From assembly GCF_006547065.1 (NCBI RefSeq), contig NZ_CP041243.1:1-64000 (forward strand): a stretch of 64,000 bases of DNA, given 5' to 3'. This stretch comes from Brevundimonas sp. M20. Lineage in GTDB: Bacteria; Pseudomonadota; Alphaproteobacteria; Caulobacterales; Caulobacteraceae. The notes beneath the pieces were generated by a model. That model saw only the letters and a list, made by a program, of their open reading frames with translations. It was not told where the DNA came from and did not search any database. A program made the translations under genes and the position numbers. Below are positions 1 to 64,000 of this stretch, piece after piece; the first letter of the stretch is position 1, and each line of letters starts with the position of its first letter.

Positions 1-2708
1 CGACCCTCCATTCCCTTTGACAGGCCCTTGAGGCGATACAGGGCCTCCAGGGCTTCGCGCGGCGTGAGATCATCCGGCTCGATGCCCCGCAAGGCTTCAT
101 CCACGGCCGAAGATCTTGCCGGTTCCGGCGCGGGCGGCTCATTGACCGCGAACAACGGCAGGTCGTTCAGATTGGCGCCGGCGGCCTTGTCGCTTTCCAG
201 CCGGTCCAGCACCTCGCGTGCGCGGGCGACGACCGGGCCGGGCACGCCCGCCAGCTTGGCCACCTGCACGCCATAGGAGCGGTCGGCGGCGCCCGGCGCG
301 GCCTCGTGCAGGAAGACCAGCTCGCCGTTCCATTCCCTGGCCCGCATCGACAGATTGCAGACGTGGGCCAGCCGCGTCTCCAGCGCCGCCAGCTCATGAT
401 AGTGGGTGGCGAACAGCGTCCGGGCCCGGTTGCGGTCGTGCAGGGCCTCCGCCGTCGCCCAGGCGATGGCCAGACCGTCATAGGTGGCCGTGCCCCGCCC
501 GATCTCGTCCAGCACCACGAACGACCGGTCGGTGGCCTGAGTCAGGATCGCGGCGGTCTCGACCATCTCCATCATGAAGGTGGAGCGCCCGCGCGCCAGA
601 TCGTCTCCGGCGCCGACGCGGCTGAACAGTCGGTCGACCACGCCCAGCCGCATCGCCCGCGCGGGCACGAAGGCCCCGGCCTGGGCCAGCACCACCAGAA
701 GCGCGTTCTGGCGCAGGAAGGTCGATTTACCCGCCATGTTCGGACCGGTGACGATCGACAGCCTGGCGCACCCCGCACCCGATCCGTCCAGACGGCAATC
801 GTTGGGCGTATAGGGATCGCCCGCCGCCTTCACCGCCGCCTCGACCACCGGGTGGCGCCCGGCGGTGACCTCGAAACACAGGGTGTCATCCACTGACGGC
901 CGCACCGCCCCCACCTCTTCCGCCCATTCCGCCAGAGCCGCGTGGGCGTCCAGCTCGGCCAGCGCCTCGGCCACGGCCTGAAGCGGCTGCGACAGGGTCT
1001 GGACCGTGCGCCGCCAGATTTCGAAGGTCTCGCCCTCGATGGCCAGCGCCCGATGCCCGGCCTGACTGATCTTCGCATCCAGCTCCGACAGTTCCACCGT
1101 CGTGAAGCGAACCTGATTGGCCAGGGTCTGGCGGTGGATGAAGGGGCTTTCCTCCGTCGGACGCAGCAGGGGCTCGGCGGCCTTGGCGCTGGTCTCGAGG
1201 AAATAGCCCAGCACGGCGTTGTGCTTGATCTTGAAGGCCACGCCGGACTCGGCGACCGCCCGAGCCTCCAGATCGGCGACCACCCGGCGGCTGTCGTCGC
1301 GCAAGCGTCGCGCTTCATCCAGCTCGGGCCGGAAGTCGGGGTTCACGAAGCCCCCGTCACGCGCCAGATGCGGCGGCTCGGCCACCAGTCCGGCGCCCAG
1401 ATCGGCCAGCAGGCGGCCGAGGTCCGGCGACAGCGTCAACCGGTCGATGCAGGCCGCGATACGCGGCGGCGGTCCGGTCAGGGGATCGGCGACCGGCGGG
1501 AACAGGCCCGCGATCCTCCCTGCGATGGACAGGCCGTTGCGGATGGCGGCCAGATCGCGCGGCCCGCCCCGGCCCAGCACCAGTCGCGACACCGCCCGCG
1601 CCACATCCGACGACGCCTTCAACCCGTCGCGCAAGTCCCGTCTCAGGTCGCGCCGCTCCAGCAGCCATTCGACCGCATCGAGTCCATGATTGATGGCGAC
1701 CGGGTCGCGCAGGGGCCGGGCGATCCGTTCGGCCAGCGCCCGCGCCCCGCCGGACGTCACCGTCCGGTCGATGCAGGCCAGCAGGGAGCCGTCGCGCTCG
1801 CCCCGCTGGGTGCGATCAATCTCGAGGCTGAGGCGGGTCGCCGGATCGATGGCCAGAAAGCCGGTGTCGCCCGACCGACGCGGCGGTGTCAGGGCCGGTA
1901 TCTTACCCGCCTGCGTCGTTTCCAGATAGGCCGCGATCAGGCCCAGCGCCGAAACCTCGGCCTCTTCAAACGCCCCGAACCCGTCCAGCGAGGCGACGCC
2001 GTACAGCCGCTCGACCCGCACCTTGGCGCCGACGGGTTCGGCCAGCGCCTGCGGCAGGGCCTGCACCACCCCGCCCGAACTGTTCAGGGCGTCCTTGGTC
2101 TCCTCATCCGAGAACAGGCGGTCCGGCACCAGAACTTCCGACGGCCGGAACGAGGCCAGGGTCGCGCCGAGGTCGTCCAGGGAACAGGCGACCACATCGA
2201 CCACGCCGCCGGCCAGCTCGACCACCGCCACGGCGGCCCGCCCCTTGCGCACGGCCACGGCCGCAAGCCGGTTGGCGCCGCGCGCATCCAGCAGGCTGTC
2301 CTCGGTGAGGGTGCCCGGCGTGACCACCCGCACGACACCGCGCTGCACCACCGACTTGGAGCCGCGCTTCCTGGCCTCGGCCGGGTCTTCCAGCTGTTCG
2401 CAGATCGCCGCCTTGAACCCCTGCCGGATGAGCCGCGCCAGATAGCCGTCCAGCGCGTGCACCGGCACGCCCGCCATCGGGATGTCCTCGCCCTGATGCT
2501 TGCCTCGCCTGGTCAGGGTGATGCCCAGCGCCGCCGCCGCGATCTCGGCGTCCTTGAAGAACAGCTCGTAGAAGTCGCCCATCCGGAAGAACAGGATCGC
2601 GTCCGGCTGCCCGGCCTTGGCCGTCAGATACTGCGCCATGAACGGCGTCGCGCCCTCCACGGATGGGACGGCGTCGGCTTGCGGCGGGTGAGCGAGGGGA
2701 GCGTTCAT
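1..2708 (-). CDS. mutS: DNA mismatch repair protein MutS (C-terminus cut by window edge)
   Basis: Recognises base mismatches and small loops and starts mismatch repair as an ATP-dependent clamp. The frame opens with MNAPLAHPP at 2708 and stays open for 902 codons to the window edge, so only the last few residues and the stop are missing (the family is about 850-910 aa). The N-terminal mismatch-reading Phe-x-Glu is visible as GDFYELF (F46, E48). The ATPase has Walker A GPNMAGKST from residue 655 and Walker B VVLDEIGRGT with D734/E735, followed by the ATHYHEL signature. The upstream 400 bp holds the divergent cobalamin riboswitch and btuB. The identification is secure. Confidence 0.96.
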   Translation of the reverse strand, partial: MNAPLAHPPQADAVPSVEGATPFMAQYLTAKAGQPDAILFFRMGDFYELFFKDAEIAAAALGITLTRRGKHQGEDIPMAGVPVHALDGYLARLIRQGFKAAICEQLEDPAEARKRGSKSVVQRGVVRVVTPGTLTEDSLLDARGANRLAAVAVRKGRAAVAVVELAGGVVDVVACSLDDLGATLASFRPSEVLVPDRLFSDEETKDALNSSGGVVQALPQALAEPVGAKVRVERLYGVASLDGFGAFEEAEVSALGLIAAYLETTQAGKIPALTPPRRSGDTGFLAIDPATRLSLEIDRTQRGERDGSLLACIDRTVTSGGARALAERIARPLRDPVAINHGLDAVEWLLERRDLRRDLRDGLKASSDVARAVSRLVLGRGGPRDLAAIRNGLSIAGRIAGLFPPVADPLTGPPPRIAACIDRLTLSPDLGRLLADLGAGLVAEPPHLARDGGFVNPDFRPELDEARRLRDDSRRVVADLEARAVAESGVAFKIKHNAVLGYFLETSAKAAEPLLRPTEESPFIHRQTLANQVRFTTVELSELDAKISQAGHRALAIEGETFEIWRRTVQTLSQPLQAVAEALAELDAHAALAEWAEEVGAVRPSVDDTLCFEVTAGRHPVVEAAVKAAGDPYTPNDCRLDGSGAGCARLSIVTGPNMAGKSTFLRQNALLVVLAQAGAFVPARAMRLGVVDRLFSRVGAGDDLARGRSTFMMEMVETAAILTQATDRSFVVLDEIGRGTATYDGLAIAWATAEALHDRNRARTLFATHYHELAALETRLAHVCNLSMRAREWNGELVFLHEAAPGAADRSYGVQVAKLAGVPGPVVARAREVLDRLESDKAAGANLNDLPLFAVNEPPAPEPARSSAVDEALRGIEPDDLTPREALEALYRLKGLSKGMEG

Positions 2709-2786
2709 GCGTGGCGACAGGGTGACGGATCAGGCCCGTCGTCTCAAGCGTGATCCGCCTGTCTTGCACAAGCGTCTTCGCGCTGC

Positions 2787-2956
2787 GACAAGCCGCACCG
2801 GCGGTTAAGGGAACGCGGTCAGACACCGCGGCTGTGCCCGCAACTGTAGGCGGCGAGAGCGTCGTCCGTCCGGGGTTCGCCCCGGCGCCACTGGTCTCCG
2901 GGCCGGGAAGGCGAGGGCTTCGCTTGTTGACCCGCAAGCCAGGAGACCTGGCCGCC
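2787..2956 (+). promoter_or_regulatory. Cobalamin (B12) riboswitch upstream of btuB
   Basis: The region shows the conserved blocks of the AdoCbl riboswitch in order: AAGGGAA at about 2806, CCGCGGCTGTGCCCGCAACTG at 2825-2845, GCCACTGG at about 2886, GGGAAGGCG at about 2904, and the B12-box GCCAGGAGACCTGGC at 2937-2951. A closing P1 helix can form between CGGCGG (2798-2803) and CCGCCG (2951-2956). It sits 160 nt before a TonB-dependent receptor, the usual place for this switch. Family knowledge predicts that binding of adenosylcobalamin lowers receptor expression. Confidence 0.93.
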
Positions 2957-3069
2957 GATGTCGCTCGCTCCTGTCCGGGACCAGACAGAGGCGCGGGGAC
3001 TTCCGTCGCAGCGACCCGATCTTGCGCCGTCCGGACCATTCAGGCCCGGCGGATCGGCTCGCTCATATA

Positions 3070-3097
3070 CGGCCCCACGCGCGTCTTCGCGGGGCCG
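3070..3097 (+). promoter_or_regulatory. Hairpin ahead of the btuB ribosome-binding site (possible riboswitch expression platform)
   Basis: CGGCCCC-A-CGCG (3070-3081) can pair with CGCGGGGCCG (3088-3097), giving a very GC-rich stem with a short loop and one bulged A. The Shine-Dalgarno-like AAGGGG follows at once (3100-3105) and the start codon is at 3116. No T-run follows, so translational control or Rho access is more likely than intrinsic termination. The link to the riboswitch is inferred. Confidence 0.45.
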
Positions 3098-3115
3098 ACA
3101 AGGGGTCCTCGCTCA

Positions 3116-4930
3116 ATGAAGCGCTCCATTCTCCTCTCCACGGCGGCCCTGACCGCCGCCCTCGCCTCGCCCGTCTTCGCCCGGTCATCGGATGAGCTTC
3201 CTGAAGTCGTGGTCACCGCGACCCGCATCCCGGCCATCGTCGCCGAGACCCCGGGCGCCCGCGTCATCGACGCCGATACGATCCAGCAGCGCGGCGCCGT
3301 CTTCGCCGCCGACATACTGACCGACGTGCCCGGCCTGTCCGTGACACGGTCAGGAGCGTTCGGGGGTGTCGCCCAGGTCCGCATGCGCGGAGCTACCCCG
3401 GGCAAGACACTGGTTCTGGTCGACGGCGCCCCGGTCAACGATGCGGCCGAGCCCAACGGCGCCTATGATGTCTCGGGCTTCGACCTGGGCGATGTCGAGC
3501 GCATCGAGGTCCTGTCAGGCCCGCAGTCCTCGCTGTGGGGCTCCGACGCCATCGGCGGCGTGATCGCCTTCACCACCCGAGAGATCAATGGCCTGCGCGC
3601 CGAGGCAGAGGCCGGCGACTTCGACACCCTGCGCGGTCGTATCGCCGTAGGCACGGCCAACGAGACCTGGGCGCTGGGCGGCTATGTCTCCCGCTTCACC
3701 ACCGACGGGATCTCGGTCGCGGACGAGGCCGACGGCAATCCGGAAGCCGACGGCTTCGACAACACCACCGTGGGCCTGCGCGGCCGCTACGCCGTCTCCC
3801 CGGCGGTGAAGCTGGACGCCTCGGCCCGCTGGTCGCGAAGCGAGGCTGATCTCGATAACGGCTTCCCCATCGCCGACAACGGCGACCGATCGGAGTCCGA
3901 GCAATGGTCGGGCGTGGTCCGCGCCACCGTCGATGCTCTGGGCCTGCAACATCAGTTCAGCGTCTCGGGCTCGGACATCGAACGCCAGACCTTCAGCGTC
4001 TTCGGCGGCGTCTTCGACGCCAACCGTCAGGCCTGGCGCTGGCAGGCCAACGGCGAGACCGGCGCGGCCACCTACGCCTTCGGTCTGGAACGCGAAGAGA
4101 GCGAAGGCAGCCTGTCGACCGGCGCCGACGTCAGCCTGGAGAGTACTGCGGCCTTCGCCACCGGCCGTTATCAGGTCACGGACGCCCTGAGCGTCACCGG
4201 CGGCCTGCGTTTTGACGACACCGACTTCGGCTCGAAGACCACCGGGCGCGTCTCGGCGGCGTGGGACTTCGGTCCGGGCTTCACCCTGTCCGGCGCCTAC
4301 GGCACGGGCTTCAAGGCGCCGTCGGTCAGTCAGGCGGCCTGTGATTTCTGCTTCGCCGCCATCCCCTTCCCGACCCTGCGTCCGGAAAGGGCTGAAGGGC
4401 TGGAAGCCGCCATCGGCTGGCGTTCGGCCGATGGCCGTATCGAGGGCCGGGCCACGGTCTATCGTCTGAAGGTCGAGGACCAGATCAGCTTCTTCTTCGA
4501 TACGACCACCTTCGACAGCTACTACGTCAACATCGCCGAGACGGCGACGGACGGGGTCGAGCTGGAGGGCCGGGCGGCGCTGATCAACGGCTTCGACCTG
4601 AGCCTGGCCTACGCCTGGACCGACGCGAAGGACGAGACCACCGGCGCCCGCCTGCTGCGCGTGCCGGAACACGCCGGTTCGGTCACCCTCGGCTGGACGG
4701 GCGACCGGCTGTCCGGCGCCCTGACCGTGCGGGCGGAAGGCGATCAGGATGACAGTGGTGGTGTCCGCGAGAGCTTCGTCACGGCCAATGTGAATGCGGC
4801 CTACGACCTGACCGATCACATCACCCTGACGGCGCGCGTCGAGAATCTGGCGGACGAGCACTACCAGCAGGTGCTGGGCTACGGCGAGCCGGGTCGCTCA
4901 GGCTACGTCGGGATCAGGCTGCGCTACTGA
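3116..4930 (+). CDS. btuB: TonB-dependent vitamin B12 receptor (BtuB-like)
   Basis: Outer-membrane gated channel that imports corrinoids using TonB energy. The 604-aa protein starts MKRSILLSTA with a signal peptide ending near VFA (residue 22). A TonB box EVVVTATR follows at residues 30-37, then a plug domain (VDGAPVND, VERIEVLSGPQSSLWGSDAIGG) and a beta-barrel ending in an aromatic residue (RLRY). The frame is open further upstream but that part is the riboswitch. The ATG at 3116 is preceded by AAGGGG and gives a proper signal peptide. B12 specificity is inferred from the riboswitch; the barrel alone would only support a TonB-dependent receptor. The 3' end overlaps the convergent reductase-like gene by 17 bp. 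Confidence 0.9.
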   Translation: MKRSILLSTAALTAALASPVFARSSDELPEVVVTATRIPAIVAETPGARVIDADTIQQRGAVFAADILTDVPGLSVTRSGAFGGVAQVRMRGATPGKTLVLVDGAPVNDAAEPNGAYDVSGFDLGDVERIEVLSGPQSSLWGSDAIGGVIAFTTREINGLRAEAEAGDFDTLRGRIAVGTANETWALGGYVSRFTTDGISVADEADGNPEADGFDNTTVGLRGRYAVSPAVKLDASARWSRSEADLDNGFPIADNGDRSESEQWSGVVRATVDALGLQHQFSVSGSDIERQTFSVFGGVFDANRQAWRWQANGETGAATYAFGLEREESEGSLSTGADVSLESTAAFATGRYQVTDALSVTGGLRFDDTDFGSKTTGRVSAAWDFGPGFTLSGAYGTGFKAPSVSQAACDFCFAAIPFPTLRPERAEGLEAAIGWRSADGRIEGRATVYRLKVEDQISFFFDTTTFDSYYVNIAETATDGVELEGRAALINGFDLSLAYAWTDAKDETTGARLLRVPEHAGSVTLGWTGDRLSGALTVRAEGDQDDSGGVRESFVTANVNAAYDLTDHITLTARVENLADEHYQQVLGYGEPGRSGYVGIRLRY

Positions 4931-5810
4931 TCCGGGCGCGAGGCCCGGCCGCTACGGCGGCCGGGTGCTCAAGCTGAAGCAATTGCCAGTCCAGCGCCGG
5001 CGCCGGCGCGTGGGCGGCGGCCAGAATGGCGCGAACCTCGGCGGCGGACGCCGCGCTGGCGACCACCGCCGACACCTGCGGCAAGCCGAGCGTATAGGCC
5101 AACGTCGCCTGCATCGGATCGACGCGGGCCTCGGCCAGTCGGCGGCGGATGCGCGACAGCTGCGGCGCATGATGCGCCATCTCGGGCGGCAAGGCGTCGC
5201 CGCTCATGAACATCACCCCTCCCGCGAACACGGACGACAGGTGAATGGCGGCGCCCAGATCGGCGATCTCGTCCAGAATCCCGGTCCGGTGGACGCGCTG
5301 GTCCAGCAGGTTGCAGGGCAGCTGGACCACGTCCGGCTGGAAGCGGCGGGCCAGCAGCGCCGGGCCGTCCTCGACGGTGGCGCAGAAACCGATGCGGCGG
5401 AACAGGCCGCGATCCTTCAGCGCCTGCATACGATCCCAGAGCGCGCGACCTTCGGCGCCGACCAGATCCGAGGCCTTGGAGGCCAGCAGGGTGTCGCCCC
5501 GCGGCAGGCCCATCCGCTCCAGCGAACGCCGGGCGCGGGCCTCAACCCGGTCCACGCCCTCCTCGATGGAGACGGTGCGGACCGTCACACGGAAAGGCGA
5601 CGGGAAGGGCCAGGCCTGACCCAGCAGACGCTCGCCATCCCCGTCCGGCCGGGTCGCCACCAGATTCACGCCCGCGTCGGCGGCCGTCTGCAGCAGGAAG
5701 CGCAGAGCCTCCTCGCGCGCACCGGCGGGCGCGGGCAGGGCGCGTTCAGGCTGGTGCACGACGGCGAGCGCCAGCTTGTCGACCGGGGACGGAGCACGGT
5801 TGGGGATCAC
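4914..5810 (-). CDS. Aldo/keto reductase-fold protein, apparently lacking catalytic residues
   Basis: The 298-aa protein follows the aldo/keto reductase layout: a TAADAGVN-LVATRP segment where family members read DTAxxYG, then GERLLGQ, an LKDRGLFRRIGF strand typical of 'G-K-I-R-x-I-G', and a C-terminal TLAYTLGLPQVSAVVASAAS segment. The expected catalytic Tyr is not visible, and the usual TK lysine position reads as arginine (FRVTVRTV). It may therefore be a non-catalytic or altered member. It is convergent with btuB and divergent from argG. No partner gene indicates a substrate. The family call is fairly sure; the function is unknown. Confidence 0.7.
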   Translation of the reverse strand: MIPNRAPSPVDKLALAVVHQPERALPAPAGAREEALRFLLQTAADAGVNLVATRPDGDGERLLGQAWPFPSPFRVTVRTVSIEEGVDRVEARARRSLERMGLPRGDTLLASKASDLVGAEGRALWDRMQALKDRGLFRRIGFCATVEDGPALLARRFQPDVVQLPCNLLDQRVHRTGILDEIADLGAAIHLSSVFAGGVMFMSGDALPPEMAHHAPQLSRIRRRLAEARVDPMQATLAYTLGLPQVSAVVASAASAAEVRAILAAAHAPAPALDWQLLQLEHPAAVAAGPRARISSAA

Positions 5811-6144
5811 GACCCTACCTTGCGCGCGAATGCTTAAGGCCCCCCTTCCGAGACATTGACCGAATCTTACCCGCGGAACGCCGGTTTGTTCATATTTCTT
5901 CTGTTTTACAAAGGACTAACTACTGAATGACGCGGAAATCCCGGGGCGGGAAAAACGCGGTGATCCACAGGAGAATTTCGCCACGGAGCATCGGCGATCT
6001 GGAAGATCACTCGGCGAGAGTTGGGAAGAATTCGAACCAGACCCGGCCACGCCCCAATCCGGCCCTTGCATCGCGGGGCGTCTGGCCCTTTAAGCGCGCG
6101 CAATAGAAGGAACGCCTCCCCGCGTTCGCCGAAGGATTCTGCCC
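5811..6144. other. Divergent intergenic region between the AKR-like gene and argG
   Basis: These 334 bp separate two divergent genes and must hold both promoters. The stretch around 5885-5925 is unusually AT-rich for this genome (runs such as TTTGTTCATATTTCTTCTGTTTTAC) and is the likeliest promoter zone. No convincing operator, tRNA or small gene was seen. Confidence 0.4.
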
Positions 6145-7389
<1,245 letters not shown>

Positions 7390-7430
7390 AGCTGGGCCGC
7401 AAATCCGGCTCGCACGCGGTGACGAAATGC

Positions 7431-7465
7431 GCCACGGTAGGCCTCACGGCCGCCGTGGCCTTTTT
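7431..7465 (+). terminator. Intrinsic terminator after argG
   Basis: GCCACGG (7431-7437) pairs with CCGTGGC (7453-7459), followed by TTTTT (7461-7465). It lies 41 bp downstream of the argG stop and 19 bp before the next gene. Confidence 0.8.
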
Positions 7466-7483
7466 GTATTGATCGGATACCCG

Positions 7484-7942
7484 ATGTCCTTGCGCATCGT
7501 TCTGGCGGCCTCCGCCGCCCTGACCCTCGCCACCCCGGCCTTCGCCCAACAGGCTCCCGCGGCCCCGCCCGCACCCCCGGCGGCGCCGGCCCCCGCGCCC
7601 GCACCGACGCCGGAAGAACAGGCCATCATGGTCCGCGTCGAAGCCGCCGGCGAAGCGCTGCAGGAGGTCATGGAGGATCTTGAGCCGCGCGCCGCCGCTG
7701 TCCGCGCCGATGCGAGCCTGTCGGCCGCTGACAAGGAAACCCGCATCCGCGCCATGATCGCCGAACATCAGCCGGTGCTGGATGAGTTCAACTCGGCCCT
7801 GCAGGGGCTCATGCTGATCAAGGCCGCCGCCGAGGGCGCCTCGCCCGAGGAGGCCGCCGAGGCCGCCGCCATGGTCAGCACCATGGTGTCGGCGCAGATC
7901 ACCCAGGCCCTTGTGACGGGCGAAGATCCGGACGGCGAATAA
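7484..7942 (+). CDS. Secreted Pro/Ala-linker helical protein, paralog of the next gene
   Basis: This 152-aa protein starts with signal peptide MSLRIVLAASAALTLATPAFA, cleaved near residue 21. A Pro/Ala-rich linker follows (about residues 22-40), then an acidic, Ala/Glu-rich helical region. The core pattern VEAAGEALQEVMEDL ... DASLSAADKETRIRAMIAEH is shared with the next gene's product, so the two are tandem duplicates. Homology to a named family was not recognised. The start at 7484 was chosen because it opens the signal peptide; the frame runs open upstream into the argG terminator. Likely periplasmic, function unknown. Confidence 0.75.
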   Translation: MSLRIVLAASAALTLATPAFAQQAPAAPPAPPAAPAPAPAPTPEEQAIMVRVEAAGEALQEVMEDLEPRAAAVRADASLSAADKETRIRAMIAEHQPVLDEFNSALQGLMLIKAAAEGASPEEAAEAAAMVSTMVSAQITQALVTGEDPDGE

Positions 7943-8018
7943 GCCTTACCGCGATTTCACTTGAGATCGACCGGCGTTGGGCGGACCCTTCAGTCCTGCC
8001 CTTCGCTGGAGTCCTTCG

Positions 8019-8639
8019 ATGATCAAGGCCCTGTCCCTCGCCGCCGCCCTCGCCGTCCTGCCGCTGTCGGCGGCGCTCGCGGCCGACCCCCAAACCGCGC
8101 CAGGCGCGTCGTCCGACGCCGCCGAAGCCGCGGTGGAAGCCGCCGCCGAACGGTTTGAGGCGCGCATGGAAGCCTTCGGCGAACGCGCCGACGCCATCTC
8201 CGAAGACGCCAACCTCACCGAGCTGGAAAAGAAGACCCGCATCGCCGCCCTGTGGGCCGAGTATGAGCCGGACGTCGCCGCCTTCACCGCCACGGTGACC
8301 GAACACGTCGGCGCCATCGCGGGCGCGGCTCTTGCCGAGGTGGATATCGAAGGCATCGTCGCCGAGGCGATGACGGCGGTGGAGGAGTCCGGAGCCCTCG
8401 GCGCCGCCACCGGCATCGCGACCAACGGCGCCTGGGCCTCGAACGATCCCGAACATATGGCGACCTACGGCCTGATGGCCGAATACGCGCTGGGCGAGGC
8501 CATGGACGCCATTGATGAGGCGACCGGAGGCGAGATCAGCATTGATCTGGGCGACGATGAGGATGCGGCCGTTCCGGTCAACGCCGCCACGACCGTCACG
8601 ACGCCCGTCGCGGTCCCGGTCCGCGCCGAAGTCCGCTGA
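8019..8639 (+). CDS. Secreted helical protein, tandem paralog of the preceding gene
   Basis: This 206-aa protein has signal peptide MIKALSLAAALAVLPLSAALA (cut near residue 21). Its first half repeats the pattern of the upstream protein: VEAAAERFEARMEAF ... DANLTELEKKTRIAALWAEYEP. It then has a second, distinct C-terminal half rich in Ala/Glu/Asp, ending in a Val/Pro/Thr tail. The 76-bp gap from its neighbour and the shared fold suggest duplication followed by extension. No known family was recognised; a periplasmic location is inferred from the signal peptide. Confidence 0.75.
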   Translation: MIKALSLAAALAVLPLSAALAADPQTAPGASSDAAEAAVEAAAERFEARMEAFGERADAISEDANLTELEKKTRIAALWAEYEPDVAAFTATVTEHVGAIAGAALAEVDIEGIVAEAMTAVEESGALGAATGIATNGAWASNDPEHMATYGLMAEYALGEAMDAIDEATGGEISIDLGDDEDAAVPVNAATTVTTPVAVPVRAEVR

Positions 8640-8689
8640 TCCATCTGGACGCTTGACCCGGAACAGCGCCGGTCCGACAGGATCGGCGC

Positions 8690-9319
8690 ATGGTCCTGCC
8701 TGTCGATCCACACCTCTACGCCACCTTCCTTGGAGTGATGGCCGTCATGGCGATCACGCCGGGACCGGCCAATGTCTTCTCGGTCGCCAACGGCATCCAG
8801 CGCGGCAAGGCCGGAGCCATGGCGGGCGTGATCGGCATGAACGCCGCCACGCTTGTGTGGTTCGGCGCGGCGGCGCTGGGTCTCGGCGCCCTGGTTGTCG
8901 CCTTTCCTGACGTCTTCCGCTTCATCTCGGTCGCGGGCGCCCTCTATGTCGGCTGGCTGGGCTACAAGGCCCTGCGCGGCGCCTTCGCCACCGCCGCCGA
9001 TCCCGATGCGCCGACCGTGAAGATGGGCCGCAGCGCGATTGTCGACGGCTTCATGGTCCAGATCGCCAACCCCAAGGCCATCCTCTTCTTCACCGCTGTC
9101 CTGCCGCCCTTTCTGGATGTGAACCGTCCGGCGGCGCCCCAGCTGGCCCTGTTCGCCCTGGCCACCATCGGCATGGACGTGATCAGCATGTCCGCATACG
9201 GTCTGGGTGGCGCGGCCCTTGCGCGGCGGATGTCCGAACCCGGATTTCGCAAGGGCTTCGCCCTGCTGACAGGCGTTCTGCTGATCGCCGCCGCCGTGCT
9301 TATTCTTTCGCGTTTATAG
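8690..9319 (+). CDS. LysE/RhtB family amino-acid exporter
   Basis: Inner-membrane exporter of the LysE/RhtB (threonine/homoserine-type) superfamily. The 209-aa chain contains the family signature MAITPGPANVFSVANGIQRGK near residues 17-37, IANPKAILFF near residues 122-131, and about six hydrophobic segments ending in LLIAAAVLILSRL. The start ATG at 8690 lies 50 bp after the upstream secreted protein. Its substrate cannot be told from sequence. Confidence 0.9.
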   Translation: MVLPVDPHLYATFLGVMAVMAITPGPANVFSVANGIQRGKAGAMAGVIGMNAATLVWFGAAALGLGALVVAFPDVFRFISVAGALYVGWLGYKALRGAFATAADPDAPTVKMGRSAIVDGFMVQIANPKAILFFTAVLPPFLDVNRPAAPQLALFALATIGMDVISMSAYGLGGAALARRMSEPGFRKGFALLTGVLLIAAAVLILSRL

Positions 9320-9402
9320 CCGTTTGCCGCATCCCGGAACCGGCGACGTTCATGTACCGTTCAGCCAAGGGAGCGCGTAGTTTCGCGCTCAAGGAGCATC
9401 CG

Positions 9403-9954
9403 ATGAACACCCGTTTCCTTAAGCCCGTATTGCTGGTGACGGCGGCGGCGCTCGCCCTGTCCGCCTGCGCCACCGCCACCCCCTACGGCCCGGCCGGCCC
9501 CAACAGCCGCTACGGCTATTCCGAGCAACGCGTTGACGCCGACCGCTATCGTGTCAGCTTCGCCGGCAACTCCGTGACCTCGCGAGAGCAGGTCGAGATG
9601 TCGCTGCTGCTGCGCGCCGCCGAACTGACGCTGGAGAGCGGCCACGACTGGTTCGCCACCGTCAATCGCGCGACGGACCGGGACGTCCGCCTGCAGGCGA
9701 CGCCCGATCCCTTCTACTATGACCGCTACAGCCCGTTCTGGGGTCCGTCCTGGCGCTATCAGCGTCGCGGGCTGTGGAGCCCGTGGGGCTATCGCGACCC
9801 GTTCGGCCCGGACTTTGACGTGCGGGAGATCGACCGGTTCGAGGCTACCGCCGAGATCGTCCTGGGCCGGGGCGCCAAGCCCGCCGGCGATCCGAACGCC
9901 TTCGACGCCCGCGAGGTGGTCAACAACCTCGGCTCCCGCGTGCCGCGCGGCTGA
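9403..9954 (+). CDS. CC0125/CC1285-type lipoprotein
   Basis: This 183-aa putative lipoprotein has a lipobox LSAC with the acylated Cys at residue 22. The mature part contains RVSFAGNSVTSREQVEMSLLLRAAELTLESGHDWFA, a pattern I associate with the Caulobacter CC0125/CC1285 lipoprotein family. An aromatic, Arg/Trp/Tyr-rich middle follows (DRYSPFWGPSWRYQRRG). The start at 9403 follows an AAGGAG ribosome-binding site and gives the signal peptide. A strong terminator follows. Function unknown; envelope location inferred. Confidence 0.8.
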   Translation: MNTRFLKPVLLVTAAALALSACATATPYGPAGPNSRYGYSEQRVDADRYRVSFAGNSVTSREQVEMSLLLRAAELTLESGHDWFATVNRATDRDVRLQATPDPFYYDRYSPFWGPSWRYQRRGLWSPWGYRDPFGPDFDVREIDRFEATAEIVLGRGAKPAGDPNAFDAREVVNNLGSRVPRG

Positions 9955-9975
9955 GACTCGTCGGACTGAAATGAG

Positions 9976-10010
9976 GAGGCCCCGCCGGTTCGCCGACGGG
10001 GCCTCTTTTT
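9976..10010 (+). terminator. Intrinsic terminator after the lipoprotein gene
   Basis: GAGGCCCCG (9976-9984) pairs with CGGGGCCTC (9997-10005), followed by TTTTT (10006-10010). The T-run abuts the stop codon of the convergent gene. Confidence 0.85.
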
Positions 10011-10750
10011 CACCCCACGCGCGGAGCTTTCAGCCGCCGCTTGTTGGTGTGGGTCGCGGGCGCGGAGCCAAGGTTCTGCGGAATCTCTCCCTTGAAGTAG
10101 AAGCGCTGCCACTGCTCCTTCACGGCCTCCGGATCACCGGCGGCCAGCGCTGTATTGAATTCGCCGCGCGCCTTCAGCCAGGCCTCGTACTGACCCTTCA
10201 TATTGGGGTTTGACTCCAGCGTCCGGATCACCGGTTCCAGGGTTTCGACCTTGCGATGCTCGAACGGGGTGATGAAGCAGAAGGGCTCTCCCTTCTTGAA
10301 CGTCACCTTGCCGGGGCGGGTGAAGATCCAGTTCATGGTGAAGGGGAAGGGCAGCCAGTCGGTCTCGATCAGGCCGGTCAGCGGCTGGATGCCGTCCTTC
10401 ACGTGGTTCGGCGCCCCGCCCGCCAGCATCCCCCAGCCCGGTGGGGTGCGGAACAGATACTGCGGATGCAGGGTCAGCACCCCACGCGAGAAGTGCGACG
10501 TCACAAAGTGGTTCAAACGCGGCGTCGGCCGCTCCGGCGTGATCGTGATGTCGGCCTGCGACGGGCCGCCGTTCCACTCGGCCGTGAAGGTGAACGGGCA
10601 CTGGATCTCCCAGCCCGTGGTGTTGGCCATGTTCAGCGGCAGGCAGCGATAGGGGTGTCGCTGGGCGAAGGCGTCCATCCAGTCGCGCGAGACCCGGCCC
10701 GGGACCAGATCAGGCGGCTGCGGCGACATCGGATAGCATTCCAGTTCCAC
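10010..10750 (-). CDS. DUF6065-type hypothetical protein
   Basis: A 246-aa soluble protein without a signal peptide. Conserved-looking features include GWEIQCPFTFTAEWNGG, the segment SHFSRGVLTLHPQYLFRTPPGW, and FTMNWIFTRPGKVTFKKGEPFCFITP, which resemble the DUF6065 family as I recall it. Its stop codon overlaps the T-run of the convergent terminator by one base. Other members I am aware of are uncharacterised. The gene is divergent from the editing-protein gene, with about 50 bp between them. Confidence 0.7.
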   Translation of the reverse strand: MELECYPMSPQPPDLVPGRVSRDWMDAFAQRHPYRCLPLNMANTTGWEIQCPFTFTAEWNGGPSQADITITPERPTPRLNHFVTSHFSRGVLTLHPQYLFRTPPGWGMLAGGAPNHVKDGIQPLTGLIETDWLPFPFTMNWIFTRPGKVTFKKGEPFCFITPFEHRKVETLEPVIRTLESNPNMKGQYEAWLKARGEFNTALAAGDPEAVKEQWQRFYFKGEIPQNLGSAPATHTNKRRLKAPRVG

Positions 10751-10803
10751 GGGCGGTCTCCGGCGGGTAAGCGAATACGTCCCCTCCTCCCTACCGAAGC
10801 CAG

Positions 10804-11349
10804 ATGACCGAAGACAACCCGATCGCTGCCGCTCCTGTCGCCGAGCCCGCCTTTGACCGCGACCGGCTGCTGGCGTGGATGGCCGAGCAGGGGATCGCGC
10901 AGACCACCCATGATCACCCCGCCGTCTTCCGGGTCGAGGAAGGGCTGGAGCTCAAGGCCGCCATGCCCGGCGCCCACACCAAGAACCTGTTCCTCAAGGA
11001 CAAGAAGGGGAAGCTGTGGCTGATCTCGGCCCGGCAGGACACGGTCGTCGACCTGAAGCGCGCGCCCAAGACCATCGGCTCGGACCGCCTGTCCTTCGGC
11101 AACGAGCATCTGCTGTACGAGACCCTCGGCGTCCGGCCCGGCTCGGTGACGGCGCTTGCGTTGATCAACGACCCCGATCAGCGCGTGACCTTCATCCTCG
11201 ACAAGGCCCTGTGGGACGCCGACATCGTCAACTTCCACCCCCTGACCAACACCGCCACGACCGCGCTGGCGCAAGGCGAGTTCCGCAAGGCGCTCGACGC
11301 CATGGGCCGGGCTCCGGTGACGGTGGTGGATTTCTCTGACCTGATCTGA
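10804..11349 (+). CDS. Prolyl-tRNA editing protein (ProX/PrdX, YbaK superfamily)
   Basis: Hydrolyses mischarged Ala-tRNA(Pro) or related species as a free-standing editing domain. The 181-aa chain carries the PrdX pattern [29 protein letters not shown] (with the conserved Lys), [16 protein letters not shown] and [12 protein letters not shown]. These match free PrdX-type deacylases. The start ATG is at 10804. The next gene, purH, begins 82 bp after its stop, so the two may be co-transcribed. Confidence 0.9.
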
Positions 11350-11431
11350 GGTTCCAAGGTTCAATCCTTGGCCGGACAGTGCTAGAGCCCCGCGCGTCTC
11401 CCCGACCCCATTCCAGATCACGGACGTCGCC

Positions 11432-13036
11432 ATGCCCGCCGCTCCCGACTTTCCCCCCGCGCCGAACCGCGTGGCGCCGAAGCGCGCCCTGATCTCGCTG
11501 AGCGACAAGACCGGGCTGGAGGACGCCGCCCGCGCCCTGCACGATCTGGGCGTCGAACTGGTCTCGACCGGCGGCACCCGCGCCGCCATCGCGGGCTTCG
11601 GCCTGCCGGTGAAGGACGTGGCCGATCTGACCGGCTTCCCGGAAATGATGGACGGCCGGGTCAAGACCCTGCACCCCGTCGTGCACGGCGGCCTGCTGGG
11701 CGTTCGGGACGAGCCGTCCCACGCCCGGGCCATGACCGAACACGGCATCGGCGGCATCGATATCGCCTGGATCGACCTCTATCCGTTCGAGGCCACCGTG
11801 GCTTCCGGCGGGGGCTTTGAAGCCGCCGTCGAGAACATCGACATCGGCGGCCCGGCCATGATCCGGTCGGCGTCCAAGAACCACGGCTATGTCGCCGTCT
11901 GCGTCGACAAGGACGCGGTTGATCAGGTTCTGGAAGCCCTCAAGGCCGACGGCGCGACCACGCTGGAGCTGCGCAAGCGTCTGGCCGCCCGCGCCTTCGC
12001 CCGCACCGCCGCCTATGACGCCGCCGTCTCGGGCTGGTTCGCCGGTCAGGTCGGCGACGAGGCTCCGGCTCGCAAATCCATCGCCGGTTCGCTGGCCCAG
12101 ACCCTGCGCTACGGCGAGAACCCGCACCAGACGGGCGCCTTCTATCGCACCGGCGAGGCCCGCCCCGGGGTCGCCTACGCCACCCAGATCCAGGGCAAGG
12201 AACTGGGCTACAACAACATCGCCGACGCAGACGCCGCCTATGAGTTGGTGGCCGAGTTCGAGCAGCCCGCCGTCGTCATCGTCAAACACGCCAACCCCTG
12301 CGGCGTAGCGGTCGGTAAGGACCTGTCGGAAGCCTACGCCCGCGCGCTCGAGTGCGACGCCGTCTCCGCGTTTGGGGGAGTGATCGCGGTCAACCGCGTG
12401 CTGACCGGGGCCGACGCCCGCGCCATCACCGAGATCTTCACCGAAGTCGTCATCGCCCCCGGCGCCGACGATGAGGCGAAGGACGTCTTCGCCGCCAAGA
12501 AGAACCTGCGCCTGCTGATCACCAACGGCCTTCCTGATCCCCATGGGCCGGGCGAGGTCTTCCGCTCGGTCGCCGGCGGCTTCCTGGTCCAGAGCCGCGA
12601 CCGGTCGCTGATCAAGCCGTCGGACCTGAAGATCGTCACGCGCCGCCAGCCGACGCCGACCGAAATCCAGGACATGCTGTTCGCCTTCACCGTGGCCAAG
12701 CACGTGAAGTCCAACGCCATCGTCTATGCGAAGGACGGCCAGACGGCGGGCATCGGCGCCGGCCAGATGAACCGCCGCGACTCGGCCCGCATCGCCGCCA
12801 TCCGCGCCAGGGAAGCCGGTGAGGCCAAGGGCCTGACCACCTCGCTGGCCGAGGGTTCGGCCTGTGCGTCGGAAGCCTTCTTCCCCTTCGCCGACGGCCT
12901 TCTGGAAGCGGTCGCGGCGGGCGCCACGGCGGTGATCCAGCCGGGCGGCTCGATGCGCGACGCCGAAGTCATCGCCGCCGCCGACGAGAAGGGCATCGCC
13001 ATGGCCTTCACCGGCGTGCGGGTCTTCCGGCATTAA
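11432..13036 (+). CDS. purH: Bifunctional AICAR formyltransferase / IMP cyclohydrolase
   Basis: Carries out the last two steps of purine synthesis, from AICAR to IMP. The 534-aa protein has an N-terminal cyclohydrolase domain with [16 protein letters not shown] and [16 protein letters not shown]. The C-terminal formyltransferase domain has the catalytic KHANPCG motif and [20 protein letters not shown] sequence near the end. The length is normal. A 40-nt palindromic repeat copy begins 6 bp after the stop and may act on the 3' end of the transcript. Confidence 0.97.
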
Positions 13037-13041
13037 TCCTG

Positions 13042-13081
13042 GCGCTACCGCTCGCCGCGCGGCGGCTCGCTGCTTGAGCGC
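13042..13081 (-). repeat. 40-nt palindromic repeat, copy A
   Basis: Read on the minus strand this copy begins GCGCTCAAGCAG and ends GAGCGGTAGCGC around the palindromic core CCGCCGCGCGGCG. It matches copies at 20387-20426 and 25624-25663 at nearly every position and has the same 40-nt length. It lies just after the purH stop. Confidence 0.8.
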
Positions 13082-13092
13082 AGGTCCGCCTC

Positions 13093-13212
13093 ACCCCTCC
13101 ATCACCCTGCGGGTGGCCCCCCTCCCCAGCTTCGCTGGAGAGGTGATCCGGTTTTCACCTCTCCACCCAGTGGGGAGGTGGCTCGACGGCGAAGCCGGAG
13201 AGACGGAGGGGT
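13093..13212. repeat. Paired inverted CTCCCC/GGGGAGG element, head-to-head pair
   Basis: ACCCCTCC at the left end mirrors GGAGGGGT at the right end, and GGAGAGGTGA / TCACCTCTCC mirror each other around an 8-bp centre. Each half contains its own hairpins (for example AGC-TTC-GCT and CGGC-GAA-GCCG). It fills the gap between purH and the convergent reductase gene. Related pairs occur at 42617-42742 and 45721-45899, where the two units point the other way. Confidence 0.75.
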
Positions 13213-14018
13213 CAGTCCTCAATCACCTCGTGCGCCCCGACGGCTCCGGCGCGCCAGTAGCCGGCGGCCTTCAGCGCCTTCGGATCAAAGCCCATGGCGA
13301 CCACCACGCCGCGCAGGGTCCGCGCCACCTGACTTTCGCCCGCGATCCAGACATAGGCGTCGTCGCGCGGAAGATCGGCCAGCGCGGTCTCGGCCGCCGC
13401 CTGCAGGCCCTCCACGCGACCACGCGGGCCACCCTTGCGATCCACGCGCACCACCGTCAGGTCGGCGGCGCTGTTCAGCGGCGGGGCGGAGGCTTCATCC
13501 TCGACCTCCACGATCACCAGCGCCTTGCTGCCTCCAGACAGTTCCTCCAACCGCCGCGAGATGGCGGGAACCGCCGTCTCGTCGCCGATCAGGACGTGAT
13601 GCGGGAAGGCGGTCGGGACGATGAACGATCCGCGCGGCCCGCCGACGCCCAGCTTCGATCCGGGCCGGGCCGTCATCACCCAGTCCGTCGCCGGACCGCC
13701 GTGGCCGACCGCGAAGTCCACGGTCAGGGTCTTCGCCGCCGTGTCCCACAGGCGTGGCGTATAATCCCGCATCACCGGGCGCGGCTCGGCGAAGACCGGC
13801 CCGTCCGGCCCCACCGTCGGCAGGGCCAGGGTCTCGCCCTCACGGACGGGGAAGATCTTCACATGGTCGTCGAAGCCCAGGGAGACGAAGTCCTCAAGAT
13901 CTCCGGTCAGCACCACCCGCTTCAGCGACGGCGTCAGGTCCGAGACCTCGACCACCTCCAGCAGGCGGAATTTCAGCGGGTGCCGGACACGCCGGGCGAT
14001 ACGAAGGGCGTCCGTCAT
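13212..14018 (-). CDS. Siderophore-interacting protein (SIP/YqjH-type ferric-chelate reductase)
   Basis: NAD(P)H-dependent flavoprotein that releases iron from ferric siderophores in the cytoplasm. The 268-aa chain has the FAD-binding signature RPVMRDYTPR near residue 80 and a C-terminal NADPH-binding domain (HVLIGDETAVPAISRRLEEL, YVWIAGESQVARTLR). Its start overlaps the stop of the PadR gene by 4 bp (ATGA), so the pair is one operon. In Escherichia coli the equivalent yqjH is controlled by the PadR-like nickel sensor YqjI, which fits this arrangement. Confidence 0.9.
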   Translation of the reverse strand: MTDALRIARRVRHPLKFRLLEVVEVSDLTPSLKRVVLTGDLEDFVSLGFDDHVKIFPVREGETLALPTVGPDGPVFAEPRPVMRDYTPRLWDTAAKTLTVDFAVGHGGPATDWVMTARPGSKLGVGGPRGSFIVPTAFPHHVLIGDETAVPAISRRLEELSGGSKALVIVEVEDEASAPPLNSAADLTVVRVDRKGGPRGRVEGLQAAAETALADLPRDDAYVWIAGESQVARTLRGVVVAMGFDPKALKAAGYWRAGAVGAHEVIED

Positions 14019-14605
14019 GCCTTTTCCACCCGATCCGCGGCCTGATTGAGAATGTCGGCGACGGCCTTGATCCGCGCCTCGTCCAGCGGGATGTCCTCGG
14101 CCAGCTTGGCGTGAACCACGCCACGCAGACGCACGATGGCCTCGGCGATGGGCGTCGGCCGCGCCGCGCGATGAGCGAACTTCGCCAGCACCTCGCGCAG
14201 ATCGGTCAGGGCCTCCGCATTCTCTTCCAGCAGGGTCCGTCCGGCCCCGGTGATGGCGTAGCGCTTCTTGCCGCCGTCCTCATGGCCCTCCAGCGCGCCC
14301 ATCTCCTCCAGCAGGGTCAGGGTCGGATAGATGACGCCGGGGCTGGGCGCATAGGCGCCGCCCATCCGGGTCTCGATGGCCTTGATCAGCTCATAACCAT
14401 GCGCCGGGCCGTCCTCGGCGATCAGCGACAGGATCAGCCAGCGCAGGTCGCCCCGCGCCAGCAGCCGCTTGCCGCCGCCGCGATGACCTCGCGGACCACC
14501 CCGACCACCGCCTGGACCGCCGGGCCATCCGCGACCGAACTCATTGCGCATGCCGCGCCCGACCTTATCGGGGCTACCATGGCCCCATCGTTGATGCCAC
14601 ATCAT
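14015..14605 (-). CDS. PadR family regulator with Gly/Arg/His-rich N-terminus (YqjI-like)
   Basis: Winged-helix repressor. The N-terminal 50 residues are rich in Gly, Arg and His (WHQRWGHGS, GRGGPRGHRGGG), recalling the metal-binding extension of E. coli YqjI. The PadR domain then reads LLARGDLRWLILSLIAEDGPAHGYELIKAIETRMGG followed by PSPGVIYPTLTLLEEMG. An in-frame ATG 30 bp upstream (14635) exists, but AAGAAGG sits 5 nt before the ATG at 14605. The longer form would put the palindromic operator across its start codon, so I chose 14605 (196 aa). Translationally coupled to the reductase gene. Nickel or iron sensing is inferred. Confidence 0.88.
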   Translation of the reverse strand: MMWHQRWGHGSPDKVGRGMRNEFGRGWPGGPGGGRGGPRGHRGGGKRLLARGDLRWLILSLIAEDGPAHGYELIKAIETRMGGAYAPSPGVIYPTLTLLEEMGALEGHEDGGKKRYAITGAGRTLLEENAEALTDLREVLAKFAHRAARPTPIAEAIVRLRGVVHAKLAEDIPLDEARIKAVADILNQAADRVEKA

Positions 14606-14620
14606 CGCATCCTTCTTTTC

Positions 14621-14652
14621 GATATATCTATTCATCGAGATTTAGATATATC
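14621..14652. promoter_or_regulatory. Palindromic operator between the padR-like gene and the divergent hydrolase gene
   Basis: GATATATCTA (14621-14630) and TAGATATATC (14643-14652) are perfect inverted copies with a 12-bp spacer, and each half is itself nearly palindromic. In GC-rich DNA this AT-rich pair stands out sharply. It lies 16 bp upstream of the chosen PadR start and 24 bp before the divergent gene, so one bound regulator could control both. PadR autoregulation is inferred from the family. Confidence 0.75.
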
Positions 14653-14675
14653 TGAAACTACAGGTCCGCAAGGGG

Positions 14676-15470
14676 GTGGCGCTTTTGGTCGAAGCGCGGC
14701 TCACTCCGGGCATGGATACGCTCGCCGGCCGCTGGGCCCTTCTCGAAGCCGGGGTCACGATCATCGGACCGGATGACGACCGCCCACGCCCGGCGGTCCT
14801 TCTGTTCCATGGCTGCGGCGGCATTCGCGAGCACATGACCCACTACGCCGAGGCGGCGAAGGCCGTGGGCTGGCGGGCCTTCATCATCGATTCCTTCGGA
14901 CCGCGCGGCTGGAGCCGACAACGCGCCCTGTTCGCCGTCTGCTCGGGCATGACCTTCCGGGGCGACCAGCGGGCGGGCGACGTGCTGGCCGCCCTGGACG
15001 GCGTGTCACGTCGGCGAGACGTGGATCGATCGCGGATCACCCTCGCCGGCTGGAGCCACGGCGGCTGGGGCATCATGGAGGCGATGAGCGCGGATCGGCG
15101 CGCGGGCAGTCTGGGCCTCCGCGATCCCGGGGCGGCGTCCCTCGACGGCGTCGTCGGCGCCTATCTGGCCTATCCCTACATCGGCTTCGGCGCCTTCAAC
15201 CGAATGCGGCCCTGGACGCACTGCCCGAAGACCCTCGCCGTCATCTCGCGCACGGATCACCTCAGCACCGTGCGCAACGCCGAACAGGTCCACGACATGG
15301 TCCGCCGCTGCGGCGCCGAGGTCGAGACCTGGATCGCGGACGGCAGCCACGCCTTCGATGAACCGGGTGCGGCCAAACCCATGCTGTACGATCCGGCTCT
15401 GGCCGACGAGGCCCTGCGCCGCTTCGCCGCCCTGCTGGAAGACGTGGCGGTCGCGCCTGCGAACCCCTAG
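14676..15470 (+). CDS. Dienelactone-hydrolase-family alpha/beta hydrolase
   Basis: A 264-aa cytoplasmic-looking alpha/beta hydrolase. HGCGGIREH forms the oxyanion region, the nucleophile elbow reads GWSHGGW near residues 127-133, and the later SRTDH and GSHAFDEP segments supply the acid and histidine (SHAFD). The start is GTG at 14676; a TTG at 14685 with AGGGGG 8 nt upstream is nearly as good. It is divergent from the PadR-reductase operon across a shared operator, so it may belong to the same metal or siderophore response. Its substrate is unknown. The stop overlaps the convergent OsmC gene by 4 bp. Confidence 0.82.
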   Translation: MALLVEARLTPGMDTLAGRWALLEAGVTIIGPDDDRPRPAVLLFHGCGGIREHMTHYAEAAKAVGWRAFIIDSFGPRGWSRQRALFAVCSGMTFRGDQRAGDVLAALDGVSRRRDVDRSRITLAGWSHGGWGIMEAMSADRRAGSLGLRDPGAASLDGVVGAYLAYPYIGFGAFNRMRPWTHCPKTLAVISRTDHLSTVRNAEQVHDMVRRCGAEVETWIADGSHAFDEPGAAKPMLYDPALADEALRRFAALLEDVAVAPANP

Positions 15471-15928
15471 CGCGGCTCCACCGTCACCGACGCCCGCAGG
15501 GAGTTGGCGATGTAGCAATGCTCGTGCGAGCGGTGATGCAGTTCCGCCAGCGCCGCCGCGTCCGGCGAGGTCGCGCCCGAAAAGGTCACCGCGGGCTTCA
15601 GCACCACCGAGACGATGGACACCCTGCCCCGGTCATCGCGCCCCATGATCCCGACCGCCTCATCGACATAGCGATCCACGACAAGGCCCGCCTTGGCCGC
15701 ATAGGCGAGGAAGAACAGCATGTGACAGCTGGACACGGCGGCCACCAGCGCCTCTTCCGGGTCCACGGCGGTCGGGTCGGACATCGGAACCGGCACACTG
15801 CCCGGCGCGGATGACCCGCGCACCACGGCCCCGCCGTCGAAACGCCAGTCGTGGGCGCGGCTGTAGCGGTTGTCGAGGAAGGGCTGCTCGCCCCGGACCC
15901 ATTCAACGGTCGCGACATACTCACTCAT
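15467..15928 (-). CDS. OsmC/Ohr family protein
   Basis: Thiol-dependent peroxidase-like protein of 153 aa. The two cysteines of the family are present: one in VAAVSSCHMLFFLAYAAKAG and one in HHRSHEHCYIANSL. The acidic VDPEEALVAAV lead-in matches OsmC. The convergent position with the hydrolase gene, with a 4-bp overlap of stops, does not imply shared function. Peroxide or organic hydroperoxide reduction is the family role; the exact substrate is not known. Confidence 0.9.
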   Translation of the reverse strand: MSEYVATVEWVRGEQPFLDNRYSRAHDWRFDGGAVVRGSSAPGSVPVPMSDPTAVDPEEALVAAVSSCHMLFFLAYAAKAGLVVDRYVDEAVGIMGRDDRGRVSIVSVVLKPAVTFSGATSPDAAALAELHHRSHEHCYIANSLRASVTVEPR

Positions 15929-16043
15929 GGCGGTCCTTCCTCTCCTGCGATCCTCAGGCCGATGACCAAACCGTGTAGCACGGCTTCACGCGGGAACCCG
16001 GACCCGGCTTGCCCGCGCGGGCGACCCGCCTTATCCGGGGTCC

Positions 16044-16703
16044 ATGGCCGCGCCCCTGATCTGTCCCTCCATTCTCGCCAGCGACTTCTCGAAGCTGGGC
16101 GAGGAAGTCCGCGCCCTCGACGCCGCGGGCGCCGACTGGATCCACGTCGATGTGATGGACGGCCATTTCGTGCCCAACATCACCCTCGGCCCCGACATCG
16201 TGAAGGCCATCCGGCCGCACACGAAACTGCCGTTCGACGTGCACCTGATGGTCGCCCCGGTCGATCCCTGGCTGGAAGCCTATCGTGAGGCGGGCGCCGA
16301 CATCCTGACCGTACACCCGGAAAGCGGCCCGCACCTGCACCGCACCCTGGGCCGCATCCGGCAGCTGGGCGCCAAGGCCGGCGTGGTGCTGAACCCCGGC
16401 ACGCCCCTGACCGTTCTGGAAGAAGTCGTGGAACTGGTGGATCTGGTGCTGCTCATGTCGGTCAACCCGGGCTTCGGCGGGCAGTCGTTCATCCCGACCT
16501 CCCTGCGCAAGATCGAGAAGGCCCGCGCCCTGCTGGACGCCGCCGGATCGAAGGCCCACCTGCAGGTCGACGGCGGCGTGACCTCGGCCAACGCCGCCGC
16601 CTGTGTCGCGGCGGGCGCCGACGCCCTTGTGGCCGGCTCCTTCGTGTTCAAGGGCGGCCCCGACGCCTATGCCGCCAACATTCAGGCCCTGAAGGCCGCG
16701 TGA
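16044..16703 (+). CDS. rpe: Ribulose-phosphate 3-epimerase
   Basis: Interconverts ribulose 5-phosphate and xylulose 5-phosphate in the pentose phosphate cycle. The 219-aa TIM barrel shows PSILASDFSKLGEE, DWIHVDVMDGHFVPNITLGP with the metal-binding His/Asp, VHLMV, LMSVNPGFGGQSF and QVDGGV. The ATG at 16044 places PSILASDF at the usual N-terminal position. The stop overlaps the GTG start of the heparinase-like gene (GTGA), so the two are translationally coupled. Confidence 0.97.
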   Translation: MAAPLICPSILASDFSKLGEEVRALDAAGADWIHVDVMDGHFVPNITLGPDIVKAIRPHTKLPFDVHLMVAPVDPWLEAYREAGADILTVHPESGPHLHRTLGRIRQLGAKAGVVLNPGTPLTVLEEVVELVDLVLLMSVNPGFGGQSFIPTSLRKIEKARALLDAAGSKAHLQVDGGVTSANAAACVAAGADALVAGSFVFKGGPDAYAANIQALKAA

Positions 16704-18505
16704 GCCCTCTCGGCCCCTTCTCCCGGACGGAAGGCGACGCCCCCGCGCCCGGCGAGATTCCCGGCCTGCGCGGCGCGCCGGTCCGCACCCCTGTGCGCAC
16801 GACCGGGGCCTCGACCGGTCCTGCCCTGTGGCCCGCCATCATCGGCAAGCTGCTCAGCCGCCAGCTGTGGATCGAGGCCTATGGCCTGCCCGGCTACGCC
16901 CTGACCCTGCGCGGTCGCACGGCCCAGAGCTTCGCCTCGACGCCGCGCGACTTCCGCCCGGTCGATCCGGCTGTCGGCAAGGGCATCCTTGGAGGCCGTT
17001 TCGTTCTGGCCGGCTCGAGCCTTGAGATCGAGGCGACGGAAGACCCCTTCAACCGCCCCAGCCCCAATCGCGCGTTCGCGACCGACCTGCACGCCTTCGC
17101 CTGGCTGCCGTCCCTGATGGCCCAGGGCGAACGCGGCGCCCGCGAGGCCCTGCGCCTGACCCTGATCTGGGCGGATGTCTTCGTGCGCTGGTCGCCCTTC
17201 GCCTGGGATCCCGACATTCTGGCCCGGCGCGCGGTCAACCTGGCCTGCGCCGCCCGTCGCATGGGCCAGGTCGCCACAGAGGCCGAACGGCTGAAACTGG
17301 CGAGCATTCTGGGTCGTCAGGCGCGCCAGCTGCTGCGTCCGCCCGGCGGGGTCGCCACCCTGTCCGAACGAATGACCGCCGCGGCCTTGATCGGCGCGGT
17401 CCTGTCCGGTCCGCCCGGCGCCGCGCTGCGCCGCAAGGCCCTCGCCCGTCTCTCCCGCGCCCTGCCCCGCACCGTCGGCGTGGACGGCGGCCATGCCGGT
17501 CGCAGCCCGGAAGCCGGTCTTGAGCTCCTGCTCGACCTGCTGACGCTGGACGACGGCCTGTCCCGGATTTCCGAACCCACGCCCGACGCCGTCAGTGATG
17601 CGATCCACCGGCTGCGCAAGGCCCTGATCATCCAGACCCTGCCGGACGGCCGACTGGCCACCCTGCAAGGCGGCGGCCCCTCGACGGTCGAGCGTGTGGC
17701 CGCCGCGCGCGGGATCGAGGGTCGGCCGGAAGACGTCTCCGGCGGCGTCGGCGGGCTCAGCCGCATCCGCAGCCCCCTCCTGACCGTGACGGCAGACACC
17801 GCGCCCCCCGCGCGCGGGGCGTGGTCCACCGCCGCCTGCGCCCAACCGCTGTCGCTCGAGATCGTCTGCGGCAAGGACCGTCTGGTCACCGGCTGCGGCT
17901 GGACGCCGCGCGCGGCTGATCGGCAGGGCCTGCGCCTGACGCCCGGCCATTCGACCCTGACGCTGGGCGAGATCTCGACCGGCGAACCTCTGGGCGGCTG
18001 GAAAGCCGACCTGCTCGGCTCACGCCTCGTCGGCGCCCCCCTGCATGTCGAGGTTGACCAGCGCGACGGCGAAGGCGCCGTCTGGCTGGAGATCGAACAC
18101 GACGGCTGGGTCCACGAGTTCGGCCTGATGCATCAGCGCCGTCTCTATCTCGACCAGCGTCTGGATGAACTGCGCGCCGAGGAGCGCCTGCACCCGGCGC
18201 CGGGCCGCAAGGAGGTCGTGCGCGCCATCGCCGCCCCTTACGCCGTCCGCTTCCAGCTGGAGCCCGGCGTTCAGGCCTCTTTGGCCCGCGACCGCCGCTC
18301 GATCCTGCTGCGCGGCCATTCGGGCCGTGGCTGGTGGTTCCGCACAGACGGTCCCGACGTCGCCATCGAGCCTTCGGTCCATGTGGACGAAGGCCTGACC
18401 CGCCGGTCGCTGCAGATCGTTGTGCGAGGATCGGCCCGCACCGATTCCGAGACCAAGATTCGCTGGAAGCTCAGCCCGGCGGGCGCCGGCGGCGACCCCT
18501 CTTGA
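16700..18505 (+). CDS. Heparinase II/III family protein
   Basis: Large (601 aa) alpha/alpha-toroid plus beta-sheet protein of the heparinase II/III-like family. Supporting features are the N-terminal helical half (GRSPEAGLELLLDLLTLDDGLS, FNRPSPNRAFATDLHAFAWLP) and a C-terminal all-beta half with HDGWVHEFGLMHQRRLYLD and VRFQLEPGVQASLARDRRSILLRG. There is no obvious signal peptide, which is odd for a polysaccharide lyase. The start is GTG, overlapping the rpe stop. In relatives it accompanies rpe and purH. The substrate is unknown. Confidence 0.85.
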   Translation: MSPLGPFSRTEGDAPAPGEIPGLRGAPVRTPVRTTGASTGPALWPAIIGKLLSRQLWIEAYGLPGYALTLRGRTAQSFASTPRDFRPVDPAVGKGILGGRFVLAGSSLEIEATEDPFNRPSPNRAFATDLHAFAWLPSLMAQGERGAREALRLTLIWADVFVRWSPFAWDPDILARRAVNLACAARRMGQVATEAERLKLASILGRQARQLLRPPGGVATLSERMTAAALIGAVLSGPPGAALRRKALARLSRALPRTVGVDGGHAGRSPEAGLELLLDLLTLDDGLSRISEPTPDAVSDAIHRLRKALIIQTLPDGRLATLQGGGPSTVERVAAARGIEGRPEDVSGGVGGLSRIRSPLLTVTADTAPPARGAWSTAACAQPLSLEIVCGKDRLVTGCGWTPRAADRQGLRLTPGHSTLTLGEISTGEPLGGWKADLLGSRLVGAPLHVEVDQRDGEGAVWLEIEHDGWVHEFGLMHQRRLYLDQRLDELRAEERLHPAPGRKEVVRAIAAPYAVRFQLEPGVQASLARDRRSILLRGHSGRGWWFRTDGPDVAIEPSVHVDEGLTRRSLQIVVRGSARTDSETKIRWKLSPAGAGGDPS

Positions 18506-18571
18506 GCGCGACGGTCCCCGGGACCATCTGACGAGCTCGCGCGTTATGACTGATCGAAGACCAGGACCGAC

Positions 18572-19459
18572 ATGACCCTTACCGACCTGCCTGACGACCT
18601 GATCAAGGAAGGCTCCGACGCCGGCTTCATGGCCGATGTGGTCGAGGCTTCGAAGACCCAGCCCGTGCTGGTTGATTTCTGGGCCACCTGGTGCGGACCC
18701 TGCCGCACCCTGACCCCGATGATCGAGAAGGCTGTCCGCGCCGCCGGCGGGGCCGTGAAACTGGTCAAGATCGACGTCGACAAGAACCCGGCCTATGCGG
18801 GCCAGCTCCGCGTCCAGTCGATCCCGACGGTGTACGCCTTCGTCAACGGCCAGCCGGTCGACGGCTTCCAGGGCGCGGTTCCGGAGAGCCAGCTCAAGGC
18901 CTTCATCGACAAGCTGACCGGCGGTCAGAGCGGCAACTCCGACATCGAGCATCTGCTGTCGTTGGGCGAGGAATCCCTGTCGCTGAACGACCTCGGCGGC
19001 GCGGCCCAGGGCTTCGCCCAGGTGCTGACGCTCGATCCCGGCAACGAAAGGGGCATCGCCGGAATGGCACGGGTCTATCTGGCCGACGGCGACGTCGATC
19101 AGGCCCGCCAGACCATCGCCATGGCGCCGCAGGACTCGCGCGATCCGACCGTCCAGTCGATCCGCGCCCAGCTGTCGCTCAGCGCCGCGGCTCCCACCGG
19201 CGCCTCGACCGAGCTTGAAGCCCGGGTCGCCGCCAACCCGAACGATCATCAGGCCCGCTTCGATCTGGCCCAGGCCCTCGCCGCCGCCGGTGATCTGAAG
19301 GGCTCGGTCGATCATCTGCTGAAGATCGTCGCCGCGGACCGCGAGTGGAACGAACAGGCCGCCCGCAAGCAGCTGCTGACCGTGTTCGAGGCCGCCGGCG
19401 CCACGTCCGACGTGGCCCGTGACGGTCGTCGTCGCCTGTCGTCGCTGCTGTTCGCTTAA
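18572..19459 (+). CDS. cnoX: Thioredoxin-TPR protein CnoX/YbbN (chaperedoxin)
   Basis: Thioredoxin domain followed by a TPR-like helical region (295 aa), the CnoX/YbbN architecture. Thioredoxin motif FWATWCGPCRTLTP has W40-C41-G42-P43-C44, so unlike E. coli YbbN (SQHC) the redox pair is intact. The C-terminal half repeats LDPGNERGIAGMARVYL and NPNDHQARFDLAQALA helices. Known CnoX proteins protect substrates from over-oxidation and hand them to GroEL; this role is inferred here. It is followed closely by the LON-domain and Trm112 genes. Confidence 0.9.
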   Translation: MTLTDLPDDLIKEGSDAGFMADVVEASKTQPVLVDFWATWCGPCRTLTPMIEKAVRAAGGAVKLVKIDVDKNPAYAGQLRVQSIPTVYAFVNGQPVDGFQGAVPESQLKAFIDKLTGGQSGNSDIEHLLSLGEESLSLNDLGGAAQGFAQVLTLDPGNERGIAGMARVYLADGDVDQARQTIAMAPQDSRDPTVQSIRAQLSLSAAAPTGASTELEARVAANPNDHQARFDLAQALAAAGDLKGSVDHLLKIVAADREWNEQAARKQLLTVFEAAGATSDVARDGRRRLSSLLFA

Positions 19460-19468
19460 GGAGCTCCG

Positions 19469-20134
19469 GTGGCTCAGGGTTACATCAGGGCCGCCGACCT
19501 GCCGCAGGTCATCCCCGTCTTTCCCCTGTCGGGGGTGCTGCTGCTGCCGCGCGGCCAGCTGCCGCTCAACATCTTCGAGCCGCGCTATCTGAACATGATC
19601 GATGACGCCATGGCCGGAGACCGGATCATCGGCATCATCCAGCCGTCGGGCGGCTCCCTCCAGCTGCCGGGCCTGTCCCCGATCGGTTGCGCCGGGCGGA
19701 TCACCAGCTTCAACGAGACCTCGGACGGCCGTTATCTGATCACCCTGACCGGCGTGGCCCGCTACCGCATCGCGACGGAACTTCCGGTCAAGACACCCTA
19801 TCGTCAGGTCCGCGCGGCCTTCGACGCCTGGGCTGACGATCTGATCCCGCCGCCGCCGGGCGAAGGCGCGCTGGACCGGGACGGTCTGCTGGAGGCCCTG
19901 AAGGCCTATCTCGAGACCCGCGGCCTGGATATCGACTGGGACATGGCCGAAACCGCCCCGCCCGAAGCGCTGGTCAACAGCCTGTCCATGGCCCTGCCCT
20001 TCGAACCGTCCGAGAAACAGGCCCTGCTGGAAGCCGCTGATCTGGACCGACGCGCCGAGGTTCTGACCGCCCTGATGCAGATCGGCGCCGCCGCCGGAGA
20101 TCCCGGCGAGGGCGACGGACCGTCAATGCAGTGA
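19469..20134 (+). CDS. LON peptidase substrate-binding (N-terminal) domain protein
   Basis: A 221-aa stand-alone LON N-domain with no ATPase or protease part. It reads VIPVFPLSGVLLLPRGQLPLNIFEPRYLNMIDDAMAG at the N-terminus, then IGCAGRIT and DGRYLITLTGVARYRI. Start is GTG at 19469, 9 bp after the cnoX stop, with AAGGAG just upstream, so it is in the cnoX operon. Such proteins may present unfolded substrates, but the role is not established. Confidence 0.92.
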   Translation: MAQGYIRAADLPQVIPVFPLSGVLLLPRGQLPLNIFEPRYLNMIDDAMAGDRIIGIIQPSGGSLQLPGLSPIGCAGRITSFNETSDGRYLITLTGVARYRIATELPVKTPYRQVRAAFDAWADDLIPPPPGEGALDRDGLLEALKAYLETRGLDIDWDMAETAPPEALVNSLSMALPFEPSEKQALLEAADLDRRAEVLTALMQIGAAAGDPGEGDGPSMQ

Positions 20135-20175
20135 TCGGGTCGACCCCCGGCCCCTGAGCCTGTAATCTGCTCCCC

Positions 20176-20370
20176 ATGTCCGACGCCTTCCACACCCCGA
20201 ACACCGTCGATCCGCGCCTGCTCGAGACGCTGGTCTGCCCCGTCACGCGCGGCAAGCTGACCTACGATCGGGAGGCGCAGGAGCTGGTGTCGGCGAGCGC
20301 CAGGCTGGCCTTCCCGATCCGCGAGGGCGTGCCGATCATGCTGGCCGAGGAAGCCCGCCAGCTGGGCTGA
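20176..20370 (+). CDS. Trm112 family protein
   Basis: A 64-aa protein of the Trm112/YcaR family: [28 protein letters not shown] and [11 protein letters not shown] are the family signature. Only one Cys of the zinc-type motif (LVCP) is clear, as in many bacterial members. The family in eukaryotes activates methyltransferases; bacterial function is largely unknown. It is probably in the cnoX operon, 41 bp after the previous gene, and ends 16 bp before repeat copy B. Confidence 0.92.
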
Positions 20371-20386
20371 CACATCAACTGAATCC

Positions 20387-20426
20387 GCGCTCAAGCAGAG
20401 AGCCGCCGCGCGGCGAGCGATAGCGC
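20387..20426 (+). repeat. 40-nt palindromic repeat, copy B
   Basis: This copy runs from GCGCTCAAGCAG to GAGCGATAGCGC with core CCGCCGCGCGGCG. It lies between two convergent genes and ends 1 bp before the stop codon of the ubiquinone hydroxylase gene. Confidence 0.8.
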
Positions 20427-20427
20427 C

Positions 20428-21681
20428 CTAGACAGCCTCGCCCTTCAGCAGACGCGGCAGGTCGCCCGTCGCGCCGCCGGCTTCATGCATGAAGGCCTTG
20501 CGCAGGGCGGGGATGCGGTTAACCGCCGCCATGCCCAGATCGCGCGCCAGACGCACCGGCGGCAGATTGTTCGAGAACAGCCGCACGAAGCCGTCGAACC
20601 CCGCCGTCAGGGCGACGTTGTCGAACCGGCGCCAGCGGGCGTAGCGGTCCAGCACGATCTCCGAGCCGATGTCCTCGCCGGTCCGCATCGCCTCCACCAG
20701 CACCTCGGCCAGGGCGGCGGCGTCCTTCAGACCCATGTTGAGCCCTTGGCCGGCGACCGGATGCACCCCGTGGGCGGCGTCACCGATCAGGGCGACGCGC
20801 GGCGCGGTCATCTCCTCGGCCAACTGAAGGGACAGCGGATAGACGAACCTTGGTCCCACCACCGTGACGTCTTCCAGAAACTCGCCGAACCGTCGCATCA
20901 GATGGGACTGGAAGGCCTCATCCGACGCCGACCGCAAGGCCTCGGCCCGGCGCGTGGTTTCGGTCCACACCAGACTGGCGCGTTGCTCCGTCAGCGGCAG
21001 GATGGCGAACGGTCCACCCGGCAGGAAGTACTCATGGGCGACATTGCCGTGGTCCCGCCCGAGGGACACGGTCGCCACCACCCCGCTCTGGCCATAACCC
21101 CAGCCCAGGGTGTCGATTTTCGCGGCCTTGCGCACCGGCGACTGACGTCCCTCCGCGCCCACCACCAGCGGAGCCTCCAGAACGGAGCCGTCGGTCAGGG
21201 TCATGGTGGCCTTGCCGGGCCCGACCTCGATTGAGGCCGCCTTCGCGGGAGCCCGGACCTCGATCCCGGCGGCGATCACCGCCTCGGCCAGCGCCGTGCG
21301 GATGCGGCGGTTCTCGACCATATAGCCCAGCGGCTCGCCGTCGGTGCGGTCAGCGATCTCATCCGCGTCGAAGCGCAGGAAGGCCGATGACGGACGACGG
21401 CTGGCCGCGCCGGGGCGATGGCCGTCCGTCACCAGAATCCGGTCCATCCGACAGGCGTGGGGCCGCATCGCCGCCCCGGCGCCGAGGGCGTCGAACATGC
21501 GGAAGGTGGCGAAGGCGATGGCCGTCGACCGCCCGTCGAAACTGGGCGCCAGCTGGGCGTCGAAAGGCTGGGGATCGATCAGCACCACCCTCAGCCCGCC
21601 TTGGGCGGCCGCCAGCGCGAAGGTCGCCCCGGCCATCCCGGCCCCGGCGATGATGATGTCATAGCGGTCCGGCGTGCTCAT
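20428..21681 (-). CDS. UbiH/UbiF/Coq6-family ubiquinone-biosynthesis FAD monooxygenase
   Basis: Flavoprotein hydroxylase of ubiquinone synthesis, 417 aa, acting at the membrane surface. The N-terminal dinucleotide fold reads DIIIAGAGMAGATFALAAAQGG. The second FAD motif is ALIGDAAHGVHPVAGQGLNMGLKDAAALAEVL. The start MSTPDRYDI at 21681 was chosen because it puts the fold at the usual place; the frame runs open upstream through the inverted-repeat region. Which ring carbon it hydroxylates cannot be told. Confidence 0.92.
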   Translation of the reverse strand: MSTPDRYDIIIAGAGMAGATFALAAAQGGLRVVLIDPQPFDAQLAPSFDGRSTAIAFATFRMFDALGAGAAMRPHACRMDRILVTDGHRPGAASRRPSSAFLRFDADEIADRTDGEPLGYMVENRRIRTALAEAVIAAGIEVRAPAKAASIEVGPGKATMTLTDGSVLEAPLVVGAEGRQSPVRKAAKIDTLGWGYGQSGVVATVSLGRDHGNVAHEYFLPGGPFAILPLTEQRASLVWTETTRRAEALRSASDEAFQSHLMRRFGEFLEDVTVVGPRFVYPLSLQLAEEMTAPRVALIGDAAHGVHPVAGQGLNMGLKDAAALAEVLVEAMRTGEDIGSEIVLDRYARWRRFDNVALTAGFDGFVRLFSNNLPPVRLARDLGMAAVNRIPALRKAFMHEAGGATGDLPRLLKGEAV

Positions 21682-21746
21682 GCCCCGCTTGTCGCGCCGT
21701 GTGGTGTCCGCGTCCAGTGCCTGAACGTCGCGCGGCCGGGGTGAAA

Positions 21747-21855
21747 GGTGATTGGTGACGGGTGATTGGTGAATGTCGGGAGCGCGACTGGTGTTCAGAG
21801 GGTCGAACGTCGGTGCAGGCGGCATCGAACCACCAATCACCAACCACCAATCACC
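21747..21855. repeat. Large inverted repeat between the ubiquinone hydroxylase gene and ftsK
   Basis: The left arm (21747-21771) is two copies of GGTGATTGGTG separated by ACG. The right arm (21831-21855) is the inverted equivalent with GTT in place of ACG. The arms match at 22 of 25 positions and enclose a 59-nt loop. It lies between divergent genes, so it could affect either promoter. Its origin is unknown. Confidence 0.75.
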
Positions 21856-21941
21856 TCCCGAGCGCCGTCTGGTAAACGGCCCTTAACCCTCCGCGCGCGA
21901 CAACAGGGGTCGAGTCCCGCCGTCCCGGAGATCGCGACCGC

Positions 21942-24404
21942 ATGTCCGCCGCCCTCGCCCTTGGTCAACGCGCCTGGGTCAGCGCCCGCATCCTGTGGGA
22001 CGCGCCCTTCGTCGTCCGCTTCCGCGGCGTGCTGCAGGCGCTTCTGGCGACCCTGCTGGTCGTGGCCATGATCTCGTGGAATCCGGCCGATCCCAGCCTG
22101 AACGCCGCCTCCTCCAACGCCCCGACCAACTGGCTGGGGGCCAACGGCGCCCTGTTCGCCGATTTGTTCATGCAGTCACTGGGTCTCGCGGCCTGGCCAG
22201 CGGCCCTGCTTCTGGTCGCCTTCGGACTGGCCGGCGCCATCGGCGACGCCATCCAGCAGCGCCTGAAGCCCACGCCCCTGCGCGCACTCGCGGCCACCGG
22301 CGGGGTTCTGGCCCTGTCCGCCGGTCTCTCCGCCTTCGCCCACCCGGCCGCGTGGCCGCTGGCCGCCGGTCTGGGCGGTCTGTGGGGCGACGCGGTCACC
22401 GGTCTGGTGAAGATGGCCTGCGAGGCGCTGCGCATCGGCGCGGGCGGCCTGATCGCCGCCCTCCTGTTCCTGCCGCTGGGCCTGTGGGGCGTCGGCTACG
22501 CCATCGGCCTGCGGCTGGCGGATCTGGGCGAGACCCTGACGTGGGCGCGCAGTCAACGCGCGGGGCGGGGCGGCGCCCTGACGCCCACGCCCAGGCACGC
22601 CGCCGCACAGTCCGCGCCGAAACGCGCGCCGCGCCAACGGCCCGAGCCGGAACCGGACTTCGAGCCCGGGCCCGCCCCGCGCGCGGCGACCTCCAAACCC
22701 GCGCCCGAACCGACCTATGCACCGGTTTCGCTGGACGACGCCGGGGACGACAGCCCGCCCTGGGCCGATCCCGCCCCGACCCCGGCCCCTCCCCGGGCCG
22801 CCCCTGAACCGAAGGTCGCCGCCGCCAAGGCGCCCAAGGCCTCGCGTCGTGAGATTGATGACAATCAGGGCGCCTTCGACTTCGCCAAGGCGGACTCACT
22901 GGACGGTTTCGATCTGCCGCCCCTGGGCATGCTGTCCAAGCCGGAGAAGCGCGTCGCCTCGGTCGACGAGGAGGCCCTGAAGCAGAACGCCAAGATGCTG
23001 GAGGGCGTGCTGCAGGAGTTCGGCGTGCGCGGCGTGATCGACCAGATCCGCCCCGGCCCGGTGGTCACCCTGTATGAACTGGTCCCCGCGCCCGGCGTGA
23101 AGCACGGCCGCGTGGTGGCGCTCGCCGACGACATCGCCCGCTCCATGTCCGCCCGCGCCTGCCGCATCAGCGTGGTTCAGGGTCGCAACGCCATCGGCAT
23201 CGAACTGCCGAACGCGCGGCGCGAGACCGTCTATCTGCGCGACCTGCTGGCCTCGACCGAATACGACAAGCCCTCGCACCTGCTGCCTCTGGCGCTGGGC
23301 GAGACCATCGGCGGCGAGCCCTATGTCGCCGATCTGGCGCGCATGCCCCACCTGCTGATCGCGGGCACCACCGGTTCGGGCAAGTCGGTCGGGGTCAACG
23401 CCATGATCCTGTCGATCCTCTACAAGCTGACGCCCGCCCAGTGCCGCTTCATCATGATTGACCCCAAGATGCTGGAACTCAGCGTCTATGACGGCATCCC
23501 GCACCTGCTGGCGCCGGTCGTCACCGATCCGAAGAAGGCCGTCGTCGCGCTGAAGTGGACCGTGCGGGAGATGGAGGACCGCTATCGCCGGATGTCCAAG
23601 CTCGGCGTGCGCAACATCGCCAGCTACAACGACCGCGCCCGCGAGGCCCAGGCCAAGGGCGAGCATTTCGAGCGCACCGTCCAGACCGGCTTCGATGAGC
23701 AGGGACGCCCGGTCTATGAGTCCGAGAAGATCCGTCCCGAGCCCATGCCCTATCTGGTCGTGGTCATGGACGAGATGGCCGACCTGATGCTGGTCGCGGG
23801 CAAGGATGTGGAAGGCGCCGTCCAGCGTCTGGCCCAGATGGCCCGCGCCGCCGGCATCCACCTGATCATGGCCACCCAGCGCCCGTCGGTGGACGTCATC
23901 ACCGGCACCATCAAGGCCAATTTCCCGACCCGCATCTCTTTCCAGGTCACGTCGAAGATCGACAGCCGCACCATCCTGGGCGAACAGGGCGGCGAGCAGC
24001 TGCTGGGTCAGGGCGACATGCTCTACATGGCCGGCGGCGGCCGCATCACCCGCCTGCACGGCCCGTTCGTGGACGACAAGGAGGTGGAGGCCGTCTGCAA
24101 TCACCTGAAGGCCCAGGCCGAGCCCGACTATCTGGACCTGATCACCGACGATCCGGACGGCGACGGCGACAACGCCTATGGCGACGAGGGCGGAAATGGC
24201 TCCTCGGGCGACGACCTGTATGATCGCGCCGTCGCCGTGGTCACCCGCGACCGCAAGGCCTCGACCAGCTACGTCCAGCGCCGCCTGCAGATCGGCTATA
24301 ACCGCGCCGCCTCCCTGATCGAGCGGATGGAGCAGGAAGGCGTGGTGAGCCCGGCCAACCACGCGGGCAAGCGCGACGTCCTGGCGGGTCCCCCGCCACT
24401 TTAG
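21942..24404 (+). CDS. ftsK: DNA translocase FtsK
   Basis: Septal DNA pump that clears and aligns the terminus at division; 820 aa. The N-terminus has about four membrane segments ([14 protein letters not shown] onward to about residue 190), then a Pro/Ala-rich linker (about 200-320). The motor follows, with Walker [16 protein letters not shown] near residue 473 and Walker [15 protein letters not shown]-terminal winged-helix gamma domain ([25 protein letters not shown]) reads oriented DNA motifs. The linker is moderate in length. It stands alone here; lolA follows after 245 bp. Confidence 0.96.
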
Positions 24405-24405
24405 T

Positions 24406-24444
24406 TTGGGCCGCGGTCAAACGACCCGACGCGGCCTGGCGCTT
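24406..24444 (+). repeat. Repeat R2, short copy, after ftsK
   Basis: TTGGGCCGCGGTCA joined to CGACCCGACGCGGCCTGG and CGCTT. The same sequence recurs at 25541-25593, where a 14-nt hairpin-forming insert (GAAGGCTCCGCCTTC-like) separates the halves. It starts 2 bp after the ftsK stop and can itself fold through GGCCGCG/CGCGGCC. Confidence 0.65.
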
Positions 24445-24649
24445 GGCGCCCGCTTCTTGCCTCTGCTGAGCGGAAGAGAAGAGGAACGTGTCGTTGGCCC
24501 GGCCGTTACTGCCCCGCTGTTTTGCGATGTTCCGATGAACACCCCTTCATCGGAGCGCCGGAATATGGTCAGGCTTGGGTCACGCCCCTGACAGACACGA
24601 CCTGCAAGACGGCATGATCGACAACCATCCCGAACGGGAGAGAAGCCTG

Positions 24650-25282
24650 ATGACCGTCTCACGTCGCGCCTTCGCGCTTGGAACCGCCGCTGTCGCCGCC
24701 GTCGCGGCCCTGCCCGCCCATGCCCAGTCGAACCTGTCCGCAGAGGATCAGGCCACGCTGCGACGCGCCCAGACCTATCTTCAGGGCCTGACCTCGGCCC
24801 AGGGCACGTTCACCGAAACCTCCGGCCCCACCCAGCGCGCCGGTCGCTTCTACCTGCAACGCCCGGGCAAGATGCGGTTCGAGTACACCAACCCGGCCGG
24901 CCTTCTGGTCGTCTCGGACGGCTACAATGTGAAGCGCTACGACCCGCGCCTGAACAATTTCCAGCAGGTGCCGCTGGGCCAGACGCCGCTGTCGGCCTTC
25001 CTGTCGCGCAACGTCCGTCTGGATCAGGGCGTCCGGATTGACCGCGTCACCCGGATGCAGGGCGGCGCCTTCACCATCAATGCGCGGGACTCGCGCCGTC
25101 CGAACGACGGCCAGATTGTCTTGTCCTTCGGCGGCGCCCCGCTGCGCCTGCAGGAGTGGACGATCATCGATGCCCAGGGCGGACGCACCACGACGCGCCT
25201 GACCACCCTGCAACCGGCGTCGAACCTGGCCGCCAGCCTGTTCCAGCTGCGTGACCCGACCCGTCGCCCCGGCCGGAACTAG
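24650..25282 (+). CDS. lolA: LolA-family outer-membrane lipoprotein carrier
   Basis: Periplasmic chaperone that carries lipoproteins to LolB; 210 aa. The signal peptide MTVSRRAFALGTAAVAAVAALPAHA includes SRRAF, like a Tat motif, and cuts near residue 25. The mature part has the LolA pattern AQGTFTETSGPTQRAGRFYLQRPGKMRFEYTNP and VVSDGYNVKRYDPRLNNFQQVPLGQTPLSAFL. The ATG at 24650 follows GAGAGAAG and opens the signal peptide. Placement after ftsK is common in alphaproteobacteria. Confidence 0.93.
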   Translation: MTVSRRAFALGTAAVAAVAALPAHAQSNLSAEDQATLRRAQTYLQGLTSAQGTFTETSGPTQRAGRFYLQRPGKMRFEYTNPAGLLVVSDGYNVKRYDPRLNNFQQVPLGQTPLSAFLSRNVRLDQGVRIDRVTRMQGGAFTINARDSRRPNDGQIVLSFGGAPLRLQEWTIIDAQGGRTTTRLTTLQPASNLAASLFQLRDPTRRPGRN

Positions 25283-25292
25283 GACGCTCGCC

Positions 25293-25311
25293 AGCCACGC
25301 GAAGCGTGGCT
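25293..25311 (+). terminator. Hairpin after lolA (no T-run)
   Basis: AGCCACGC (25293-25300) and GCGTGGCT (25304-25311) form a perfect 8-bp stem with a GAA loop, 10 bp after the lolA stop. No T-run follows, so it may stabilise the transcript's 3' end rather than terminate it. Confidence 0.5.
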
Positions 25312-25382
25312 GTAACGACACGAAAGCAGCCTGCCTTTCGACGGCTTGACATTTTCCGCCGAGAGTGGCCTTTTAGTCACAG

Positions 25383-25484
25383 ATCGGCGGGAGTCGATCA
25401 ACACCGCTACGGATATCATCCCCTTCCCGGCGGCGAGAGAGACGAACCTTCAGCGCCCGGTCGCCCCCGACCGGGCGCTTTTTT
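25383..25484 (+). ncRNA. Candidate small RNA between lolA and xth
   Basis: A TTGACA -35-like hexamer lies at 25346-25351 (the -10 region is weak). About 100 nt downstream is a perfect intrinsic terminator: AGCGCCCGGTCG (25452-25463) pairs with CGACCGGGCGCT (25468-25479), followed by TTTTTT. The region lies in a 413-bp gap with no credible coding frame, so a short independent transcript is plausible. The 5' end is only a guess. Confidence 0.4.
25452..25484 (+). terminator. Strong intrinsic terminator in the lolA-xth gap
   Basis: A perfect 12-bp stem with CCCC loop and six T. It is too far (170 bp) from lolA to be its first choice of terminator, which suggests a separate transcript ends here. 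Confidence 0.88.
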
Positions 25485-25540
25485 GTCAACTGTGGACCGT
25501 CGGCCCTTCCAGACCTCCCGACCCACCGCGGCTTTTTTTG

Positions 25541-25593
25541 TTGGGCCGCGGTCAGAAGGCTCCGCCTTCTCGACCCGACGCGGCCTGGCGCTT
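25541..25593 (+). repeat. Repeat R2, long copy, before xth
   Basis: Same ends as the copy at 24406-24444 (TTGGGCCGCGGTCA and CGACCCGACGCGGCCTGG, CGCTT) with an inserted hairpin GAAGGC-TCC-GCCTTC between them. An upstream ACCGCGGC (25524-25531) can also pair with its GCCGCGGT. Confidence 0.65.
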
Positions 25594-25623
25594 CGGGGGG
25601 GCTGGCCTGCCAACACCGGACCC

Positions 25624-25663
25624 GCGCTCAAGCAGTGAGCCGCCGCGCGGCGATCGATAGCGC
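25624..25663 (+). repeat. 40-nt palindromic repeat, copy C
   Basis: GCGCTCAAGCAG to GATCGATAGCGC with core CCGCCGCGCGGCG, identical in length to copies A and B. It lies 32 bp upstream of the xth start codon. Confidence 0.8.
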
Positions 25664-25695
25664 GACAAGGCATCGAAGCTGCTAAGTCCCCTCCC

Positions 25696-26490
25696 ATGCT
25701 TCGCATCGCCACCTGGAACATCAACTCGGTCCGCCTGCGCGTGGATCAGGTCGCCCGCTTCGTCGCCGAGGCGGCGCCGGATGTCCTGTGCCTGCAGGAG
25801 ATCAAATGTCTGGAGGACCAGTTCCCCCGGGCCGCATTCGAGGCCATGGGCCTGCCGCACCTGAAGATCGGCGGCCAGAAGGGCTGGCACGGCGTGGCCA
25901 TCGCCAGCCGCAAGCCGATCACCGAGGCGCCGAAACTCGACGTCTGCCGCGAAGGTCACGCCCGCTGTGTCGGCGTGATGGTCGACGGCGTCGAGATCCA
26001 GAACTTCTACATCCCCGCCGGCGGCGACATTCCCGACCGCACCCTGAACCCGAAATTTGACCACAAGCTGGACTTCTACGAGCGCCTGACCGCCGACATG
26101 GCCACCCGCGACCGCCGGCGCCCGCTGGTTCTGGCCGGTGACTTCAACATCGCGCCCGGCGAGAACGACGTCTGGAACCACCGCTATATGTCGAAGGTGG
26201 TCAGCCACACTCCCATCGAGGTCGAGACCCTGAAACGGCTTCAGGACGCGGGCGACTTCACCGACGTCCTGCGCGCCCAGATCCCCGAACCGACCAAGCT
26301 GGCCAGCTGGTGGAGCTATCGCGCCGCCGACTTCCGCAAGTCCAATCGCGGCCTGCGCCTGGACCACCTGTGGACCTCGCCCGGTCTGACCCCCGCCGTG
26401 ACCGCAGGCTCCGCCCGAATCCACGACGACGTCCGCGCCTGGGAACAGCCCAGCGACCACGCGCCTGTGACCATGGATCTGGACGTCTAG
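25696..26490 (+). CDS. xth: Exodeoxyribonuclease III (AP endonuclease)
   Basis: Cleaves DNA at abasic sites and has 3'-5' exonuclease activity in base excision repair. The 264-aa chain starts MLRIATWNINSVRLRVDQV and has CLQEIKC, GGQKGWHGVAIASR, LAGDFNIAPGENDVWN and LRLDHLWTSP, plus the final SDHAPV catalytic histidine. The length is standard. Its stop overlaps the convergent LysR gene by 4 bp. Confidence 0.96.
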   Translation: MLRIATWNINSVRLRVDQVARFVAEAAPDVLCLQEIKCLEDQFPRAAFEAMGLPHLKIGGQKGWHGVAIASRKPITEAPKLDVCREGHARCVGVMVDGVEIQNFYIPAGGDIPDRTLNPKFDHKLDFYERLTADMATRDRRRPLVLAGDFNIAPGENDVWNHRYMSKVVSHTPIEVETLKRLQDAGDFTDVLRAQIPEPTKLASWWSYRAADFRKSNRGLRLDHLWTSPGLTPAVTAGSARIHDDVRAWEQPSDHAPVTMDLDV

Positions 26491-27392
26491 GCGCGCACCT
26501 CTTCGGCCAGAAAATCGAGGAAGACCCGGACGCGCGAGGGCAGCCGTCCGCCGTGGCCGACATAGACGGCGCGGGTTTCCTCGATGTCGCCGGGATTGAA
26601 CGGTTCGAGCACCTTCACCATTCGACCCGCTTCCAGATCACGCTGGATGTGGAACAGAGACAGCCGCGCGAGGCCCGCCCCCGCCAGCACCAGCGCCCGC
26701 GCCGTCTCCCCGTCCCCGGCGGTCGCCGGGCCATGGAGCGGCCGGGTGATCCTTTGTCCGTCCGCGCTCACGAAGGGCCAGCCGTCGATGTGTCGTGTGA
26801 AGTTGAAATCGATCAGGTCGTGATCGGCGAGATCGTCCAGCGTCTGCGGCGTGCCTCGCCGGGCCAGATAGTCCGGGCTGCCGACGATCATCATCGGCGT
26901 CTCGACCAGCTTCCGCGCCATCAGGGACGACGCCGCCATCGGCCCGACCCGGATCGCCACATCCGCGCGTTCGTCCATCAGGTTCACCACCTGATCGGTC
27001 AGCACCAGATCCAGCGTCACCTCCGGATACCGGGCCGCGAACTTCGGGACCAGCGGGATCAAACAGTGCAGGCCGAACGGTACGCTGGAATTCACCCGCA
27101 CCCGCCCGCGCGGCGTGGCCGAGGCCGTCACCGACCGCTCAGCCTCATCGATATCGGCCAGCACCCGGACCGCCTGATCGTGGAACGCCTGCCCCTCGGG
27201 CGTCAGGGTCAGGCGGCGGGTCGAGCGATTGATCAGCCGCGCGCCCAGACGCGCCTCAAGCCGGGAAAGCAGCTTGCTGACTGCCGACGGGGTCATCCGC
27301 AACGACCGCGCCGCCGCCGACAGGCCGCCCGCGGCGACCACGCGCACGAACACCTCCATCTCACCCGAGCGGTTCAGGTCCAGTCGCGCCAT
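26487..27392 (-). CDS. LysR family transcriptional regulator
   Basis: Winged-helix regulator with a periplasmic-binding-like effector domain, about 301 aa. The HTH reads EVFVRVVAAGGLSAAARSLRMTPSAVSKLLSRLEARLG, followed by LINRSTRRLTLTPEG. The effector domain includes DVAIRVGPMAASSLMARKL. An in-frame ATG at 27431 gives 13 more residues. I prefer MARLDLNRSGE at 27392 because it matches the usual LysR start and leaves 76 bp for a shared promoter with the divergent MFS gene, its likely target. Confidence 0.9.
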   Translation of the reverse strand: MARLDLNRSGEMEVFVRVVAAGGLSAAARSLRMTPSAVSKLLSRLEARLGARLINRSTRRLTLTPEGQAFHDQAVRVLADIDEAERSVTASATPRGRVRVNSSVPFGLHCLIPLVPKFAARYPEVTLDLVLTDQVVNLMDERADVAIRVGPMAASSLMARKLVETPMMIVGSPDYLARRGTPQTLDDLADHDLIDFNFTRHIDGWPFVSADGQRITRPLHGPATAGDGETARALVLAGAGLARLSLFHIQRDLEAGRMVKVLEPFNPGDIEETRAVYVGHGGRLPSRVRVFLDFLAEEVRA

Positions 27393-27468
27393 CGTTGACT
27401 TGATCTCACAGATGAAGGTCTTTGATGACATCTAGTGCGAATGACGGCGCTCCGCCATCTGGCCCGTC

Positions 27469-28662
27469 ATGACCAGCGCACCCTCCCGCACCCCGCTCGC
27501 CCTCTATGCCCTGACCGTCGGCGCCTTCGGCATCGGCGTCACCGAGTTCGTCATCATGGGCCTGCTGTTGCAGGTTTCCGGCGATCTGGGCGTCTCAGTC
27601 CCCGCCGCCGGCCTGCTGATGACCGGCTACGCGCTGGGCGTCTTCGTCGGTGCACCGCTTCTGACCATCGCCACCCGCACCCTGCCGAAGAAGACGACCC
27701 TTCTCGTCCTCATGGCCATCTTCACCCTCGGCAACCTCGCCTGTGCGCTGGCCCCCACCTATGAGCTGCTGATGGCGGCCCGCATCCTGACGGCGCTGGC
27801 CCACGGCACCTTCTTCGGCGTCGGAGCGGTGGTCGCCACCGGCCTTGTCGCGCCCGAGAAGAAGGCCTCGGCTATCGCCATCATGTTCACCGGCCTGACG
27901 TTGGCGACCCTGATGGGCGTCCCCTTCGGCGCCTGGCTGGGCCTGCATTTCGGCTGGCGCTCGACCTTCTGGGCGGTGACGGGCATGGGCCTTCTGGCCC
28001 TGCTGGTTCTCGCGCTGGCCGTACCCGCGGTGAAATCGACCGAGCCTCTGGGCCGCCTGCGCGACGAGTTCGCCGTGCTGAAACGCCCGCAGGTCCTGCT
28101 GGGTCTGGCCATGACGGTGCTGGGCTTCGGCGGCGTCTTCGCCATCTTCACCTACATCCAGCCGATCCTGACCGGGGTCTCCGGCTGGTCCGAGGCCGCC
28201 GTCTCGCCGATCCTTCTGGTCTTCGGCGCCGGTCTGGTCGGCGGCAACCTTCTGGGCGGCAAACTGGCCGACAAACGTCTGGCCCCGGCCCTGCTGGGCA
28301 CGCTTCTCGCCCTGACGGTGGTGATGTTCGCCTCGGGCTGGGCCTTCCATGACCGCTATGCGGCCGTCGCTGCGGCCTTCCTGCTCGGCGCCGCCGCCTT
28401 CGCCACCGTCGCCCCGCTGCAGATGCGGGTGCTGCAACAGGCGGGCGGCGCGGGTCAGGGTCTGGCCTCCAGCCTGAACATCGCCGCCTTCAACCTGGGC
28501 AACGCCTTCGGCGCCTGGCTGGGCGGCGCGGTGATCGCGGGCATCGGCATCAGCGCCGTGCCGATGATCTCGGCCGCCGTTCCTCTGGCCGCGCTCGTCC
28601 TGGCGGTCCTCAGTCTGTCGATGGAGAAGAAGGCCTCAGCCGAGGCCCTGCCTCAGGGCTGA
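27469..28662 (+). CDS. MFS transporter (AraJ/YdhP-type efflux)
   Basis: Twelve-helix inner-membrane transporter of 397 aa. The N-terminus LALYALTVGAFGIGVTEFVIMGLLLQVSGDLGVSVPAAGLLMTGYALGVFVGAP is typical of the AraJ/YdhP drug- and sugar-efflux group. LARRxxP-like loop motifs and APLQMRVLQQAG are also present. It is divergent from a LysR regulator, probably its controller. Stop codons overlap with the convergent response-regulator gene by 10 bp. Confidence 0.9.
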   Translation: MTSAPSRTPLALYALTVGAFGIGVTEFVIMGLLLQVSGDLGVSVPAAGLLMTGYALGVFVGAPLLTIATRTLPKKTTLLVLMAIFTLGNLACALAPTYELLMAARILTALAHGTFFGVGAVVATGLVAPEKKASAIAIMFTGLTLATLMGVPFGAWLGLHFGWRSTFWAVTGMGLLALLVLALAVPAVKSTEPLGRLRDEFAVLKRPQVLLGLAMTVLGFGGVFAIFTYIQPILTGVSGWSEAAVSPILLVFGAGLVGGNLLGGKLADKRLAPALLGTLLALTVVMFASGWAFHDRYAAVAAAFLLGAAAFATVAPLQMRVLQQAGGAGQGLASSLNIAAFNLGNAFGAWLGGAVIAGIGISAVPMISAAVPLAALVLAVLSLSMEKKASAEALPQG

Positions 28663-29339
28663 AGCCGGTACCCGCCCGCGTCGGTCAGGAGCAGGCGCGC
28701 CTGACCGGGCTCGGGCTCGATCTTCTGGCGCAGGCGATAGATGTGGGTTTCCAGCGTGTGGGTGGTGACCCCCGCGTTGTAGCCCCACACCTCGGTCAGC
28801 AGCTCCTCGCGCGACACGGCCTTGGCCCCGGCGCGATAGAGGTACTTCAGGATGTTGGTCTCTTTTTCCGTCAGCCGGACCTTCTTGCCCTTGTCGTCGA
28901 CCAGCACCTTGGAGGCCGGGCGGAATTCATAGGGGCCGATGCGGAAGACGGCGTCTTCCGACTGTTCGTGGCTGCGCAGATGGGCGCGGATGCGCGCCAG
29001 CAGGACCGCGAAGCGGAAGGGCTTGGTCACATAGTCGTTGGCCCCGGCTTCCAGCCCCAGCACCGTGTCGGAATCCGACGACTGGGCGGTCAGCATGATG
29101 ATCGGAGTGGAGACGCCGTCCTTGCGCAGCAGGCGGCAGGCCTCGCGCCCGTCCATGTCGGGCAGGTCGACGTCGAGCAGGATCAGATCGGCGCGAACCT
29201 CACGCCCCATCTTCACGCCTTCCGTGGCGGTCGAGGCCTGAACGGGGCGGAAGGCCTCATGCAGGGCCAACTGCTCCGCCAGCGCCTCGCGCAGGTCGTC
29301 GTCGTCGTCGATGATCAGGATCGTCTTGGGCGTCGGCAT
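28653..29339 (-). CDS. cenR: OmpR-family response regulator, CenR-like
   Basis: Two-component response regulator, 228 aa. The receiver has the acidic cluster IIDDDDD near residues 9-15, phosphoacceptor D56 in LILLDVDLPDMDG, and VTKPFRFAVLLARIRAHLRSHEQSED. The OmpR winged helix includes RLTEKETNILKYLYRAGAKAVSREELLTEVWGYN and GVTTHTLETHIYRLRQKIE. These phrases and the position near ntrZ and leuS match Caulobacter CenR, an essential envelope regulator. The start MPTPKTIL at 29339 was chosen because the receiver strand begins at once. The sensor kinase is not in the window. Confidence 0.85.
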   Translation of the reverse strand: MPTPKTILIIDDDDDLREALAEQLALHEAFRPVQASTATEGVKMGREVRADLILLDVDLPDMDGREACRLLRKDGVSTPIIMLTAQSSDSDTVLGLEAGANDYVTKPFRFAVLLARIRAHLRSHEQSEDAVFRIGPYEFRPASKVLVDDKGKKVRLTEKETNILKYLYRAGAKAVSREELLTEVWGYNAGVTTHTLETHIYRLRQKIEPEPGQARLLLTDAGGYRLQP

Positions 29340-29402
29340 GGGTGCAACAATGGAGAGAGCCGGTCCAAACGCCAAGGGCGCCGGTCCGTTGCGAGGTGTT
29401 TT

Positions 29403-30104
29403 TCAGTCCTTGGGGTGAATTTCAGCGGGTTTCCGGTCTCCGAACAGGGCCGATCCGACCCGCACATGGGTCGCGCCGAAGCGGATCGCGATCTCATAGT
29501 CGCCGCTCATGCCCATCGACAGCACCGTCAGCCCGTTCCGGCGGGCGATCTTGCGCAACAGGGCGAAATGCAGACCCGGCGCCTCATCCGCGGGCGGGAT
29601 GCACATCAGGCCCTCGACCGTCAGACCCACGGCGCGCGCCTGTGCGATCAAGGCGTCCGCCTCTTCGGGCAGAACGCCGGCCTTCTGCGGTTCCGCTCCT
29701 GTGTTCACCTGAACCAGAACCCGAAGGTCCCGAGCGGTCTTCACCGCCTCGGTGGCCAACACCTCGACCAGCTTCGGACGGTCCACCGTCTCGATCACAT
29801 CGAACAGGGCCACGGCGTCGGCGACCTTGTTGGTCTGCAAAGGTCCGATCAGGCGCAGCTCCAGCCCCGGCGTCCCGCGACGCGAGGTCCAGTGCGACCG
29901 CGCCTCCTGGACCCGGTTCTCGCCGAACACCCGCTGGTCGGCGGCCAGGGCCGCATCCAGCGCCTCGTCCGGCTGGGTCTTGGTCACGGCGACCAGCGTC
30001 ACCTCCGCCGCATCCCGCCCGGCGATGCGGCAGGCCCGGGCGATCTTGCGACGCACCGTCTCGAAGCTGGACGTGATGAGGAGATCGGGGGAAGAGGAGG
30101 TCAT
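29403..30104 (-). CDS. yggS: YggS/PROSC-type pyridoxal-phosphate homeostasis protein
   Basis: Cytoplasmic PLP-binding protein of 233 aa that buffers vitamin B6. VTLVAVTKTQP holds the PLP lysine; FGENRVQEA, LRLIGPLQTNK, VQVNTGAEPQKAGV, MCIPP and LSMGMSGDYEIAIRFGATHVRVGSALFG are family motifs. Its ATG at 30102-30104 shares the CATG tetramer with the divergent thiE-like gene, so the two start codons overlap on opposite strands. This leaves no intergenic DNA; promoters must lie inside the opposite gene. Confidence 0.94.
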   Translation of the reverse strand: MTSSSPDLLITSSFETVRRKIARACRIAGRDAAEVTLVAVTKTQPDEALDAALAADQRVFGENRVQEARSHWTSRRGTPGLELRLIGPLQTNKVADAVALFDVIETVDRPKLVEVLATEAVKTARDLRVLVQVNTGAEPQKAGVLPEEADALIAQARAVGLTVEGLMCIPPADEAPGLHFALLRKIARRNGLTVLSMGMSGDYEIAIRFGATHVRVGSALFGDRKPAEIHPKD

Positions 30105-30753
30105 GGACCGGTCGGATGCGGATACCCTGTGGCGGATCGCCGGCTGTCTAGCCCGTGACGCGGCCAAAGTCAGCCGGGCGACCGGCGCGCCGCGCCTCAA
30201 TCTGCCGCCCCTGCTGTTTTTCACCGACCCGGAACGGACGCCCAAGCCCTGGCGCGTGGCCGAGCGTCTGCCGGTCGGATCGGGCGTGGTCTTCCGTCAT
30301 TTCGGCGCGCCCGACGCGCTCCAGACCGCCCAAAGACTGCGTGACGCCACCCGCAGGCGCGACGGCCTGCTTCTGATCGGGCGGGATGCGGAACTGGCGG
30401 AAGCGGTCGCGGCGGACGGCGTTCACCTGCCCGAGGCCCTGATCGCGCGTGCCCCGGACCTCGCCGCCGCCCATCCGGGCTGGACGCTTACCGCCGCCTT
30501 CCACGCCCTGACGCCCCTGCCCGACCTGACCGGTCTGGACGCCCTTGTCGTCTCGCCGGTCTTTCCGGCGGGCGGGGCTTCGGGCGAAAAACCGCCTCTG
30601 GGCCTCGACCGGCTGACCGTCATCACCCGGACCAGCCTGCTTCCGATCTACGCCCTCGGCGGGATCGACGCGTCGAACGCCCCGGACCTCATCGGCTCGG
30701 GCGCGTGCGGAATAGCGGCGGTGGGATCGCTGCAGGCGGCCTTCGGGGCCTGA
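30103..30753 (+). CDS. Thiamine-phosphate synthase (ThiE/TenI)-like protein
   Basis: A 216-aa TIM-barrel protein of the thiamine-phosphate synthase family, which joins hydroxymethylpyrimidine-PP to thiazole phosphate. The N-terminus has LPPLLFFTDPERTPKPW; the barrel end reads LVVSPVFPAGGASGEKPPLGLDRL and IYALGGIDASNAPDLIGSGACGIAAVGSL. The usual GPIFxTxTK loop is altered to SPVFPAGGASGEK, so activity is uncertain. A strong AGGAGG ribosome site sits 5-10 nt before the ATG at 30103, inside yggS. Confidence 0.8.
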   Translation: MDRSDADTLWRIAGCLARDAAKVSRATGAPRLNLPPLLFFTDPERTPKPWRVAERLPVGSGVVFRHFGAPDALQTAQRLRDATRRRDGLLLIGRDAELAEAVAADGVHLPEALIARAPDLAAAHPGWTLTAAFHALTPLPDLTGLDALVVSPVFPAGGASGEKPPLGLDRLTVITRTSLLPIYALGGIDASNAPDLIGSGACGIAAVGSLQAAFGA

Positions 30754-31149
30754 TCAGAAGCGGAAGATCGATTCCAGACGGAAGCGCGCGGCCGGACGCT
30801 CACCTTGCGGCGCACGGGCGGGATCACGTTCCTGTTCGGCCAGTCCGGCTGAGGCGCCGACCCGCAAACGCGGGTTGACGCTGTAGTAGGCGCCGGCCTC
30901 GACGTCGCCGAGATTGTTCTCGCGACCGACGGGCTGGTTCAGGTTCAGGTCGAGGCCCCAGCGCCCGCGTTCGGTGAAGCGCAGACGACTTTGGCCCGCC
31001 GGCGCACTGGAGCGGGCGGCGTTGGCTTCGTTCAGGCTGACGGCGGGAGCGCGCGAACGCGACTGGGCGGTCTGGGCCGACGCGACGTCGGCGACAGCGA
31101 CGAGGGCAAGCCCCGCGACCAGTCCAGCGATGACGGCGCTCTTGCGCAT
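30754..31149 (-). CDS. ntrZ: NtrZ-like periplasmic regulatory protein
   Basis: A small (131 aa) secreted protein with signal peptide MRKSAVIAGLVAGLALVAVADVASA cut near residue 25. The mature part has RLRFTERGRWGLDLNLNQPVGRENNLGDVEAGAYYSVNPRLRVGASAGL and a C-terminal RFRLESIFRF, a short beta-rich pattern. In Caulobacter NtrZ, a periplasmic inhibitor of the NtrY kinase, lies just before this leuS region; that synteny is the main reason for the name. The frame is open far upstream; the start at 31149 gives the signal peptide. Confidence 0.8.
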   Translation of the reverse strand: MRKSAVIAGLVAGLALVAVADVASAQTAQSRSRAPAVSLNEANAARSSAPAGQSRLRFTERGRWGLDLNLNQPVGRENNLGDVEAGAYYSVNPRLRVGASAGLAEQERDPARAPQGERPAARFRLESIFRF

Positions 31150-31474
31150 GTCCTGCCCTTTCGTCGCGCCGGGCGTCCCGACGCGATCCATTGAACCCAA
31201 GTAAACCTTGCGCCCAAGTCCGGTCAACGGAACGGCGACGCTGAAGCTCTGTTCCTCGCGACTCGGGAAGACTCCTGTGGCGCGAGCGTCACGGCCCTTA
31301 CAGCCCCTGGGCGCCGGTTCGACACGAAGTGGCGCCGTATCCAACGTCTTCGCCTTGTCATCGCCCCTTTTGACCGTGTTATAGAGCCTCGCTTCGGTTC
31401 CGACCCGCGTTCGGGCGGTCCGGCGCGCGCGCCGGAAAGTCTGGCGTGCGTCCCGTTCGAATGGAGAACTCTCT
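31150..31474. other. Divergent intergenic region between ntrZ and the DUF3576 gene
   Basis: These 325 bp hold both promoters. The best candidate for the rightward gene is TTGTCA (31355-31360) and TTATAG (31379-31384), 18 bp apart, about 90 bp before the start codon. No repeat or RNA gene was seen. Confidence 0.4.
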
Positions 31475-31933
31475 ATGGTGCTGGTTCGCGGCGCAGCGGT
31501 CGCCCTGATCGCTTCCGGTCTGATGCTCGGCGCGTGCAGCTCGCTTCCGAGACTGCCGGGCACCGCCCCGTCCGAAGGCTCCGCCACGGCTCGCACCGCC
31601 GCCCAGACGGGCATCGGCGTGAACGCCTATCTGTGGCGCGCCACCCTGGACACCTTCGCCTTCATGCCGCTGGCCAACGCCGATCCGTGGGGCGGGGTGA
31701 TCAACTACGACTGGTTCACTGATCCGCAGACCCCGAACGAGCGCTTCAAGGCGACCGTCTTCATTCTTGACACCCGCCTTCGCGCCGACGCCCTGAACGT
31801 GACCATCACCAAGGAAGTCCGCGGCGCGGACGGCCAGTGGGTCAGCGCTCCGGTCGCCGCCCAGACGGAAACCGATCTGGAAAACGCGATTCTGACCAAG
31901 GCGCGTCAGCTCAATCTGCAGAACGCCGGCTAA
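31475..31933 (+). CDS. DUF3576 lipoprotein
   Basis: A 152-aa predicted lipoprotein with lipobox LGAC (Cys 21). The mature region IGVNAYLWRATLDTFAFMPLANADPWGGVINYDWFTDP and the terminal LENAILTKARQLNLQ are the DUF3576 signature, found across alphaproteobacteria next to leuS, lptE and holA. That position suggests an outer-membrane assembly role, but none is established. It starts the leuS operon or sits 65 bp ahead of it. Confidence 0.92.
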   Translation: MVLVRGAAVALIASGLMLGACSSLPRLPGTAPSEGSATARTAAQTGIGVNAYLWRATLDTFAFMPLANADPWGGVINYDWFTDPQTPNERFKATVFILDTRLRADALNVTITKEVRGADGQWVSAPVAAQTETDLENAILTKARQLNLQNAG

Positions 31934-31998
31934 GCCTCTTTTTACGACCACAGCCTCCTTCAGGCGCGCCCTCAAGGAGCGATGCCTGAAGGATTCCC

Positions 31999-34602
31999 GT
32001 GGCCCGCTACGAGCCCAAGACCGCCGAACCCCGCCAACAGGCCCGCTGGGCGGCCGCTGACGCCTTCCGCACGCCGACCGAAGGCACGGGAAAGCCGAAA
32101 TACTACGTGCTGGAGATGTTCCCCTATCCGTCGGGCAACATCCATATGGGCCACGCCCGCAACTACGTCATGGGCGACGTGGTGGCCCGTTCCAAGCGCG
32201 CTCAAGGCTTTGACGTCCTGCATCCGATGGGCTGGGACGCCTTCGGCCTGCCCGCCGAGAACGCCGCCATCGAGCGCGGCATCCATCCCGGCGACTGGAC
32301 CTGGTCCAACATCGCCAACATGCGCGACCAGCTGAAGCTGCTGGGCCTGTCGCTCGACTGGAGCCGCGAGTTCGCCACCTGCGACCCGGCCTACTACGGC
32401 AAGCAGCAGGCGTGGTTCCTGGAGCTGTTCAAGCGCGGCCTCGTCTATCGCAAGGACTCGGTCGTCAACTGGGATCCGGTCGACAACACCGTTCTGGCCA
32501 ATGAGCAGGTCGTGGACGGCCGCGGCTGGCGCTCGGGCGCACCTGTCGAGAAGCGCAAGCTGAACCAGTGGTTCCTGCGCATCACCGACTACGCGGACGA
32601 CCTGATCGAGGGCCTGAAAGAGCTGGAAGGCCGCTGGCCCGAGAAGGTTCGCCTGATGCAGGAGAACTGGATCGGCAAGAGCCGGGGCGCGACCCTGTGG
32701 TGGAACATCGTCGAGGCGCCGGCCTTCCTGCCCGCCTCGCCGGAAGGCGAACCCAACCACGCCCGCGATCCGATCGAGGTCTACACCACCCGCCCCGATA
32801 CCCTGTTCGGAGCGAGCTTCCTCGCCCTGTCGGCTGACCATCCGCTGACCAGGGCCATCGCGGAACACCGGCCGGAGGTTCAGGCCTTCATCGAGACCTG
32901 CGCCCGCTCGGGCACCAGCGAGGCCGATATCGAGAAGGCCGAGAAGCTGGGCGTCGATCTGGGAATCCGGGTCCAGCACCCGTTCGACCCGGAACGCACC
33001 GTGCCGGTCTGGGCCGCCAACTTCGTCCTGTTGACCTACGGCTCGGGCGCCATTTTCGGCTGCCCGGCCCACGACCAGCGCGACTTTGAATTCGCCACCA
33101 AATACAGCCTGCCCATCGTCCCGGTCGTGAGACCCGAAGGCGCGGGTGACGACTTCACCGTCGGCGACGAGGCCTATACCGGTCCGGGCGCCATCTTCCA
33201 TTCGGACTTCCTGAACGGCTTGGACGTCGAGGCCGCCAAGGCCGAGGCCATCACCCGTCTGGAAGCCGCGGGTCAGGGCAAGGGCGCGACCATCTATCGC
33301 CTGCGCGACTGGGGCATCAGCCGCCAGCGCTACTGGGGATGTCCCATCCCCGTGATACACTGCGACCGCTGTGGCGCGGTCCCGGCCGCCGAGCTTCCGG
33401 TCGAACTGCCGAAGGATGTGACCTTCGACACCCCCGGCAATCCGCTGGATCGTCACCCGACCTGGAAACACGTCAAATGCCCGTCGTGTCACGGTGATGC
33501 GACCCGCGAAACCGACACCCTGGATACCTTCGTGGACTCCAGCTGGTATTTCGCACGCTTCACCGATCCGACCGCGGCCGAACCGATCTCGCAGAGCGCG
33601 GCCGACCACTGGCTGCCCGTGGATCAGTACATCGGCGGCGTCGAGCACGCGGTCCTGCACCTGCTCTACGCCCGCTTCATCAGCCGCGCCCTGTCGGACG
33701 CGGGCCTGATGACGGTCAAGGAGCCCTTCGCCGGCCTGTTCACCCAGGGGATGGTGGTCCACGAGACCTATTCCGACGGCGTGGACGGTGTCGGGAAGCC
33801 GCTCTGGGTCGAGCCCACCGATGTTCATATCGAGACCGTGGACGGCAAACGCGTCGCCACCCGACTGTCGAACGGCGCCGTCCTGACCATCGGCGACATC
33901 GAGAAGATGTCCAAGTCGAAGAAGAACGTCGTCGCCCCGCAGGAGATCGTCGACACCTACGGCGTGGACGCCGGTCGTCTGTTCGTCCTGTCGGACAGCC
34001 CGCCCGAGCGGGACGTGCAATGGACGCCCGGCGGCGTCGAGGGCGCCAGCCGTTTCGTCCAGCGCGTCTGGGCCGAGGTCGACGGCTATGACCCCGCCTT
34101 CGCCGGAGAGGCCGACGCCAACGCGTCCCTGCTGCGTGAGACTCACAAGGCCATCAAGGCGGTCAGCGAGGGCATCACCGGCTTCCGCTTCAACTCGGCC
34201 ATCGCCAAGCTCTATGCCTTCGTCGCCACCGTGCGGGACCACCCAAAGGCCGGCGGCGACGCCCGGCGTCAGGCCCTGTCGGCCCTGCTGCGTCTGGTCG
34301 CGCCCTTCACGCCGCACCTGGCCGAGGAAGGCTGGACGCGGCTGGGCGAAGAGGGGATGATCCTGAACGCGCCCTGGCCGGAGTATGATCCGGCGCTGGC
34401 GGCTGACGACGAGGTCATTCTGCCCATCCAGGTCAACGGCAAGCGTCGCGGCGAGATCCGCGTCGCCCGGGGTCTGGAGCCGGCGGAAGTCGAAGCCCTC
34501 GTCCTGGCCGATCCGGACGTTCAGGCGCGGCTGGAGGGTCTGACGGTGAAGAAGATCGTCGTGGTCAAGGACCGCATCGTCAACGTCGTGGTGGCCGGAT
34601 GA
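31999..34602 (+). CDS. leuS: Leucyl-tRNA synthetase
   Basis: Charges tRNA(Leu) with leucine and edits errors. The 867-aa class I synthetase has the HIGH-type motif [11 protein letters not shown] at about residues 46-56, an editing (CP1) domain with [17 protein letters not shown], and KMSKSKKN with K636-S640. The GTG start at 31999 gives [17 protein letters not shown], the normal N-terminus. Its stop overlaps the lptE start (ATGA). Confidence 0.98.
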
Positions 34603-35087
34603 GAGCCCGTCTCCTCGCCCTCGCGCTCGGCCTTGTCTCGCTGACGGGACTGTCCGCCTGCGGCTTCACCCCGCTGTACGCCAGCGGGGCCGCGGGAACG
34701 TCCCTGTCGCGCATCGCCGTGACCACACAGGACGATCGCCTCGGCTATCGGGTCCGCGAGCAGCTTGAGGATGCGCTGGGCCGTGACGGCTCGCAGCCGC
34801 CCCTGTGGCGTCTGGAGACCGCGATCGTGCAGTCGCGCCGTCCTCTAGGTCGCCGGATCGACGACACCGCCACCCGGTACGAGCTGACCGTGCGCGGCAG
34901 CTGGACCCTGACCCCGACCACGGGCGGCGATCCCGTCACCGGCGTCGAGACCGTCACCACCACCTATGCCGCCGCTGACCAGCCCTACGCCGCCATCGCC
35001 GCCCAGCAGGACGGTGAGGAACGCGCCGCGGCCGAACTGGCGCGGCTGATCCGTCTCGAGCTCCTCCGGACCCTGTCCAACCCGTGA
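34599..35087 (+). CDS. lptE: LPS-assembly lipoprotein LptE
   Basis: Outer-membrane lipoprotein that plugs the LptD channel. The 162-aa chain has lipobox LSAC (Cys 21), then [13 protein letters not shown], the typical 'CGFxPLY' LptE start, and a C-terminal helix [18 protein letters not shown]. It is translationally coupled to leuS upstream and holA downstream, the normal alphaproteobacterial order. Confidence 0.93.
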
Positions 35088-36136
35088 TTCTGGCGAAACG
35101 GCCCGAGGTCGACCGCTTTCTCAGGGCCCCGGACAGGGGCGTCCGGGCCGCCGTGATCCACGGCAAGGACCGTTCCGGCGTCGCTGAGCGGGCCGAGATT
35201 TTGTGCAAGACGATCACCCCGGACCTGAACGACCCGTTCAACGTCACGCTTCTGACCGACAGCGACATCGACGGTGACGAAACGAAGCTGGATGAGGCCC
35301 TGACCGCGCTCAGTATGATCGGCGGCCGTCGTCTGGTGCGCGTGCGCCTGTCGAACGAGAAGGCGTCCATCGACAAGATGCTCGCCGCGGCGCTCAAGAG
35401 CCACGCCGCCGGTGACTTCAACCCCGACTGTATGCTGGTCATCGAGGCCGGGGCGCTGGGGCGGGACTCCGCCCTGCGCAAGGCCGCCGAGGCCGACAAG
35501 GCCGCCGTCGGCATCGCCTGCTATGAGGACGAGACGGGCGACGTGGCCCGCATGACGCGCGAGGCCTTGGCCGGAGACAAGGTCGGGCTGACGCAGGACG
35601 CCCTGGATCGCTTCGTCTCCCGCCTGCCCCGCGAGCGCGGTCTGATGCGACAGGAGATCGAGCGCCTGATCCTCTACATCGGCCCGGGCAGCGGCCGGAC
35701 CATCGACGCGGCCGAGCTGGAGCTGCATCTGGGCGTCGAGCCTGACGCCTCCCTTCAGGACGCCGCCCTTCAGGCCTTCGGCGGTCGTCCCGGTCCCGCA
35801 CAGTCCGGCCTTCGCCGCGCGTTCGCCGAGGGCGAAAGCCCTGTCATGGCCGTGAGACAAGCCTCGATTCATCTCGGGAAACTGAGGCGGATCAACATCC
35901 TGCAAGGCAACGGAGCCAACGCCAAGGAGGCCGCCAAGGCTGCCGGTGTGTTCTGGAAGCAGGAGGCGGAGATGCTCCGTCAGGCGCGCAGCTGGCGTCT
36001 GGAGGACCTCGACAAGGTTCTGGACAGCGTCAACGCCGCCGACATTGCTACCAAGACCACGGGCTCTCCGGACCAGCTGATCGCGGAGCGTCTGTTGCTC
36101 GAGATTTCCGCCCGGGCGCGTCGTCTGGGGCTCTAG
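35084..36136 (+). CDS. holA: DNA polymerase III delta subunit
   Basis: Clamp-loader wrench that opens the beta clamp. The 350-aa protein starts GTG at 35084, overlapping the lptE stop, with [29 protein letters not shown]. Further matches are DRFVSRLPRERGLMRQEIERLILYIG and the terminal IAERLLLEISARARRLGL. This gene order (leuS-lptE-holA) is conserved in related bacteria. The stop overlaps the convergent small gene by 4 bp. Confidence 0.94.
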   Translation: MILAKRPEVDRFLRAPDRGVRAAVIHGKDRSGVAERAEILCKTITPDLNDPFNVTLLTDSDIDGDETKLDEALTALSMIGGRRLVRVRLSNEKASIDKMLAAALKSHAAGDFNPDCMLVIEAGALGRDSALRKAAEADKAAVGIACYEDETGDVARMTREALAGDKVGLTQDALDRFVSRLPRERGLMRQEIERLILYIGPGSGRTIDAAELELHLGVEPDASLQDAALQAFGGRPGPAQSGLRRAFAEGESPVMAVRQASIHLGKLRRINILQGNGANAKEAAKAAGVFWKQEAEMLRQARSWRLEDLDKVLDSVNAADIATKTTGSPDQLIAERLLLEISARARRLGL

Positions 36137-36321
36137 CCCCGCTTGGACGCCCTGCGGAACGCCGGCTTGTTGGCCGAGGCGCTCTGGTGCGCGCTGAGCT
36201 TTTCGGCGTGCTGGGCGGGCTTGAAACCGCCGCTGGCGGACGGCTTTCCGCCCCCAGCCTTCTTGGCGGCCAGCGCCTTCTTCATCGCTTCAGCGGTCGG
36301 ATTGCTCGGCTTGTCGGTCAT
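36133..36321 (-). CDS. Small basic conserved protein
   Basis: A 62-aa Lys/Ala/Gly-rich protein (TAEAMKKALAAKKAGGGKPS, ending FRRASKRG). Its start (36321) overlaps the methyltransferase stop by 4 bp and its stop overlaps the holA stop by 4 bp. The tight coupling supports a real gene. The pattern resembles short 'hypothetical' proteins seen near parB in relatives; a nucleic-acid-binding role would be only a guess. Confidence 0.72.
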   Translation of the reverse strand: MTDKPSNPTAEAMKKALAAKKAGGGKPSASGGFKPAQHAEKLSAHQSASANKPAFRRASKRG

Positions 36322-36938
36322 TCGTCCATCCTGCCACCGGCGCGCCGGGCAAGCCAGACATTGGCGCCGCCGCAATCCGGATCATTCTCGACCTGGGCCA
36401 GAACCTCGAAACCGATCGCCTCCAGCCCGGTGCGGTACGCCGCCGTCGACAGACTGCCGTGGTACAGCGGCTCTCCGCGCCACTCACCGACGGTGTCACC
36501 CTCCTCCGTCCCGCTGGTGAACATCAGGACGCCGCCCGGCTTCAGATGCCGGGCATAGACCCAGAACATCTCGCGCTGGGCCTCCGGGTCGAGGTGGAAG
36601 ACGCTGTGCCAGGCGATCAGGCCGTCAAATCGACGCCCCAGAGCCAGACCGCGCATGTCCGCGACGATCCAGTCCTGCTCCGGGAAGCGCCGACGGCAAA
36701 GGTCGATCAGGCCCGGCGCCGCATCCACGCCCGTCACCCTCAGATTCTGCTCGATCAGATAGCGGGCGATGGGCTCGCCAGAGCCACAGCCGAGATCGAG
36801 AATATGTCCCCCGATCGGGATACGATCCAGAAACCGGTCGAGCCACGGCTTTTCGAACAGGGACCGGCCCCGATCCGCATCCCAGTCCGCGGCCCGGCGG
36901 CTGTAGAGATCAACGACCTCGTCCGCCGGCCCCGGCAT
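36318..36938 (-). CDS. Class I SAM-dependent methyltransferase
   Basis: A 206-aa methyltransferase with motif I HILDLGCGSGEPIARYL near residues 44-60 and DAAPGLIDLCRRRFP after it. The post-motif region has LKPGGVLMFTSGTEEGD. Substrate unknown. It ends 4 bp into the small basic gene and begins 6 bp after the parB stop, so it may share the parAB transcript. Confidence 0.88.
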   Translation of the reverse strand: MPGPADEVVDLYSRRAADWDADRGRSLFEKPWLDRFLDRIPIGGHILDLGCGSGEPIARYLIEQNLRVTGVDAAPGLIDLCRRRFPEQDWIVADMRGLALGRRFDGLIAWHSVFHLDPEAQREMFWVYARHLKPGGVLMFTSGTEEGDTVGEWRGEPLYHGSLSTAAYRTGLEAIGFEVLAQVENDPDCGGANVWLARRAGGRMDE

Positions 36939-36944
36939 AGCCGC

Positions 36945-37832
36945 TCAGCCTCGCATCAGACGGCGGCAAAGGTCATCCAGCTGCTCCAGCGTACCGTAGC
37001 GGATGCTGATCTCGCCCTTGCCGCCCTTGTCGGACAGCTGGACCTTCAGGCCCAGGGCGTCGGCCAGATCCTGCTCCAGCGCCGCCACGTCGGCCGAGCC
37101 TTCGCCATCGGCGCGCGGCGCACCGGCGTTTCCGGGCTTGGGCCCTTCGGCTGACCGGCGGGCCAGGGCTTCGGCCTGACGCACGTTCAGCCCCTCGCGC
37201 ACGATCTTGTCCGCCAGATCACCCGCATCGACGGTGTTGATCAAGGCGCGGGCGTGGCCGGCGCTCATCCGGCCGTCGCGCACATAGTCCAGCACCTCGT
37301 CCGGCAGCTGCAGCAGGCGCAGGGTGTTGGCCACATGGCTGCGGCTCTTGCCGACGATGCCCGCGACCGCATCCTGCGTCCGGCCAAACCGGTTCATCAA
37401 CTGCCGATAGGCATCGGCTTCTTCCAGCGGGTTGAGGTCCGCGCGCTGGACGTTCTCGATGATGGCGACCTCGAACACCTCGACGTCGTCCATTTCACGA
37501 ACAACGACCGGCACCTGGGTCAGGCGGGCCATCTGCGACGCCCGCCAGCGGCGTTCACCGGCGATGATCTGCCAGACGCCGTCCTCACCGGGCTGCGAGC
37601 GCACGAGGATCGGCTGCAGAACGCCCTTGTCGCGGATCGAGGCGGACAGTTCCTCAAGGATTTCCGGGGTGAAGATCTTGCGCGGTTGATCCGGGTTAGG
37701 CTTCAGGCTCTCGATCGGCACGATCCGCACGCCCGCGGGCGCCGGAGAACCGTCGACCGGGACGGCTTCCGCCGCCTGTTCGCCCAGAAGGGCTGACAAT
37801 CCCCGGCCGAGGCCGCGCTGACGTTCGCTCAA
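36945..37832 (-). CDS. parB: Chromosome-partitioning protein ParB
   Basis: CTP-dependent DNA clamp that loads at parS and spreads. The 295-aa protein has N-terminal MSERQRGLGRGLSALLG, the ParA-contact segment. The CTP-binding motifs AGERRWRAS (residues 91-99) and ENVQRADLNPLEEA (126-139) are followed by an HTH near 151-175 (RTQDAVAGIVGKSRSHVANTLRLLQ) and a C-terminal dimer domain. The start is TTG at 37832, 29 bp after parA. Four parS sites lie within 6 kb. Confidence 0.97.
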   Translation of the reverse strand: MSERQRGLGRGLSALLGEQAAEAVPVDGSPAPAGVRIVPIESLKPNPDQPRKIFTPEILEELSASIRDKGVLQPILVRSQPGEDGVWQIIAGERRWRASQMARLTQVPVVVREMDDVEVFEVAIIENVQRADLNPLEEADAYRQLMNRFGRTQDAVAGIVGKSRSHVANTLRLLQLPDEVLDYVRDGRMSAGHARALINTVDAGDLADKIVREGLNVRQAEALARRSAEGPKPGNAGAPRADGEGSADVAALEQDLADALGLKVQLSDKGGKGEISIRYGTLEQLDDLCRRLMRG

Positions 37833-37861
37833 GATACGGATTCCGTTCTTCTAATCATTGA

Positions 37862-38674
37862 TCAGGCGGCCTGCTTCAGGCGTTTGCGCTCGCGCGCCAC
37901 CACCTCACGCGCCAGCTTGAGATAGGCCTGGCTGCCCGCGCATTTGAGATCGTAAATCAGCGCCGGCTTGCCGAACGACGGCGCTTCGGCCACGCGCACA
38001 TTGCGCGGAATGACACTGTCATAGACCTTGTCGCCGAAGTGATTGCGCACATCGTTGGCCACCTGCCCCGACAGGGCGCTGCGGCGGTCATACATGGTCA
38101 GGACCAGCCCCTGGATTTCCAGCGCCGGATTCAGGCTCTGGCGCACCATCTCGACGGTCTTCATCAGCTGGGTCAGTCCCTCCAGCGCGAAGAACTCGCA
38201 CTGCAGCGGCACCAGGACGGCGTCGGCGGCGGCCATGGCGTTCAAAGTCAGCAGGTTCAGCGACGGCGGACAGTCGATCAGGACATAGTCATACCGGGTC
38301 TGGCCATCCCGGCCCTGCGCCGCCAGGGCGTCACGCAGGCGGAAGGACCGGCGATCCGCCTGCCCCAGCTCGATTTCCACGCCCGACATGTCGGCGTCTG
38401 CCGGAATGATGAAGAGACCGGGCACGGTCGTCTGCACTGCGGCGTCATCGACTGAGCGGCCGTCCACCACCACGTCGTAGATGGTCACTCGCCGTGTTTC
38501 ACGTGGAACACCCAGACCCGTCGAGGCATTGCCCTGCGGGTCCATGTCGACGATCAGCACCTTCTCGCCGATGGCGGCCAGAGCGGTGCCGAGGTTGATC
38601 GCGGTGGTCGTCTTTCCCACCCCGCCCTTCTGGTTCGAAACGGCGAGGACGCGGGTCTTACCAGTTTTTGACAC
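37862..38674 (-). CDS. parA: Chromosome-partitioning ATPase ParA
   Basis: ATPase that moves ParB-parS complexes. The deviant Walker A KGGVGKTTT is at residues 16-24, followed by VLIVDMDPQGNASTGLG. The 270-aa protein starts at GTG 38674, overlapping the rsmG 3' end by 17 bp. The frame is open upstream but only this start gives the family's N-terminus. A parS-like site, TGTTTCACGTGGAACA, lies inside the coding sequence at 38495-38510. Together with parB this is a complete chromosomal segregation operon. Confidence 0.97.
   Translation of the reverse strand: MSKTGKTRVLAVSNQKGGVGKTTTAINLGTALAAIGEKVLIVDMDPQGNASTGLGVPRETRRVTIYDVVVDGRSVDDAAVQTTVPGLFIIPADADMSGVEIELGQADRRSFRLRDALAAQGRDGQTRYDYVLIDCPPSLNLLTLNAMAAADAVLVPLQCEFFALEGLTQLMKTVEMVRQSLNPALEIQGLVLTMYDRRSALSGQVANDVRNHFGDKVYDSVIPRNVRVAEAPSFGKPALIYDLKCAGSQAYLKLAREVVARERKRLKQAA
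38495..38510. other. parS site (inside parA)
   Basis: TGTTTCACGTGGAACA differs from the palindromic parS consensus TGTTTCACGTGAAACA at one position. Confidence 0.85.
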
Positions 38675-39287
38675 GGCTGATGCCCCGGACAGATACGATA
38701 CGGCCGCGCGGGTCACTGCGCGAGACGGAGAGGTCACTTTTGAATTGCCAGACCTTGCGAGCCTCCGCCACCTCAACCTCGGCCTTTTCGCCCTTCAGGA
38801 ACAATCCCTGGGCGCCGCGCTGTAGATAAGGCTGTGCATAGCCCAACAGCTTCTCCATCGGCGCCACCGCGCGCGCGGTGACGACATTTACGGTAACCAC
38901 ATTGTCCTCGGCGCGGCCGTTGATGACGGTCGCGCGCAGGGACAGGGCGTCGACCACCTCCTGCAGGAACCGGCACCGCTTGCCGAGACTATCGATCAGC
39001 CAGACGTGGCTCTTCGGGTCGGTCTTCAGCATGATGGCCAGAACCACGCCCGGGAAGCCCGCCCCCGCGCCGAGGTCGGCCCAGCTTTTCGCGCCCGGGG
39101 CCAGATCCAGCAACTGAGCCGAGTCCCGGAAATGGCGGCTCCAGACGTCCGGCAGGGTGTCCGGCCCGATCAGATTCATCACCGCATTGGCTTCAGTCAG
39201 ACGAACGACAAAGCGTTCCAGATCGCCCATCTGCGCCGGCGTGGCGTTGAACTCCGCCTGGAAGGCGGCCGCATCATAGGTACTCAC
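38658..39287 (-). CDS. rsmG: 16S rRNA (guanine527-N7)-methyltransferase RsmG
   Basis: Methylates G527 of 16S rRNA (209 aa). Motifs: [35 protein letters not shown] with the SAM loop, and [31 protein letters not shown]. The start is GTG at 39287, overlapping the mnmG stop (GTGA), so the two are coupled. The end overlaps the parA start by 17 bp, as in the classic gidA-gidB-parA-parB string. Confidence 0.96.
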
Positions 39288-41152
39288 GCATCAGCCTCCA
39301 AAGGCCGTGGCGCCTTCTTCACATGCGACAACAGGGCGGTCAGGGCGCCGGGCGTCATGCCCTCGATCCGCCCGGCCTGTCCGAGGGTGCGGGGCTGAAC
39401 GCGGCTCAGCTTCTCCTTCACCTCATTCGACAGGCTGCCGATAGCCGCATAGTCGAGGTCGACCGGCAGGGCGAGCGCCTCTTCCCGACGCAGGGCCTCG
39501 GCATCGGCCGCCTGACGATCCAGATAACCGGCATAGCCTGCGTCGATGGTGATCTGCTCGCGAACCTGCGCCGACCAGCCCGCGATCTGCGGACAGACCG
39601 GCAGGAAGGTGTCGAGCGTCACACCGGGGAAGGGCAGCAGATCGCGGATCGAGCGACGCTGACCATCGGCGTTGACGCGGATTCCGAGCGCCCCCGCCTC
39701 CTTGGGCGTAAACAGCGTTTCACGTGAAACAGCGGTCGCCGCCGACAGTTCAGCGGCCTTCAGCGCGAAAGACTCCGCGCGACTGGAACCGACGACGCCC
39801 GCCTCGACACCCAGTGGGGTCAATCGTTGATCTGCGTTATCGGCGCGCAGGGTCAGCCGGTACTCGGCCCGGCTGGTGAACATCCGGTAGGGCTCGGTCA
39901 CACCCTTGGTGACCAGATCATCGATCATCACGCCGATATAGGCCTGATCCCGACCGAGAATGATCGGGGCCTTTCCGGCGGACGCGCGCGCGGCGTTCAG
40001 CCCCGCCATCAACCCTTGAGCGCCCGCCTCCTCATAGCCGGTCGTGCCGTTGATCTGGCCAGCCAGATAAAGGCCGGGCCGCTTCTTCACTTCCAGAGCA
40101 GGGCTCAGTTCACGTGGATCAACGTAGTCGTATTCGATGGCATAGCCGAAGCGGAACACCTCGACCTGCTCCAAACCCGGGATGGTCCGCAGGAAGGCCA
40201 GCTGGGTCGAGTCGGACACCGAGGTCGAAATGCCGTTTGGATAGACCGTCGGATCATCCAGACCCTCGGGCTCGAGGAAGATCTGGTGCGAGGTCTTGTC
40301 GGCGAACCGCACCACCTTGTCCTCGATGGACGGGCAATAGCGCGGACCCCGGCCGGACAGGTGGCCGCCATAGACCGCGCTCTCGCCCAGGTTCTCGGCG
40401 ATGATCCGGTGCGTCTCTTCCGTGGTGTGGGTCACGCCACAGGTGATCTGGGGCACGTCGATACGTTTGGTCAGGAAGCTGAACGGCACGGGCTGTTCAT
40501 CCGCCGCCTGATGCTCCAGCCGATCCCAGGCGATGGTCCGGCCATCGAGACGCGCGGGGGTGCCGGTCTTCAGCCGCCCCATCTGGAGGCCCGCGCCATA
40601 GAGGTCCGCGGCCAGACCGGTCGAGGGGGCCTCGCCATGGCGACCGGCGGGTGTGCGTTCGTCGCCCTTGTGAATGACCCCGTTCAGGAAGGTGCCGGTC
40701 GTCAGCACAACCGCGCCCGCCGACAGGTGCTCATCACTGTCAGTGATCACGCCGACCACCCGGTCGCCGTCCATGATCAGACCCTCGGCCGTCCCGGCCA
40801 TCAGCTCGAGGTTCGGGGTCTGCGCCAGCTCGGCCTGCATGGCCTCGCGGTACAGGCGTCTGTCGATCTGACTGCGCGGGCCCTGCACCGCGGCGCCCTT
40901 GGAGCGGTTCAGCAGCCGGAACTGGATGCCGGACACATCGCCCAGCCGACCCATGACGCCGTCCAGGGCATCGATCTCGCGCACCAGATGGCCCTTGCCC
41001 AGACCGCCGATGGCCGGGTTGCAGGACATCTCGCCGATGGTCTCGAGCTTCTGGGTCAGCAACAGGGTGCGCGCGCCGGTCCGCGCCGACGCGGCCGCCG
41101 CCTCACACCCGGCGTGCCCGCCGCCGATGACAATGACATCAAAGGATTTCAT
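39284..41152 (-). CDS. mnmG: tRNA uridine-5-carboxymethylaminomethyl modification enzyme MnmG
   Basis: FAD enzyme that with MnmE makes cmnm5U34 on tRNA wobble positions; 622 aa. It has [25 protein letters not shown] at the N-terminus, [21 protein letters not shown] and [27 protein letters not shown]. The start at 41152 gives [11 protein letters not shown]; the frame is open 12 codons further. A parS site lies at 39716-39731 within the gene. Confidence 0.98.
39716..39731. other. parS site (inside mnmG)
   Basis: CGTTTCACGTGAAACA matches the consensus at 15 of 16 positions. Confidence 0.88.
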
Positions 41153-41235
41153 CGCCGGGAGATAGTCTAAACCGGGCCGAAATTCCACCGGCGCCGTGGG
41201 GGTGAAGAGTGCTGGTGAGCAAGGAAGTGAGCCGC

Positions 41236-41251
41236 TGTTTCACGTGAAACA
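41236..41251. other. parS site (mnmE-mnmG intergenic)
   Basis: TGTTTCACGTGAAACA is a perfect parS palindrome in the 146-bp gap between mnmE and mnmG. Confidence 0.95.
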
Positions 41252-41298
41252 CCATGCTCCGCTCACCCCGCTGCTCACCAGCACCGCTCGCTCGCCGC

Positions 41299-42606
41299 CT
41301 ACTTCCCGATGCAGAACGTCGAAAAGACCTCGCCCAGAATGTCCTCCACCCCGATGGCGCCGGTCACCCGGGCCAGCGCCTCGGCCGCTCGTCGCAGGTC
41401 GTCTCCCGCCATCTCCGGCGCCAGATCGAGCGCCCGACGTCCGGCCTCGACCGAGATCAGGGCCTCCTCCAGCCGACGGCGGTGGCGTTCACGGGTGACG
41501 GCCGGAAAGTCCGCGCCGGACAGGTCTCGGGCCAGACGAGCCGCGATCCAGTCGTGCAGGGCCGCCATCCCCTCCCCGGTCGTCGTGCTGACCACCAGCG
41601 CCTCCCGATCAGGCGGCGGGGCGGCGCGGTCGATGTCGGCCTTGGTCAGCACCAACAGGTCCTCGGGCTTCGCATAGTCGGCGGCGACACCCTCGGCGTC
41701 TCCGGGCGCCCGGACCCACAGACGCAGTTCCGCCTGTTCGGCCCGAACGCGCGCCCGGCGAACGCCCTCGGCCTCGACCGGGTCATCGCTTTCGCGCAGC
41801 CCCGCCGTATCGGACAGGGTCACCGCATAGCCGCCGATGACCAGATCCGCATCCAGCACGTCGCGGGTCGTCCCGGCGATGGGGGTGACGATCGCCGCCT
41901 CCCGCGCCACCAGCGCATTGAACAGCGACGACTTGCCGGCGTTGGTCTCGCCGATCAGAACGATGCGATAGCCTTCACGCACCCGCTCGCCCCGTCCGGC
42001 ATCGGCCAGGGCGGCCTTCAGGTCGGCGATCAGTCCGTCCAGAACCGGCCCGGCCGTGCGCGCCAGATTGTCCGGGACCTCTTCATCCGGAAAGTCGATT
42101 TCAGCCTCGACCAAAGCCAAAGCCTTCAGAAGATCGCGGCGGAAACCGGCATAGGCGGCGCCGAGCGCGCCCTCCAGCTGGCCCAGCGCCTGGGCCGCCT
42201 GCGCTGTCGTTTCGGCGTCAATCAGGTCGGCCACGGCCTCGGCCTGGGCCAGATCCATACGGCCGTTCTCGAACGCCCGGCGGGTGAACTCGCCCGGATC
42301 AGCGGGGCGCAGACCCAAGGCCATCAGCGCCCTCGACGCCGCCTCCACCACCGCCCGTCCGCCGTGCAGATGCAGCTCAGCGCAGTCCTCGCCGGTATAG
42401 GAGTTCGGTCCGGGAAAACGCAGGACCAGCGCCTGATCGACGACTCCGCCCTCATGGCTCAGGGTCCGAAGCGACGCCATCCGCGCCCTCAGTCCGCGCG
42501 CGCCGAGACCCGCGAGAGCCGCATCCGTGCCCGGGCCGCTCAACCGCACAATGGCGATCGCCCCCCGGCCCGGCGGGGTGGCGAGGGCGAAGATAGTGTC
42601 ACTCAT
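41299..42606 (-). CDS. mnmE: tRNA modification GTPase MnmE
   Basis: GTPase partner of MnmG, 435 aa. The N-terminal tetrahydrofolate domain begins DTIFALATPPGRGAIAIVRLSGPG, with LHLHGGRAVV. The G-domain has GETNAGKSSLFNALVAREAAIVTPIAGTTRD and DTAGLRES. The C-terminus ends in the catalytic FSTFCIGK. The length is normal. It starts just downstream of a paired inverted repeat element at 42617-42742. Confidence 0.98.
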   Translation of the reverse strand: MSDTIFALATPPGRGAIAIVRLSGPGTDAALAGLGARGLRARMASLRTLSHEGGVVDQALVLRFPGPNSYTGEDCAELHLHGGRAVVEAASRALMALGLRPADPGEFTRRAFENGRMDLAQAEAVADLIDAETTAQAAQALGQLEGALGAAYAGFRRDLLKALALVEAEIDFPDEEVPDNLARTAGPVLDGLIADLKAALADAGRGERVREGYRIVLIGETNAGKSSLFNALVAREAAIVTPIAGTTRDVLDADLVIGGYAVTLSDTAGLRESDDPVEAEGVRRARVRAEQAELRLWVRAPGDAEGVAADYAKPEDLLVLTKADIDRAAPPPDREALVVSTTTGEGMAALHDWIAARLARDLSGADFPAVTRERHRRRLEEALISVEAGRRALDLAPEMAGDDLRRAAEALARVTGAIGVEDILGEVFSTFCIGK

Positions 42607-42616
42607 GGCGTCAGAA

Positions 42617-42742
42617 TCTCCTCCCCGATCTGCGGGGAGGTGGCGCGGCGCGCTTGCGCCGTGACGGAGGGGTCGGCGGCGGCGAGAACGGACAAAGCCC
42701 CTCCACCGCTTCGCGGTCCCCCTCCCCGCGTCGCGGGGAGGA
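42617..42742. repeat. Paired inverted element, tail-to-tail pair, upstream of mnmE
   Basis: The left unit runs TCCTCCCCG...CGGGGAGGTGGC, then a GGCGCG hairpin, then ACGGAGGGGT. The right unit is inverted: CCCCTCCACCGC...CCCTCCCCGCG-TC-GCGGGGAGGA. The pair fills most of the mnmE-DUF6489 gap. Each unit can fold into two hairpins. Confidence 0.8.
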
Positions 42743-42751
42743 CACGGCGGG

Positions 42752-42979
42752 TCACGACTTGATCGCCCCTTCCATCAGGCGGCGGAACTGGTCTTGGGCC
42801 TGAAGGCCGAAGCTGGTCCAGGTCTTCATCAGTTCCTCGGGCTGCATGGCGGCGACATTGGCCTCCATCCGCTTTTGCATCTCGGCGACCATGGCGTCGT
42901 TCAACGGGGTCACATCAGGCAGGCCGAGGAAGGCCCGCGCCTCCGCGGGGGTACAGTCGATCTCGACGTTGATTTTCAT
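42752..42979 (-). CDS. DUF6489 small protein
   Basis: A 75-aa protein: MKINVEIDCTPAEARAFLGLPDVTPLNDAMVAEMQKRMEANVAAMQPEELMKTWTSFG, then a short amphipathic tail. Such proteins (DUF6489) are uncharacterised and common in alphaproteobacteria. The start at 42979 was chosen because the family begins MKINVEIDC; the frame is open further up. The repeat element begins 10 bp after its stop. Confidence 0.85.
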   Translation of the reverse strand: MKINVEIDCTPAEARAFLGLPDVTPLNDAMVAEMQKRMEANVAAMQPEELMKTWTSFGLQAQDQFRRLMEGAIKS

Positions 42980-43042
42980 GGGATCGCTCCAATCTGTCAG
43001 GGACAGTCCTAGACCAATCCGGCCTGCCAAAGGAACCCGAGC

Positions 43043-44032
43043 ATGAGCCTCCCCTCAACCCAATCCGCCGTCCGCTTCGATCACCACGGCGGGGCTGAGG
43101 TTCTGGATCTGGTCGAGGTTCCCGTCCCTTCCCCCGGACCCGGCGAAATCCTGATCCGCAATGTCGCGGTCGGTCTGAACTTCATCGACATCTATCAGCG
43201 CACCGGCCTCTACCCCCTTCCCCTCCCGTCGGGCCTCGGCAAGGAATCCGCCGGCGTGGTCGAGGCGGTCGGCGAGGGCGTCACGCGCTTCAAGGTCGGC
43301 GACCGCGTCGCCACCGCCACCGCCCCGGTCGGCGCCTACAGCCAATTCCACCTGATGCCTGAAACCGCCGCCGTCGCCGTCCCGGACGACATCAGCCTGG
43401 AGGTGGCTGCCGCCGTCATGCTGAAGGGCATGACCGCCGAGTTTCTGGTCAACCGCGCGTTTCACGTGAAACAGGGCGACGAGATCTTGCTCCACGCCGC
43501 CGCCGGGGGGGTCGGCCTGATCCTTGGCCAATGGGCGAAGTCGCTGGGCGCCACGGTGATCGGGACTGTCGGGTCCGAGGCCAAGGCCGAGTTGGCCAAG
43601 GCCCACGGCAGCGACCACGTCATCCTCTATGACCGCGAGGACGTCGCCGCCCGCGTGAAGGACATCACCAAAGGCCGGGGCGTCGCCGTCGCCTATGACT
43701 CCGTCGGTCAGGACACCTTCGAGGCGTCGCTGGCCAGCCTCAAGCGGCGCGGAACCCTGGTCCTGTTCGGCAATGCGTCCGGCCCGGTGCCGCCGTTCGA
43801 TCCCCTGCGCCTGTCGCGCGGCGGCTCGCTTTACGTTACCCGCCCGACCCTGTTCGACTATGTCGCTACAGTGGAAGAACTCGACGCCAGCGCCGCCGCC
43901 CTGTTCGCCGTCATCCGATCCGGCGCGGTGAAGGTCGAGATCGGCCAGACCTTCCCGCTGGCGGAGGTGCGTCAGGCGCATGAGGCTCTGGCCGGTCGGA
44001 AGACAACGGGATCGACGCTGCTGATCCCCTGA
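43043..44032 (+). CDS. Quinone oxidoreductase (zinc-free MDR family)
   Basis: NADPH-dependent quinone/zeta-crystallin-type reductase, 329 aa. The N-terminus has GPGEILIRNVAVGLNFIDIYQRTGLYP, a Qor signature; the Rossmann motif reads HAAAGGVGLILGQWAKSLGATVIGTVG. No zinc ligands are visible, as expected for Qor. A parS site lies in the middle at 43458-43473. It ends at a strong shared terminator with rho. Confidence 0.92.
   Translation: MSLPSTQSAVRFDHHGGAEVLDLVEVPVPSPGPGEILIRNVAVGLNFIDIYQRTGLYPLPLPSGLGKESAGVVEAVGEGVTRFKVGDRVATATAPVGAYSQFHLMPETAAVAVPDDISLEVAAAVMLKGMTAEFLVNRAFHVKQGDEILLHAAAGGVGLILGQWAKSLGATVIGTVGSEAKAELAKAHGSDHVILYDREDVAARVKDITKGRGVAVAYDSVGQDTFEASLASLKRRGTLVLFGNASGPVPPFDPLRLSRGGSLYVTRPTLFDYVATVEELDASAAALFAVIRSGAVKVEIGQTFPLAEVRQAHEALAGRKTTGSTLLIP
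43458..43473. other. parS site (inside the quinone oxidoreductase gene)
   Basis: CGTTTCACGTGAAACA matches the consensus at 15 of 16 positions. It encodes AFHVKQ within the protein. Confidence 0.88.
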
Positions 44033-44046
44033 TCCCCACACAAAAG

Positions 44047-44079
44047 AAAAGGGCCCCGGATCGCTCCGGGGCCCTTTCC
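44047..44079. terminator. Bidirectional intrinsic terminator between the quinone oxidoreductase gene and rho
   Basis: AAAGGGCCCCGGA and TCCGGGGCCCTTT form a perfect 13-bp stem around TCGC(T). A/T flanks on both sides allow use by both convergent genes. Confidence 0.88.
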
Positions 44080-44101
44080 ATATCCGGTCCGCGGCTGCGG
44101 A

Positions 44102-45508
44102 TCAGGTATTCATCGACTGGAAGAAGTCGCTGTTGTTCTTGGACTGGCGCAGCTTGTCGAGCAGGAACTCGATCGCGTCCTGCGGCCCCATCGGGTTGAG
44201 GATGCGGCGCAGAACGTAGGTCTTGGCCAGCTGGTCCTTCGGCGTGATGAGGTCTTCCTTGCGGGTGCCCGACTTGAGCACGTCGATGGCCGGGAAGATA
44301 CGCTTGTCGGCGACCTTGCGGTCCAGGACGATTTCCGAGTTACCGGTGCCCTTGAACTCTTCGAAGATCACCTCGTCCATGCGCGAGCCGGTGTCGATCA
44401 GGGCGGTGGCGATGATGGTCAGCGAGCCCCCCTGCTCCACGTTCCGCGCGGCGCCGAAGAAGCGCTTGGGCCGCTGCAGGGCGTTGGCGTCGACACCGCC
44501 GGTCAGCACCTTGCCCGACGACGGGACGGTGGCGTTGTAGGCGCGGCCCAGACGGGTGATCGAGTCCAGCAGGATCACGACGTCCTTCTTGTGCTCGACC
44601 AGACGCTTGGCCTTTTCGATCACCATTTCGGCGACGGCGACGTGGCGGGTGGCCGGCTCGTCGAAGGTCGAGGCGATGACCTCGCCCTTCACCGTGCGCT
44701 GCATGTCCGTCACTTCTTCCGGGCGTTCGTCGATCAGCAGGACGATCAGGAAGACTTCCGGGTGGTTGCGCTCGATCGACTTGGCGATGTTCTGCAGCAT
44801 GACCGTCTTGCCGACGCGCGGCGGGGCGACGATCAGGCAGCGCTGGCCCTTGCCGAGTGGGGCGACGATGTCGATCACCCGGCCCGAACGATCCTTCAGG
44901 GTCGGGTCCTGGATCTCCATGTGAATCCGCTCTTCGGGATAGAGCGGGGTCAGGTTGTCGAACAGGACCTTGGTCTTGACCAGTTCCGGGTCTTCCAGAT
45001 TGATCGTGTCGACCTTCAGCAGGGCGAAATAACGCTCACCCTCGCGCGGACCGCGGACGGCGCCATGGATCGTGTCGCCCGAGCGCAGGCCGAAGCGGCG
45101 GATCTGCGACGGCGAGACATAGATATCGTCCGGACCCGGAAGGTAGTTGGCGTCCGGGCTGCGCAGGAAGCCGAAGCCGTCCGGCAGGATTTCCAGAACG
45201 CCGTCGGCGATGATCTCGACCTCTTCCTCGGCCAGGGCCTTGAGGATGGCGAACAGCAGGTCCTGCTTGCGCAGGTTCGAGGCGTTCTCGACCTCAAGCC
45301 CCTCGGCGAAGGCGACCAGATCTTCCGGGGTCTTGGCGTTCAGCTCGGCCAGGGTGATGCGGCCGTTCGGGACGATCGGCTCGCCGTCCTCATCCTCATC
45401 GGCCTCCTGATCGACCATCGGCAGGTCGGCGGCGGAGACTTCGTTGGAAACCTCATCCAGGGTTTCGGTCGCGGGCGCGGTCGGATCGGTGTCGCGGACG
45501 TCGGTCAT
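44102..45508 (-). CDS. rho: Transcription termination factor Rho
   Basis: Hexameric RNA helicase that ends transcription; 468 aa. The N-terminal acidic extension ([14 protein letters not shown]...EDEDGEP) precedes the Rho N-domain ([27 protein letters not shown]) and RNA-binding cold-shock part ([33 protein letters not shown]). Walker A is [13 protein letters not shown]- and R-loop regions follow. The C-terminal ends SDFFQSMNT. Upstream 396 bp hold the leader and an inverted repeat pair. Confidence 0.98.
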
Positions 45509-45904
45509 GGGTATCTACTTCTGGCATGCGCGCCCGGGCGCTCGCCGGAAAGCGAGGTCAGGCAGGCTGGCGATGTTGGCCTTGCGGCCGGCAGGAGGTG
45601 CGATGGGATCCCACAGGGTCGATCCGGCAGGCATCGCGAGGAGAGAGGGACCGTCCGGCAGAGGGCCAGGACCGGTTCGCGACCAGCGAAACCATGCTTC
45701 CGGGGGTCAGGTCAAGCATCTCCTCCCCGTCGCGGTTCGCGATGGGGAGGTGGCTCGTCGGCGTCCGCCGACGAGGCGGAGGGTGCGACACAGGCGATAT
45801 GGGGTTAGCGGGCCGTCTTCGGAAGTCAGAGCCGTCCCCTCCGTCACGCTTCGTATTCGAAGCGCGACACCTCCCCATTCGCAACGCGAACGGGGAGGAC
45901 AGGG
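45509..45904. other. rho-hemJ intergenic region
   Basis: The 396 bp contain the rho promoter/leader (nearest 200 bp, no clear boxes) and a large paired inverted element at 45721-45899 that reaches to within 6 bp of the hemJ stop codon. No gene was seen. Confidence 0.5.
45721..45899. repeat. Paired inverted element, tail-to-tail pair, after hemJ
   Basis: The left unit is TCCTCCCC (hairpin GTCGCGGTTCGCGAT) GGGGAGGTGGC (hairpin TCGTCGGC/GCCGACGA) GGCGGAGGG. The right unit is its inverted relative: CCCTCCGTC, hairpin GCTTCG/CGAAGC, GACACCTCCCC, hairpin TTCGC/GCGAA, GGGGAGGA. It shares architecture with 42617-42742. Confidence 0.82.
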
Positions 45905-46375
45905 TCAGCCCAGCGTCCACTCCGTCGTCACCGACAGCACCATGATGATGGCCAGCACGAACGGAATCTCATTGGTCATGCGCCAGAACTTGCCGGAGTA
46001 TTTCGAGGTCCCGGCGGCGATCTTCCTACGCTGCCCGGCCAGAAAACCGTGCCAGCCGGCCAGCAGGAAGACGCCGACCAGCTTGGTCACCATCCACGGC
46101 TGATGGGCGAAGCTCCAGTCCGCCCCCTCGCCGCTGCGTAGCCAGAACAGCCAGGCGCCGAAGATGAAGGCCAGGATCATGGCTGGGTTGATGATGATGC
46201 GCAGCAGGCGGGTCTGCCAGACCCGCAGCAGGCCCTGCATCTCGCTCTTCAGCGGCTCGGCCTTGGCGTTCTGTTCGGCGTCATAGGCGAACAGGCGCGG
46301 CAGGAAGAGCATCCCGGCCATCCAGGCGATCACCGCCAGGATGTGAAGGCCCCGAACCACGTCATAGGTGTTCAC
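45905..46375 (-). CDS. hemJ: HemJ-type protoporphyrinogen oxidase (CopD-like membrane protein)
   Basis: Membrane enzyme for protoporphyrinogen IX oxidation, 156 aa, with four transmembrane helices. VVRGLHILAVIAWMAGMLFLPRLFAYDAE at the N-terminus carries the heme-type His, and PWMVTKLVGVFLLAGWHGFLAGQRRKIA the conserved Lys/His. Its start overlaps the hemH stop by 4 bp, placing three heme genes (hemE-hemH-hemJ) in one operon. Confidence 0.92.
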   Translation of the reverse strand: MNTYDVVRGLHILAVIAWMAGMLFLPRLFAYDAEQNAKAEPLKSEMQGLLRVWQTRLLRIIINPAMILAFIFGAWLFWLRSGEGADWSFAHQPWMVTKLVGVFLLAGWHGFLAGQRRKIAAGTSKYSGKFWRMTNEIPFVLAIIMVLSVTTEWTLG

Positions 46376-47418
46376 GCCGCTCTCCGCTCGCAGGTGCGCG
46401 GGCAGGCCTTCCAGTCCGCGCGACAGCCGGGACCGTGCGGCGCGACGCCGGTTCGCGCAAGCGCCCCGACGGCCGCCTCGGCCAGTTCGTTGATGAAGGC
46501 CGCCGTCACCCCGACCGCCGGAACCCGCAGATAGGGCGCGACGCCGAGCGTATGCGCCAGCTCGCCGTACTCGATATCGAGCTCAACGAGAGTCTCGACG
46601 TGTTCGGAAACGAAGGCGATGGGAACCACCACCGCGCCCACGCCATCCCTTGCCGCCTGTTCCAGCGCCTCGGGCGTCGACGGTCCCAGCCATTTCATCG
46701 GGCCGACCCGGCTCTGGTAGCAGAGGGCCCAGTCGGTCAGACCCGCCACGGCGGCCACGGCGGCGCAAGTGCTTTCGACCTGCTCCTGATAAGGATCGCC
46801 CTTCTTCTCGACCAGCACCTCGGGGATGCCGTGGGCCGAGAACAGGACCCGCACCGGCCTGCCTCCGGCCTCGGCCAGCTTGTCCCGGATCAGGTCCGCC
46901 TGCGCCGTGACCCAGCCCGGCGCCTCCGGCCAGCAGCAGACGGTGCGGGTGACGCCCGACCCGGCATAGACCTCATTCCAGCGCTTCAGCGAGCTTTCGG
47001 TCGTGGTGGTCGAGAACTGCGGATAGAGCGGCAGAAGCACGATCTCATCCGGCCCGAAGGCGGCGACGTCAGCAGCGGTCTCTTCCGTCAGCGGATGCCA
47101 GTACCGCATGGCGATGAAGGTCTTCACCTCATCCCCCGGCAGGCGCGCGCCGAGCACGGATTCCAGAGCATCCGCCTGCTTCCGGGTCCCTGGCAGCAGG
47201 GGCGATCCTCCGCCCATCAGGGCGTAATTGGCCTGGGCGCTGGTCTCACGACGGCTGGAGATCAGCTTCGCCAGCGGTGTCCGGAACAGGCCCGGCAGGC
47301 CGATGATCGCCGGATCATTGAACAGGTTGAACAGGAAGGGTTTCACCGAAGCCTGATCGTCCGGCCCGCCCAGATTGAACAGGACGACAGCGATACGACG
47401 GCCTTTCACATCACTCAT
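46372..47418 (-). CDS. hemH: Ferrochelatase
   Basis: Inserts iron into protoporphyrin IX, the last step of heme synthesis; 348 aa. RIAVVLFNLGGPDDQASVKPFLFNLF is the N-terminal signature. Catalytic histidine is in VLFSAHGIPEV and the acidic residue in AFVSEHVETLVELD. The C-terminus has Cys at 332, 339 and 343 (PGCRADWKACPRTCE), like the cluster-binding tail of [2Fe-2S] ferrochelatases, which exist in Caulobacter. The start is at 47418 (MSDVKGRR), overlapping hemE by 4 bp. Confidence 0.95.
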   Translation of the reverse strand: MSDVKGRRIAVVLFNLGGPDDQASVKPFLFNLFNDPAIIGLPGLFRTPLAKLISSRRETSAQANYALMGGGSPLLPGTRKQADALESVLGARLPGDEVKTFIAMRYWHPLTEETAADVAAFGPDEIVLLPLYPQFSTTTTESSLKRWNEVYAGSGVTRTVCCWPEAPGWVTAQADLIRDKLAEAGGRPVRVLFSAHGIPEVLVEKKGDPYQEQVESTCAAVAAVAGLTDWALCYQSRVGPMKWLGPSTPEALEQAARDGVGAVVVPIAFVSEHVETLVELDIEYGELAHTLGVAPYLRVPAVGVTAAFINELAEAAVGALARTGVAPHGPGCRADWKACPRTCERRAA

Positions 47419-48461
47419 TGCGCACCGATCCGTTTCAGCACCTGCTCGACATGGGCGACCGGCACATCCGGCATGATCCCGTGGCCCAGATTGAAGATCC
47501 ACGGCCCCTGACCCCAGACCTCGCGCAGTTGGTCCACGCGGCGATCCAGAAGCGGGCCGCCCGTGCGCAGAAGCAGGGGATCGAGCGCCCCCTGGATGGT
47601 CCTGATCTTCTGCACCGCCTGACCGACCGGCAGGGGACAGGCGGTGTCCAGGGCCACGGCCTGAACCTCGACCTCGCGCGCATAGCGTTCGGCCAGCGCC
47701 GCCGAGCCTCTTGGGAAGCCAATCAGGGGAACGGTGACGCCAAGTTCGCGCACCCGCTTCACCAGCTTGATATGCGGCTGCAGGACAAGGCTCTCGAACA
47801 GATCGTCGGGCAGACCCTCGGCCCAGCTCTCGAAGATTTTCAGCGTCTGCGCCCCGGCGTCGGCCTGCATCTTCAGATAGTAGGCGGTGGCCTCGACCAG
47901 CACGTCCAGAACCGCCGCCACCTTCTCCGGCTCCGCATAGGCGTAGGTCCGGGCCTGCGCCCGCTCGCCCTTGCCGATGGTCCGGGCCACGCCGTCTAGC
48001 ATATAGGTCGCCACCGTCCAGGGCGCGCCCGCGAAGCCGATCAGCGCCTTGGACGGATCGAGTTGTTCCCGAACCAGGCTCAGGGTCTGACCAATGGATG
48101 ACAGGGCCTCGCCCGCGCCATCGGCCCTGTCCCGCATGGCCTCGACCGACGGCATCTCGCCCAGCCGGGGACCTTCCCCGGCCTCGAACCAGACGTCCTG
48201 ACCCAAAGCCCGGGGGATCAGCAGGATGTCGGCGAACACGATGGCCGCATCAAAGCCGAACCGGCGCATCGGCTGAAGCGTCGCCTCGGCAGCTTTCTCA
48301 GGATCGTGACAAAACTCGATAAAGCCCGGCGTGGTCGCCCGCAGCGCCCGGTATTCCGGCAGGTAGCGCCCGGCCTGACGCATGAACCATACCGGAGGAC
48401 GAGCGGTCGTCTCCCCGGCCAGGGCTTTCAGGAACAGGGGAGTGTCATTCGAGATCGTCAT
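47415..48461 (-). CDS. hemE: Uroporphyrinogen decarboxylase
   Basis: Removes four carboxyl groups from uroporphyrinogen III; 348 aa. PPVWFMRQAGRYLPEYRALR is the classic signature near the N-terminus; FADILLIPRALGQDVWFE and GFAGAPWTVATYMLDG follow. It is the first gene of the heme operon and faces away from the origin-like region. In Caulobacter hemE transcription overlaps the origin, so its promoter lies in 48462 onward. Confidence 0.97.
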   Translation of the reverse strand: MTISNDTPLFLKALAGETTARPPVWFMRQAGRYLPEYRALRATTPGFIEFCHDPEKAAEATLQPMRRFGFDAAIVFADILLIPRALGQDVWFEAGEGPRLGEMPSVEAMRDRADGAGEALSSIGQTLSLVREQLDPSKALIGFAGAPWTVATYMLDGVARTIGKGERAQARTYAYAEPEKVAAVLDVLVEATAYYLKMQADAGAQTLKIFESWAEGLPDDLFESLVLQPHIKLVKRVRELGVTVPLIGFPRGSAALAERYAREVEVQAVALDTACPLPVGQAVQKIRTIQGALDPLLLRTGGPLLDRRVDQLREVWGQGPWIFNLGHGIMPDVPVAHVEQVLKRIGAQ

Positions 48462-48983
48462 TTGATCGTCGGCTTACCGGGGCGGGGGGACAGGCTCAAG
48501 CCCGGCCCCGTGTCGCACCCTTTCCCTTCCCAAACATTCAAATTTGAAAAGGGTGGAAGGAAGTGGGTTGGGCCGGGGATGGCGGGGACAAGTCGGTCGA
48601 AAAGGCCGCGGACGGACGGCTTGTGCGGATTCAGTCACAGGGCGATCGACAGACCCGGTGGCGCCTGTCGATACCGGGGATAACCATTAACAAGACCTTA
48701 ACAGCGGGCGTTTTCGGGGGTTTGCGCCGGGTGGCCGCCTGGGCGCCGGTTTCGTCGAGTCCGGTTCCTCCACAAGCCGTCCGCCCGGAACCGCCCGCCG
48801 GTGGATGAACGGGCTGAAGACGGACCCTCCCGTCCACCTTCATCCCGCTCGCGACCGGGAACGGGGACGGCTATAGAGATCGGCGCCCGGTCATGAACCG
48901 AACGGCGCCCCGTCCTTTCCACAGGAGTCCCCGTTGAACGGACCGTTTATCCCGATGAGTCTGCGGCGTCGGGGGACCACGCG
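48462..48983. other. Probable chromosomal replication origin (hemE-ppsR gap)
   Basis: The 522-bp gap between hemE and the RP001/PpsR gene is where the origin lies in Caulobacter and Rickettsia. It is the least gene-like stretch of the window and holds a perfect CtrA box, TTATCC sequences related to DnaA boxes on the reverse strand at 48676-48685 and forward at 48947-48952, TCCACA at 48767-48775 and 48916-48922, four GANTC sites (48629, 48757, 48925, 48957), the palindrome TTCAAATTTGAA at 48537-48548, and inverted repeat ATCGACAG/CTGTCGAT (48645-48652, 48665-48672). No consensus DnaA box TTATCCACA is present. Function is inferred. Confidence 0.75.
48687..48701. promoter_or_regulatory. CtrA-binding site in the origin region
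   Basis: TTAA-CAAGACC-TTAA is a perfect match to the TTAA-N7-TTAA CtrA site. In Caulobacter, CtrA bound at the origin blocks replication, so the same role is inferred. Confidence 0.82.
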
Positions 48984-49853
48984 ATGAGCCCCGCGCGTCC
49001 CGCCGGCGCGTCGAAACTCGCCACCTATTTCCATGTCCATCTGGTCTCGGATTCGACCGGCGAGACCCTGAACGCCATGGCCAAGGCCGTGGTGGCCCGT
49101 TTCGACGGGGTCATTCCCATCGAGCACATCTACGCCCTGGTCCGTTCGGACCGGCAGATGGAGCGGGTTCTGGACGAGATCGCCGCCGCCCCCGGCGTTG
49201 TCCTGCACACCCTTGTGGATCGGGAGCTGCGCGAACAGCTGGAAGAAGGCTGCCGCAGGCTGGACATGCCCCAGATCGCGGCGCTGGACCCGCTTGAGAC
49301 GGTGCTGTCCCGCTACCTGGGCGCCGCCCTGGCCCCCCGCGTCGGCGCCCAGCATGCGCTGAGCAATGAGTATTTTGACCGGATCGCGGCGCTGGACTTC
49401 GCCATGGCCCATGACGACGGGCAGGGCACGACGGAGCAGCTGGAGACCGCCGACGTCATCCTGTGCGGGGTCAGCCGCACCTCCAAGACCCCGACCTGCA
49501 TCTATCTGGCCCACCGCGGCATCCGGGCCGCCAATGTCCCCCTGGTCCCCGGACAGGAAGACGGTGAGCGCCTGACACAGCTCAAGCATCCGCTGGTCAT
49601 CGGTCTGACGGTTTCGCCGGACCGTCTGGTCCAGATCCGCCGCAATCGGCTGGATGGTCTCAACGCCAGCCATGCCTCGACCTATATCGACCACGACTCC
49701 GTGCGCGAGGAGACGGTCAAGGCGCGCCGGGCGTTCGAGCGTCGGGGCTGGCCGGTGATCGACGTCACCCGCCGCTCGGTCGAGGAGACCGCCGCCGCCA
49801 TCATCAACGTCCTGAATGAGCGCCGTACCAAACGGGCGGCTGCGTCATGGTAG
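48984..49853 (+). CDS. ppsR: Pyruvate, phosphate/water dikinase regulatory protein (PpsR, DUF299)
   Basis: Bifunctional kinase/pyrophosphorylase that regulates PEP synthase or pyruvate phosphate dikinase; 289 aa. FHVHLVSDSTGETLNAMAKAV opens the domain; the P-loop is CGVSRTSKTPTCIYLA near residues 160-175; NVPLVPG and GLTVSPDRLVQIRRNR follow. It is the RP001 homolog next to the origin in Caulobacter and Rickettsia. The start has in-frame Met at 48984; maf begins 7 bp before its end. Confidence 0.94.
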   Translation: MSPARPAGASKLATYFHVHLVSDSTGETLNAMAKAVVARFDGVIPIEHIYALVRSDRQMERVLDEIAAAPGVVLHTLVDRELREQLEEGCRRLDMPQIAALDPLETVLSRYLGAALAPRVGAQHALSNEYFDRIAALDFAMAHDDGQGTTEQLETADVILCGVSRTSKTPTCIYLAHRGIRAANVPLVPGQEDGERLTQLKHPLVIGLTVSPDRLVQIRRNRLDGLNASHASTYIDHDSVREETVKARRAFERRGWPVIDVTRRSVEETAAAIINVLNERRTKRAAASW

Positions 49854-50443
49854 GCGAGCGTCTGATCCTGGCGTCAAAGAGCGCCGCCCGCCGCGCCATG
49901 CTGGACAACGCCGGCGTGCCCTTCACCGTTCAGGTCGCCGATGTGGACGAGGATGCGGTCAAGGCTGTGCACGATCCGGCGGACCCCGCCGGTCTCGCCG
50001 TCGAACTGGCCCGGGTGAAGGCGCTGGCCGTCTCGCGCCACGACGCCGACGCCTGGGTGCTGGGCGCCGACCAGACCCTGGCCTTCGACGGGGGCCTGAT
50101 CTCCAAGGCGAAAAGTCTGGAGGACGCCCGCGCCCGTCTGTCGGCCATGCGTGGAAAAGCTCACCATCTGCATTCCGGCGCCGCGCTGGCCCGCAACGGC
50201 CAGATCGTCTGGTCCGGCGTCGACACCGCAGCCATGCAGGTGCGGAACTTCTCCGACGCCTTCCTGGACGCCTATCTGGCGCGTGAGGGCGAGGGGCTGC
50301 TGACCAGCGTGGGCTCCTACAAGCTGGAGGGCATGGGCTCGCAGCTGTTCGACCGTATCGATGGCGACTACTTCACCGTTCTGGGCATGCCGTTGTGGCC
50401 GGTGCTGGCGGAGCTGCGCCGGGCCGGAGTGCTGCTCGTATGA
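49847..50443 (+). CDS. maf: Maf-family nucleotide pyrophosphatase
   Basis: House-cleaning nucleoside-triphosphate pyrophosphatase, 198 aa. LILASKSAARRAMLDNAGVPF is the N-terminal motif with the substrate-binding SxxR; VLGADQTLAFDG carries the catalytic Asp; EGLLTSVGSYKLEGMGSQLFDRIDGDYFTVLGMPLWP matches the family. It overlaps ppsR by 7 bp and aroE by 4 bp, so it is in one run of coupled genes. Confidence 0.94.
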   Translation: MVGERLILASKSAARRAMLDNAGVPFTVQVADVDEDAVKAVHDPADPAGLAVELARVKALAVSRHDADAWVLGADQTLAFDGGLISKAKSLEDARARLSAMRGKAHHLHSGAALARNGQIVWSGVDTAAMQVRNFSDAFLDAYLAREGEGLLTSVGSYKLEGMGSQLFDRIDGDYFTVLGMPLWPVLAELRRAGVLLV

Positions 50444-51237
50444 CGATCCACTCCGGGGTCGCCGGCCAGCCGATCAGTCATTCGCTCAGTCCGCTGATCC
50501 ACGGACTGTGGATCGAGGCCGCCGGGCTGAACGCCACTTATGAACCCTTCGGTCCGGCAGATGAGGCCGGGTTCGACGCCCTGATCGCCGGGGTGCGCTC
50601 GGGCGCCCTGCGTGGACTGAACGTCACCGCGCCGTTCAAGGAACGCGCCCTCGCCCTGGCCGATGAGGTCAGCGCCATGGCCCGCGCCTGTGGCTCGGCC
50701 AACCTGCTGGTCTTCAATGACGGTCGCCTGTCCGCGGACAGCACCGACGGCTTCGGCCTGATGACGGCGCTGGCGGAGCGGGCTCCGGCTTTTGATCCCG
50801 CGGGCGCGCCCGTCGTGGTGCTGGGCGCCGGTGGTGCGGCTCGCGCCGCGGTCGCCGCCTTGCGCGATGCCGGGGCCGAGGTCTCGGTCCTGAACCGCAC
50901 CCGCGCCCGCGCCGAGGCCCTGTCCGCGGATCTGGGATGTGCCGTCGCCGAAGACCATGCCGTCAAGGACGCCGCCCTGATCGTCAACGCCCTCAGCGTG
51001 CGGCCGGAGATCGACATCGCCGCCCTGCGCGCGGACGCCGTCCTGATGGACATGACCTACAAGCCGCTGATCACCCCCTTCCTCGCCGCGGGTCGGGCGC
51101 GGGGCCTGACGGCGGTGGACGGTCTGGCCATGCTGATCGGTCAGGCCCGTCCGTCCTTCGAGGCCCTGTTCGGCGTCCCCGCGCCGTCGGTGGATGTCCG
51201 CACCGCCGTCCTGCGCCGTCTGGGAGAGGTCGCATGA
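50440..51237 (+). CDS. aroE: Shikimate dehydrogenase
   Basis: Reduces 3-dehydroshikimate in aromatic amino-acid synthesis; 265 aa. [22 protein letters not shown] and [20 protein letters not shown] carry the substrate-binding and catalytic Lys. [36 protein letters not shown] is the NADPH fold. The start ATG at 50440 overlaps the maf stop (ATGA); the stop overlaps coaE. Confidence 0.96.
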
Positions 51238-51875
51238 TCCTGCTTGGCCTCACCGGCTCAATCGGCATGGGCAAGTCGACCACCACCGCCATGTTCGCCG
51301 ACCACGGCGCCCTGATCTGGAACGCCGACGAGGCGGTGCATCAGCTCTATGCGCCCGGCGGCGCGGCGGTCGAGCCGATCGGCGAGGCCTTTCCGGGCGT
51401 GGTCGTGGACGGCGCCGTTGATCGCACCCGGCTGGCCGAGGTTCTGGGCCGCGACGATCAGGCGTTCAGACGGCTTGAGGCCATTGTCCATCCGCTGGTG
51501 GCCCGCGGTCGCCTGGCCGATCTGGCGGCGGCAGAGGCGCGGGGCGTGAAACTCGCCGTGCTGGATATTCCCCTGCTGTTCGAGACCGGTGGCGACGCCG
51601 CCGTCGATGCGGTGGTGGTGGTCAGCGCTCCGCCGCAGGTGCAGGCGGAACGGGTTCTGGCCCGGCCCGGCATGACCCGCGAACGGTTCGAGGCCATTCT
51701 GGCCCGCCAGCTGCCCGATGCGGAGAAGCGCGCCCGCGCCGATTTCGTGGTCGAGACAGGCCGGGGACTGGAGCCCGCCCGCGCCGCCGTCGCCGAAATC
51801 GTGGGGACAGTCCTGTCGCCGGAGTGGGTCTCCCCGCGCCGCGCCCTTTCACCGACGCCCGAACGGCTCCATTAA
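51234..51875 (+). CDS. coaE: Dephospho-CoA kinase
   Basis: Last step of coenzyme A synthesis, 213 aa. The P-loop [13 protein letters not shown] is at residues 5-17, followed by [67 protein letters not shown] matches CoaE. It starts at 51234, overlapping the aroE stop by 4 bp, and is followed by dnaQ after 6 bp. Confidence 0.96.
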
Positions 51876-51881
51876 GGGGTC

Positions 51882-52601
51882 ATGCGCGAGATCGTTCTGG
51901 ATACGGAAACCACCGGCTTCGACCCGAAGACGGGCGACCGGCTGATCGAGGTCGGCTGTATCGAGCTGATGGACCTGCTGCCGACGGGGCGGACCTATCA
52001 CACCCTTGTCAATCCGGACCGGCTGATCCCGCCGGACGCGACCCGCGTTCACGGCATCACGGACGACAAGGTCAAGGACGCCCCCCGGTTCGCCGACATC
52101 GTCAAGGAACTGGACGCCTTCATCGGCGACGCGCCGGTCATCGCCCACAACGCCCAGTTCGACCGCAATTTCATCGACTTTGAATATGCGCGGATCGCCC
52201 ACCCGCTGATCGACGGCAGCCGCTGGATCGACACCCTGCAGCTGGCCCAGAAGAAGTTTCCGGGCATGCCGAACTCGCTGGACGCCTTGTGCAAACGCTT
52301 CAAGGTCAGCCTGGCCGACCGGACGTTCCACGGCGCCCTGATCGACGCCCGCCTGCTGGCCGAGGTCTATCTGGAGCTGCGCGGCGGCAAGGAAAGACGG
52401 CTGGATCTGTCGTCGGCCCGGGTGACGGCGGTGTCCGGCCCGGTGACGGCCGCCGCCCACGGCGCGCGTCCGCGCCCGCTGGCCGCCCGCTCGACCGAGG
52501 CCGAACGCGCGGCTCATCTCGAATTCCTCAAGGCCACGCTCAAGGACCATACCCTTTGGGAGGGTTATGGTCTGGACATGGAAAAGGCGCCCGCCGCCTG
52601 A
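51882..52601 (+). CDS. dnaQ: DNA polymerase III epsilon subunit (proofreading exonuclease)
   Basis: 3'-5' proofreading subunit, 239 aa. Exo I has D7 and E9 in VLDTETTGFDP; Exo II is PVIAHNAQFDRNFIDFE; Exo III has HGALIDARLLAEVYLEL. The C-terminal tail after residue 180 is Pro/Ala/Arg-rich and may contact the polymerase alpha subunit. It ends the ppsR-maf-aroE-coaE-dnaQ run at an intrinsic terminator. Confidence 0.97.
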   Translation: MREIVLDTETTGFDPKTGDRLIEVGCIELMDLLPTGRTYHTLVNPDRLIPPDATRVHGITDDKVKDAPRFADIVKELDAFIGDAPVIAHNAQFDRNFIDFEYARIAHPLIDGSRWIDTLQLAQKKFPGMPNSLDALCKRFKVSLADRTFHGALIDARLLAEVYLELRGGKERRLDLSSARVTAVSGPVTAAAHGARPRPLAARSTEAERAAHLEFLKATLKDHTLWEGYGLDMEKAPAA

Positions 52602-52620
52602 CGGACGCCTTTTCTCTTTT
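52582..52620 (+). terminator. Intrinsic terminator at the dnaQ 3' end
   Basis: AAAAGGCG (52582-52589) pairs with CGCCTTTT (52606-52613); CTCTTTT follows. The left arm lies inside the last dnaQ codons. Confidence 0.75.
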
Positions 52621-52626
52621 GTCCTA

Positions 52627-52660
52627 ACGCTCGCGACGCGGTCGCTCGCTGCTTGAGGAC
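52627..52660 (-). repeat. Decayed copy of the 40-nt palindromic repeat
   Basis: On the minus strand CTCAAGCAGCGAGCGACC and CGCGAGCG follow the same pattern as copies A-C, but the palindromic core is altered and the outer ends differ. It lies between dnaQ and secB. Confidence 0.5.
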
Positions 52661-52693
52661 GAAGCCTGCTCCGTCCTCAAATCCTGTATCGGA

Positions 52694-53200
52694 TCAGGCT
52701 TGGCCGGTGTCGGCCGGGCCGCGGGCGATCTGTTGCTGGCGGGCGACGTAGATGGCCGCGAAGTCGATCGGGTCCAGCATGAAGGGCGGATAGAAGCCGC
52801 CGTCCGAGGTCGCGCGGGCGATGATCTCGCGAGCGAACGGGAACAGGTAGCGCGGGCATTCGATCAGCAGCATGGGTTCGATGTCCTGCTCCGACACGCC
52901 CTGCAGGGCGAACAGGCCGCCATAGACCAGCTCGACGTGGAACACGGCCATGGTGTCGGTCGAGGCCTTGATCGACAGGCGCAGCTCAACCTCGAACAGA
53001 CCGTCCTGACGGCCCGAGGCGTTCATTTCCACGCCCATGTCGATGGCCGGCTTGCCGTCGATGCGCAGGCTGTCCGGCGCCTTCGGGTTTTCGAAGGACA
53101 GGTCCTTCACGTACTGGGCGACGATACGGAAGCCCGGACCCTGGGGTTGGCCGCCGGTCACGGCGGGGTTGGCGTCGGCGGGCGGAGCGGCGTCGGTCAT
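52694..53200 (-). CDS. secB: Protein-export chaperone SecB
   Basis: Tetrameric chaperone that keeps preproteins unfolded for SecA; 168 aa. [83 protein letters not shown] are near-universal SecB motifs. The start MTDAAPP at 53200 was chosen; the frame runs further upstream without family similarity. Next to dnaQ as in Caulobacter. Confidence 0.97.
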
Positions 53201-53385
53201 GGGTGGAAGTTCTGTCTGGAATGTGGGTCGGGCGCACGCCCGGAAGGCGCCGCGACTACCATGCGCGCCCCCCTGCGGCAACGACGCTCGCCCAACCGGG
53301 GGGGCGCTTCGCCTTGCGCGGCCCTATATCAGCCCCTAATCGTCATGTTCCGCGTCGTTCCCACGCCGCCAGTCAAGGATGTCCC

Positions 53386-54021
53386 GTGCCCCCGGTTTCG
53401 GTCCAGATCGTCATCTTCGCCGTCATTGCGGCCTTTGTCCTGTTCCAGCTCTACAATGTGCTGGGCAAGAAGGTCGGCCGCCAGCCCGAGGAAGACGCCC
53501 GCGCCAAACCGGCGGCCGCTGTCAATCCGGCCGATCCCGCCGGCCAGCCGGGCCGCAGCGTTCTGGACAGCGTCACCCTGGCCGCGATCGCCGGTCTGAA
53601 GGCCCGTGATCCGGCCTTCGACCCCGTCCGCTTCCTCGAAGGCGCGCGCGCCGCGCACGAAAGCATCGTTCGCGCCTATGCCGCCGGTGACCGGGAGGCG
53701 CTGAGGCCCCTTCTGACCTCCACGGTCATGCAGTCCTTCGAAGGCGGCATGGCCGCCCGTGAGGCGCGCGGCGAGACCGAGACGGTGGAGTTTGTGCATC
53801 CGGCCCGCGCGGATCTGGAGCTGGCGACGGCGAAGGAAGATCTGGCCATCGCCAAGGTTCGCTTCCTCGCCGAACTGCGCAGCCGCGTGAAGCCCGCCGA
53901 CGGCTCGGCGGAGGAACAGATCGAAGAGCGGCGCGTGGCCGAGATATGGACCTTCGAACGCACCCTTGGCGCCAATGACCCGAACTGGGTGCTGGCGCGA
54001 ACCGAGGCGGCGACGGCCTGA
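53386..54021 (+). CDS. Tim44/TimA-like membrane-anchored protein
   Basis: A 211-aa protein with one N-terminal membrane segment (VQIVIFAVIAAFVLFQLYNVLG), a linker, and a Tim44-like domain: FDPVRFLEGARAAHESIVRAYAAGDREALRPLLTSTVMQSFEGGM and VEIWTFERTLGANDPNWVLA-like end. The start is GTG at 53386; the frame is open upstream but only this gives a membrane anchor at the start. In Caulobacter a related gene sits near secB. Function in bacteria unknown. Confidence 0.87.
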   Translation: MPPVSVQIVIFAVIAAFVLFQLYNVLGKKVGRQPEEDARAKPAAAVNPADPAGQPGRSVLDSVTLAAIAGLKARDPAFDPVRFLEGARAAHESIVRAYAAGDREALRPLLTSTVMQSFEGGMAAREARGETETVEFVHPARADLELATAKEDLAIAKVRFLAELRSRVKPADGSAEEQIEERRVAEIWTFERTLGANDPNWVLARTEAATA

Positions 54022-54023
54022 CC

Positions 54024-55160
54024 GTGACCTCCCACCGCGCCGTGAATATTCGGGGCGCGGTTCTCGCCCTTATGGTGACGCTTCTGGCGGCCTGCGCCAC
54101 CCGGCCGCCGGTCGCCCCGCCAGCGTCGGAACCCTCCGCGCCGACACGGCCCCAGCCGCCTCGTCCGGCCGAGCCCCGGCCTGACCCTCGCCCCGAGCCG
54201 GTGGTCGGTGTCAGCCCGGCCTCCCTGCCCGGCTGGGACGAGGAAGATCATCTGGCGGCGTTCAACGCCTTCGCCGACGGCTGTCGGGTCTCGCGCGACA
54301 CCGCCCTGCGCGCACAGTGCGACCGGGCCATGCACATCCGCCAGACCTCGCGTCCGGTCACACCCTCCATGGCCCGCGCCTTCTTCGAGGCGGGCTTCAC
54401 GGTGGTCGAGCAGGAAACCGCCGACCGCGCGGGCCTGCTGACCTCCTATTTCGCGCCCGAATACCCGGCCAGCCGGGTTCAGACCGCCGAGTTCGACATG
54501 CCGGTTCTGGCCGCGCCCGCCGGCTGGCGTCGGGGCCAGACCCTGCCGCCCCGCGCCGAGATCGAGGCCGCGCCGCCCACCGCCGCCCTCGCCTGGATGC
54601 GCGCCGAGGACCTGTTCTTTATGCAGATCCAGGGATCGGGCTATCTGACCTTCGAGGACGGCTCCAGGGCGCGGGCGTCCTACGCCGCTGATAACGGCCA
54701 GACCTTCGTCGGCATCGCCACCCCCATGGTCCGGCAGGGCCTGCTTCCGCAAAACGGAACCTCGGGCGATGCGATCCGGGGCTGGCTGGCTGCGCATCGG
54801 GGGGCCGAGGCCCGGGCGGTCATGGCCCTGAACCCCCGCTACATCTTCTTCCGCATGGACCCGGACGACGGCGGCGATCCGTCCGGCGCGGCGGGTGTTC
54901 CCCTGCCCGCCCGGCGCGCCATCGCGGTCGATCCCGCCCACTGGCGCTACGGCGATCTGGTCTGGATCAGCGCCGACGGCGGTAATCTGGCCGGCGCGCG
55001 CGGCAGCTATCGCGGGCTGGTCGTGGCGCTGGACACCGGCTCGGCCATCCGCGGCCCGGTCCGCGCCGACCTCTACATGGGCCGGGGCGACGCTGCGGGC
55101 GCCGAAGCGGGCGCCGTGCGGCATCCGCTCCGGATGTGGCGGCTGGTGCCCAAGCGTTAG
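54024..55160 (+). CDS. mltA: Membrane-bound lytic murein transglycosylase A
   Basis: Lipoprotein that cleaves peptidoglycan glycan chains; 378 aa. Lipobox LAAC gives Cys 24, then a Pro-rich linker. The MltA domain reads LTSYFAPEYPASRVQTAEFDMPVLA and MQIQGSGYLTF; the 3D domain has DPAHWRYGDLVWI and VVALDTGSAIRGPVRADLYMG with the catalytic Asp. It starts GTG 2 bp after the Tim44-like gene, so they are co-transcribed. Ends 6 bp before the convergent ATPase gene. Confidence 0.94.
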   Translation: MTSHRAVNIRGAVLALMVTLLAACATRPPVAPPASEPSAPTRPQPPRPAEPRPDPRPEPVVGVSPASLPGWDEEDHLAAFNAFADGCRVSRDTALRAQCDRAMHIRQTSRPVTPSMARAFFEAGFTVVEQETADRAGLLTSYFAPEYPASRVQTAEFDMPVLAAPAGWRRGQTLPPRAEIEAAPPTAALAWMRAEDLFFMQIQGSGYLTFEDGSRARASYAADNGQTFVGIATPMVRQGLLPQNGTSGDAIRGWLAAHRGAEARAVMALNPRYIFFRMDPDDGGDPSGAAGVPLPARRAIAVDPAHWRYGDLVWISADGGNLAGARGSYRGLVVALDTGSAIRGPVRADLYMGRGDAAGAEAGAVRHPLRMWRLVPKR

Positions 55161-55166
55161 GCGGAC

Positions 55167-56741
<1,575 letters not shown>

Positions 56742-56832
56742 GGGAACTCCGCAGTGGGGGGCGCGCTCATGCTCCACCCGCGCGCCTCGCGGTTCAAGGG
56801 CGATTGACGATCCCTGACGAGACCTTGACCAT

Positions 56833-57972
56833 ATGCCCATGAAATCGCCCATCGCCGTTCCCACCTCCGCGGTGGCCCGCAATGCCCTCGTGGCGCTCGC
56901 CGTCGTCGGCGTCGGCGCCGCCGTCTACTGGATGGCCGACATCCTGACGCCGCTGGCGATGGCGATCTTCCTTCTGATCATGATCGACGGGGTGAAGCGG
57001 ACCATCGAGAACCGCACCAGTCTGCCGGGGCATCTGGCGGGGACCGCGGCCCTCTTGCTGGTGGTCGTGGGTTTCTTCGCCTCGATCGCCTTCATAGTGA
57101 ACGGCGCCTACGGCTTCTTCACCGACGCCTCGGGCGTGTCGGCCAACATCGGCCCGCGCATCGACCAGATCCTGCGTGACGGTTCGGCCCTCGTCGGCGT
57201 CAGCAATCCGCCGACCACCACCGACCTGATCAACCAGATCGATGTGCGGGGGTATCTGATGACCATCGCCGGTCAGGCGCAGGGCGTGGTCACCGGCTCG
57301 ATCTTCGTCATGATCTACCTGGGCTTCCTGCTGGCCTCGCAGAGCGGCTTCCGGCGCAAGCTGGTCAACATGTTCCCGGACCGCACGGCCCGCGCCGAGG
57401 CTCTGGAGGTGTTTCAGCGGGTTCGCGGCGGGGTCGAGGGCTATCTGTGGGTCCAGACCGTCACCGGCGTCATGATCTGCGCCGCCGCCTGGGTCCTGAT
57501 GCGGGTGGTCGGGCTCCAGAACGCCGAGTTCTGGACCTTCGTCATCTTCATCGTCGGCTTCATTCCGGTGCTGGGCGGCGCCATCGCCGGTCTGGCACCG
57601 CCCCTGTTCGCCCTGGTCCAGTTCGAGAGCTACTGGCCGGCGGCGATCCTGCTGGGCGGCCTTCAGGCCATCCTCTTCATCAGCGGCAACTTCATCCAGC
57701 CGCGCATGCAGGGCGACAACCAGAACATCGATCCGGTCGTCGTGCTGCTGGCCCTGGCCTTCTGGGGCAAGGTCTGGGGCGTGGTCGGCATGTTCCTGTC
57801 CACCCCGCTGGCGGTGATGGCCATGGCGATCCTCGCGGAGTTCAAGGGCTCGCGCTGGATGGCGATCCTGCTCTCGGGCGATGGAGAGCCCTACGCGACG
57901 GACGAAAAGGCCGAGGCGACGCCAAAGCCCAAGCGTGGCCGCGTCAACCCGCCGCAGCCGAAGCCGGATTGA
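56833..57972 (+). CDS. AI-2E family transporter
   Basis: Inner-membrane protein of the AI-2 exporter (PerM/YdiK/TqsA) family, 379 aa with about eight helices. The C-terminal half has the family's pattern: [78 protein letters not shown]. Substrate unknown. A second in-frame ATG lies two codons downstream. The candidate sRNA begins about 50 bp after its stop. Confidence 0.92.
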
Positions 57973-57987
57973 GCCACGCCGGCGCCC

Positions 57988-58015
57988 TTGATTGGCCACA
58001 ACCGGCTCCTATCTC
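57988..58015 (+). promoter_or_regulatory. Putative promoter of the C-rich candidate sRNA
   Basis: TTGATT (57988-57993) and TATCTC (58010-58015) are 16 bp apart and about 6-8 nt before the proposed RNA 5' end. Confidence 0.4.
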
Positions 58016-58019
58016 CTCA

Positions 58020-58145
58020 CTGTCGCCGCGGGCCCTCCCCTCCCCCCAAAGCCCGCGGTTGAAACGATCAGCGCCACCCTCCCCCCTCCTGGGCGCTGGT
58101 CCGAAAGCAGGCCGCCGAACGCAAGTTCGGCGGCCTTGTTCGTTT
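58020..58145 (+). ncRNA. Candidate sRNA with two C-rich (anti-Shine-Dalgarno) loops
   Basis: Three consecutive stem-loops in a gene-free gap. Hairpin 1 is CCGCGGGC/GCCCGCGG (58026-58033, 58051-58058) with loop CCTCCCCTCCCCCC. Hairpin 2 is CAGCGCC/GGCGCTG (58069-58075, 58092-58098) with loop ACCCTCCCCCCTCC. Hairpin 3 is an intrinsic terminator. Unpaired CCUCCC loops that bind ribosome sites are known in alphaproteobacterial sRNAs (for example the suhB/mmgR family and Caulobacter GsrN). Family identity is not established. Confidence 0.65.
58110..58145 (+). terminator. Intrinsic terminator of the candidate sRNA
   Basis: GGCCGCCGAAC (58110-58120) pairs perfectly with GTTCGGCGGCC (58125-58135) around GCAA, followed by TTGTTCGTTT. 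Confidence 0.82.
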
Positions 58146-58290
58146 CAGGCCGTCTCTCCGGCGGACGATGGGGTGCGGCTTTCGGGCCACAGGCCGCCGG
58201 TCACCGGCCGGCGCGAGGAACGGGACGCCGGTCTTGCGGATTGATGGTCCGCGGCGGGGGCCGAACCGTTTCTCAATCCGGAAGAGCCCT

Positions 58291-59130
58291 ATGAAATATC
58301 TTCTCCCCGCCGCCGCCCTGACCTTGCTGATGACCGGCGTCGCCGCTCCCGCCCTCGCCCAGTCCACCCCGGACTGGAGCGGCCCCTACATCGGGATTTA
58401 CGGCGGCGGGATCGACAACAAGGAACAGTCGGACGAGACCCTGATCTTCGACCGCGATCTGGACGGAACCTTCGGTGAGACCGTCACCACCGCGGGCGCC
58501 ACGGACGCCTTCGCGCCGGGCTTCTGCGGCGGCGGCGCGCTGACGTCCGAAGCGGCCGGCGGCTGCGACAGCGACAATACGGGCGTCGAGGGCTCTATCC
58601 GCGCGGGCTATGACTGGCAGTTCGGGTCGTTTGTCGCGGGCGTCGTGGCGGAATGGAGCGCCGTCAATCTCACCGACACCGTCACCGGCTTCAGCAGCAC
58701 CCCGGCCAACTACGTCTTCAGGCGCGAGCTGAATGACATGGCCGCCCTGCGCGCCCGTGTCGGCTTCGCCACCGGCCCGGCCCTGGTCTACATCACCGGC
58801 GGCGCGGCCTATGGCGGCATCGAGAACAGCTTCCGCACCACCAACACGGCCAACAGCTTCGTCGTCCAGGAAGACGAGGATGACGCTGACGGCTGGCAGG
58901 CAGGCGCCGGTCTGGAGTGGCGTCTGGCCCCGAATCTGTCGGTTACCGGCGAGTATCTCTACACCAGCCTGACCCCCGGCGATTACATCGTCCGCGCCGG
59001 CAACACCGGCACGACCCCGGTGACCAATCCGTTCATCCTGGCGCCGAACACGACCGGCACCGACATCACGCGCAGCAATGACGAGATGGAGCTGCACGCC
59101 TTCCGGATCGGTATGAACGTCCGCTTCTGA
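58291..59130 (+). CDS. Outer-membrane beta-barrel protein
   Basis: A 279-aa protein of the OmpA-like/OMP-b-brl barrel family. Signal peptide MKYLLPAAALTLLMTGVAAPALA cuts near 23. The barrel shows alternating segments: WSGPYIGIYGGG, GVEGSIRAGYDWQFGSFVAGVVAEWS, VYITGGAAYGGI, LEWRLAPNLSVTGEYLYTSL, and a final FRIGMNVRF with C-terminal Phe. The start at 58291 opens the signal peptide. Function unknown; it may be a target of the upstream sRNA, but no direct evidence exists. Confidence 0.88.
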   Translation: MKYLLPAAALTLLMTGVAAPALAQSTPDWSGPYIGIYGGGIDNKEQSDETLIFDRDLDGTFGETVTTAGATDAFAPGFCGGGALTSEAAGGCDSDNTGVEGSIRAGYDWQFGSFVAGVVAEWSAVNLTDTVTGFSSTPANYVFRRELNDMAALRARVGFATGPALVYITGGAAYGGIENSFRTTNTANSFVVQEDEDDADGWQAGAGLEWRLAPNLSVTGEYLYTSLTPGDYIVRAGNTGTTPVTNPFILAPNTTGTDITRSNDEMELHAFRIGMNVRF

Positions 59131-59158
59131 ACCGTCCGCTGACTGATCACTGATAACC

Positions 59159-59198
59159 GGCGCCGGCCTCCGAAAAGGGGCCGGCGCCGTCTCTTTTG
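59159..59198 (+). terminator. Intrinsic terminator after the outer-membrane protein gene
   Basis: GGCGCCGGCC (59159-59168) pairs with GGCCGGCGCC (59179-59188), then TCTCTTTT. It ends this transcript before the dehydrogenase gene. Confidence 0.82.
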
Positions 59199-59327
59199 GG
59201 GGTTCCCGCCGTCGCCGGGCTGGCCTAGTGACCCCGTCTGACGGGACGGCTTGCCCCTGTGCGCAACCGGCCTAGTCTGTGTCCATCACCGGCGGCCCGA
59301 CGGGGCCGCGCCATACGAGACTTCTCC

Positions 59328-62300
59328 ATGACCGGCGCCTCCGCCCCCACGCTCCCTCAGGCGATCACCCTGGAGGCGCTGGAGGCGAACTTCGCCGCCG
59401 CGAACGGTCATCCGCCGGGCGCCGCCGAAAAGTCCTATCTGGCCCAGGTTCTGGAAGACTACGCCGCCGATGAAACGCCGGAGCTGGACGGAGCGGACCT
59501 CGCCGCCCTGCTGGCCGCGGTCTGGAAGACGGTTCAGGAGCGCGACGTGGCCGACCCGGCGCGCATCAGCGTCGGTCCGCACACCGGCGCGCGCGGCGCG
59601 AACACCGGCTACGACGTTCTCAGCATCGTCCAGAACGACAAGCCCTTCCTGGTCGACAGCGTGATGGGTGAACTGGCCGAGGCCGGCGTCACCGTGCGCT
59701 CGATGTATCACCCGATCATCGAGACGCCGAAGGGTCGCATCTCGGTCATCCTCGTGGTCCTGGACGCCCTGCCGCAGGAGCGTCGAGACGTTCTGGGAGA
59801 GGCTCTGGCCCAGACCCTGGCGGACGTCCGCACGGCGGTGACCGCCCACGGCGCCATGAATGAGCTGATCGGTAAGTCGATCGCCCATCTGGAAGCCTCG
59901 CCCCCCGGCGTCGATCCCGAGGTTCTGGCCGAGAACCTGGCCTTCCTGCGCTGGCTGGCGGCCGACCATTTCGTCTTCCTGGGCGCCCGCGACTATGACT
60001 ATCCCCGCGACGACGCCGGCGGCTACGAGGCCGAGGCGCCCCTCTCCCAGTCGGGCGAGGGTCTGGGCGTTCTGGCCGACCCGGAGCGCACTGTCCTGCG
60101 CCGCGCGTCGGAGCCGGCGGTTCTGACCCGGCAGATGAAGCGTCAGCTGGACCTGTCCGAGCCGGTGACCGTGGCCAAGGCCAATGTCCGCTCGCGCGTC
60201 CATCGCCGCTCCTACATGGATTACGTCGGGGTGAAGCGCTACGGCGCCGACGGCCGCCCGTCCGGCGAGACCCGCTTCGTCGGCCTGTTCACCGCCGAGG
60301 CCTATGACAAGGCCGCGTCGGAGGTGCCGCTGATCCGCCGCAAGGTCGCCAACGCACTCGCCCGCGCGGGCAAGCTGGAAGGCACCCACAGCTACAAGCG
60401 GCTGAAAAACATCCTCGACAACTATCCCCGGGATGAACTCTTCCAGGTCACCGAGGACGAACTGCTCGATATCGCGCTGGGCATCCTGCACCTGCATGAC
60501 CGCCCGCGGATCAAGACCTTCACCCGCAAGGATCCGTTCGACCGCTTCGTCTCGATCCTCGCCTTCATCCCGCGTGAGCGTTTCGACGCCTCGGTCCGTG
60601 AACGGATCGGCGCCATTCTCGCCCGCGCCTGGGGCGGTCGGATCTCGGCCTGGTATCCGCAGCTGTCGGATCAGCCCCTGGTCCGAATCCACTACATCAT
60701 CGGCGTGACGCCGGGCGATCATCCGTGCCCGGATCAGGTTGCGCTGGACGCCGAGGTGGCCGAGGCCGGCCGCAGCTGGATCGACCGTTTCGAGAGCGCC
60801 CTGCGCGCCGCCGATGTCGATGAAGTCTCGGTCGGACCGGTCAGCGCCCGTTGGGCCGACGCCTTCGGCGCGGCCTACCGCGACCGCTATGACGCCGCCG
60901 AGGCGGTGCGCGACTATCGGGCCATCGACACTCTGAACGCGACCGGCGAGGTCGGTGAGGGCGAACCGGTGGCCGTGCGCGCCTTCCGCACGGATCGCGA
61001 CGGCTCGCTGAACTTCCGCTTCAAGCTGTACCGCCGGGGCTCGGCCGTACCGCTGTCCGATGTTCTGCCGATCCTGGCCGACATGGGGCTGAAGACGCTT
61101 GAGGAATGGGGCTACGCCCTGAAACCCGCCGGCGGTCCGGAAATCCATGTCCACGAATTCCTGATGGAGGACCCGCGCGGCGGCGATCTGGACTTCGCCA
61201 CCGTCCGCGATCCGTTCGAGGCGGCCTTCGTCGCCGTCTGGAACGGCCGCACGGAAAGCGACGGCTTCAACCGTCTGGTGCTGGAGCTCGGCGTGAACTG
61301 GCGCGAGGCGGCGCTGATCCGCACCCTCGCCCGCTATCGCCAGCAAACGGGTCTGGACCCGTCCCAGGCGGTTCAGGAAGAGGCCCTGCGCGACTATCCC
61401 GCCGTGGCCCGCGCCATCCTGGCCCTGTTCGACGCCAAATTCAGCCCGGACATCGACGGCGACGTCGCCGAGCGCGAGAGCGTGGTCGCCGATCTGGCCG
61501 GCCACATCAACGACCTGCTGCAGGATGTGAAGAGCCTCGACCACGACAAGGCCCTGCGCCGTCTGTCGCTGCTGGTTCAGGCGATCAAACGCACCAACTA
61601 TTATCAGGTCGGGGCCGACGGTCAGCCCAAGCCCTACATCTCGATCAAGATCGCCTCGCGCGAGCTGGTCGACCTGCCCCTGCCCAAGCCCTTCCGCGAA
61701 ATCTTCGTCTGGGCGCCCTATATCGAGGGCGTGCACCTGCGCTTCGGTCCGGTCGCCCGGGGCGGTCTGCGCTGGTCGGATCGCCGCGATGACTTCCGCA
61801 CCGAGGTTCTGGGTCTGGTGAAGGCCCAGCAGGTCAAGAACGCCGTCATCGTACCGGTCGGCTCCAAGGGCGGCTTCTTCCCGAAGAAGCTGGCTGACAT
61901 CGTCCGCGCGGGCGGCGACCGCGATGCCCAGCAGGCCGAGGCTATTCGCGCCTACAAGACCTTCCTGTCGGGCCTGCTCGATGTGACCGACAACATCGCC
62001 CGTGACGGGTCGGTGGTCCCGCCCGTCGCCGTGACGCGCTGGGAGGGCGACGATCCCTATCTGGTCGTGGCCGCCGACAAGGGCACCGCGACCTTCTCGG
62101 ACATCGCCAACGGCGTGTCGGCCTCCTACGGATTCTGGCTGGATGACGCCTTCGCATCGGGCGGCTCGGTCGGCTACGACCACAAGGTCATGGGCATCAC
62201 CGCCCGCGGCGCCTGGGAGGCCGTGAAGCGGCACTTCCGCGAGGAGGGCAAGGACATCCAGTCCGAGCCCTTCACAGTCGTCGGCGTCGGCGACATGTCG

Positions 62301-64000
62301 GGCGACGTGTTCGGCAACGGAATGCTGCTGTCGAAGCAGATCAGGCTGGTCGCCGCCTTCGACCACCGCGACATCTTCATCGACCCGAACCCGGACCCCG
62401 CCTCGTCGTGGGTCGAGCGGGAGCGGATGTTCAAACTGCCGCGCTCGTCCTGGCAGGACTACGACACGTCGAAGATTTCGGCAGGCGGCGGGGTCTTCTC
62501 GCGTTCGGCCAAGTCGATCCAGCTCAGCCCCGAGATCAAGGCCGCGCTGGACATCCAGGACGACGTTCTGGACCCGGCGGCCCTGATGAAGGCCATCCTC
62601 AAAGCTCCGGCCGAGCTGCTCTACTTCGGCGGCATCGGCACCTACATCAAGGCGCCGAACGAGACGGACGCCCAGGTCGGGGACAAGGCCAATGACGCCA
62701 TCCGCATCGACGGCGCCGAGGTTCGCGCCAGGGTCATCGGCGAAGGCGCCAACCTGGGCCTGACCCAGGCGGGCCGTATCGCCTTCGCCCGCAGCGGCGG
62801 TCGCATCAACACCGACGCCATCGACAACTCGGCGGGCGTCGACAGCTCCGACCACGAGGTCAACATCAAGATCCTCACCGGGGCGGCCATCGCCTCGGGC
62901 GCGCTGAAACAGGAAGACCGCAACGCCCTGCTGGCCTCGATGACCGAGGAGGTCGGCCTCAAGGTTCTGGTCCATAACTACGACCAGACCCTCGCGCTGA
63001 CCCTGCAACAGGCCGAAGGCGCGGCCGCGCTGGATTCCCAGCAGCGCTTCATGCAGTGGCTGGGCGGCAAGGGTAAGCTGGACCGCAAGGTCGAGGGCCT
63101 TCCGGACGACCAGCGTCTGGCCGAGATGAAGGCGTCGGGCACGCCGCTGACCCGGCCGGAACTGGCGGTCCTGACCGCCTACTCCAAGCTGGAGTTGTTT
63201 GACGAGATCGTGACCACCACGGCGCCGGACGACGCCTTCTTCAAACAGACGCTGGTGCGCTACTTCCCCGGTCCGCTGGCGAAGTTCGAGGCCGACATGC
63301 AGCGCCACCGGCTGAAGCGCGAGATCATCTCGACCATCCTGTCGAACGAGATCGTCAACATGTGCGGCGCGACCTTCCCGGAACGTCTGCGCCTGTCGGC
63401 ACAGTGCGACACCGGCGCCATGGTCATCGCCTTCGAGGCGGCCCGCCAGATCTTCCGCCTCGACGAGGCGTGGGACGCGGTTTCGGCGCTGGACGGCAAG
63501 ATCCCGGCCGAGGCCCAGACGGCGCTCTATACGGAAATCTCGACGGTGCTGCGCCGCCAGACCTTCTGGCTGGCCCGCCGGGCGGCCCGTGACGGCGCGA
63601 CCGTGGACGGACTGATCGCGGCCTACCGTTCGGCCGCCGACGCCCTCCGCGCCGCCGGCGGCGCGGTCCTCAGCCGCTTCGAGGAAGGCCGTCTGGAAGC
63701 CCGTGTCCAGAAATTCGTCGGCCTCGGCGCGTCGGAAGAGATGGCCCGCGACTTCGCCATGCTGCGTCCTCTGGTCGCCACCGCCGACATCGGCGATCTG
63801 GCGCGTGAGGCGGGCTGGCCGGAACCGGCCATGGCCATGCTCTACCACCAGGTCGGCGCGGCCTTCGACTTCGACCGCCTGCGCGCGGCGGCGGGCGCCG
63901 TGCCGTCCGTGGATCATTTCGACCGTCTGGCCGTGCGCCGCATGATCGAGGATCTGATGGGTGAGCAGATGATCCTGACCCGCGCGGTGGCCAAGGCTTC
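59328..64000 (+). CDS. gdhZ: NAD-specific glutamate dehydrogenase, large type (C-terminus cut by window edge)
   Basis: Catabolic glutamate dehydrogenase of the about 180-kDa class; 1,557 codons are present and the stop is beyond the edge (the family is about 1,600 aa). It starts MTGASAPTLPQ at 59328. An N-terminal regulatory region with ACT-like parts (NDKPFLVDSVMGELAEAGVTVRSMYHP) precedes the catalytic core, with catalytic-type VPVGSKGGFFPKK and GGLRWSDRRDDFRTEV, and the NAD-binding VVGVGDMSGDVFGNG. The Caulobacter enzyme GdhZ also influences FtsZ; the name is by orthology inference. Confidence 0.95.
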   Translation, partial: MTGASAPTLPQAITLEALEANFAAANGHPPGAAEKSYLAQVLEDYAADETPELDGADLAALLAAVWKTVQERDVADPARISVGPHTGARGANTGYDVLSIVQNDKPFLVDSVMGELAEAGVTVRSMYHPIIETPKGRISVILVVLDALPQERRDVLGEALAQTLADVRTAVTAHGAMNELIGKSIAHLEASPPGVDPEVLAENLAFLRWLAADHFVFLGARDYDYPRDDAGGYEAEAPLSQSGEGLGVLADPERTVLRRASEPAVLTRQMKRQLDLSEPVTVAKANVRSRVHRRSYMDYVGVKRYGADGRPSGETRFVGLFTAEAYDKAASEVPLIRRKVANALARAGKLEGTHSYKRLKNILDNYPRDELFQVTEDELLDIALGILHLHDRPRIKTFTRKDPFDRFVSILAFIPRERFDASVRERIGAILARAWGGRISAWYPQLSDQPLVRIHYIIGVTPGDHPCPDQVALDAEVAEAGRSWIDRFESALRAADVDEVSVGPVSARWADAFGAAYRDRYDAAEAVRDYRAIDTLNATGEVGEGEPVAVRAFRTDRDGSLNFRFKLYRRGSAVPLSDVLPILADMGLKTLEEWGYALKPAGGPEIHVHEFLMEDPRGGDLDFATVRDPFEAAFVAVWNGRTESDGFNRLVLELGVNWREAALIRTLARYRQQTGLDPSQAVQEEALRDYPAVARAILALFDAKFSPDIDGDVAERESVVADLAGHINDLLQDVKSLDHDKALRRLSLLVQAIKRTNYYQVGADGQPKPYISIKIASRELVDLPLPKPFREIFVWAPYIEGVHLRFGPVARGGLRWSDRRDDFRTEVLGLVKAQQVKNAVIVPVGSKGGFFPKKLADIVRAGGDRDAQQAEAIRAYKTFLSGLLDVTDNIARDGSVVPPVAVTRWEGDDPYLVVAADKGTATFSDIANGVSASYGFWLDDAFASGGSVGYDHKVMGITARGAWEAVKRHFREEGKDIQSEPFTVVGVGDMSGDVFGNGMLLSKQIRLVAAFDHRDIFIDPNPDPASSWVERERMFKLPRSSWQDYDTSKISAGGGVFSRSAKSIQLSPEIKAALDIQDDVLDPAALMKAILKAPAELLYFGGIGTYIKAPNETDAQVGDKANDAIRIDGAEVRARVIGEGANLGLTQAGRIAFARSGGRINTDAIDNSAGVDSSDHEVNIKILTGAAIASGALKQEDRNALLASMTEEVGLKVLVHNYDQTLALTLQQAEGAAALDSQQRFMQWLGGKGKLDRKVEGLPDDQRLAEMKASGTPLTRPELAVLTAYSKLELFDEIVTTTAPDDAFFKQTLVRYFPGPLAKFEADMQRHRLKREIISTILSNEIVNMCGATFPERLRLSAQCDTGAMVIAFEAARQIFRLDEAWDAVSALDGKIPAEAQTALYTEISTVLRRQTFWLARRAARDGATVDGLIAAYRSAADALRAAGGAVLSRFEEGRLEARVQKFVGLGASEEMARDFAMLRPLVATADIGDLAREAGWPEPAMAMLYHQVGAAFDFDRLRAAAGAVPSVDHFDRLAVRRMIEDLMGEQMILTRAVAKA

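Follow-up and report, generated by a model that had tools for sequence, protein, structure and literature searches.

The gap between the divergent genes hemE and ppsR is very probably the replication origin of this Brevundimonas. The explanation that best fits the data as a whole, and which we regard as highly likely, is a single origin homologous to the Caulobacter origin Cori that depends on weak, cooperatively occupied DnaA sites, is restrained by CtrA, and has lost the second half of its CtrA control. An earlier note on the sequence had assigned an origin to this gap, and that location is supported by gene order at 130 of 136 loci, by parAB and four parS sites, by an array of DnaA- and CtrA-type sites, by an AT-rich stretch, and by the summed GC skew of seven relatives, although not by the skew of its own genome. 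The window referred to throughout is the whole analysed stretch, which opens a single-contig chromosome of 3,315,348 bp and covers its first 64 kb. Among named proteins, those that match its PpsR best come from Brevundimonas.

Layout of the hemE-ppsR gap

The flanking genes encode proteins with URO-D and Kinase-PPPase domains (Table 1), which bears out the proposed position of the gap between hemE and a ppsR homolog. The two genes diverge from the gap, and rho, mnmE, mnmG, parA and parB lie nearby in the window. A neighbourhood of this type is where the Caulobacter Cori is reported to have been mapped (PMC1914354). Within the family, the divergent hemE-gap-ppsR arrangement that borders a Cori-type origin recurs at 130 of 136 loci with 402-568 bp between the genes; at the other six, hemE was not found in the stretch examined. 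The 136 loci include some genomes twice, from two collections. With identical repeats and the six hemE-less loci left out, the 130 gaps yield 109 distinct sequences, all of which were aligned as a family set. Sixty-two distinct gaps with HemE at least 75% identical, the window's gap included, form the Brevundimonas set and were aligned together. A few of these are distant (e.g., L179 and L180), and the 47 distinct gaps of other genera enter only the family alignment and the GGCGCC tally.

Table 1. Coordinates of features in and near the hemE-ppsR gap (window numbering).
Feature	Position	Strand	Basis
parB (36945-37832) and parA (37862-38776)	36945..38776	-	domain search
Four parS sites, 16 bp each, at 38495, 39716, 41236 and 43458	38495..43473	+	
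Two DnaA boxes, one mismatch, between parA and mnmG near parS	38821..38841	-	
hemE (uroporphyrinogen decarboxylase, URO-D), left border	47415..48461	-	PF01208
Very probable origin region, Cori-type, 522 bp	48462..48983		hemE-ppsR gap, gene order, alignment
CTCAAGCCC, possible hemE promoter -35 (CTTGAG), among the most conserved blocks	48495..48503	-	alignments
AT-rich stretch, 67% AT, candidate unwinding element	48522..48551		
Palindrome TTCAAATTTGAA, 12 bp, within the AT-rich stretch	48537..48548		
GGGGA motif pair, W-box-like (read as TCCCC on minus), beginning at 48575 and 48584; the core recurs in place in 42 and 59 of 62 gaps	48575..48588	-	
GGCGCC, place common to nearest relative L032; not conserved in genus	48660..48665		
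DnaA-like site TTATCCCCG, two mismatches, module L; core in 56 of 62 gaps	48675..48683	-	
CtrA box TTAACAAGACCTTAA, perfect, 3 bp from DnaA-like site	48687..48701	+	pattern scan, alignment
GGCGCC; second CtrA box directly after in many relatives, missing in this lineage	48742..48747		
DnaA-like site TCCTCCACA of module R, without its CtrA partner in this lineage; 50 of 62 gaps have the core	48766..48774	+	
DnaA-like site TCATCCACC; core in 17 of 62 gaps	48800..48808	-	
Weak DnaA-like core TCCAC, shared by 38 of 62 gaps	48833..48837	+	
GCTATAG, likely ppsR promoter -10	48870..48876	+	alignment
GGCGCC, largely conserved	48882..48887		
GGCGCC, largely conserved	48904..48909		
DnaA-like site CTTTCCACA, kept across family alignment; 43 of 62 Brevundimonas gaps have the core	48915..48923	+	
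ppsR (Kinase-PPPase; kinase/pyrophosphorylase), right border	48984..49853	+	PF03618

Genes were also thought to point mostly away from the gap. By a crude gene call this is so on the right, where nine of 11 genes run rightward, and it is so on the left for ten of the 11 genes between 36.3 kb and the gap. Across the whole window left of the gap it does not stand (22 genes point right and 19 left), and the leftward bias is limited to the adjoining 12 kb.

No consensus DnaA box had been seen in the gap, and indeed nothing there lies within one mismatch of TTATNCACA; the DnaA-like sites listed for the gap have two mismatches each, and it contains no high-affinity anchor DnaA boxes. By the same one-mismatch limit the G-box (TGATCCACA) is absent from the gap, although we take this element as a feature of the C. 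crescentus Cori rather than as defining the wider Cori type. TTATCC fragments occur on the minus strand within 48675-48683 and on the plus strand from 48947, and TCCACA fragments at 48769 and 48918, as the earlier note had claimed. The TCCCC cores are conserved, but the next base is not A in the window, so that they are only W-like (W consensus TCCCCA). The conserved blocks comprise CTCAAGCCC near hemE, the two GGGGA motifs, GGGGATAA adjoining the CtrA box, TCCACC/ATCCCG, GCTATAG and TCCACAGG.

Over the 62 Brevundimonas gaps, these weak DnaA-like sites form two arrays of opposite orientation. Specifically, TCC(A/C)C cores number 60 plus and 205 minus in the left half and 232 plus and 43 minus in the right half, counts that are non-independent because the gaps are related sequences. 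The window's own left half has five cores, all minus, and its right half is mixed, with four plus and three minus. Dependence on DnaA sites that depart from the consensus, as had been suggested, fits the weak sites of the gap. It is not new in kind, since the Caulobacter Cori is already described with non-consensus DnaA sites, including G- and W-boxes (PMC4468827, PMC4285127).

The expected TTAA-N7-TTAA is present as TTAACAAGACCTTAA. A perfect match to this pattern occurs only six times in the whole genome, against one for the reversed-pattern control, and about 0.001 are expected per 522 bp. The gap holds a CtrA box beside a DnaA-type site, as the Cori type does, and the genome encodes a CtrA that scores above the NCBIfam cut-off. 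Four GANTC sites were likewise found where four had been counted, at 48628, 48757, 48925 and 48957. At least four occur in only 0.35% of 1447 windows of 522 bp, although the positions of the window's four are not kept across the genus in the 62-gap alignment.

Other elements are less uniform. TTGAG stands 18 nt before a TAA in 28 of the 62 gaps and at another spacing in one, and no such TAA is present in 33. Two palindromes had been reported, of which we recover one perfect example of at least 10 bp, TTCAAATTTGAA, and no second independent one. Neither of two loose IHF patterns matches in the gap, but both would also miss the site given for C. crescentus. A 17-nt inverted repeat (48609-48625/48771-48787, 94% complementary) encloses the CtrA box and is present in the window's species. 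It was dropped as a conserved part on its absence from 14 other gaps tested, that of the nearest relative L032 included. The L039 gap has a different inverted repeat, and none of 60 shuffles had one.

These parts could work together as follows. The gap would serve as the single chromosomal origin, homologous to the Caulobacter Cori in place and parts. DnaA would occupy the low-affinity TCC(A/C)C-type sites cooperatively, on two arrays pointing apart, and would open the hemE-proximal AT-rich stretch. Phosphorylated CtrA bound at 48687-48701 would exclude DnaA from the adjoining TTATCCCCG (48675-48683) and in this way restrain replication. An ancestral second CtrA/DnaA pair, the mirror image of the first, probably lay about 60-65 bp rightward, and its CtrA half would have been lost in this lineage. 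Location, parts, conservation and orientation are read directly from the DNA, and the binding, unwinding and repression proposed here are deduced from them.

CtrA boxes and methylation sites across the genus

CtrA boxes with at most one mismatch number two or more in 36 of the 62 gaps, one in 16 and none in ten; the full table has 65 rows, of which three are outgroup rows with two or more boxes each. In the alignments the left box is retained, often with one mismatch, in many gaps although not all. Many relatives have a second box followed by TCTCCACAGG, and the two CtrA/DnaA pairs are then mirror images, usually spaced 60-65 bp apart and 52-53 bp in some gaps. The window's lineage is without this second box: the window (L002) and the loci L032, L035 and L003 each have one perfect box, in the left position. 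Judged from where boxes are present and absent, the direction of change appears to be one of loss, and the window's single box looks like the remnant of a two-box state.

A tree of PpsR and HemE groups nine of the ten rows without a box in a single clade with support of 100/99 (B. bullata, B. terrae, B. diminuta, B. guildfordensis and their kin); the tenth, L044, falls outside it. The CtrA gene is nevertheless present in all 18 genomes searched, with 94-95% identity in the nine that have clade-type gaps. B. diminuta is also reported to have no ShkA and StaR orthologs (PMC5590869). Elsewhere in the genome, a CtrA box TTAATACGACCTTAA stands at 230015-230029; of 18 other Brevundimonas genomes, at least 12 carry it in identical form.

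GGCGCC is abundant in these gaps, with 200 copies over the 62, compared with 32 predicted by dinucleotide shuffles and 66 by the density in the window's genome. The nine rows of the diminuta/bullata/terrae clade have 6-9 copies per gap in largely fixed places, and they also hold more GANTC sites (3-9 per gap, mean 6.2, versus 2.75 in the other 53). Methyltransferase targets are concentrated at the origin of the clade member G126, whose gap, with seven GGCGCC and seven GANTC, ranks top of 51 intergenic stretches in 200 kb for each motif (the next have four and two). Over 100 kb on each side of ppsR, the GC skew of G126 is lowest 5 kb from this gene, and the origin is therefore probably still there, without CtrA boxes.

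As a further test, 29 more genomes supplied 29 gaps, of which seven were identical to earlier ones and 22 were new. Three genomes expected from PpsR to belong to the clade (G089, G142 and G132) have no CtrA box, 7-9 GGCGCC and 6-9 GANTC. G144, which was not expected and lies outside the tree sampling, has no CtrA box, 11 GGCGCC and six GANTC. Among the remaining 18 new gaps, 17 have two or more CtrA boxes and 0-5 GGCGCC. The L307 gap (genome G093), with no CtrA box and only three GGCGCC and one GANTC, could represent a third state.

L157 also speaks against a strict swap of CtrA boxes for GGCGCC: placed as sister of the clade (support 95/78), it has seven GGCGCC and two one-mismatch CtrA matches. 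So does G166 (L043), whose gap carries two CtrA boxes and lacks GGCGCC. In the 200 kb that surround the G166 origin, the motif occurs at 0.55 per kb, versus 2.1-2.9 in two other genomes, as if avoided. Over the 62 gaps, the Spearman correlation between CtrA boxes and GGCGCC is -0.51, a value that we rejected as an independent test because it is driven largely by one clade. GGCGCC triplets were likewise rejected as an origin-unique feature, there being 26-58 per genome in ten genomes.

A candidate enzyme for these sites is described. CCNA_03741 of C. crescentus methylates cytosine in GGCGCC, a methylation undetectable by the method of those authors, and its ortholog in B. subvibrioides, Bresu_0174, is given with no partner nuclease listed (PMC7987155). 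PF00145 proteins are present in 23 of 24 Brevundimonas genomes, and the presence of a methyltransferase therefore cannot be set against GGCGCC. Eighteen of the 30 PF00145 loci read form one family, which we infer to be that of Bresu_0174. The copy in the window's genome, at 424 kb, resembles this family and matches Brevundimonas cytosine methyltransferases. As for GANTC, several such sites in the Caulobacter origin are described by a study that also takes up CcrM in replication control (PMC3973325).

We tentatively advance the hypothesis of a methylation-timed origin in the diminuta/bullata/terrae clade. This clade would have lost all of its origin CtrA boxes (most simply in one event) while keeping CtrA, would have gained a largely fixed GGCGCC array and extra GANTC sites, and might time initiation by methylation of the origin. 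An intermediate position would fall to the window's lineage, whose gap combines a single CtrA box with four GGCGCC and four GANTC.

The GGCGCC sites might instead lie outside origin function as ppsR operators, as leader-RNA hairpins, or as chance products of GC-rich DNA. The clade copies argue against this, since they span about 221-406 of a 472-bp gap, far beyond a leader, and 37 of their 42 motif bases are invariant versus 151 of 430 outside. Such an explanation is somewhat less likely than not. The motif is self-complementary, and two largely conserved copies (48882 and 48904) stand at the likely ppsR start. It is also common in the window's genome (2.1 per kb; Poisson P of about 0.03 for four in the gap), where other intergenic stretches have as many or more: among 138, the gap is one of several with four copies and three have more, although it ties for most GANTC. 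Finally, G166 has few copies genome-wide and none in its gap.

It is unlikely that the gap is the origin but carries its CtrA box only as a fading relic, with timing set mainly by other inputs such as GANTC and GGCGCC methylation. The box is perfect in L002, L032, L003 and L035 alike, and the window's genome has only six in all, which suggests upkeep, even though there is one box here versus two or more in 36 of the 62 gaps, four GANTC and four GGCGCC accompany it, and a related clade has no CtrA box but many such sites.

Position of the probable origin relative to parS and GC skew

The parAB genes and four parS sites lie 5-10 kb left of the gap. Beside parS, at 38.8-40.7 kb, is the densest cluster of one-mismatch DnaA boxes in 755 kb surrounding the origin. 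Both here, at 38821-40677, and in seven relatives, DnaA boxes that are perfect or close to consensus lie by parS and parA rather than in the origin gap. Measured from the leftmost parS of the cluster, a DnaA box with no more than one mismatch stands at a distance of about 325-360 bp in seven of eight genomes, and in five it is perfect; inside the origin gap, a box within one mismatch occurs in two of the eight. Caulobacter parS is described as carrying DnaA boxes where DnaA acts earlier than at those of Cori (PMC6399470).

A GC-skew minimum elsewhere had been named as refuting this location, and the outcome is divided: the minimum does lie elsewhere, at about 160 kb, in the window's own genome, and at the gap in the sum of seven relatives. 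In the own genome, a two-step fit places the low turn at about 160 kb by both GC and keto skew and the high turn at about 1.72-1.74 Mb (49% of the genome), and TA skew allows an origin at 0-50 kb. The antipode of the gap is at 1.706 Mb and that of 160 kb at 1.818 Mb, and the high turn is closer to the former. A dif-like pattern found no match in the 3.3 Mb, and the terminus is therefore placed by skew alone. Third-position skew stays below zero between about -120 and +160 kb in every 20-kb bin except 60-80 kb, and because it is negative on both sides, the own genome alone does not place the origin at the gap. Among the relatives, the summed skew reaches its minimum at -6 kb from ppsR, with a value almost as low at 0 kb (within 40 kb either side), and over 80 kb the skew is greater right than left of ppsR in six of eight genomes, the window's included, with G093 and G106 as the exceptions.

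The mismatch in the window's genome was likely caused by rearrangement. Relative to both genomes compared, gene order has been extensively reshuffled except in a core of about 37-57 kb, and comparable rearrangement of gene order is reported for Caulobacter (PMC4221894). From about 48.7 to 160 kb of the genome, some 110 kb right of the origin mostly has the skew of the left arm, perhaps through a recent inversion or import. Skew is also reported to be insufficient to place the origin in several alphaproteobacteria (PMC1914354).

A rival account, in which the gap does no more than house divergent, CtrA-controlled promoters of hemE and ppsR and replication begins near the skew switch at about 160 kb, is very improbable. 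In its favour, the best step fit of GC skew falls there, and the outer parts of the gap contain a possible hemE -35 and a likely ppsR -10. Against it, the conserved blocks between these promoters are of DnaA and CtrA type and oriented, parS lies beside the gap, the summed skew of the relatives turns at the gap, rearranged gene order outside about 37-57 kb can displace skew, and 140-180 kb has no perfect CtrA box and only scattered one-mismatch DnaA boxes (at most two per 500 bp).

Comparison with known origins

Among the literature matches listed, no title or abstract opening concerned a Brevundimonas origin or GGCGCC at an origin. In Caulobacter, the textbook account ties replication to cell fate through repression of the origin by CtrA. 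Within the single genus Brevundimonas, origin CtrA boxes range from several to none, and CtrA is kept in the box-less clade; the genus thus offers a natural series for testing the role of this link and what replaces it. The GGCGCC cytosine methyltransferase likewise gains a concrete, testable site of action.

The oriC marked by Dam and SeqA also concentrates methyltransferase target sites at the origin. The diminuta clade is alike in this concentration, whereas the motifs and enzymes differ, and the likeness is an analogy. We know of no reader protein for the methylation sites of this clade. The two oppositely oriented arrays seen over the 62 gaps recall the orisome of E. coli oriC, as a likeness of layout rather than homology. 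Unlike oriC, the Brevundimonas origin has no high-affinity R-type boxes, has CtrA boxes inside, and spaces its sites differently.

A marine Caulobacter origin studied by Shaheen et al. in 2009 reportedly has a single CtrA site and is said to have evolved separately. The window resembles it in having one CtrA site at a DnaA site and differs in that an apparent remnant of two boxes is seen here.

In its parts the gap is close to the C. crescentus Cori, which is described with hemE and PPSR/COG1806 borders, CtrA boxes near weak DnaA sites, an AT-rich stretch, GANTC sites and parS nearby (PMC4468827, PMC4285127, PMC1914354, PMC6399470, PMC3973325). Cori is further described as having five CtrA sites, two G-boxes, five W-boxes and an IHF site. 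Compared with that description, the window has one perfect mid-gap CtrA box, no G-box, no match to the two loose IHF patterns, and GGCGCC sites in addition. The window's very probable origin is a variant of the Cori type. Of broader interest is that CtrA boxes have apparently been lost within the genus and that an array of methylation sites accompanies this loss.
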